Under the pieces are notes generated by a model. The model had not been told where the DNA came from. It was given only the letters and a program-made list of their open reading frames with translations, and did no database searches. The position numbers and the translations under genes were made by a program. This document shows positions 1-27,577 of a stretch of DNA of 27,577 nt, in pieces. The stretch covers positions 1 to 27,577 of IMG/VR virus record IMGVR_UViG_3300046683_000247; one strand, 5' to 3'. The stretch is from a virus. The stretch's first letter is position 1. Every line of letters begins with the position of its first letter.

Positions 1-86
1 GCCCGAACACCACCTCCGGGACGGGCGATGCGGTCCCGGCCGCCACCCGTGATCTGCTCGGCGCTTACCGGATCTGGACGGTATGA
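1..86 (+). CDS. Head-tail connector protein, C-terminal end (partial)
   Basis: Only the last 27 codons are in the window, read from base 3 and ending at TGA 84-86. The tail contains VPAATRDLLGAYRIWTV, which resembles the C-terminus of HK97 gp6-like connector proteins that sit between the portal and the tail. The stop overlaps the next start as ATGA (83-86), so the two genes are translationally coupled. The assignment rests on a short fragment and on its place immediately before the head-closure, terminator and gp10-like genes. The upstream head genes (portal, protease, capsid) would lie outside the window. Confidence 0.6.
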   Translation, partial: PNTTSGTGDAVPAATRDLLGAYRIWTV

Positions 87-427
87 CGCCGCGAACGCTT
101 ATCGCGCGGCTCGACAAGGCGATCGCCGGCTACGGGCAGAGCGTCACGCTACAGCGCACCACCGTCGACAACACGACCGGCGGCCTAACGGTGGCGGCCG
201 AGATCACTTGCCCGGCCAAGTTCCGCACCTTCGGGCCGCAAGACCTCGATGCCGGCGGCGTGCAGGACATCAGCGTCGTGCTGAGCCCGACCGGATTGGG
301 CAGCTTCGGGCTACCCTCGCGAGACGATCGCATCGTGCTCGGCGGCGATCCGAGCAATATCGAGCAGATTGCGCCGCACTACTACGGCGGCACTCTCGTG
401 CGGATTGACCTGCTCTGCCGTGGCTGA
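83..427 (+). CDS. Head closure / head-tail joining protein
   Basis: This 114-residue protein has the size and beta-rich composition of phage head-tail adaptor or stopper proteins, which close the connector channel and receive the tail. The segment around residues 17-60 (TLQRTTVDNTTGG, then TCPAKFRTFGPQDLDAGGVQ) and a later DRIVLGG stretch fit that fold type. It starts at an ATG overlapping the upstream stop and ends over the next GTG start, as expected in a tightly packed late operon. I recognise no specific family member, so the call depends on length, composition and gene order. Confidence 0.6.
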   Translation: MTPRTLIARLDKAIAGYGQSVTLQRTTVDNTTGGLTVAAEITCPAKFRTFGPQDLDAGGVQDISVVLSPTGLGSFGLPSRDDRIVLGGDPSNIEQIAPHYYGGTLVRIDLLCRG

Positions 428-875
428 CCAGCGCGAGGCGATCCTGTCGCGGCTGGTGACGGTGTGCGGCGCAGTGAGCGGCATTGCCGCGGTCGGCCGC
501 AACCGGCTCGACGTTGCCGGCCTGGTGCGGCCTGCGGTGGTGGTGCTCGACGGCACCGAGACGGTCGGACTGGCGCCGGTTTCCGATTCTCGTGGGCCGA
601 CGATTTCGCATGAGCAACGGATGGAATTGCGGCCGACGATTATGATTGCGGTGCGCGGCGACGACGGCGCCGAAGCCGGCACGCTGATGACGAAATACCG
701 CAACGCGATCCTGAGCGCGGTCCTGACCGATGCGACATTGCTCGCCAGCGTGAGCCGCAACGGCGGCATCCGTTACGAAGGCTGCGTCGTGACCGAACCC
801 GACGCCGAGGCGAAAGAGCACCGCATGGATCTGCAACTGGTGTTCGTTTACCGCTTCAGCCTGGCGGACTTGTGA
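420..875 (+). CDS. Tail terminator-like protein
   Basis: A 151-aa protein if translation begins at GTG 420, which overlaps the end of the preceding gene (TGA 425-427). The reading frame is open further upstream, but that extension lies inside the previous gene and is unlikely to be used. Features include an N-terminal helix (MADQREAILSRL), then RPAVVVLDGTE, and a beta-rich C-terminus ending in LQLVFVYRFSLADL. Proteins of this size between the head-closure and tail-tube genes usually form the hexameric ring that terminates tail-tube growth. The functional call is by position. Confidence 0.5.
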   Translation: MADQREAILSRLVTVCGAVSGIAAVGRNRLDVAGLVRPAVVVLDGTETVGLAPVSDSRGPTISHEQRMELRPTIMIAVRGDDGAEAGTLMTKYRNAILSAVLTDATLLASVSRNGGIRYEGCVVTEPDAEAKEHRMDLQLVFVYRFSLADL

Positions 876-1363
876 GCGATCTCAACCTCACGCTCGACTC
901 GTCGAGCATTACCAAAATGGTGGTGGGTCTCGATCAGATCACGCCGGCACTACAACAAAAGCTGAAAGTAGCCATTAGCCGCGTCACCCGCGAACTGCTC
1001 GCTCGCGTTAAAGCCGCCGAGCCGGTCCAGACCGGGCGGCTGCGCGCGGCGACGGTTTCATATGTCGACGAACGGCCGAACTTCGTGCGCGGGCGGGTCC
1101 GCATTCGCCGCACTGGCGCGGCCTCGCGATACGGCGCCGCGTTCGGCGCGCTCGAATATGGCGGACCCGGGAAGCGGCGCAGCGGGCCGGTCAGCGTCAG
1201 ATCGTCCAACCGTGTCACCGCATATCAGCGTCGTCGGCCACGGATCACAGCGAGGCGCTTTCTGCGCGGCCCGGCAGCCGCGATGCGCCCGGCTATCAAG
1301 GCTGAGCTAGAGGCTGCCATAGGGCAGACGATCAACGAGTTCGATTTCAGCGTCGTGAAGTAA
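872..1363 (+). CDS. HK97 gp10-like head-tail / minor tail protein
   Basis: A 163-aa protein starting at GTG 872 (GTGA overlap with the previous stop). It has the hallmarks of the HK97 gp10-like family: an N-terminal helix, the motif PVQTGRLRAAT near residues 49-60, a GALEYGG segment mid-protein, a basic stretch, then RRFLRGPAAAMRPAIKAELEAAI near the C-terminus. Members of this family act at the head-tail junction during tail completion. Its place between the terminator-like gene and the tail-tube gene agrees with this. Confidence 0.75.
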   Translation: MSDLNLTLDSSSITKMVVGLDQITPALQQKLKVAISRVTRELLARVKAAEPVQTGRLRAATVSYVDERPNFVRGRVRIRRTGAASRYGAAFGALEYGGPGKRRSGPVSVRSSNRVTAYQRRRPRITARRFLRGPAAAMRPAIKAELEAAIGQTINEFDFSVVK

Positions 1364-1375
1364 CAGGAGAAACCG

Positions 1376-1915
1376 ATGGGCAGCCCAGAACCGCAGGTGG
1401 TAACACCCGGCACCTTTAATGTCCTGGCGCAAAACGAAATTTTCGCGAAAGTCAAGTTTGTCGGCGCCAACGTGCAAGGCCCGCAGCTGACGATGGAATT
1501 GCTGCACGTCATGTTCCGCCCGGCAAGCAACGGCATCGGGATCATTCAGCAAGACGAATGGGGACAGTTGCAGGTGACCGGCGAGGTGCTGACCGATGCC
1601 ACCGGCATCTTTGGCACCATCGTACACCCAGACAAAACCTTGGTGAGCCCTCTGGTCACGCAATACTACAATGGTAAGGGCATCGTGAGCGTCCAGATCA
1701 CCTCGGGGCTGACACCCGACGGTGCCTATGTGGATATCGGCAACGTGCCGGTATTTGAGTTCACCCCGACGATCAACACCCTGGCGCACTTCAGCTCGCG
1801 CCTGGGCGTGAGGAGCAAGGATCTAGAAATTATCACCGAGAAATCGGCCACCTTGGCGATGACGATGGAGGAGTGGACCTACCGGAACTTGCTGATGGCG
1901 TTCCTCGGCACCTGA
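1376..1915 (+). CDS. Major tail (tube) protein
   Basis: A 179-aa beta-rich protein preceded by a good ribosome site (AGGAGA about 8 bases before ATG 1376). It is the first gene of the cluster with its own clear spacing and Shine-Dalgarno sequence, as expected for a highly expressed structural protein. It has few charged residues and many Gly, Thr and Val residues, and it lies directly before the tail chaperone and tape measure genes, where the tail tube subunit is normally encoded. No diagnostic motif is visible, so the call is based on position, size and composition. Confidence 0.65.
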   Translation: MGSPEPQVVTPGTFNVLAQNEIFAKVKFVGANVQGPQLTMELLHVMFRPASNGIGIIQQDEWGQLQVTGEVLTDATGIFGTIVHPDKTLVSPLVTQYYNGKGIVSVQITSGLTPDGAYVDIGNVPVFEFTPTINTLAHFSSRLGVRSKDLEIITEKSATLAMTMEEWTYRNLLMAFLGT

Positions 1916-1922
1916 TACCGCG

Positions 1923-2375
1923 ATGGTATCGCTGGTCGACATCGTCCCGCAGACCCGCACGGTAGAGATTGCCGGCGGCGAGATCGAGCTGCGCGGCCTC
2001 GGGCTGCGCCAGATCGCCGACCTGCTGGTGCGCTTCCCCGAATTGCGCAAATTGCTGGTCGAGGGTAGCCCGGAACTCGACCTCGACGCATTGTTCCTCG
2101 CTGCGCCGGATGCGGTCGGCGCGATCATCGCCGCGGCGGCCGGGCAACCCGAGGCCGCCGGCACCATCGCCGACGTGCTGCCGCTGGAAGATGTCGCCGA
2201 ATGCCTGGTGGCGGTGCGCGACCTGACCATGCCGCGCGGTCCCGGCCCTTTATTCGACCGGCTGGCGCATCTCGTGGGCGGCCCCGCGCTCGGCCTGGCT
2301 GGCAGGGCAGCGGATACGAATGCGCCGCCGCCGCCGAGCAACTCATCGCCGCCGGGCATGCTTGCCGCGAAGTGA
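1923..2375 (+). CDS. Tail assembly chaperone, short (G-like) product
   Basis: A 150-aa protein in frame with ATG 1923, seven bases after the tail-tube stop. The first 110 residues look like tail assembly chaperones that coat the tape measure protein during tail building (EIAGGEIELRGLGLRQIADLLVRFPELRKLL). The C-terminus becomes proline-rich and low in complexity (NAPPPPSNSSPPG). At the same place the -1 frame takes on coding character and continues to the tape measure gene. This is the classic gpG/gpGT arrangement: most ribosomes end here at TGA 2373-2375 and a minority shift frame into the extension. Confidence 0.75.
   Translation: MVSLVDIVPQTRTVEIAGGEIELRGLGLRQIADLLVRFPELRKLLVEGSPELDLDALFLAAPDAVGAIIAAAAGQPEAAGTIADVLPLEDVAECLVAVRDLTMPRGPGPLFDRLAHLVGGPALGLAGRAADTNAPPPPSNSSPPGMLAAK
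2246..2252 (+). promoter_or_regulatory. Putative -1 ribosomal frameshift (slippery) site CCCTTTA
   Basis: CCCTTTA fits the canonical X XXY YYZ heptamer in the correct register of the chaperone frame (GGC CCT TTA). Slippage of one base back would join residue 110 of the chaperone to the downstream open frame. A weakness is that the upstream frame keeps good codon character for about 15 more codons, so a non-canonical slip nearer 2283-2305 cannot be excluded. Confidence 0.55.
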
Positions 2376-2527
2376 TGGACTACACGCCGCGGCAATTGCA
2401 GGCGTTCGTCTTTATCGCCGGGAAGCGGCGGCAGCGCGACCTCGGCGAACGGCTTCACGTCAACACCTTGGCAGCGCGCGGCGAGGAGAAAGCAATCCGC
2501 GAGTTCATGAAGGCACTCGATGCCTGA
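2252..2527 (+). CDS. Tail assembly chaperone frameshift extension (T-like part)
   Basis: This is the -1 frame segment that would be fused to the chaperone N-terminus, giving a product of about 201 aa. The later part has clear protein character (EQLIAAGHACREVMDY, then TPRQLQAFVFIAGKRRQRDL) and ends with a charged helix at MKALDA. No convincing independent start exists upstream. A GTG (2372) and an ATG (2375) at the stop of the short frame could instead give a coupled 50-aa protein. The segment overlaps the tape measure start at 2520, as in other siphovirus G-T genes. In known systems the T part recruits the tape measure to the tail-tube protein. Confidence 0.65.
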   Translation: MRPAGASRGRPRARPGWQGSGYECAAAAEQLIAAGHACREVMDYTPRQLQAFVFIAGKRRQRDLGERLHVNTLAARGEEKAIREFMKALDA

Positions 2528-4157
2528 TAATCTAACCATCAGTATCGGCGCCGATACCAGCAAGGTCCGCGGCGAGATCCGCCTGCTTCAGGCGCAGATC
2601 CAAGATCTCGGCCGCGGCCTACGCGCCGCCGTCAAGACCGGCGACACCGCCGGCGCGCAAGGCATCTCCCAGAACATCGGGAGGATGCAGTCCCAACTGG
2701 CTGGGCTCAACCGGACCTTGCGGGAGACCGAACCGGCGGCGCAGCAAGCATCCCGCGGCATTGCGCTGACGGCGCGCAGCTTCAAATCGCTGGAAGGCGC
2801 GGCGCTGGGTGTCGGCAAGAGCTTCGGCGGGATGCAGGCGGGGCTCGCCGGTCTTGCCGTCACCCTGGGCGCCCAGGGCATCGGCAAGCTGGTCGGCGGC
2901 GTCGTCGAAGACCTGACAAAACTTCAGCAGGTCGCATCGAATACCGGTTTCAAGCCGGCTGATATCAACGCTGTCGGCAACGCAATGCTGCGATTGGGCG
3001 TCAGCACCGACGCCACCCAGCAGGCGCTGGCACAATTCAGCAAGGTCGCGGTCGACGCCAAGATGAAGGCGGGGCAGCTCGGCAACAATTTCGGGGTGAT
3101 GATACAGCGCCCGGCCGACGTTGCCTCCAGCGGTATCGTCAGGCTTAGCGGGGCAACCGATAGCTTCGTCCGGGTGCTACGCGGCAACGCCTCCAACGCA
3201 ATCAAGGACTTCTCCGACCCCCTGGAACAGCTCGGAGTCAAGGCGAGGGTAGCAAACAAGTCGTTGCTGGAAGGCGCGGTGATAACCGCGCAGGCTTTGC
3301 AGTCGTTTAAGAAGAACAACCCGCTGGCCGCGGCGGGCTTCGGTCAGGAACTGTTCGGCGCCGATTGGGATAAGATTTCACAAGGGCTTGCCAGCGTCGC
3401 CAACAGTCCGGCATGGAAAAAGCTACAGGAACAAGCCGCCATTCTTACCGGGCCGGAAGCGATGCAGCGGATGGCCGACTACAATGCCGCCTGGGGCGAT
3501 CTACAGATTGCCATCAACAACACTATTCAGCCGCTCGTGATTCAGTTGCTTCCCGAGCTGACACAATTGTTGAACGATTTAAGGCCGGCGATACTGGCTC
3601 TGGCGCCTGACGTAAAAGCTACTTTCTCCGAAATAATCGCCTTTATGCAGACCACCAAACAAGAGGTGCAGGGACTCATTGATATCTACAATTTTTTAGC
3701 AAGCACGATCAGCTCAATAGTCTCCGCGGTCGGCGGGGCGGCCTCGGCGGTCGGCACGGCATTATCTAATCTGCCGGCGGCGGCGGGGATTCCAGGCGGC
3801 ATGGCGTCAGGCGGCATGGTGCGCGGCCCCGGCGGCCCGACCAGCGACAGCATCCTGGCACGTCTCAGCAATGGCGAGTTCGTCATGTCGGCCGGCGCGG
3901 TGCAGCGCTGGGGTGCGGGGTTGCTGGCGTCGATGAACGGCGGAGGCACCCTGATCCCGCGCAACGGGCGCTATGCCGAGGGCGGCCTGGTGGCGGCGGG
4001 CGGCGGTGCGCCGGTTCACCTCCACCTCGGCGGCCAGTCCTTCGCGCTCGCCGGCAACCAGAACGTCGTCGACGCGCTGGTGGTCGAGGCGCACCGGCAC
4101 AAGATCCGCTCGGCCGGCACCAAGCCGAGCTGGTACGGCGGCACGCCCGGCCGATGA
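2520..4157 (+). CDS. Tape measure protein
   Basis: A 545-aa protein starting at ATG 2520, overlapping the chaperone extension. It opens with LTISIGADTSKVRGEI, followed by long predicted helices rich in Ala, Gln and Leu that fit the coiled tape sitting inside the tail tube and setting its length. A hydrophobic stretch lies near residues 395-430. The C-terminus carries the motif common in phage tape measures, GGMVRGPGGPTSDSILARL followed by NGEFVMSAGAVQRWG. The protein is short for the family, which predicts a short non-contractile tail. Confidence 0.85.
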   Translation: MPDNLTISIGADTSKVRGEIRLLQAQIQDLGRGLRAAVKTGDTAGAQGISQNIGRMQSQLAGLNRTLRETEPAAQQASRGIALTARSFKSLEGAALGVGKSFGGMQAGLAGLAVTLGAQGIGKLVGGVVEDLTKLQQVASNTGFKPADINAVGNAMLRLGVSTDATQQALAQFSKVAVDAKMKAGQLGNNFGVMIQRPADVASSGIVRLSGATDSFVRVLRGNASNAIKDFSDPLEQLGVKARVANKSLLEGAVITAQALQSFKKNNPLAAAGFGQELFGADWDKISQGLASVANSPAWKKLQEQAAILTGPEAMQRMADYNAAWGDLQIAINNTIQPLVIQLLPELTQLLNDLRPAILALAPDVKATFSEIIAFMQTTKQEVQGLIDIYNFLASTISSIVSAVGGAASAVGTALSNLPAAAGIPGGMASGGMVRGPGGPTSDSILARLSNGEFVMSAGAVQRWGAGLLASMNGGGTLIPRNGRYAEGGLVAAGGGAPVHLHLGGQSFALAGNQNVVDALVVEAHRHKIRSAGTKPSWYGGTPGR

Positions 4158-4618
4158 TCACCGGCAGCACGCCGACCGTCTTTGATATCCGGTTGCCGAG
4201 CTCCGCGGCGCCGGGCGTCAATCCCTACTCGGCGCGCGGGCTGAAGGGCACGCTCTCGCCGATCTCCGCCGCCAGCGGCAGCGACAAACTGCGCCGCACC
4301 GTCAACGGTACGCTCATCGACATCAGCGCGCCGCAGATGCACAAGTATCAGCTTGAGATAGGCGGCAGCGACCAGGCGCCGCCCGCGCTCGACGGGCTGT
4401 GGGTCGGCATGCAAGTGGATGTCGCATGCCACGTCGAGCTGGCCTATCTGACGGCCGGCGGCACCCCCGCGCGCACCCCGGTGACAGGTAGTAGTCGGGT
4501 CGAGGGCGCCTATACCTACTATCGGCCTTCATTTTCCATGCGCGTTGTGGATCTTCAGACCGACAGCGACGAGTGGGGTGCGGCCGTGAACTGGTCGCTC
4601 AGCCTGGAAGAAATCTGA
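4154..4618 (+). CDS. Minor tail protein, unassigned (distal-tail position)
   Basis: A 154-aa protein starting at ATG 4154 with an ATGA overlap to the tape measure stop. It is beta-rich and has no signal peptide or membrane segment. The final strand pattern (YTYYRPSFSMRVVDLQTD and AVNWSLSLEEI) looks like a beta-sandwich structural protein. Its place directly after the tape measure gene is where distal tail (Dit) or adaptor proteins are usually encoded, but I see no motif that decides this. The next gene begins immediately after its TGA. Confidence 0.5.
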   Translation: MITGSTPTVFDIRLPSSAAPGVNPYSARGLKGTLSPISAASGSDKLRRTVNGTLIDISAPQMHKYQLEIGGSDQAPPALDGLWVGMQVDVACHVELAYLTAGGTPARTPVTGSSRVEGAYTYYRPSFSMRVVDLQTDSDEWGAAVNWSLSLEEI

Positions 4619-7351
4619 GTGGCCGGCGCCTGGTATTTCGCCTGGGCAGGCGGCACGATCACCGAGCAGCAGACCGTCGTCACCAACGGCAACACCCACG
4701 GCGGCACGGTGCAGAGCGTAACCATCGTCGCCGACATCACCGCCGGGTCGGGTGTGCTCGCCAATATCGCGAGCAATAGCGGGCTAACGGTTGGCGAACT
4801 ATACGAAATCGCCGGGCCGGGCATTCCTGCCGGCACGTTCTTTGTCCACGACACCGGCAAACTGAACGCCGCCGGCTCGATCAACCTTAGCGCGCCCTCG
4901 ACCACGACGGTTAAGGCGGCCAACTTTACCGCGACAAAAGCCGTCTCGGTTGGGGCGGTTGCCGCCACGCTCACGGCAGGAAGCAACGTCGTCACGCTCG
5001 GCGCCATCGATCTGCCGGCCGGACCTTACGCCATCTTCGGTCCCGGCATCGGCAACACGACGGCGCCCGATGCCGCGGTCATCGCCGTGCCATCGGCATA
5101 TTTCGAGCACGACGGCAGCAGCACGACGGCAACATTGCTGGCGATGTCGAACATCGCCGGCAGCGTGGCGGCGCAGCCGGTCACCGCGACGGCCACGGGC
5201 CTGCGCTCGCTCGCCATCAACGGCATGCCGGATCGCGACTGGTACACGATCACCGCCATCCCGCCCGGCGCGCTGGCCTCGCTCACCGCGGGGCTGCGCT
5301 ACAACATCGCCGGCAATGGCATCGAGGTCGGCACCACGTTTGTCGCCGCACCTGCCGCCACCACGATCACCCTCGATCAGCCGGCGACGGCAACCGGCGT
5401 CAATGCTCTGCTGACCATCACCGGGCCGCGCACCCCGAACGCGGACTTCGACCCGGCCATCCACAACCGGGAAGACGAGCAGATCGTCGGGCTGGAGATC
5501 ACCCAGGAGGAAGGCGGTTTCGCGACGCTGACGATCGAGATCAAAAACCCGAACATCGGGCTCCTCGCCTTCGGCCGCAATTTGTGGTGCTGGCTCTCGT
5601 GGGACCAGGCTTGGACGCCCGGCGGCGTAGCCACGCCCGATCTGGTGCCGCTATTCAATGGCCGTCTGATCGGTGTGCCGCGGCTCTCGGCCGGCGAGAT
5701 CGTCAGCCTGCAATTCCTGGCCCGGCCGGACGATTACAACGGCCAGAAAGACGCCGTCGTCAAAGCGCTCTCGGTATTGCCCTACTACGACCCGGTGTGG
5801 CTCGCAAACACACCCAACGCCGATACCGTGCTCGAAACCATGTCGTCGCTCTGGCACGTCCACCGCACCAGTCTGGTCCTCAACACCAGCGACATCCTCG
5901 AAGGCGAGGCCGGCATCATCACCATCGGCGAGGACGCCGGGTTCTATGACGCATTCTCGCTGGCCTACGGCTCCCCGCCGCTCACCGCCGTGACCGTGTC
6001 CGGCACGGTGAGCTGGGAACAGCAGGGCGAGGGCGCGATTGACATCACCCAGCGCATCATCAAGGGCTTTGCCGACGCCGGCAGCCCGTACAACAGCGCC
6101 TTCGGGCTTAGTCCTTTGCCGCCGAAAGATCCGCGGGCAAAGGCCAGCTTCCAGCCGACCAGCGGCGGCGGTCTGATCTCGGTGATCTGCGGCGACGGGC
6201 TGCGCACGTCGTGGCCGGCGCCCGGCACCAGCATCGGCGGCGGCTGGTCGCTCTCGACCGACAACGAGGCCACCGGGCGCCCGCTGTGCTACTGCATCAG
6301 CGCCACCGCGCCCGAGGGGTGGATGCAGGCCGAGAAGCTCTACATCAGCCAGGCAACCCAACAGGCGCCGGTCATCACCGAACCCTCGGATGCCGCCGAC
6401 CTGGCGACGTTCAACGCGCCGTGGGGGCTGACCTATACGTCGTTCCCGATCAACATCTACAAGGTGCGGATGGTGCTTGATTGGCGCGCCAGCCGGCAGC
6501 GCACCGAAACCGTGACGGCGGTGCTCACCGCCAACGTCCAGCGCGAGTTATCCGATACGGCCGACAGCGACCACGAGGACATCGCACTAACCAGCGAGTT
6601 CGTCGCGCAGGGCGTCGACCCTGGCGGTCAGGTGCCGCTCGGCAGCGCCGCACAGCGCAGCTATTTCCAGACCGGCCGCGGCACGCAGTCGTTTGAGTAC
6701 CTGCTGTTGGCGGCAAGGGCGAAATTGCGGGCGCGGGCGCGCTCGGTGGATATCACCTTTGCCGTCGATTGGCCGACCGCGCTCGGCATCACCTTACGCC
6801 ACAGCGTCGCCTATTCCGACCGGCGCCTGCCAGGCGGCACCGCAACGGGCAAGGTCAAAAGCTATAAGCTGACAGCCGGCGACACCATGTTCGGCGAGTT
6901 CACCATCGGCTGCGCCATCGGCAACGACGACGTGCCGGTGGCCGCGGTGGGCGTCCCGAGCTATGTCGATGCCGGCTATGTCGACACCGGCTATCAGGTC
7001 ATATCGGGCGGCCAGACGATGTTGGTCGACGACGAGATCGCCTATCAGACGCTCGATGATTTCGTGATCGCCGACGACGGGCTCGACCTCACCAACATCA
7101 CGGTAGACCAGAGCGTCGAGGGCTTCAGCGTCGTCAACGGGCTGACCAAGCAAATGAACACGCTGGCGGCGTTCGACGGCACCGTGGCACCGGCCGATGG
7201 CGACCCGGTTTCGGCGATGGCGCAGATGTCCACTGCGGTAACCTTGGATATGCGGCCGGTTACCGGCACCAGCTTCCACACGAATTTCTACCCGGCGGTG
7301 ACGCAGGTCTGGCTCCCGAAAACGATCGACCTAGCGGCAGCGGTGGGGTGA
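4619..7351 (+). CDS. Large tail-tip / baseplate hub-like protein
   Basis: A 910-aa protein starting at GTG 4619, directly abutting the previous stop. Residues 1-270 are low in complexity and hold three related blocks (about 54-97, 118-175 and 215-260), each with a core like Y-x-I-x-G-x-GI-xx-GT followed by a hydrophobic strand. From about residue 283 the sequence changes to a conserved structural region (EDEQIVGLEITQEEGG, then TLTIEIKNPNIGLL) typical of large phage tail-tip proteins. The C-terminal 200 residues are acidic and contain repeated YVDAGYVDTGY-type segments. Order after the tape measure suggests a hub or central tip protein; this is by analogy. Confidence 0.55.
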   Translation: MAGAWYFAWAGGTITEQQTVVTNGNTHGGTVQSVTIVADITAGSGVLANIASNSGLTVGELYEIAGPGIPAGTFFVHDTGKLNAAGSINLSAPSTTTVKAANFTATKAVSVGAVAATLTAGSNVVTLGAIDLPAGPYAIFGPGIGNTTAPDAAVIAVPSAYFEHDGSSTTATLLAMSNIAGSVAAQPVTATATGLRSLAINGMPDRDWYTITAIPPGALASLTAGLRYNIAGNGIEVGTTFVAAPAATTITLDQPATATGVNALLTITGPRTPNADFDPAIHNREDEQIVGLEITQEEGGFATLTIEIKNPNIGLLAFGRNLWCWLSWDQAWTPGGVATPDLVPLFNGRLIGVPRLSAGEIVSLQFLARPDDYNGQKDAVVKALSVLPYYDPVWLANTPNADTVLETMSSLWHVHRTSLVLNTSDILEGEAGIITIGEDAGFYDAFSLAYGSPPLTAVTVSGTVSWEQQGEGAIDITQRIIKGFADAGSPYNSAFGLSPLPPKDPRAKASFQPTSGGGLISVICGDGLRTSWPAPGTSIGGGWSLSTDNEATGRPLCYCISATAPEGWMQAEKLYISQATQQAPVITEPSDAADLATFNAPWGLTYTSFPINIYKVRMVLDWRASRQRTETVTAVLTANVQRELSDTADSDHEDIALTSEFVAQGVDPGGQVPLGSAAQRSYFQTGRGTQSFEYLLLAARAKLRARARSVDITFAVDWPTALGITLRHSVAYSDRRLPGGTATGKVKSYKLTAGDTMFGEFTIGCAIGNDDVPVAAVGVPSYVDAGYVDTGYQVISGGQTMLVDDEIAYQTLDDFVIADDGLDLTNITVDQSVEGFSVVNGLTKQMNTLAAFDGTVAPADGDPVSAMAQMSTAVTLDMRPVTGTSFHTNFYPAVTQVWLPKTIDLAAAVG

Positions 7352-7354
7352 GCC

Positions 7355-7834
7355 ATGTTTGAATATGCCGTTCGCCCGTTCGAGTCCCGCGATGTCCTCG
7401 GCCGCACCATCCTGCCGTCGACGCCGGGCGACAGCGTCGAGCGCGCGACCTTGACCTGGGGCTCCTCCGCATCGACGACGCCTGGCACGCTACCGAAACC
7501 GACGAGCCTCGGCGTCAACATCAAGTGCTGCCAGGAGATCCGCACGCAAGACAATGCCGAGTCGTCGGCGATAAGCGTCCAGGTACAAGGACACCACCCG
7601 ATTTTGATACCGGTCAAACGATCGGATGTCGTGCTTGCCAAGAAGCAGGACGAAAACCACTGCGACGACTGGCTGATGCAAAATTCGTCGGTAGCATCCG
7701 GCGTCAGCCAGGCATTCAGCGACCTCGGGTTGTCGATCCATGCGTCGGATAACGCCTTCCGACCGGCCGGCTCCAACCCGGAGTGCCGCGAGACGACGAA
7801 ATACAAATACGACGGAGCGCAGAATGCCGTTTGA
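7355..7834 (+). CDS. Unknown tail-region protein, paralogue A
   Basis: A 159-aa protein starting at ATG 7355, three bases after the hub gene and preceded by a G-rich ribosome site. It opens MFEYAVRPFESRD, then LGRTILPSTPGDSVERATLTWG, and has a CC pair mid-protein. It is a clear paralogue of the next gene along its whole length. The C-terminal half contains a 27-residue stretch identical to the paralogue (about residues 109-135). No known domain is recognised. The position between tail tip and fibre suggests a structural or assembly role. Confidence 0.6.
   Translation: MFEYAVRPFESRDVLGRTILPSTPGDSVERATLTWGSSASTTPGTLPKPTSLGVNIKCCQEIRTQDNAESSAISVQVQGHHPILIPVKRSDVVLAKKQDENHCDDWLMQNSSVASGVSQAFSDLGLSIHASDNAFRPAGSNPECRETTKYKYDGAQNAV
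7718..7759 (+). repeat. 42-bp exact direct repeat, copy 1
   Basis: These 42 bases, inside paralogue A, are identical to 8190-8231 in paralogue B and in the same reading frame (14 codons). Bases on either side differ, and the preceding 13 codons encode the same amino acids with synonymous changes in 11 of them. Confidence 0.95.
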
Positions 7835-8321
7835 ATATTTTGTCAGACCGTTTCAAGGCGCGGACACCTTCGGCCGTATTATCCTGCCGTCGACACCGGG
7901 CAACAGCACCGAGAAAGCGACCTTGACCTGGGGCAACTCGACCTCATTGCCGCCAAACGCACTACCCTCGCCGACGACCCTGGGCGTCAACATCCGGTGC
8001 TGCAACGAAGAGCTGACCGAAAACACCCGCACCGGAAACACCATCCGCATCCACGCAATCAACGAGCCGGAAAGCTACATCGATGTACACCGGGCCACCG
8101 AAGTGGTTCTGCGAAAGAAAGAAGAAAACCACTGCAACGACTGGCTGAAGCAAAACTCATCTGTGGCGTCAGGGGTGAGCCAAGCCTTTAGCGACCTCGG
8201 GTTGTCGATCCATGCGTCGGATAACGCCTTCAAGCCGAGCGGGTCCACTCCCGAATGCCAGCAGACAATGAAGCTGAAGCCGAACACGGAGCCGGCGCAA
8301 GGCGAGACGACGCCGGCATGA
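7824..8321 (+). CDS. Unknown tail-region protein, paralogue B
   Basis: A 165-aa protein from ATG 7824, which overlaps the end of paralogue A (TGA 7832-7834). The frame is open further upstream, but the alignment with paralogue A (MPFEYFVRPFQ against MFEYAVRPFE) fixes this start. The proteins share the N-terminal RTILPSTPG/RIILPSTPG element, the LGVNI-x-CC element, an EENHC-x-DWL element and the C-terminal block. It has a charged, Pro- and Thr-rich tail. A tandem duplication with later divergence is the simplest explanation. Function is unknown. Confidence 0.65.
   Translation: MPFEYFVRPFQGADTFGRIILPSTPGNSTEKATLTWGNSTSLPPNALPSPTTLGVNIRCCNEELTENTRTGNTIRIHAINEPESYIDVHRATEVVLRKKEENHCNDWLKQNSSVASGVSQAFSDLGLSIHASDNAFKPSGSTPECQQTMKLKPNTEPAQGETTPA
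8190..8231 (+). repeat. 42-bp exact direct repeat, copy 2
   Basis: Second copy of the repeat at 7718-7759, 472 bases downstream and in the same codon phase. The genes around it have diverged at most synonymous sites, so the perfect identity here is out of keeping with its surroundings. Confidence 0.95.
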
Positions 8322-9070
8322 CCTATGTCGAGTTTCCGTTTGACCGCATCCTGTCGCTGCACGTCAAGAAAGCGGATGAACCGCCCGGCGGCGGCGGCGA
8401 ACCTGTGCTCGGCGAATGCCTTTCGGGAACATTCTACGTGCTCGGCGCGCCGCAGTTCATCTACGTCACCCTCGGCGGCAAATCATACCCGCGTTACGAG
8501 GGCACCTATCTCGACGTCGCGGTGTGTTGCCCGCCGTATCCGAATGGCGGCGATTGGAGCACGACGCCGCCCACCTTCCCGACCAATTACCAAGACTCGT
8601 TGTTCATCCCCGGCAATGGCGCGCGTGCTGTGACGCTGACCTATGTCGCGAAAAACTCCGGCGGCAATCAAGTTGCGGAAGGGTCGGCGACGCAGGCGTT
8701 CGTCACGATCAAAAGCGGACCCGACATGAGCCGGCCGCCGGTTGCGACGGGCGGCTATCCCGGATCGGTGTCGGTGACCATTCCGCCGGTCGTGCGGGCG
8801 CCGGGCGATCCCGAGAATTTGATGGGAACGAGCGTGGCGTTTCAGATCGTCGGCGGCGGTGGCGGTACGCCGCCACCCGGCTGGCCGTTCTATGGCTCGC
8901 CGCCGCTTCTGGGCCGAGCCGCAGAACCGCGGGATGTGACGCCGAACTATGAATACTGGGATGAGATCCGGGTGCAGCACGATTGCCCGCCGCCGCACTT
9001 GCGCCGGGCGTCGGGGCCGATCATGCCGCTGCCGGGGTTTATGCGTCCTCGTTGTGGTGAGTTAGGCTGA
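8318..9070 (+). CDS. Unknown tail-region protein
   Basis: A 250-aa protein if it starts at ATG 8318, which forms an ATGA overlap with the previous stop. An in-frame ATG at 8255 would add 21 residues lying inside paralogue B and is less likely. It opens TYVEFPFDRILSLHVKK, contains several Pro/Gly-rich loops (GGGGTPPPGWPFYG), and ends with a His/Pro/Arg-rich tail. There is no signal peptide or membrane segment. The stop overlaps the fibre start as TGATG. It is probably a virion or assembly protein of the tail tip, but no family is recognised. Confidence 0.5.
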   Translation: MTYVEFPFDRILSLHVKKADEPPGGGGEPVLGECLSGTFYVLGAPQFIYVTLGGKSYPRYEGTYLDVAVCCPPYPNGGDWSTTPPTFPTNYQDSLFIPGNGARAVTLTYVAKNSGGNQVAEGSATQAFVTIKSGPDMSRPPVATGGYPGSVSVTIPPVVRAPGDPENLMGTSVAFQIVGGGGGTPPPGWPFYGSPPLLGRAAEPRDVTPNYEYWDEIRVQHDCPPPHLRRASGPIMPLPGFMRPRCGELG

Positions 9071-11880
9071 TGGCAGTAACCTATCGCACCCTCGGACCGT
9101 GGGGCGCCGGCAAGGGCGCCAACCTCCAGCCGTCCGAGGTCGACGCCAATTTCTACGCACTGGCGCAAGCCATCGTCGACATCCAGGACAACCCGGAGCA
9201 GCCGAACGGCATCGAGAGCATAACCGTCAGCGGCACCCAGATGACCATCTACCTGACGGACGGCACCGTCATGGGTCCGTTCACATTGCCGGTGCTGACC
9301 TTCCGCTGGCGCGGCGAGTTCGAGCCGGGGGTGCCGTATGCGGTGCTCGATGTCTTCACGTTCAGCAGCGGCAACACGCATCTCGCACCCGGAGCGGAAG
9401 CCAGCTACGGCATCTTCATGGTGCAGATCGCCGGCACTTGGGGCGGCTTCAACCCGGACCTGCTGATCGGCGGATTGCCGGCTTACCTGCAACTGTTCGG
9501 CTCGGTCGACACGCTGCTGAGCACGCTGGGCGACGTCGATGTGACCGAGCCGCTCGCCAATAACGACGTGCTGATCTGGAATACCGGCAGCGACAAGTGG
9601 ATCAACGCCACGCTCGGCGACCTGGCATTTCAGGAGCAGGACAACGTCTACATAACCGGCGGCCAGATCCACGGCATGTCGCCGCCGACCGCGCCCGGCG
9701 ACGTTGCCACCAAAGCCTATGTCGACGCGTTGCCGGCGGGCATGACCGCTCCCAGCGCGACGGTCATGGCGAACATCACGGCCGCGACCGCGCCGGCAAT
9801 CCCGAATTACCTTACGGACATTCTCGACTACGCGCTCTTAACGACGACCCGGGGCGCGATGCTGTACCGCAGCGGCAGCGGTTGGGTGGCGCTCGCGCCA
9901 GGTACGGCCGGCAATTTCCTGCGAACCGGCGGAGCTGGCGCCGATCTGACGTGGGCGCCGGGCGGCAGCGGCGTAACCTCGCTCACGGCAGGCGCCGGGA
10001 TCGACACGACGCCCGATACGATCGTCGCGACCGGCACGATCGCGCTGGCCGCGGTGGCCGACAACTCGCTGCTGGCGAATGTCAGCGGCGGGTCGGCGGC
10101 ACCGTCAGCGGCAAGCCTCACGGTGTTCCTCGACCATGTCCTTACCAATGTCAGAGGAACCCTGCTGATCCGCGGCGGCGCCGGCTGGGTCGCGTTGGCG
10201 CCGGGAACGGTGGGTTACTTTTTGCAGACGCAAGGGTCGACCGCCGACCCGGTGTGGGCGAGCCCGGCGGGTGCCGGCACCGTTACCAGCATTTCGGCCG
10301 GCACCGGCATCAGCACGGGCGGCGCTCCGATCACCGGAGCCGGCACCGTATCGCTTGCGGCGATTGCCACCAGCTCGGTCTTGGCAAACATCAGCGGCAG
10401 CAGCTCGGCGCCGGTCCCGGCAACCGTGTCCGTATTGTTCGACAGCGTCTTCGGCGCGAGCCAGGGCGCGGTGCTCTACCGCAACGCTACCACCTGGGTC
10501 ATGCTGACACCCGGCACCAGCGGCCAGGTGCTCACCACGGGCGGCGCCTCGGCCAATCCGGCATGGGCGAATGCCCCGGCGGGCGCGCCGATTGCGAACT
10601 TGCTGTTGCTGGCGAACATCAGCGGCAGCACGGCCGCGCCGGCCGGTAACACACTAAGCAATATCCTCGACGCCATCCTCGGGTCTAGCCGCGGGCTGAT
10701 CATCTATCGCGGCGCTGCCGGTTGGGTGGCGCTGGCGGCGGGAACATCCGGCCAGGTTCTGACGACAGGCGGTACGGCCGGCGACCCGCACTGGGCCGCG
10801 GCCAGCAGTGGCGGCGGGGCCAGCATCACCGTCTCCGATACGCCGCCGGCAAGCCCGAGCCCAGGCGACGCGTGGTGGGACAGCGTCGGCGGCCAGCTCT
10901 ACATCCGGGTCGACGACGGCACCTCGGTGCAGTGGGTGCCCGCGAGTAATCAGCCGGGGCCGGCAGGCTCGGCGAATATGTCGGGGATGGTCGCCGGGCA
11001 GATCCCGATCGCGGCGACAGCAACGACGGTTACGTCTTCGACGGCCACGCTGGCGGCGAGTTTTATGCCGGCTTATACCGGCGATGTCACCAGCCCAGCC
11101 GGTTCTGCCGTCAACACGCTGGCGACGGTCAATTCCAACATCGGGACATTTCAGGGGCTGACGGTAAACGGCAAGGGACTGGTAACCGCGGCCGTCGATC
11201 AAGCCTACGCCACCGCTGCGGCGATGAGCACCGCCGATAATCTGCGCGTCCTCAAGGCCGGCGACACGATGACGGCAGCGCTGGAAACGCGGACCAACGT
11301 CGGCGCGTCAGCCTCGCTGCTGTCACAGAGCTGGACCTGGGCTGGTGACCTGACGAACTGGGGCGTGCGTCTTTACCAGCGCCACACCGGCAGTGCCCTT
11401 GCTTGGGATTTCACAATGCGGGCCGGCAGTTCAACCGACACCAACATCCTGACATTCTCACTCAACAATGTCGGCATAAACACTCAGGCGCCGGTTACCA
11501 CGCTGATGGTCAATGGCGGTTGTTCAAATGTCACGGGCGCGTGGACCGTGATCTCGGGACGCGAGATGAAGCAGGATATCGCGCCGTATACGCGCGGTCT
11601 CGATGCGATCGCGGCTCTCAATCCGGTCCAGTACCGCTATGCCGCGGGGACACCGTTCGCCGAGGAAGATCAGCCGTCCAGGCAGTTGTTTGGGTTGATG
11701 GCGGACGAGGTCAAGCCGATCGTGCCGGAAATTGTCGGCCAGACCACTGGCACGGTGCGCGGCGTCGAGGGAGTGTCGATCGACACTCTGGAGCCGGGGA
11801 ACTTGATCTACGCCCTGATCAACGCCGTCAAGACCTTGAAGGCGGAGCTTGACGAATTGAAGGCGAGGGTGGGGGTGTGA
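9070..11880 (+). CDS. Tail fibre protein with C-terminal S74 intramolecular chaperone
   Basis: A 936-aa protein starting at ATG 9070. The N-terminal region (to about residue 225) begins MAVTYRTLGPWGAGKGANLQ and probably attaches to the tail. It is followed by four related repeats of 60-100 residues with LLANISGSSAAP, a YRG-x-x-GWVALAPGT motif and GQVLTTGG. The last 108 residues are a peptidase S74 domain: SGREMKQDIAPY, then NPVQYRYA, LFGLMADEVK and a terminal helix. The Ser829-Lys834 spacing matches the catalytic dyad of endosialidase-type chaperones, which trimerise fibres and then cut themselves off. It very likely recognises the host surface. Confidence 0.85.
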   Translation: MAVTYRTLGPWGAGKGANLQPSEVDANFYALAQAIVDIQDNPEQPNGIESITVSGTQMTIYLTDGTVMGPFTLPVLTFRWRGEFEPGVPYAVLDVFTFSSGNTHLAPGAEASYGIFMVQIAGTWGGFNPDLLIGGLPAYLQLFGSVDTLLSTLGDVDVTEPLANNDVLIWNTGSDKWINATLGDLAFQEQDNVYITGGQIHGMSPPTAPGDVATKAYVDALPAGMTAPSATVMANITAATAPAIPNYLTDILDYALLTTTRGAMLYRSGSGWVALAPGTAGNFLRTGGAGADLTWAPGGSGVTSLTAGAGIDTTPDTIVATGTIALAAVADNSLLANVSGGSAAPSAASLTVFLDHVLTNVRGTLLIRGGAGWVALAPGTVGYFLQTQGSTADPVWASPAGAGTVTSISAGTGISTGGAPITGAGTVSLAAIATSSVLANISGSSSAPVPATVSVLFDSVFGASQGAVLYRNATTWVMLTPGTSGQVLTTGGASANPAWANAPAGAPIANLLLLANISGSTAAPAGNTLSNILDAILGSSRGLIIYRGAAGWVALAAGTSGQVLTTGGTAGDPHWAAASSGGGASITVSDTPPASPSPGDAWWDSVGGQLYIRVDDGTSVQWVPASNQPGPAGSANMSGMVAGQIPIAATATTVTSSTATLAASFMPAYTGDVTSPAGSAVNTLATVNSNIGTFQGLTVNGKGLVTAAVDQAYATAAAMSTADNLRVLKAGDTMTAALETRTNVGASASLLSQSWTWAGDLTNWGVRLYQRHTGSALAWDFTMRAGSSTDTNILTFSLNNVGINTQAPVTTLMVNGGCSNVTGAWTVISGREMKQDIAPYTRGLDAIAALNPVQYRYAAGTPFAEEDQPSRQLFGLMADEVKPIVPEIVGQTTGTVRGVEGVSIDTLEPGNLIYALINAVKTLKAELDELKARVGV
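9756..10802 (+). repeat. Four tandem protein-coding repeats of the tail fibre
   Basis: Approximate units are 9756-9959, 10066-10265, 10375-10562 and 10600-10802, with spacers of varied length rich in Gly, Thr and Ala. Each encodes a LANISG element, a short helical segment, a YRG-GWVALAPGT element and a (T/Q)TGG-x-A-x-P-x-WA ending. The repeats are degenerate at the DNA level, so they are old protein repeats rather than a fresh DNA duplication. Confidence 0.75.
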
Positions 11881-11987
11881 CCCTGCTCGATGCCTGGGAC
11901 GAGCCGCAGCCAAGGGTGAAGCTATACCTGCCGCGGGTCGAGGTGCTGCCGCCGATCGGCGCCGCGAAGGAAGCCCCGCAATGTTGA
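11877..11987 (+). CDS. Small 36-aa protein between fibre genes
   Basis: GTG 11877 overlaps the fibre stop (GTGA) and the frame ends at TGA 11985-11987, inside the next gene whose ATG is at 11981. The product begins MTLLDAWDEPQPRVKLY and continues with PRVEVLPPIG. Coupling at both ends, good codon use and the lack of any other gene in this 100-base gap support a real gene. No function can be assigned. Confidence 0.45.
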   Translation: MTLLDAWDEPQPRVKLYLPRVEVLPPIGAAKEAPQC

Positions 11988-12592
11988 ATTTCCCCGACAG
12001 TCCGACCCTCGGCCAGGTTTACACCGTCGGCGCCGCCTCGTGGACGTGGGACGGCACCAAGTGGACGCCGACCTCGGGCATCGGCGGCGGCATCACGCAA
12101 CTGACCGGCGACGTGACGGCGGGGCCGGGCACCGGCAGCCAGGCGGCGACGCTCGCGGCGACGGCGGTAGCCGCCGGCGCGTACAAGAGCGCCAACATCA
12201 CGGTCGACGCGAAGGGACGCCTGACCGCGGCTGCAAACGGCAGCGAAGCCGTGCAGGTTGCGGTTTCCGACGAAACCACGACGCTGACGACGGGCACCGC
12301 GAAGATCACCTTCCGCATGCCATATGCGCTGACCCTGACCGCGGTACGATCGAGCCTGTCGACGGCGAGCAGCTCGGGGCTGGTCACCGTGGACGTGAAG
12401 GAGGCCGGGACCACGATCTTGTCGACGCTGCTGACGATCGACGCCACCGAGCGAACCAGCACGACCGCGGCAGCCGCGGCGGTGATCTCCGATGCCGCGC
12501 TCGCTGACGACGCCGAGATCACGATCGACATCACCGTAGCCGGCACGGGCGCGAAGGGACTCAAAGTCACGCTGATCGGCAACCGCGCGTGA
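11981..12592 (+). CDS. Tail fibre accessory / tail protein
   Basis: A 203-aa protein starting at ATG 11981. The first 30 residues (MLNFPDSPTLGQVY, then WTWDGTKWTP) match a short module common at the N-terminus of phage tail and fibre proteins, where it is thought to mediate attachment. A collar-like segment with TGDVTAGPGTGS and KGRLTAAANG follows. The C-terminal half (about 105-203) is a compact beta domain rich in Thr and Ala. Its position after the fibre, coupled by GTGA to the LamG-like gene, supports a role in the host-binding apparatus. Confidence 0.55.
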   Translation: MLNFPDSPTLGQVYTVGAASWTWDGTKWTPTSGIGGGITQLTGDVTAGPGTGSQAATLAATAVAAGAYKSANITVDAKGRLTAAANGSEAVQVAVSDETTTLTTGTAKITFRMPYALTLTAVRSSLSTASSSGLVTVDVKEAGTTILSTLLTIDATERTSTTAAAAAVISDAALADDAEITIDITVAGTGAKGLKVTLIGNRA

Positions 12593-13302
12593 CGGTGCTG
12601 CTCAATCCGTTCTGGTATGCGCCGGGCGTGGCGACCGACCCTTTTTTCGCCAATGTCGTGCTGCTGCTGCATTGCGACGAAGCCAATGCGGCGACCACGC
12701 TAGTGGACGCGTCGACGGCTCACCACTCGGTGACGTGCAACGGCAATCACAAAATCACGACCGCGCAAGCCAAGTTCGGCAGTGCGTCGCTCGATTGTGT
12801 GGCGGCGGGATCAGGCCGGGCAGCGGCGGCCGATAGTGCCGATTGGCTGTTTAGTGCGGGGCAATTTACGGTCGAGTGCTGGGTCAGGATCACGGCCGCG
12901 ATATCCGGCGTCCGTACCGTTATCGCTCAGTGGGGCGGCAGCACAGCCTTGGGTTGGACGATTTTGTTCAACGGCACGAACTACGCGTTCCAATACTCGA
13001 CCACGGGCACGGATAGCCCGTTCGTGCAAGGCACGCTGTCGCCGACGGTCAACGGCTGGACGCACCTGGCGGTAGACCGAGACGCCAGCAATGTATTGCG
13101 CATCTACGGCGACGGCGTGGTTATCGCGTCGGGCACGGTTTCGGCGACGCTGTTCAACAGCACGCGCGGGTTGACGATCGGCAACGACGAAAGCGCCACA
13201 CGCACATTTGTCGGCCAGATCGACGAGGTGCGGATCACCAAGGGCGTGGCGCGCTATGGCGGCGCGTTCACCCCGCCGAGCGCGCCGTTTCTGGATTCGT
13301 GA
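12589..13302 (+). CDS. LamG/concanavalin A-like tail protein
   Basis: A 237-aa protein from GTG 12589 (GTGA overlap). The sequence follows the LamG jelly-roll pattern: LLLHCDEANAATTLVDAS at the start, a K-FG-SL element (residues about 62-70), then FTVECWVRI, GWTHLAVDRDASNVLRIY, GLTIGNDE and the closing GQIDEVRITKGVARY. Such domains bind carbohydrate or protein, and in phage tails they usually aid receptor binding. It is the last recognisable structural gene of the late operon. Confidence 0.75.
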   Translation: MTVLLNPFWYAPGVATDPFFANVVLLLHCDEANAATTLVDASTAHHSVTCNGNHKITTAQAKFGSASLDCVAAGSGRAAAADSADWLFSAGQFTVECWVRITAAISGVRTVIAQWGGSTALGWTILFNGTNYAFQYSTTGTDSPFVQGTLSPTVNGWTHLAVDRDASNVLRIYGDGVVIASGTVSATLFNSTRGLTIGNDESATRTFVGQIDEVRITKGVARYGGAFTPPSAPFLDS

Positions 13303-13317
13303 CGGCGGCATCGGATA

Positions 13318-13611
13318 GTGGGTGGCGATCGCCTGATCTGCGCCACGTTTGCGATGGTTGGCGTCCTGGTGGCGATCAGCGGCGCGCTGGTCTTTTCCAC
13401 GATCGTCTTTAGCCCGGCGAGCGATGCGGCACTTTCGACGATGATCGAGGGCCGCATCATCTCGCGCGGCATTGTGCTGTTCCTGATCGTGCCGACCATC
13501 GCAATCCTGTGCGTCCAGGAGAAAATCAGCGGCGAGGCGGCGCTGGCGGCGTTGTCGGCGATAGCGGGCTACATTCTCGGCGCGGGCAACGCGCAGACGG
13601 CGCTGCACTAG
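13318..13611 (+). CDS. Small membrane protein (holin candidate)
   Basis: A 97-aa protein read from GTG 13318, 15 bases after the LamG-like gene. It has two strong membrane segments (about residues 6-30 and 47-65) and a weaker third (about 72-90), with a short polar N-terminus and a SDAALSTMIEGR loop. Size and topology fit a holin, and it sits at the end of the late operon. No endolysin lies beside it in this window, so the holin reading is only a possibility. The ribosome site is weak. Confidence 0.5.
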   Translation: MGGDRLICATFAMVGVLVAISGALVFSTIVFSPASDAALSTMIEGRIISRGIVLFLIVPTIAILCVQEKISGEAALAALSAIAGYILGAGNAQTALH

Positions 13612-13652
13612 GCGCGCGAGATCGCCGGCAAGCTGGTGAGCCGGTTAGCTGT

Positions 13653-13946
13653 TCATCGAGGGCCGTGCCCGTCCATGATGCGCGATGAGCGCGGGTCTTG
13701 CACGATGGGAGCGGGCTGCGGCTTTGATACGGTCTCGGTTTCGCAAACGTGGCTGCCTCTAGCCCACGCGCAGCGGGTAGTTTGGGTCGAGTACTTGCCG
13801 TCGTATGTGTGCTCGCTTTCGTAGTGTCCCCGATACCCGTAGATGCGGGTCTGCGAGGTTGCGGCCGAGGTTTCGGCAGCAGAGGGCACGGCATTGATGC
13901 CGGCGAGACAAGCGACAAGCGCGACTGATAAAATACGGGAAGCCAT
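13653..13946 (-). CDS. Small secreted protein, possible lysogenic-conversion gene
   Basis: A 97-aa protein on the opposite strand to the tail operon, starting at ATG 13946 with GAGG about eight bases upstream. The first 24 residues form a clear signal peptide (MASRILSVALVACLAGINAV, cleavage probably after PSAA). The mature part has YGYRGHYESEHTYDG and two cysteines (RCAWARGSHVCE) that could pair in the periplasm. It lies between the late genes and the att/int region, a typical place for morons expressed from the prophage. No family is recognised. Confidence 0.6.
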   Translation of the reverse strand: MASRILSVALVACLAGINAVPSAAETSAATSQTRIYGYRGHYESEHTYDGKYSTQTTRCAWARGSHVCETETVSKPQPAPIVQDPRSSRIMDGHGPR

Positions 13947-14157
13947 GATCGAACCTCATACGTTCGGTTGCGGTGAGGCGTCGGGCGGGGTTTCCGACCC
14001 GCTCGGCGCCGTCTTCAAAGATAGATGCCCGAGCGGGCGGCGGCTTGATAACGCCGGCCAAAAGATTGATTTCAGCGGCCACGGCTCGCGCTGTCAAACC
14101 GAGGCGCCCCGAACGAACCTAAACCGGGATTTGACAATCTGGACCGAGGAACCCGCT

Positions 14158-14244
14158 GTCTAAGCCTTTGATATCGCGCGATACCGCTAGTTCCAGGTGA
14201 ATTAAAGCGGGGTATTTTGTGAAAATAATATCAGAGGCTTAGAC
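14158..14244. repeat. Long imperfect inverted repeat beside int
   Basis: Left arm GTCTAAGCCTTTGATAT (14158-14174) and right arm ATATCAGAGGCTTAGAC (14228-14244) are inverted copies matching at 16 of 17 positions. The 53-base interior starts with the palindrome TATCGCGCGATA and is otherwise AT-rich. It could be a recombinase or excisionase binding array, or form a cruciform. Confidence 0.75.
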
Positions 14245-14258
14245 AATCGGCCGAGCGG

Positions 14259-14278
14259 TTTGACAAATTCCTGTCAAA
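14259..14278. repeat. Perfect dyad TTTGACA-N6-TGTCAAA
   Basis: Seven-base arms with a 6-base spacer end exactly one base before the integrase stop codon. The same heptamer recurs twice further out, which favours a protein-binding site over a transcription terminator. No T-run follows on either strand. Confidence 0.7.
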
Positions 14279-15358
14279 TCAGAGTTCCGTTCCTGTTCTG
14301 ATCCGCTCGGCCATCGCCAACGCCAGCCGTTTGCGATCCGCGTTTCGCGTGTAGTGCGCGGCCTGGTCGATATCGTCCCAGCCGTATTTTGCCATCAGCT
14401 CGTGCGCGGTGCGGCCCGCGTTGGCGTCGTCGGTTGCCGCCCGCTTGCGGATGCCGTGCGCGGTGTAACCCTTCGGGATGCCGGCCTGGGCGGCCCAGTT
14501 GCGCAACCGCTCGCCGAAATAGCCGGCGTCAAACGGTTTGCCGTCTCGTGTGCGCAGCCAGGGGCCATTGATCGTCACGACCGGGGCCGCCGCAAGCTCG
14601 ATCTCTAGTGCCGGGGTGAGCGGGCAATAAGATCGGGTGCCGGTTTTCTGCCGATCAAACACGATGAGACCATCGGCGATATTATGTGGCCCGAGCTTCA
14701 CCGCATCGACGCAGGCCGCCCCGGTTTCATAAAGCAATTCGAGGGCGAAGCGCGGCGTCGTGCCGCTCGGCCAGTACGCGCGATATTGCAGCATGAGTTC
14801 CGGCGGCCAGCACTTGATACCTTCCGGGTTCTGCCCTCGGCCGCAATGCTGGTCGCGCGTCGGGTCGAAGTCGGCCGGGATAGCCTGCGCCTTTTTACAG
14901 TCCTTTAAGAAATGTCGCACTGAGCTGAGAAAGCCGCGCTGTGCGCCGGGCGTGCGCTCCCGCGCATACATCATCATGGCGAAAGCTTTCGGCGTAATGG
15001 CCGAAAGCAGGAGGTGCCCATAACCCGGCAGCCGGCGGCCATCTTTGAGCTTGCGCCCATCGCACCAGCGATTGAGGTCGCAGCGCCGATTGGTCTGTGT
15101 TCCCGGCTGCAACGCATTAAACATCGCAGAGGCCAGATAGCGGTCGACATTGGCGCGCAATGTGCCGACCGCCGCGGATTTTTTTGCTGCTGGTGACGGC
15201 GGCTTCTTTACCTTCGATTGCGCCGCGGCGAGTGCTCGCCGGTACGAGGCAACGAATGCGGCCGAGCCGATCTCTCCGTCGAGCTTGACCCGCGGCTGAC
15301 CCTTGTAGCGGAGATACGAATATCCGTTAAAGCTTTGAACGTAAGGAAATTTCTTCAT
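14279..15358 (-). CDS. int: Tyrosine-family integrase
   Basis: A 359-aa protein if it starts at ATG 15358 (MKKFPYVQSFNGYSYLRYKG), which has a GGGAAG ribosome site and overlaps the 69-aa gene. Upstream codons would add an unlikely Arg-rich leader. An N-terminal SAM-like core-binding domain spans about residues 65-155. The catalytic domain has the beta-loop Lys (QKTG, K238), H301-G-I-R304, a Trp at the second His/Trp position (W327) and nucleophile Tyr336 in AAHYTRNADR. The usual first Arg in the TGxR motif is absent; the sequence reads TGAACVDAV. The enzyme would integrate the phage at attP beside it. Confidence 0.9.
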   Translation of the reverse strand: MKKFPYVQSFNGYSYLRYKGQPRVKLDGEIGSAAFVASYRRALAAAQSKVKKPPSPAAKKSAAVGTLRANVDRYLASAMFNALQPGTQTNRRCDLNRWCDGRKLKDGRRLPGYGHLLLSAITPKAFAMMMYARERTPGAQRGFLSSVRHFLKDCKKAQAIPADFDPTRDQHCGRGQNPEGIKCWPPELMLQYRAYWPSGTTPRFALELLYETGAACVDAVKLGPHNIADGLIVFDRQKTGTRSYCPLTPALEIELAAAPVVTINGPWLRTRDGKPFDAGYFGERLRNWAAQAGIPKGYTAHGIRKRAATDDANAGRTAHELMAKYGWDDIDQAAHYTRNADRKRLALAMAERIRTGTEL

Positions 15359-15536
15359 CGGCAAGTGCTTCCCAAGGGTTCGTGGCGGGCGCCGAACCTT
15401 CGCGCCCCGCAACAAAGATCGTGATCTTGCCGTCCTTATCAACCTCGACGCGTGCGACACATTTCCCCGCGTTCTCAACGGCTTTGACAATCGCCGTAAG
15501 GTCCGTCTGCTTGATCAGGCGGGGCGCGCGGGACAT
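15327..15536 (-). CDS. Small protein upstream of integrase
   Basis: A 69-aa protein from ATG 15536, just after the bet stop. It begins MSRAPRLIKQTDLTAIVKAV and continues with KDGKITIFVAG, giving a helix-then-beta layout, and ends with a charged tail. It overlaps the integrase start by 32 bases, so the two are coupled. Co-expression with int makes an accessory role in recombination possible, for example as a directionality factor, but no excisionase motif is visible. Confidence 0.6.
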   Translation of the reverse strand: MSRAPRLIKQTDLTAIVKAVENAGKCVARVEVDKDGKITIFVAGREGSAPATNPWEALADEEISLRSKL

Positions 15537-15538
15537 CG

Positions 15539-16420
15539 CTATGCCGGCTCGGGCTTGTGCGCCTCGCCGAGCGGCGGCAGGCCGAACGGGTCGTCGGCAA
15601 CAGCGGCGGCCTCCTGATAGCGTTCAAGATCCGGCCGCAGTAAATCCCGCTCGCCATCCGTCAGCCTCTTCCAGAAGCCCCGGAACGCCTCGGTGCCGTG
15701 GTCGGCGGCTGCGTTGGCCTGGACGTTCAGAATGTCGTCAGCGATCGGCTCGGCGATCGGCGCGGCCGCGAAGGCGTCGAGGTCGGCGGCGGTGTCGACC
15801 GGCGCGGCCGGCGGCGTCACGTCCAGCGGATGGTCGGCCTGGAGAATCTCGTCGTCGGTGTAAAGCCCGCTGAGTTCCTGCGGGAACGCTTTGCGCAGGG
15901 CCAGCGCCTCGGCACACTTGGCAATCATCACATCCGGCATCGTCGCCCACATGCGGACGAGGCCTCCGTCTTTGCGTCGTTGGGCATAGGAGTCGAATCG
16001 CGCCGGAGCCCAGCAGGGCTCGGTGAAATGCCGAGCCAGTACGGCAACCTTTGCCGCCTTCGGCGGCTCTTTGCCGAGCCACACATCGTGCCATTCGCCA
16101 TCCGCGCCGCACCACAGCGGGCCGAGTTGGCCGGCATAGTTGCCGGTGCGCTCGGCGATCAACCGCAGCCCGTCGATCGAGGTCTGGATGGCCATAACCT
16201 CGCCGCCGCGGTCGCGGTCGTAACGCTTTACGGCGTGGATCTGCCTGGCGAACGGGTCGAGCCCAGTGCGCCGGCATTGCTGCAGAAACAACTGCAACTC
16301 GTCGTTAGTCGCGCCTTTGCAGATGGTGCGCTTAATCAGCTCGACCTGTTCCGGGGTAAACTGCGTCGGGTGTGAAAGTGGATTGTGCGCCCGGGTGACG
16401 GTCGCTAATTCATTGGACAT
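15539..16420 (-). CDS. bet: Bet/RecT-family single-strand annealing protein
   Basis: A 293-aa protein from ATG 16420, chosen because a strong purine-rich site (AGGAGGAGGGAG) lies just upstream. Family signatures are clear: [40 protein letters not shown] (residues about 45-64), [19 protein letters not shown] (78-95) and the later [16 protein letters not shown]. The C-terminal 90 residues are Ala/Pro/Asp-rich and variable. It would anneal complementary strands produced by the exonuclease encoded directly upstream, forming a Red-like recombination pair. Confidence 0.9.
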
Positions 16421-17306
16421 CGGCTCCCTCCTCCTCGGCAGCGGCGCGCACGCGTAAAACTCTGAACGTCTTGGCCGGAATGACCACTTCCTTGCGGCTC
16501 TGCGAGCGGAACGTGATGTTGTAACCAGGTATCCACGCACTCGACGCGTTGCCCATCGCTGCCTTGATGATGCTGTCGATCTCGGACACGCGTTTTTCGC
16601 CGGCCGAAAGCTCAGCCTTTAATTTCTCGCGCTCGGGCATCAGGCCGGAGCAAAGGTAATTGTTGTCGGAAAGGTCGAGGTGGGTTCCGTCGTCCAGCAT
16701 CTCTGCCAAGCCCTCGGCCGACTGCGCGTCGGGGTGCTCGCCCGCATCCCACATGCGCCAGAACTCCGCGACGGCGTCGAGGATGCGCTGCTCGGCCGCC
16801 GGGTGGCGGGGAACATCAAACAGGTGCAAGGGAAACGACGGCGAGCGCACCATCACCGCGAGCATGCCGCGGGCGCGTCCCGTGACCAAAAGCTCGCACA
16901 AGGTTTGGAGCACATATTTGAGGGGAGGGTGTGCCCTCCACTTTTGCCACTGCTCGACCGATACCGTCTTGCATTGCACTAGCAGATCGTCGTCGCCGAA
17001 TACGTCCGGCGTGCAGCCGAGCCGCAAGTCAGGAAGAATGTGAAACGTCGTCGCTTTGACGACATGCAACTCGGGCCGCTCTTCGTTGATTGCCGCAATG
17101 ACGGCCGGCTCCAAAATGCGCCCGGCCCGCATCGCCGGATTGTCTCCGGCACCGCGCCGCTCGCCGCGCATCTCCTCGACGACATCGGTAATCGATGTCC
17201 ATTCATCGCAGCCGAACAGCGCGCCCATGCGAGAGGCGGTGTAAAGGCCGGCTCGCCAGCCCAGCCATTCGCCAATCGAGGTGATCTCGCGGACTTCGCG
17301 GATCAT
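16410..17306 (-). CDS. YqaJ-type (lambda Exo-like) viral exonuclease
   Basis: A 298-aa protein from ATG 17306, overlapping the bet start by 11 bases. It matches the YqaJ recombinase fold: [11 protein letters not shown] near residues 22-31, [10 protein letters not shown] with Glu66, GCTPDVFG with Asp101, VQCKT (Gln111 and Lys113) as the catalytic E/Q-x-K element, then [18 protein letters not shown] with the conserved Tyr and Gln. The usual Glu of the ExK motif is Gln here, a substitution worth noting. It would resect double-stranded ends for Bet. Confidence 0.85.
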
Positions 17307-17437
17307 AGCGACAGTGCCGCCAGCACCCAGCCGATCGCGGCTATCCACAGCACGAGCCCGGCCGGCACAAACAACGACCGCATCCGGCGGCGCTTACGCG
17401 GACCGTCGAATACGACATTCGAGAAACTAACGGGCAT
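17303..17437 (-). CDS. Small single-pass membrane protein (44 aa)
   Basis: ATG 17437 is preceded by GAGGGG, and the stop overlaps the exonuclease start as ATGA. The product has a basic cytoplasmic patch (PRKRRRMRS) followed by one membrane segment (LFVPAGLVLWIAAIGWVLAAL). A longer frame from further upstream lies inside the next gene and is unlikely. Function is unknown. Confidence 0.6.
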   Translation of the reverse strand: MPVSFSNVVFDGPRKRRRMRSLFVPAGLVLWIAAIGWVLAALSL

Positions 17438-17711
17438 TGCCGCCCCTCTTCTCGCAGGTAAATCCATGTATGCAAAACGCATCGCTGGCAAACGCATTGC
17501 CGGTGCTGCAGCTCGCGCTCAGCGGCGGCTCGGGCCGCCCCAGCGGACGCCAAAGCCCGGTCAGGAGTGCGGACACAGCCAGCGCGCAGATGCCGGCGTT
17601 GGTGGCGGCCACCGTCTCCGAGCTGCCGTCCGGCCACTCTATCGACAGCACCTGCGGCTCGACCGTGTCGGCGGCGAGCCACAATAGCCCGGCGGCAATG
17701 GCGTTAGTCAT
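17427..17711 (-). CDS. Small membrane protein with cysteine-rich tail
   Basis: A 94-aa protein from ATG 17711, overlapping both neighbours. There are two hydrophobic segments, near residues 3-15 and 38-53 (NAGICALAVSALLTGLW), with a polar loop containing IEWPDGSSETV between them. The C-terminus carries three cysteines (SCSTGNAF, FCIHGFTCE), probably outside the cytoplasm. It belongs to the operon by coupling. No family is recognised. Confidence 0.55.
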   Translation of the reverse strand: MTNAIAAGLLWLAADTVEPQVLSIEWPDGSSETVAATNAGICALAVSALLTGLWRPLGRPEPPLSASCSTGNAFASDAFCIHGFTCEKRGGNAR

Positions 17712-17913
17712 CGCCGCGCGTCCGCGTCAGCGCGCTGCCGAGCCAGGCCCGCATCGCCTCGCCGCGCACGTAGATCAGGGCCTGGAAGATCCGGTTGCGC
17801 AGCCTCCTGGCGTCGTGCGCCTCCAGCGTGACGCCGGCCATGATCTCGTCGGCAATCGCCGCCAGCTCGTACCGCGGCGGCAACATCGACGGCATGTCGC
17901 GCTCGTCGATCAT
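17704..17913 (-). CDS. Unknown small protein (69 aa)
   Basis: Read from ATG 17913, whose ATGA overlaps the stop of the preceding 48-aa gene. The frame is open further upstream, but that part runs through the 48-aa gene. The product begins MIDERDMPSMLPPRYELAA and contains DARRLRNRIFQALIYVRGE, an amphipathic helix. It ends overlapping the membrane protein start by 8 bases. No function is recognised. Confidence 0.55.
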   Translation of the reverse strand: MIDERDMPSMLPPRYELAAIADEIMAGVTLEAHDARRLRNRIFQALIYVRGEAMRAWLGSALTRTRGDD

Positions 17914-18056
17914 CGCGGCTCGACCGGGCCGCCCGGGCCCTGCGGCAGGCAGATCGTGGCGGGACAGTTGCACCTGCGATAAAACAGCAGCCACTGCGGC
18001 CAGGTCATGCGCTTGCGGCACCAGCGGTCACGCCGCCACATTTCGCGCGCGCTCAC
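17910..18056 (-). CDS. Small Cys/Trp-rich protein (48 aa)
   Basis: GTG 18056 overlaps the upstream stop (GTGA) and TGA 17910-17912 overlaps the next ATG, filling a gap between neighbouring genes exactly. The product contains MWRRDRWCRKRMTWPQWLL and then RRCNCPATICLP, with four cysteines and several tryptophans, which suggests a small metal-binding or disulphide fold. Coupling at both ends makes it very likely to be real despite its size. Function is unknown. Confidence 0.6.
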   Translation of the reverse strand: MSAREMWRRDRWCRKRMTWPQWLLFYRRCNCPATICLPQGPGGPVEPR

Positions 18057-18322
18057 CGGAATTTCTCCGGGTAAAGCTCGCGCATGATCGGGTTGGCGCG
18101 GTAGGCGGCGAGGACAGCGCGAATATAACCCTGTGGAGGTTCACCACTGAACCGGAACGCCGCTCGCGCCATCGCCTCCAGCCGTTCGGCCGGCGGCTCC
18201 CACGGGAGCGCGGCGCGGAGGGCGGCAGCAATCCGCTCGTGCGTGTTGGCAACCCCGCGAATAGGCGTATCCGCCGCCAGATAAGCGCAGACGGCGGCAT
18301 CGAGGATCGGGGTGTAAGCCAC
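18053..18322 (-). CDS. Unknown protein (89 aa)
   Basis: Start chosen at GTG 18322, which shares one base with the stop of the upstream gene (TAGTG). A GTG nine bases earlier is also possible. The longer open frame reaching 18481 is a Gly/Arg/Ala-rich shadow of the neighbouring gene. The protein is helical: AYTPILDAAVCAYLAAD, HERIAAALRAALPWEPP, AMARAAFRFSGEPP and VLAAYRANPIMRELYPEKFR. No family or function is recognised. Confidence 0.6.
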   Translation of the reverse strand: MAYTPILDAAVCAYLAADTPIRGVANTHERIAAALRAALPWEPPAERLEAMARAAFRFSGEPPQGYIRAVLAAYRANPIMRELYPEKFR

Positions 18323-18534
18323 TAGAGCCACCCCATCCGCGCCGCCGCCCGGTCCTCGGCCTCGGCCGCGCGCTGCTCGTGGTCCTCCACCGCCTCCACC
18401 GCCCGGCTCAGCGGCATCAGCCGCTCGGCAATGTGCGGCAGCCGGTCGGCATCGAGCCGCTCCGCCTCCCGCAGCAGGCACTGCGCCTCGCGAAACGTGC
18501 GCCAGAGCAAGGTGTCTAGGGACGGGCGGGGCAT
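18322..18534 (-). CDS. First gene of the int/recombination operon (70 aa)
   Basis: ATG 18534 has an AGAGG ribosome site about seven bases upstream. The product, opening MPRPSLDTLLWRTFREAQ, is almost wholly helical and charged, with a heptad-like pattern through LLREAERLDADRLPHI and AVEAVEDHEQRAAEAEDRAA, so it may form a coiled coil. It is the promoter-proximal gene of the minus-strand operon. No function is recognised. Confidence 0.6.
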   Translation of the reverse strand: MPRPSLDTLLWRTFREAQCLLREAERLDADRLPHIAERLMPLSRAVEAVEDHEQRAAEAEDRAAARMGWL

Positions 18535-18562
18535 CCGGAGGCCTCTTTTAATGAGCCCCGCT

Positions 18563-18591
18563 ATTCTAAGCGGAATAAATTCCGTCGTCCA
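18563..18591 (-). promoter_or_regulatory. Promoter of the minus-strand int/recombination operon
   Basis: On the minus strand a -35 box TGGACG (18586-18591) and a -10 box TAGAAT (18563-18568) are separated by 17 bases, matching sigma-70 spacing. The 14-base operator lies wholly inside the spacer, so a bound repressor would block polymerase. The first gene starts about 30 bases downstream. Confidence 0.65.
18571..18584. promoter_or_regulatory. Operator copy 1, CGGAATAAATTCCG
   Basis: A dyad with six-base arms and a two-base centre. It is identical to the site at 19487-19500, and the two copies flank the repressor-like gene. It sits between the -35 and -10 boxes of the int operon promoter. Confidence 0.75.
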
Positions 18592-18631
18592 GCCAGTTTG
18601 AAAAAATTCCGGATTTATCCCGTAAGGGGTG

Positions 18632-18661
18632 TTGCGTTAGCTCTCATAGGGTACGTATGCT
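18632..18661 (+). promoter_or_regulatory. Possible plus-strand promoter for the 72-aa gene
   Basis: TTGCGT (18632-18637) and TATGCT (18656-18661) are 18 bases apart and lie just upstream of the ATG at 18697. The matches to consensus are moderate and chance is possible. Confidence 0.3.
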
Positions 18662-18696
18662 TTGGGCAAAAGTCAGACAAGCAGGCGGGACAGGCA

Positions 18697-18915
18697 ATGG
18701 TAAAATCGCCCCTATCGCCACCGCAACCCATCGCAGATGCCCCTGTTAAACCAAACGAATCCTATGGGCCGTGCCTCGTCAGCCCTGGTGTCAACGGCTA
18801 CGATTGGGCGCTTAGCGAGTGGGACGGGCAGGCCTGGTTTACCCTCGACGGCGACATTCGCCTAACGCCTCGTTTTTATGTGCTTTTGCCGCCCGTATCG
18901 TTACTCGACAAGTGA
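18697..18915 (+). CDS. Unknown protein, DUF551-like
   Basis: Start taken at ATG 18697, preceded by GGGACAGG. A TTG at 18598 could extend it by 33 residues but would begin within the promoter region. The 72-aa product has the pattern YGPCLVSPGVNGYDWALSEW, then DGQAWFTLDGD and RFYVLLPP. This resembles DUF551-type phage proteins, in which a substrate-like DGxxW strand is followed by a PLP ending. It converges on the repressor gene and overlaps its 3' end by 40 bases. Function is unknown. Confidence 0.55.
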   Translation: MVKSPLSPPQPIADAPVKPNESYGPCLVSPGVNGYDWALSEWDGQAWFTLDGDIRLTPRFYVLLPPVSLLDK

Positions 18916-19325
18916 TTGCCGTTGAGTTCGCGCAGTACAAATTCCATTAGCACGGCCGGGTCCGTATCGGCTCGGTCGCTAGCGCAATAGATTAGGGTGG
19001 CAAGCTGGGTTGCGATCGTTTTCGCCACAATCCTCACGCGCTGCAACCGTTCGCTTTCTGGCATGACTTCACACTCGATTGGCTCGATTTGAAGCATAAG
19101 CGGTTCAATCCCGAATAGTTCGCCCGGCGGGGTATTTAGATGCCGTTCAAGTTTTAAGATTGTATTCGTCGACCGGCCCTCGATGGCCTTGTCAAGGTAG
19201 TTGCGCGATGCGCCAACAGCGGCGAGAGCCTTGGCAACACTAGTCCCTTGCCGTTTCGCGGCAATGCGAAGCCGCAGTTTAAACGCCGGGTCATCCCACA
19301 ACTGCTCTTTCACATCCCCCCACAT
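18876..19325 (-). CDS. Repressor-like HTH transcriptional regulator
   Basis: A 149-aa protein if it starts at ATG 19325. The frame is open further to a TTG at 19466, but that part overlaps dyad-rich regulatory DNA and is poorer in coding character. Residues 27-66 (GTSVAKALAAVGASRNYLDK, then AIEGRSTNTILKLERHLN) form an XRE-type helix-turn-helix followed by PPGELFGI. The C-terminal part is helical and has no S24 peptidase motif, so RecA-driven self-cleavage is not expected. Its place between two identical operators makes it the prime candidate for the phage immunity repressor. The start is uncertain. Confidence 0.65.
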   Translation of the reverse strand: MWGDVKEQLWDDPAFKLRLRIAAKRQGTSVAKALAAVGASRNYLDKAIEGRSTNTILKLERHLNTPPGELFGIEPLMLQIEPIECEVMPESERLQRVRIVAKTIATQLATLIYCASDRADTDPAVLMEFVLRELNGNHLSSNDTGGKST

Positions 19326-19363
19326 CTCAGATGGCCCGGAGGGCGGATCTGAATCTTCCAAAA

Positions 19364-19377
19364 ACGATTCAAATCGT
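19364..19377. promoter_or_regulatory. Dyad ACGATTCAAATCGT upstream of the repressor
   Basis: Six-base arms and a two-base centre, the same geometry as the operators but a different sequence. Its centre is 41 bases from that of the next dyad, about four helical turns. It may be an auxiliary site. Confidence 0.35.
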
Positions 19378-19404
19378 CGAAACGACACTGCTGCGGAGAG
19401 ATAA

Positions 19405-19418
19405 TGGAAAGTTTTCCA
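19405..19418. promoter_or_regulatory. Dyad TGGAAAGTTTTCCA upstream of the repressor
   Basis: Six-base arms and a two-base centre, sharing GGAA/TTCC with the main operator. It is centred 82 bases from the operator at 19487-19500. It could be a weaker repressor site. Confidence 0.45.
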
Positions 19419-19486
19419 CTTTTCTACCCATAATCCACAGGCTTCAAAAATGAAACGGGACGGCAAGACGATTTTAGGTTGTTTGA

Positions 19487-19500
19487 CGGAATAAATTCCG
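19487..19500. promoter_or_regulatory. Operator copy 2, CGGAATAAATTCCG
   Basis: Identical to the site at 18571-18584. It overlaps a possible plus-strand -35 box TTGACG (19483-19488), and the ATG of the first early gene is at 19516. Repressor binding here would control the early operon and perhaps the repressor gene itself. Confidence 0.75.
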
Positions 19501-19515
19501 CGTAAATAGGGTGCT

Positions 19516-19770
19516 ATGCTCAGCCCGACCGAAATCCTGCGACTGGCCCGCGCCTACGCTGAGGCGGAGGAGGTCGCGCTAAGTACGGTCGCCCAGCGAG
19601 CCTGCCCAAAAAATCACAAAATCTTTGGCCGTTTAGCCAAGGGGCACGGGGCCAATAGCCACACGCTCGCCGCCATCGAAAACTTCTTCTACGCCAATTG
19701 GCCAGAGGATGCGGCTTGGCCGGCGGACATCGCTCGCCGCAGGACCGCCAAGCCCGCGTGCGCCGCATGA
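19516..19770 (+). CDS. Small HTH-like protein, Cro candidate
   Basis: An 84-aa protein from ATG 19516, the first gene after operator copy 2. It opens SPTEILRLARAYAEAEEVAL and continues STVAQRACPKNHKIFGRLAKG, then HTLAAIENFFYANWPEDAAWP. The helix-turn-helix-like layout, with a short loop after a VAQRA helix, resembles small phage regulators in alphaproteobacteria. The leader upstream of ATG is very short and has only a weak AGGG. Its location, divergent from the repressor, suggests a Cro-like role, but the DNA-binding residues are not certain. Confidence 0.55.
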   Translation: MLSPTEILRLARAYAEAEEVALSTVAQRACPKNHKIFGRLAKGHGANSHTLAAIENFFYANWPEDAAWPADIARRRTAKPACAA

Positions 19771-19847
19771 CCATCGCCGCATACCTCGCCGGCGCCGTGC
19801 CGGCCGCGGTGCTCTGCGGCTACAGCATCCGCCGGTGGGCCCGGTGA
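19767..19847 (+). CDS. Tiny membrane protein (26 aa)
   Basis: ATG 19767 overlaps the previous stop (ATGA) and its own stop overlaps the next GTG (GTGA). The product is one hydrophobic segment with a basic end (MTIAAYLAGAVPAAVLCGYS, then IRRWAR). Double coupling and membrane character support a real gene. Function is unknown. Confidence 0.5.
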   Translation: MTIAAYLAGAVPAAVLCGYSIRRWAR

Positions 19848-20176
19848 GGCCCTCGATCGACCCCGCCGATTGGACCGGCGACCAGCAACGTATTGCGGCA
19901 AACATCAAAGACCGCAAATCGAACCACAATATCCAGGGAGGCGGCCACTTTGCGGTAGGCAACCTCGTCCGGTTCATCAATCCGGGCGCGCCGGCAAATT
20001 TCAACCGCACCTACTTGGTCGTCGCGCATGGCATGCCGCCGTTGCTGGCTTGGCCGCTCGTCCGCGTGCCCGAACATGCGGTGCCGGTAATGATGAACCC
20101 GCAATGGCTCCAGCCGGCTGACCGCCCCTTTGCGCCCGAGCGAACCGTTGCTGATCAACCGGATTTGTTTTCATGA
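19844..20176 (+). CDS. Unknown early protein (110 aa)
   Basis: Start at GTG 19844, overlapping the tiny membrane gene. The open frame upstream is a shadow. The protein has DPADWTGDQQRIAANIKDRK, then VGNLVRFINPGAPANFNRTY and a C-terminal RTVADQPDLFS, which resembles the clamp-binding type of acidic QxxLF tail. The middle segment NRTYLVVAHGMPPLLAWPLV is beta-rich. No known family is recognised. The neighbouring genes in this operon are early DNA-metabolism genes. Confidence 0.55.
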   Translation: MRPSIDPADWTGDQQRIAANIKDRKSNHNIQGGGHFAVGNLVRFINPGAPANFNRTYLVVAHGMPPLLAWPLVRVPEHAVPVMMNPQWLQPADRPFAPERTVADQPDLFS

Positions 20177-20406
20177 GTGCGCCAGCATACGACGAGAGCC
20201 GCGACCTCCACGACAGCTACTACGCTGCGGTGGCCGAGCTGCGCCGCCGCTTCCTGGCCGGCCAGCTATCGCTGGCAGACTGGACCCCATCCGGCCGACG
20301 TGCGTCGGGCACCCGGCCGGCGCCGGCAGCTCGGCGCGCGGCACCACCCGCCGCAGCCTTCCCCCTCGCCGCGCTGCCGGCGGCTACCGTGAGGCGCGCT
20401 GAATGA
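20173..20406 (+). CDS. Unknown protein sharing an N-terminal module with the methyltransferase
   Basis: A 77-aa protein from ATG 20173 with ATGA overlaps on both sides. Residues 9-26 (ESRDLHDSYYAAVAELRRR) match the methyltransferase N-terminus at DLHDSYYAAVAELR. The rest is Ala/Pro/Arg-rich and low in complexity. The two genes may share an origin by partial duplication, or the module may be a docking sequence. Function is unknown. Confidence 0.5.
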   Translation: MSAPAYDESRDLHDSYYAAVAELRRRFLAGQLSLADWTPSGRRASGTRPAPAARRAAPPAAAFPLAALPAATVRRAE

Positions 20407-21377
20407 CTGACGAAGCCGTTCACGACGAGAGTGCCGTAGTAGCTGAGCGCGAATACGACGCCAGCGTCGACCTGCATGACTCTTATTATGCGGCCGTTGC
20501 CGAGCTGCGGCAGCAGCACGAGGCCGGGCTACCCGCCGATCCGCGTAACATTAAATTGCGGCAGATTGGCTATGATGCGGTGATCCAGGGTGCCGCCCTT
20601 CTCAAAGATTGGCCGAAACTACATGAGGCAATCGACGAGAAGATCGGGGAGCAACGCGACTTTGTCCGTTGGTGGCGCGAAACCGTGCAGGCCAATAACC
20701 GCCCATTAACTGTCGCGGTTTCTGCAACAGTTAGCGTCGATCGTGCTTTCGAGTTGAGCGGCATTCGTAAAGATACGGCTTCCCGGTGGCGCAAGCGGCT
20801 CACCGACGAGGCAAAGTATCATCTGCAGTTGTATCTTGCGGCATGCCGCAAGGCCGGCATCGAGCCGGAGGAAAACCATCGCGCCCAAGGTACTGGCGAG
20901 AACGAATGGTTTACGCCCGAACAATACATCGAGGCTGCCCGCGAGGTGATGGGCGAGATCGATCTCGACCCGGCCTCGCACCCGATCGCCCAGGAGACGG
21001 TGCGGGCACAGCGATATTTCACTGCCGCCGATGATGGGCTATGCCGACAATGGTGGGGTAGGGTGTGGCTCAATCCACCTTATGCGCAACCGCAAATCGC
21101 CCAGTTTGTCGCTAAGATGGTCGCGGAAATAAGCCTGCTCGGTGAAACCAAAACAGTCACCGAGGCGATTATGCTGACCCACAACTACACCGACACCGCC
21201 TGGTTCCACCAAGCCGAGGCCACCGCCGATCTGATCTGCTTCACCCGCGGCCGCATCAAGTTCCTCGACATCGACGGCGACGACTGTGCCCCCACCCAAG
21301 GCCAAGCCTTCTTCTACTATGGTCCAAACGGCGACCGCTTCCGCGACGTCTTCTCGCAATTCGGCTTCGTCCGATGA
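20403..21377 (+). CDS. Dam-type DNA N6-adenine methyltransferase
   Basis: A 324-aa protein from ATG 20403. Residues 20-40 hold the module shared with the previous gene. Residues 111-135 (VDRAFELSGIRKDTASRWRK) look like a helix-turn-helix. The catalytic part starts at NEWFTPEQY (167-175), with DLDPAS (187-192) and the NPPY motif at 224-227, the form seen in phage Dam-like enzymes. It would transfer a methyl group from S-adenosylmethionine to adenine in DNA, probably protecting the phage from host restriction or marking replicated DNA. The target sequence cannot be read from the gene. Confidence 0.8.
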   Translation: MTDEAVHDESAVVAEREYDASVDLHDSYYAAVAELRQQHEAGLPADPRNIKLRQIGYDAVIQGAALLKDWPKLHEAIDEKIGEQRDFVRWWRETVQANNRPLTVAVSATVSVDRAFELSGIRKDTASRWRKRLTDEAKYHLQLYLAACRKAGIEPEENHRAQGTGENEWFTPEQYIEAAREVMGEIDLDPASHPIAQETVRAQRYFTAADDGLCRQWWGRVWLNPPYAQPQIAQFVAKMVAEISLLGETKTVTEAIMLTHNYTDTAWFHQAEATADLICFTRGRIKFLDIDGDDCAPTQGQAFFYYGPNGDRFRDVFSQFGFVR

Positions 21378-22060
21378 CCGACATCCAAGACCTCGAAGAG
21401 TGGAAGCTAGGCCGCCGCGGCGAGATCCTCGCCGACATCGTCCTCGCCCGCCACGGCTTCACCCTCCTCGACGCCGCCGGGAGCGGCACCCGCGCCACCA
21501 CATTGCACCGCTACCAGGCCGACCTCGTCGCCCCGGACTACCTCGGTATCATGACCCGGCCGCTATGGTTCGAGATCAAAACCAAACGGCAGGACTGGAT
21601 TTGGCGCGGTGGCGGACGCGACGATAGCGGCAATCGCATGCCGCCGGGGCGCGCCCAAGGCATCGACCGGCGCGCCTATGAAAATTACCGCAAGGCACAG
21701 CGTCCAGGCATGCCGGTGGTGCTGCTTATCATCATCATTCCCACCGGCGAAATGATCGCCAACTCGCTCGAAGCCCTCGGCACGCCATACCCATCAGTGC
21801 GCGACGACATCGCAATGGTGAACTGGCCCACCAGCCGCTTCCTGCCGCTCTACACCTTCGATCCATATGAACTCGATCGCTATTTCTACGATCCGCCGTT
21901 GTCCGGGAGCCCGTTTAAGCGCGTCAGGCGGCCGCCGTTGCACATGCCGGCACAACATCTGCGCCAACTGGTGTTCGATCGATTGCAGCCCGTGCAGCAG
22001 GAGCTGATGGGCTTCCGTCAGCACCTGTTCGAGTGCGTAAATAATCGGTGGACGGCATGA
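21374..22060 (+). CDS. PD-(D/E)XK nuclease-like protein
   Basis: A 228-aa protein from ATG 21374, ATGA-coupled to the methyltransferase. It shows the layout of the PD-(D/E)XK superfamily: a helix with Glu17 (GRRGEILADIVLARHGF), then Asp50 (RYQADLVAP) and Glu67-Ile-Lys69 (WFEIKTKRQDW), followed by a helix (IDRRAYENYRKAQ) and a hydrophobic strand (MPVVLLIII), much as in Hjc-type resolvases. The C-terminal 100 residues are not recognised. It may cut branched or specific DNA. Pairing with the methyltransferase could suggest restriction-modification, but RusA next door fits recombination better. Confidence 0.6.
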   Translation: MTDIQDLEEWKLGRRGEILADIVLARHGFTLLDAAGSGTRATTLHRYQADLVAPDYLGIMTRPLWFEIKTKRQDWIWRGGGRDDSGNRMPPGRAQGIDRRAYENYRKAQRPGMPVVLLIIIIPTGEMIANSLEALGTPYPSVRDDIAMVNWPTSRFLPLYTFDPYELDRYFYDPPLSGSPFKRVRRPPLHMPAQHLRQLVFDRLQPVQQELMGFRQHLFECVNNRWTA

Positions 22061-22518
22061 CCGCCCAGCCGATCACGGTGTCCCTCCTCGGCGAGCCGGT
22101 CGCCTTCGCCCGCATGCGCATCGCCGCCCGCACCGGCGCCCACTTCGTCCCCGCGCCGCAGCGCAACGCCATGGCTGCGCTCCACATCGAAGCCGCCAAC
22201 ACCATGCGCGAGATGGGCGCCGCCGTGCTCGACGAGCCGGTGTCGGTCGAGCTGCTCGCGGAGCTGCCAATCCCGGCAAGCTGGAGCAAAAAGCGCCGCA
22301 ATCTCGCCATCTTAGGGCTCATCCGGCCAAGCGGCAGACCCGACCTGGATAATTTGTGGAAGTTAATGGCCGACGCGTTCAACGGTGTGGTGTTTAGAGA
22401 CGACGCCCTCATCGTCGAGGCCCACGCCCGCAAAATCTACGGGCTGCAGCCGAAACTGGTGGTGACAGTGTCACCGCTTGCGGTGGTGCAGCCGGCACTG
22501 AAGCTGGAGGCCGCATGA
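22057..22518 (+). CDS. rusA: RusA-family Holliday junction resolvase
   Basis: A 153-aa protein from ATG 22057 (ATGA overlap); a GTG nine bases earlier is less likely. The family signature PSGRPDLDNLWKLMADAFN (residues 91-109) provides Asp96 and Asp98, and VFRDDALIVEAHARKIYG provides the third acidic position (Asp115/116) and a conserved Lys. RusA binds and cuts Holliday junctions, here probably resolving intermediates made by the Bet/exonuclease system. Length is normal for the family. Confidence 0.85.
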   Translation: MTAQPITVSLLGEPVAFARMRIAARTGAHFVPAPQRNAMAALHIEAANTMREMGAAVLDEPVSVELLAELPIPASWSKKRRNLAILGLIRPSGRPDLDNLWKLMADAFNGVVFRDDALIVEAHARKIYGLQPKLVVTVSPLAVVQPALKLEAA

Positions 22519-22823
22519 GCAGCCACTCCAGCTACACCGGCCGCTATACACGCTCGGGCTATCAGCCAACGCCGTTCGACGCCGTCGAGATCGCCACCGT
22601 GCGAACCATGCGCGCCGCCGGCTGCGGCCTGAAAAGCATCGCCGCCGCCCTCGGCCGCGCCAAATCCGCCGTCGCCCGTTATATCCCCCCCGACGCCCAT
22701 GACGGCTGGGACGCAGCGCCGCCGACCCGGCCCACCGGCGACGACGCCTCCCTCTACGCCCGCTGGGAAGCCCGCATGCCCGAACTGCGCGCCGCCATGC
22801 GCAAAGCCGGGGCGCAGCCATGA
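22515..22823 (+). CDS. HTH DNA-binding protein
   Basis: A 102-aa protein from ATG 22515, coupled to rusA. It contains a helix-turn-helix, FDAVEIATVRTMRAAGCGLK then SIAAALGRAKSAVARYIP (residues about 21-57), resembling the HTH at the start of recombinase- and transposase-type proteins. A polar linker and a short C-terminal helix (RWEARMPELRAAMRK) follow. It may regulate the early operon or help form a replication complex. No more precise assignment is possible. Confidence 0.6.
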   Translation: MSSHSSYTGRYTRSGYQPTPFDAVEIATVRTMRAAGCGLKSIAAALGRAKSAVARYIPPDAHDGWDAAPPTRPTGDDASLYARWEARMPELRAAMRKAGAQP

Positions 22824-23014
22824 CCACCGCCCAGCTCCACGCCGACGTGCACGAAACGATCGCCATCTGGCGCCGCCGCCGCATGCTGCCGCAGAGCGTG
22901 TGGTACGCCCTCACTGGCGTCGGCGACCACGACGCCTCCTGGTTCCGCGTCGAGCAGTACATGTCCGCCTGGCTCGCCTCCCGCGAGTGTCACTCACTCC
23001 AACGCGTGGGATAG
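22820..23014 (+). CDS. Unknown protein (64 aa)
   Basis: ATG 22820 overlaps the previous stop. The product is helical and rich in Trp, Arg and His (IAIWRRRRMLPQSVWYALTG, SWFRVEQYMSAWLAS). It ends at TAG 23012-23014, just before the next gene's GTG. Basic, aromatic composition could mean nucleic-acid binding. No family is recognised. Confidence 0.5.
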   Translation: MTTAQLHADVHETIAIWRRRRMLPQSVWYALTGVGDHDASWFRVEQYMSAWLASRECHSLQRVG

Positions 23015-23019
23015 GTATC

Positions 23020-23892
23020 GTGGATGATCTACCGCAACCTCTCGTCCCTGCCGACCATGATGTCAGCATGCTCAGCGACTTCCGTCTGCACGTCGATCGG
23101 CTGCTGGCAAGTGAACTAGTCGCTATCGGCACGCCCGAAGAATGTTGGGCCGCTTTGATGTTGTGGTGCCGCGCCTGGAAGCAGATCCCCGGCGGCTCAC
23201 TGCCAAACGACGAGCGCGCTCTTGCCGGTTTCTCCGGCGCCGGCAGGCAATGGAAGAAGGTACGCCAGATGGCGCTGCATGGCTTCGTGTTGTGCGCTGA
23301 CGGCCGCTTTTATCATCCCGTGCTATGCGATGAAGTTAAACGCGCCTACCGCTCCCGTGCCGCGAACGTGCAACGCCGAGAAACTGATCGGAAACGCCTC
23401 TCGCAATGGCGCGAGAAACGCTCTGGAAACGGACTTGAAACGCCGTACGAAACGCGTTTCGTCGCGGAAGTAACGGAAGAGACGGAAGAGACTCAAGAAC
23501 CTTTAGGCACCGAAGGTGCTGCTAGGCCCTGTTTAAAGAACTTAAACTCTGAGACTGCCGCTGCGCGCGCGCTAGGCGACGAACCCATCCTCGAAACGCT
23601 CGACCCCGCGCTCCCCGACAGCGAAGGAAGTTTAAAAAAATTCATCGATAGGGCTCCTGTCGCTCGCTCCGCTCGCTCTGCGGCTGTCGCCGCCTTACGC
23701 CGGGATCAGCTTGTGCAAAAACTCATCCGCTTCTCGACTGCCACTATGCAAGAACCGGAACTGTCACTCGCTGTCGGCGGACTCTGCGGCGCCGACCCGA
23801 AACTCGGCGAGCAATGGTGGCTCGATCACGTCGACAAGCTGATGCGCGCCGAGCACTGGGACGACACCGCGCACCTGGACGCCGCCGAATGA
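23020..23892 (+). CDS. DUF1376-like replication protein
   Basis: A 290-aa protein from GTG 23020, chosen for the GGGATAGG ribosome site and the stop of the previous gene just upstream. The upstream in-frame extension is a shadow. The N-terminal 110 residues carry the DUF1376 pattern: HDVSMLSDFRLHVDRLLASE, MLWCRAWKQIPGGSLPND, AGRQWKKVRQMALHGF and DGRFYHPVLCDEVKRAYRSR. The middle is acidic and low in complexity (EVTEETEETQE). The C-terminal part is charged and helical. Such proteins are often replication initiators or helicase loaders near phage origins. The role here is by family analogy. Confidence 0.7.
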   Translation: MDDLPQPLVPADHDVSMLSDFRLHVDRLLASELVAIGTPEECWAALMLWCRAWKQIPGGSLPNDERALAGFSGAGRQWKKVRQMALHGFVLCADGRFYHPVLCDEVKRAYRSRAANVQRRETDRKRLSQWREKRSGNGLETPYETRFVAEVTEETEETQEPLGTEGAARPCLKNLNSETAAARALGDEPILETLDPALPDSEGSLKKFIDRAPVARSARSAAVAALRRDQLVQKLIRFSTATMQEPELSLAVGGLCGADPKLGEQWWLDHVDKLMRAEHWDDTAHLDAAE

Positions 23893-23912
23893 CCTGCCCC
23901 GAGGTTTGAGCC

Positions 23913-24356
23913 ATGAAACCGAGTGTAGATGAGCGAGTGCGGTTCGAGGCTCTGTTTGAACCAGAGCCGGACACTGGTTGCTGGCTGTGGATCGGTACAC
24001 AGAACTATCGGGTTGGATATGGAAAGTTCAATGTTCAGATAGCGCCGCGTATTTGGAAGACAGATTACGCTCATCGCGTGTCATGGCGGCTGTATCGCGG
24101 AGAAATCTCCGCTGACTTGGTTGTGGATCACCTGTGCAGAAATCCCCTGTGCGTCAATCCAGATCATCTTGAGCCGGTGACGCGGCAGAAGAATGCAATT
24201 CGCGGTGATATGTACAACGGCGAGACATGCCGACAGGGACACCCTTACTCAGGCAAGAACCTTTACATTAGGCCAGACAACGGCAAACGAGCTTGCAAGC
24301 AGTGTCAAACACAGGCCCAGCGTTTGCGCAGAGCACGTAAGAGGTCGGGCGCATGA
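23913..24356 (+). CDS. HNH endonuclease with C-terminal zinc module
   Basis: A 147-aa protein from ATG 23913, preceded by GAGG. The HNH core spans residues 54-90: AHRVSW (His54), VVDHLCRNPLCVNPDHLEPV with Asp72-His73, Asn82 and His85. A second module follows: C106-x3-H110 and C128-x2-C131 (CRQGHPYSGKNLY, then RACKQCQTQAQRLRR). The gene is richer in A and T than its neighbours, a common trait of mobile HNH genes. It may act as a free-standing homing-type nuclease. Confidence 0.8.
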   Translation: MKPSVDERVRFEALFEPEPDTGCWLWIGTQNYRVGYGKFNVQIAPRIWKTDYAHRVSWRLYRGEISADLVVDHLCRNPLCVNPDHLEPVTRQKNAIRGDMYNGETCRQGHPYSGKNLYIRPDNGKRACKQCQTQAQRLRRARKRSGA

Positions 24357-24631
24357 TTTGTGAGTTGTGCCACGGCACCGGCTATGCCATCCGCCATCCC
24401 TTGGTCGCCGGCACCAATCTCGGCGACACTCCCGCTGGCACATACCCGTCACCACCGCACCCCTGCCCCGAATGCAACGGCACCGGCATCGCCTCCTGCT
24501 GCGACACCGCAGGCAGCGCAAAGGGTGACGAGCCGGTGACACTTCACCCGCTGCTGTTCGGCGAGCCGCGGCCGGCATCGGTGGTCAACCGCGACCGACC
24601 CTGGCCGACCTACGCCCCGGTCAATCCGTGA
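24353..24631 (+). CDS. DnaJ-type zinc-finger protein
   Basis: A 92-aa protein from ATG 24353 (ATGA overlap). It carries two CxxCxGxG elements (residues 3-10 CELCHGTG and 38-45 CPECNGTG) and a CC pair, typical of a DnaJ-like zinc ribbon. The rest is Pro-rich. It may bind zinc and a partner protein. No J domain is present, so it is not a full co-chaperone. Confidence 0.6.
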   Translation: MICELCHGTGYAIRHPLVAGTNLGDTPAGTYPSPPHPCPECNGTGIASCCDTAGSAKGDEPVTLHPLLFGEPRPASVVNRDRPWPTYAPVNP

Positions 24632-25110
24632 TTGAACCGTCACCGCAGCGCCGCCAGCACGACCGCATCAGCCGCGACGCCGCGCAGCTCGCCGACAGCG
24701 CCGGGCTCATCGGCGTGCCGTGGCGCGCCGAGGGGTTGCTCGCCCGCCTCGAGCGCCACGGCGACATCGGCCGCAGGGAGCGCGCAGCCGGGGAGCTTTT
24801 CGCCGAATTGTTCCACCTCGCCCACCTCGACCCCCTCAAGGCCGCGGACATGGGGCAGCGCAGCGACCGAGCACCTACGACGGCATATGGCGGCGATCGC
24901 ACGCGGCGGCGCATCAACGACGCCCTCGACGCACTCGGCGGCATTAGCTCGCCTGGCGGCTCGTGTGCCTGGTTCGTCGTCGGCTGCGAATTGCCGATGG
25001 CCGAATGGGCGAGGCGACAGGAGTGGAGCGGAAAACCGATACGGCCGGAAGTGGCAAAGGGCGTCTTGCTCGCCACCCTCGGCTCGCTGGCCCGGCACTT
25101 CGGAGCGTGA
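24628..25110 (+). CDS. DUF6456-like DNA-binding/regulatory protein
   Basis: A 160-aa protein starting at GTG 24628, overlapping the previous stop. The C-terminal half (RRINDALDALGGISSPGGSC, then WFVVGCELPMAEWARRQEW, PIRPEVAKGVLLATLGSLARH) matches the pattern of DUF6456-type proteins in alphaproteobacteria. The N-terminal half is charged and helical. Its family is often linked to regulation, but the target is unknown. Confidence 0.5.
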   Translation: MIEPSPQRRQHDRISRDAAQLADSAGLIGVPWRAEGLLARLERHGDIGRRERAAGELFAELFHLAHLDPLKAADMGQRSDRAPTTAYGGDRTRRRINDALDALGGISSPGGSCAWFVVGCELPMAEWARRQEWSGKPIRPEVAKGVLLATLGSLARHFGA

Positions 25111-25111
25111 C

Positions 25112-26182
25112 GTGGAAACAATCTCACGAGCGGACGCAAAAGCGGCAGGCGAGATTTATTATTTTACCGGGGTTCCATGTTCATATGGACACATCTCGGA
25201 CAGGTCGGTGCGTAATTACACTTGCGTCGAATGCGAATACGCAAGAAAACGCGGTGAAGTACTCCAATGCGATTTGCCACAATGTTGCATATGCGGCTCG
25301 CAAGTAAGAGCGCCAGGCCATGCAACGTGTTCTGGCGAATGCCAATCTATTTGGGATGCGGCAAAGCAGCGAACAAAATACGCATTACGGCCAAAGCTAC
25401 GCATTAAGATATGCCCTGGCTGTGGCACCCACCACAAAACGAAATATAAACAATTCTGCTCGGCCGAATGCCACGCACAGCATCTGAGCAAACCGCAACG
25501 CGAGCCGGTGCCGTGTTTAGTTTGCGGCCTGATAAACGCCGAGCTGAACCAGAAGCTATGCTCCGACAAATGTAGGAAACAGCGCAACAAACAACTGCGC
25601 ACCGAAGGACAGCGCCGGAAAGTCGAACGCGGGTATGTCGCGGAATATGGGCGGCACATACGCGCCAAGGTCGCGGCGGCTGTCGCTGTCGCTAGGCAAC
25701 TCGGCGTCGTGCCAAAGCCCGAGCGCAACACAACGCCGAAATCTACAACAACGGATGACCTAACCCCGGATCAAGAAGGTTGGCTCTTCAACTTCCTACA
25801 AATGCGCAGGCGAATGAACCATGCCGGAATATGTTACGCCTGCGGTTCTCGTTTGACGTATCGTAGACGGGGATCGGGACACCAAAGAACCAAATTTTGT
25901 TCGACGAAATGCAATTATATCTTCAACGTCTACAAGGCAAGATACGACGCCGGGTTGAAGGAGTGCAGGTGCGGCGCCGCCTTCTTCGCAACTAGGAAGC
26001 ACACACGTTACTGCTCGACGGCATGCAGCAAAGCCGCCGAGCAACAACAGGGACGGGATTACCGCAAAGCACACCCCGAGCGGAAACAACTGAAACGGAG
26101 GCGCGAACGAGAACAATACGCCGTAATGATCGCATTCAGACGAATGGGATTGCTCCCAACGACAGGAGAAATAAAAACATGA
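25112..26182 (+). CDS. Orphan protein with six zinc knuckles
   Basis: A 356-aa protein read from GTG 25112, just after the previous stop. The upstream open extension shadows that gene. It contains six Cys-rich elements, mostly of the form C-x2-C-x(11-18)-C-x3-C: a C-x2-H/C-x2-C module (23-41), then 58-77, 101-120, 135-154, 241-267 and 285-305. Several end in FCS-x-x-C or YCS-x-x-C, as in treble-clef fingers. Basic helices and a hydrophobic motif (VAVARQLGVVP and AVMIAFRRMGLLP) follow two finger groups, suggesting internal duplication. No catalytic motif is seen. Base use is AT-richer than nearby genes. Confidence 0.65.
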   Translation: METISRADAKAAGEIYYFTGVPCSYGHISDRSVRNYTCVECEYARKRGEVLQCDLPQCCICGSQVRAPGHATCSGECQSIWDAAKQRTKYALRPKLRIKICPGCGTHHKTKYKQFCSAECHAQHLSKPQREPVPCLVCGLINAELNQKLCSDKCRKQRNKQLRTEGQRRKVERGYVAEYGRHIRAKVAAAVAVARQLGVVPKPERNTTPKSTTTDDLTPDQEGWLFNFLQMRRRMNHAGICYACGSRLTYRRRGSGHQRTKFCSTKCNYIFNVYKARYDAGLKECRCGAAFFATRKHTRYCSTACSKAAEQQQGRDYRKAHPERKQLKRRREREQYAVMIAFRRMGLLPTTGEIKT

Positions 26183-26691
26183 CCTATATCGATACCGGGA
26201 CCATCGGCGCCAAGGTGCAGTCATGGCACGCAGCCAACCCACGCGACTTGTTGAAGCGGGTGATCGACGATCACCCAGGCGCAGACCGGGCCGCCCTCTT
26301 CCATTTGTTTCTGGAGAAACTGAAGGAAGAGGACGACAGCGATTATGTGGATACGATCATCGAGTACTGGTTTGTAAACAACTACCACAGCCTAATCGGC
26401 TTTACGGCAAAACGCCAGCAAGCCGCCAAGGCCCAGCGGGAAGAATGGATCGCCGGGACCGAGGCCAAGCTCAGCCAGAAGATCGCCGAGGCAGCAACGG
26501 TGGTGCTTTCGGAAATGATCATGCCGAACGGCAAGCAGCTCGCCGCTTGCACCGGGCAAGAATGCGTGGACTTGCAGCGCAGAATGGGAAGCTGGCTCGG
26601 CAAGGTCGTGCGGCGCGTCAAGCCTGATCAGACCGTTGGCGACGCGCTGACCGAGGAGGATCTACAAACCCTCTACGCAAAACGCGCTTGA
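26179..26691 (+). CDS. Unknown early protein (170 aa)
   Basis: ATG 26179 has a clear AGGAG ribosome site and overlaps the zinc-knuckle gene's stop. The open frame extends far upstream but is a shadow there. It is mostly helical, with SWHAANPRDLLKRVIDDHPG, a long charged helix (AKRQQAAKAQREEWIAG) and a C-terminal region with VGDALTEEDLQTLYAKRA. It is the last gene of the early operon before the hairpin at 26723. No family is recognised. Confidence 0.6.
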   Translation: MTYIDTGTIGAKVQSWHAANPRDLLKRVIDDHPGADRAALFHLFLEKLKEEDDSDYVDTIIEYWFVNNYHSLIGFTAKRQQAAKAQREEWIAGTEAKLSQKIAEAATVVLSEMIMPNGKQLAACTGQECVDLQRRMGSWLGKVVRRVKPDQTVGDALTEEDLQTLYAKRA

Positions 26692-26722
26692 CAACGCGAA
26701 GTTAAGCTGAATGCTGCGGTTA

Positions 26723-26746
26723 GGTGTGAGAGTTGTCTCTCACACC
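26723..26746 (+). terminator. Strong hairpin after the early operon
   Basis: Ten-base perfect arms GGTGTGAGAG and CTCTCACACC with a four-base loop TTGT, 32 bases after the stop of the last early gene. No T-run follows, so it is not a standard intrinsic terminator and could be an attenuator, an mRNA stabiliser or a regulator-binding site. Confidence 0.55.
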
Positions 26747-26803
26747 CTACCCAGCCACAATATCTAGATCCGCCATGCCCGAGCCTCGGCCACGGAGTCG
26801 GCA

Positions 26804-26962
26804 ATGATTGTCGAGATCCTGTTCGTCGTCTGCATGTTTTTGTGGTTTCTGAGCATCATCCCGGTGCCTCAGATGTCCAATTACGGCTGGGCGAGCGGCT
26901 GGATGGCTTTCATCGCCGTGTTGCTTTTGGGTGTGTTTATCTTCATGCCCGGCTTGCGATGA
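26804..26962 (+). CDS. Small membrane protein (52 aa)
   Basis: ATG 26804 to TGA 26960-26962. Two membrane segments are evident (IVEILFVVCMFLWFLSIIPV and GWMAFIAVLLLGVFIFM) joined by a short loop. The stop overlaps the HNH start as ATGA. Its place directly before HNH and the terminase hints at a late gene, possibly a holin-like protein, but this is not demonstrable. Confidence 0.55.
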   Translation: MIVEILFVVCMFLWFLSIIPVPQMSNYGWASGWMAFIAVLLLGVFIFMPGLR

Positions 26963-27294
26963 CCGCGCCGAGCCGTGGCGGTAGCCGATATTTCTACCAT
27001 ACGCCGGCCTGGAAAGCGCTTCGTAGCCAGGCTCTCGCTCGCGGCCACTGGCGCTGTGCCATCTGCGGCATCTCCGTTGCCCGTCCCGGTCAAGCCCGCG
27101 TCGACCACATCCAACCCGTCCGCACCCACCCGCACCTGGCACTAACCCTCGCCAACCTGCGCGTGTTGTGCGCCAAACACGACAACCAATCCCATCGCGA
27201 AAAAATGAGCGGCAACGGCGCCCGAGACGCACGTTTCACCGGTTGCGACGCCCGCGGCATCCCGTTGGACCCGAACCACCATTGGCGGGCATAG
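26959..27294 (+). CDS. HNH endonuclease next to terminase
   Basis: A 111-aa protein from ATG 26959. The motif is clear: HTPAWKALRSQALARGHWRC, C33-x2-C36, ARVDHIQPV (Asp49-His50), LTLANLRVLCAKHDNQSHR with Asn66 and C71-x2-H74. In many phages an HNH protein lies beside the terminase and stimulates cutting of DNA at packaging, as established for HK97 gp74. The same arrangement here suggests the same role. Confidence 0.85.
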   Translation: MTAPSRGGSRYFYHTPAWKALRSQALARGHWRCAICGISVARPGQARVDHIQPVRTHPHLALTLANLRVLCAKHDNQSHREKMSGNGARDARFTGCDARGIPLDPNHHWRA

Positions 27295-27379
27295 GGTTAC
27301 GACGTATGAATTTCGCGGGCCAAACCCGGGTTCTCGGCCGGCCTCCCGGCGAGGTGAGCCGCCCCCCCCGGTTTAATAC

Positions 27380-27577
27380 ATGAAGCCTGGTCGTCGATCA
27401 CGCGCATCGCTGATGGTTCAATCGGATGTATTGGAAACGATCGAACGTCTCCAGCCACCACATCATCTGACTGACGAGCAACGTGCAGTGTGGTGGCCGA
27501 TCGTATCGGGGCATCCAGTACAGTGGTTTGATGCGGGCAGCGTGCCGCTGTTGGCACAGCTATGTCGGCACGTGGTA
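27380..27577 (+). CDS. Terminase small subunit, P27-like (partial)
   Basis: ATG 27380 begins an open frame running off the window (66 codons seen). After a basic leader, MKPGRRSRASLMVQSDVLET, it has PPHHLTDEQRAVWWPIVSGH and then WFDAGSVPLLAQLCRHVV, which matches the P27 small terminase pattern. This subunit recognises phage DNA and recruits the large subunit, presumably encoded just beyond the window. Confidence 0.75.
   Translation, partial: MKPGRRSRASLMVQSDVLETIERLQPPHHLTDEQRAVWWPIVSGHPVQWFDAGSVPLLAQLCRHVV

Follow-up and report, generated by a model that had tools for sequence, protein, structure and literature searches.

A zinc-knuckle gene and its overlapping neighbour form a recurrent, mobile two-gene unit in unrelated phages

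The window analysed here, the whole of a 27,577-base IMG/VR virus record, carries at positions 25112 to 26182 a gene for a strongly basic protein (pI 9.8) in which 25 of the 356 residues are cysteines. The gene order is tight: a DUF6456-like gene (24628-25110) is followed 1 base later by the zinc-knuckle gene, which is in turn overlapped by a gene encoding a protein of 170 residues (26179-26691), hereafter the partner. GC3 is 0.55 in the knuckle gene, compared with 0.84 in the DUF6456 gene and 0.75 in the partner gene. The features of the locus are listed below (L numbers denote loci used for comparison).

25112..26182, plus strand: gene of the zinc-knuckle protein (356 aa), starting with GTG and ending in a TGA that overlaps the ATG of the next gene
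25112..25261, plus strand: N-terminal module, residues 1-50, candidate zinc ligands C23, H27, C38 and C41
25283..25342, plus strand: knuckle 1, CCICGSQVRAPGHATCSGEC, residues 58-77
25412..25471, plus strand: knuckle 2, CPGCGTHHKTKYKQFCSAEC, residues 101-120
25514..25573, plus strand: knuckle 3, CLVCGLINAELNQKLCSDKC, residues 135-154, with a weak DUF2116 treble-clef match
25673..25711, plus strand: internal hydrophobic helix motif, AAAVAVARQLGVV, residues 188-200, the best leave-one-out profile site outside the C-terminus
25832..25912, plus strand: knuckle 4, CYACG...KFCSTKC, residues 241-267
25964..26026, plus strand: knuckle 5, CRCG...RYCSTAC, residues 285-305, CxC in the window and CxxC in L162
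26117..26155, plus strand: C-terminal helix motif, YAVMIAFRRMGLL, residues 336-348, leave-one-out score 14.9, reached by 0 of 707 background ORFs
26179..26691, plus strand: partner gene (P0012), 170 aa, pI 5.8, ATGA overlap of 4 bases with the knuckle gene
25111..26691, no strand assigned: two-gene insertion relative to L090, L092, L093 and L094, which are without the pair

A first-pass annotation, made from the sequence alone, had described an orphan protein built from six zinc knuckles. Six Cys-rich elements are indeed there, yet only five are CxxC...CSxxC knuckles; the first, a CxxxH...CxxC element (residues 23-41), belongs to a module associated with HNH endonucleases. The phrog_1081 profile matches residues 1-47 (E=1.9e-10), the N-termini of phage HNH proteins are 40-50% identical to this module, and it is modelled at pLDDT 88-98. 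Scanning IMG/VR with five examples of the module as queries gave 80 loci and 63 distinct proteins, 55 of which have a DH dyad downstream of the module by a simple pattern test, indicating that the module usually belongs to nucleases; a Pfam HNH domain was confirmed in L013, L019 and L028 but not in L009. Eight module proteins are without the dyad, three of them ending at contig edges. The HNH is present in another frame in L085, a different domain that appears GIY-YIG-like by eye is found in L077, and no nuclease domain is visible in L022 and L081. P0005 of Vibrio phage 13VV501A provides a further case of the module without a visible nuclease. In L079, another of the eight (gene at 2501-2827 and beyond), the module and the HNH domain are separated by an in-frame stop.

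The knuckles, too, lead to phage endonucleases, specifically to their noncatalytic part. Residues 36-171 match positions 92-248 of the 361 in phrog_1271 (E=3.4e-11); the HNH part of that family, at approximately 248-321, starts where the match stops, and it is to positions 248-319 that the window's own HNH protein, P0009, aligns. Across 398 bacterial genomes, the listed matches to phrog_1271 fall mostly at approximately 248-325 and are largely generic HNH domains. Neither a DH nor an EH dyad occurs anywhere in the 356 residues of the knuckle protein, and no Pfam HNH or nuclease profile matches it at E 10. Nor did Pfam or NCBIfam give a profile match of the PD-(D/E)XK/VSR type, much of the 200-300 region being poorly modelled. 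A phrog_1271 match that ends before the HNH part, together with the missing dyad and the missing Pfam nuclease match, suggests that the protein retains the accessory part of an enzyme of this kind and that the catalytic part is absent. The earlier observation that no nuclease is recognisable therefore stands, and the family search that the annotation had proposed met a known endonuclease family in its noncatalytic part but not in its HNH part. Matches to smaller knuckle families fall below their cut-offs (DUF2116, 18.1 bits against 26.8; YacG, 15 bits against 79), and Foldseek lists Escherichia coli YacG without significance. Three knuckles of similar kind, again with no visible nuclease, occur in a protein encoded at L151 (1318-1908), a locus in a bacterial genome.

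Other searches with the knuckle protein returned little. With the single protein sequence as query, neither IMG/VR nor GTDB genomes yielded a relative, a search of solved structures gave no match, and plasmid and phage searches gave only N-module or loose knuckle matches. Structure prediction, which the annotation had put forward as a check, was informative in part. Folding from the single sequence was useless (mean pLDDT 41). With relatives of the N-module included the mean rose to 68, good modelling being limited to the N-module and the long helices and the knuckles remaining mostly at or below 70. The modelled helices 165-196 and 322-344 extend into the hydrophobic motifs, the internal motif straddling the end of the first helix. 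Foldseek found no significant match for the model in the PDB, matches in a viral structure library were mainly to N-module-sized and HNH-annotated phage proteins, and VIA-align gave nothing above Z 4.4.

The internal duplication and the two hydrophobic motif copies that had been proposed from the sequence were both borne out. Local alignment of one half of the knuckle protein against the other scores 59, as against a shuffle mean of 32.5, and this score was reached by 1 of 1000 full shuffles and by 7 of 1000 shuffles with cysteines fixed. Tested pairwise, the hydrophobic motif alone fell short of significance (578 of 2000 shuffles), and this test was superseded by a profile test with the family. 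Eight proteins of the set share a tail motif, xAAhxAh[KR][ED][LM][GN][LI], and a leave-one-out profile, from which the tested protein was excluded and in which the window and L162 were excluded from each other's profile, finds it at the expected place in all eight; 0-2 of 707 background ORFs reached such a score. The training blocks were aligned by eye, which somewhat favours the result and is offset in part by the hold-out. On this result we accept both copies, at residue 188 and at residues 336-348. The knuckle proteins of L162 and L165 also carry an internal copy, likewise after a knuckle group, and those of RHph_TM16 and L157 show the C-terminal motif weakly or not at all. Thus, the C-terminal helix motif is common to most partner-linked knuckle proteins.

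The partner has no family match in Pfam, PHROGs, or NCBIfam. A weak tblastn match connects it to gp87 of Rhizobium phage RHph_TM16, where the preceding gene, gp86, encodes a knuckle protein and overlaps gp87 by 8 bases. When the partner alignment was widened stepwise to 11 members, window included, a knuckle gene was found to adjoin the partner in nine of the 11 loci, again counting the window, compared with 7 of approximately 356 ORFs from background loci that fit the same knuckle pattern when screened with it. The neighbour protein carries five knuckles in the window, L162, and L157, four in L165, three canonical ones in L161, two in L163, and one each in L156, L166, and RHph_TM16. Of the remaining two loci, L159 has a basic neighbour on the other side of the partner with the same tail and no canonical knuckle, and L164 is a truncated partner copy without a knuckle neighbour. 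The knuckle proteins range from approximately 107 to 371 residues, differ in their N-termini between phages, and have pI values of 9.5-10.9; the partners lie mostly at 5.5-6.9. Simple charge pairing nevertheless fails, since the partners of L159 (pI 9.9) and L163 (pI 8.8) are not acidic. Against the PDB, the partner profile gave weak hits to designed helical repeats, which we discarded since no stretch passed alone. The partner family was not found in the Pseudomonadota genome samples searched, a search run without a positive control. Collectively, these comparisons establish the knuckle gene and its partner as a recurrent two-gene unit in unrelated phages.

One relative, L162, repeats the whole locus, from DUF6456 through knuckle protein, partner, and HNH gene to the small and large terminase genes. 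Its knuckle gene (2410-3498) encodes a full-length protein, 56% identical to that of the window, which retains every knuckle position, and the gene still overlaps that of the partner. For the knuckle gene dN is 0.38 and dS 3.0, a saturated value that makes the ratio indicative only; the partners are 63% identical, with dN 0.25 and dS 1.2. The knuckle protein is thus under purifying selection between the window and L162. Judged by sequence, therefore, the protein has known relatives, in its N-module, in the phrog_1271 knuckles, and in the syntenic L162 copy, and with its membership of a recurrent two-gene unit the description of it as an orphan falls.

Comparison of the surroundings identifies the pair as a mobile accessory module. 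IMG/VR contains 23 relatives of the DUF6456 gene, that of L090 being 83% identical, and in L090, L092, L093, and L094 a short gap separates it from an HNH gene, with the terminase genes next where the contig continues. The absence of the pair from these four loci identifies window positions 25111 to approximately 26691 as an insertion, and the different 120-residue ORF that occupies the same slot in L091 (3489-3851) marks the site after DUF6456 as a place of gene exchange. At the right edge lies a GCTTGACA element that, in the window, L092, and L162, contains the stop codon of the last gene; it also occurs in L090, L091, and L093. Elsewhere in the window, a gene for an HNH_3 endonuclease (23913-24356) is cleanly inserted (23903-24367), the close relative L090 being continuous across the site (2661 to 2663), and the ORFs at 7355-7834 and 7740-8321 encode similar proteins (MFEYAVRPFESRDVLGRTILPSTPG and MPFEYFVRPFQGADTFGRIILPSTPG) in an apparent tandem duplication.

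Downstream of the pair, at 26688-26740, a TTGACA element precedes the HNH-terminase genes; it is conserved in L090-L093 and L162 and in the window is followed by a GTGTGAGAG...CTCTCACAC inverted repeat. This junction is possibly a late control site, although a sigma-70 scan found no promoter there. Upstream, the 24628-25110 gene matches DUF6456 just under the cut-off, and since GafA, the gene-transfer-agent activator, matches proteins annotated DUF6456 (PMC9638019), this gene may, by analogy, encode a phage late activator.

The reading that we hold with moderate confidence is that the knuckle protein is a modular nucleic-acid-binding adaptor, assembled from parts of HNH endonucleases without the nuclease, which acts with the 170-residue partner as a mobile unit. 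Its building blocks would be the CxxxH-CxxC N-module, treble-clef knuckles resembling YacG and DUF2116, and long basic helices. The knuckles and basic helices would grip DNA (or RNA), while the C-terminal helix motif and its internal copy would dock the partner. Variation between phages in knuckle number, from one to five, and in the N-terminus would be expected if a changeable targeting half stood beside a constant effector half. From its sequence, the protein probably binds DNA or RNA on behalf of the product of the neighbouring gene. Zinc binding, nucleic-acid binding, and docking are putative activities, as is any purpose they may serve, for example in taking over the host, countering defence, or controlling genes. 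Gene neighbourhood shows an association of the two genes, which is distinct from physical contact between their products.

Several other explanations were weighed against this adaptor. That the N-module and knuckles are common to HNH proteins, that the gene is an insertion with GC3 below its neighbours, and that an intact HNH_3 gene has inserted nearby would all suit a decayed free-standing HNH homing endonuclease, which has lost its nuclease and persists transiently as a DNA-binding remnant or autorepressor. We rank this dying-enzyme reading down, to unlikely, on account of the L162 copy, which at such divergence keeps its length, knuckle positions, and overlap, with dN well below dS; moreover, at seven further partner loci the knuckle protein is of another design and likewise shows no visible HNH. 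Slightly less likely still is a regulator (activator, repressor, or antiterminator) of the late operon that starts just downstream. Such a role would fit the position of the pair in the window and L162, between a DUF6456 gene, with its link to GafA, and the TTGACA element that leads into the HNH and terminase genes. However, close relatives without the pair retain both the TTGACA element and the late genes, the sigma-70 scan was negative, and elsewhere the neighbourhood of the pair includes an integrase (L156), an exonuclease together with a polymerase-like gene (L159), or a PD-(D/E)XK gene (L163), varied surroundings which argue that it is not tied to late-gene control. The least probable of these alternatives is a toxin–antitoxin-like or anti-defence pair, in which one protein is harmful or active against host machinery and the other controls it; overlapping, mobile genes in accessory positions that encode mostly basic and acidic products would be in keeping with it, but PADLOC gave no match and the wide size range of the knuckle proteins is unlike that of the usual toxin–antitoxin pairs.

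The adaptor reading can be extended, tentatively, to a two-component phage system of an undescribed class, in which a constant, effector-like protein of approximately 170 residues is guided by a swappable knuckle-array adaptor that has one docking helix per knuckle group. Under the same two-component proposal, and just as speculatively, the arrays might have been lengthened, shortened, and swapped between phages, with their parts drawn from mobile endonucleases. If the reading of an adaptor with a constant partner is correct, phages have put the targeting parts of homing endonucleases to a noncutting use, and the adaptors would offer a natural series of targeting arrays of graded length for study. 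A partner family with no entry in the libraries searched is nonetheless found beside a zinc-knuckle protein in most of its phage loci, and the pairing, even if no function is assigned, lets annotators name two groups of "hypothetical" genes jointly.

Neither the pair nor the tail motif nor the partner family turned up in the libraries and papers searched, and the literature yielded no description of the N-module or of the knuckle-partner pair; the constituent parts are known. In the phage "HNH endonuclease" family phrog_1271 the knuckle array precedes a nuclease, and what it has in common with the window protein is the knuckle region only. A similar array, approximately 30% identical over window residues 55-163, is found in YP_009597690 of the Bixzunavirus Lukilu, which is annotated as an HNH endonuclease; this protein is without the N-module, and its terminal domain, PD-(D/E)XK/VSR-like by eye, has no match in the window protein. 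YacG and DUF2116 share the CxxC...CSxxC pattern, although YacG is a small protein with a single knuckle. Finally, the "endonuclease VII" of Pseudomonas phage PS-1 and gp02 of Xanthomonas phage FoX2 share with the window protein the 47-residue YFTGKPC N-module of phrog_1081. Whereas phage HNH proteins with this module end in an HNH domain, the window protein has instead five knuckles and two helix motifs.
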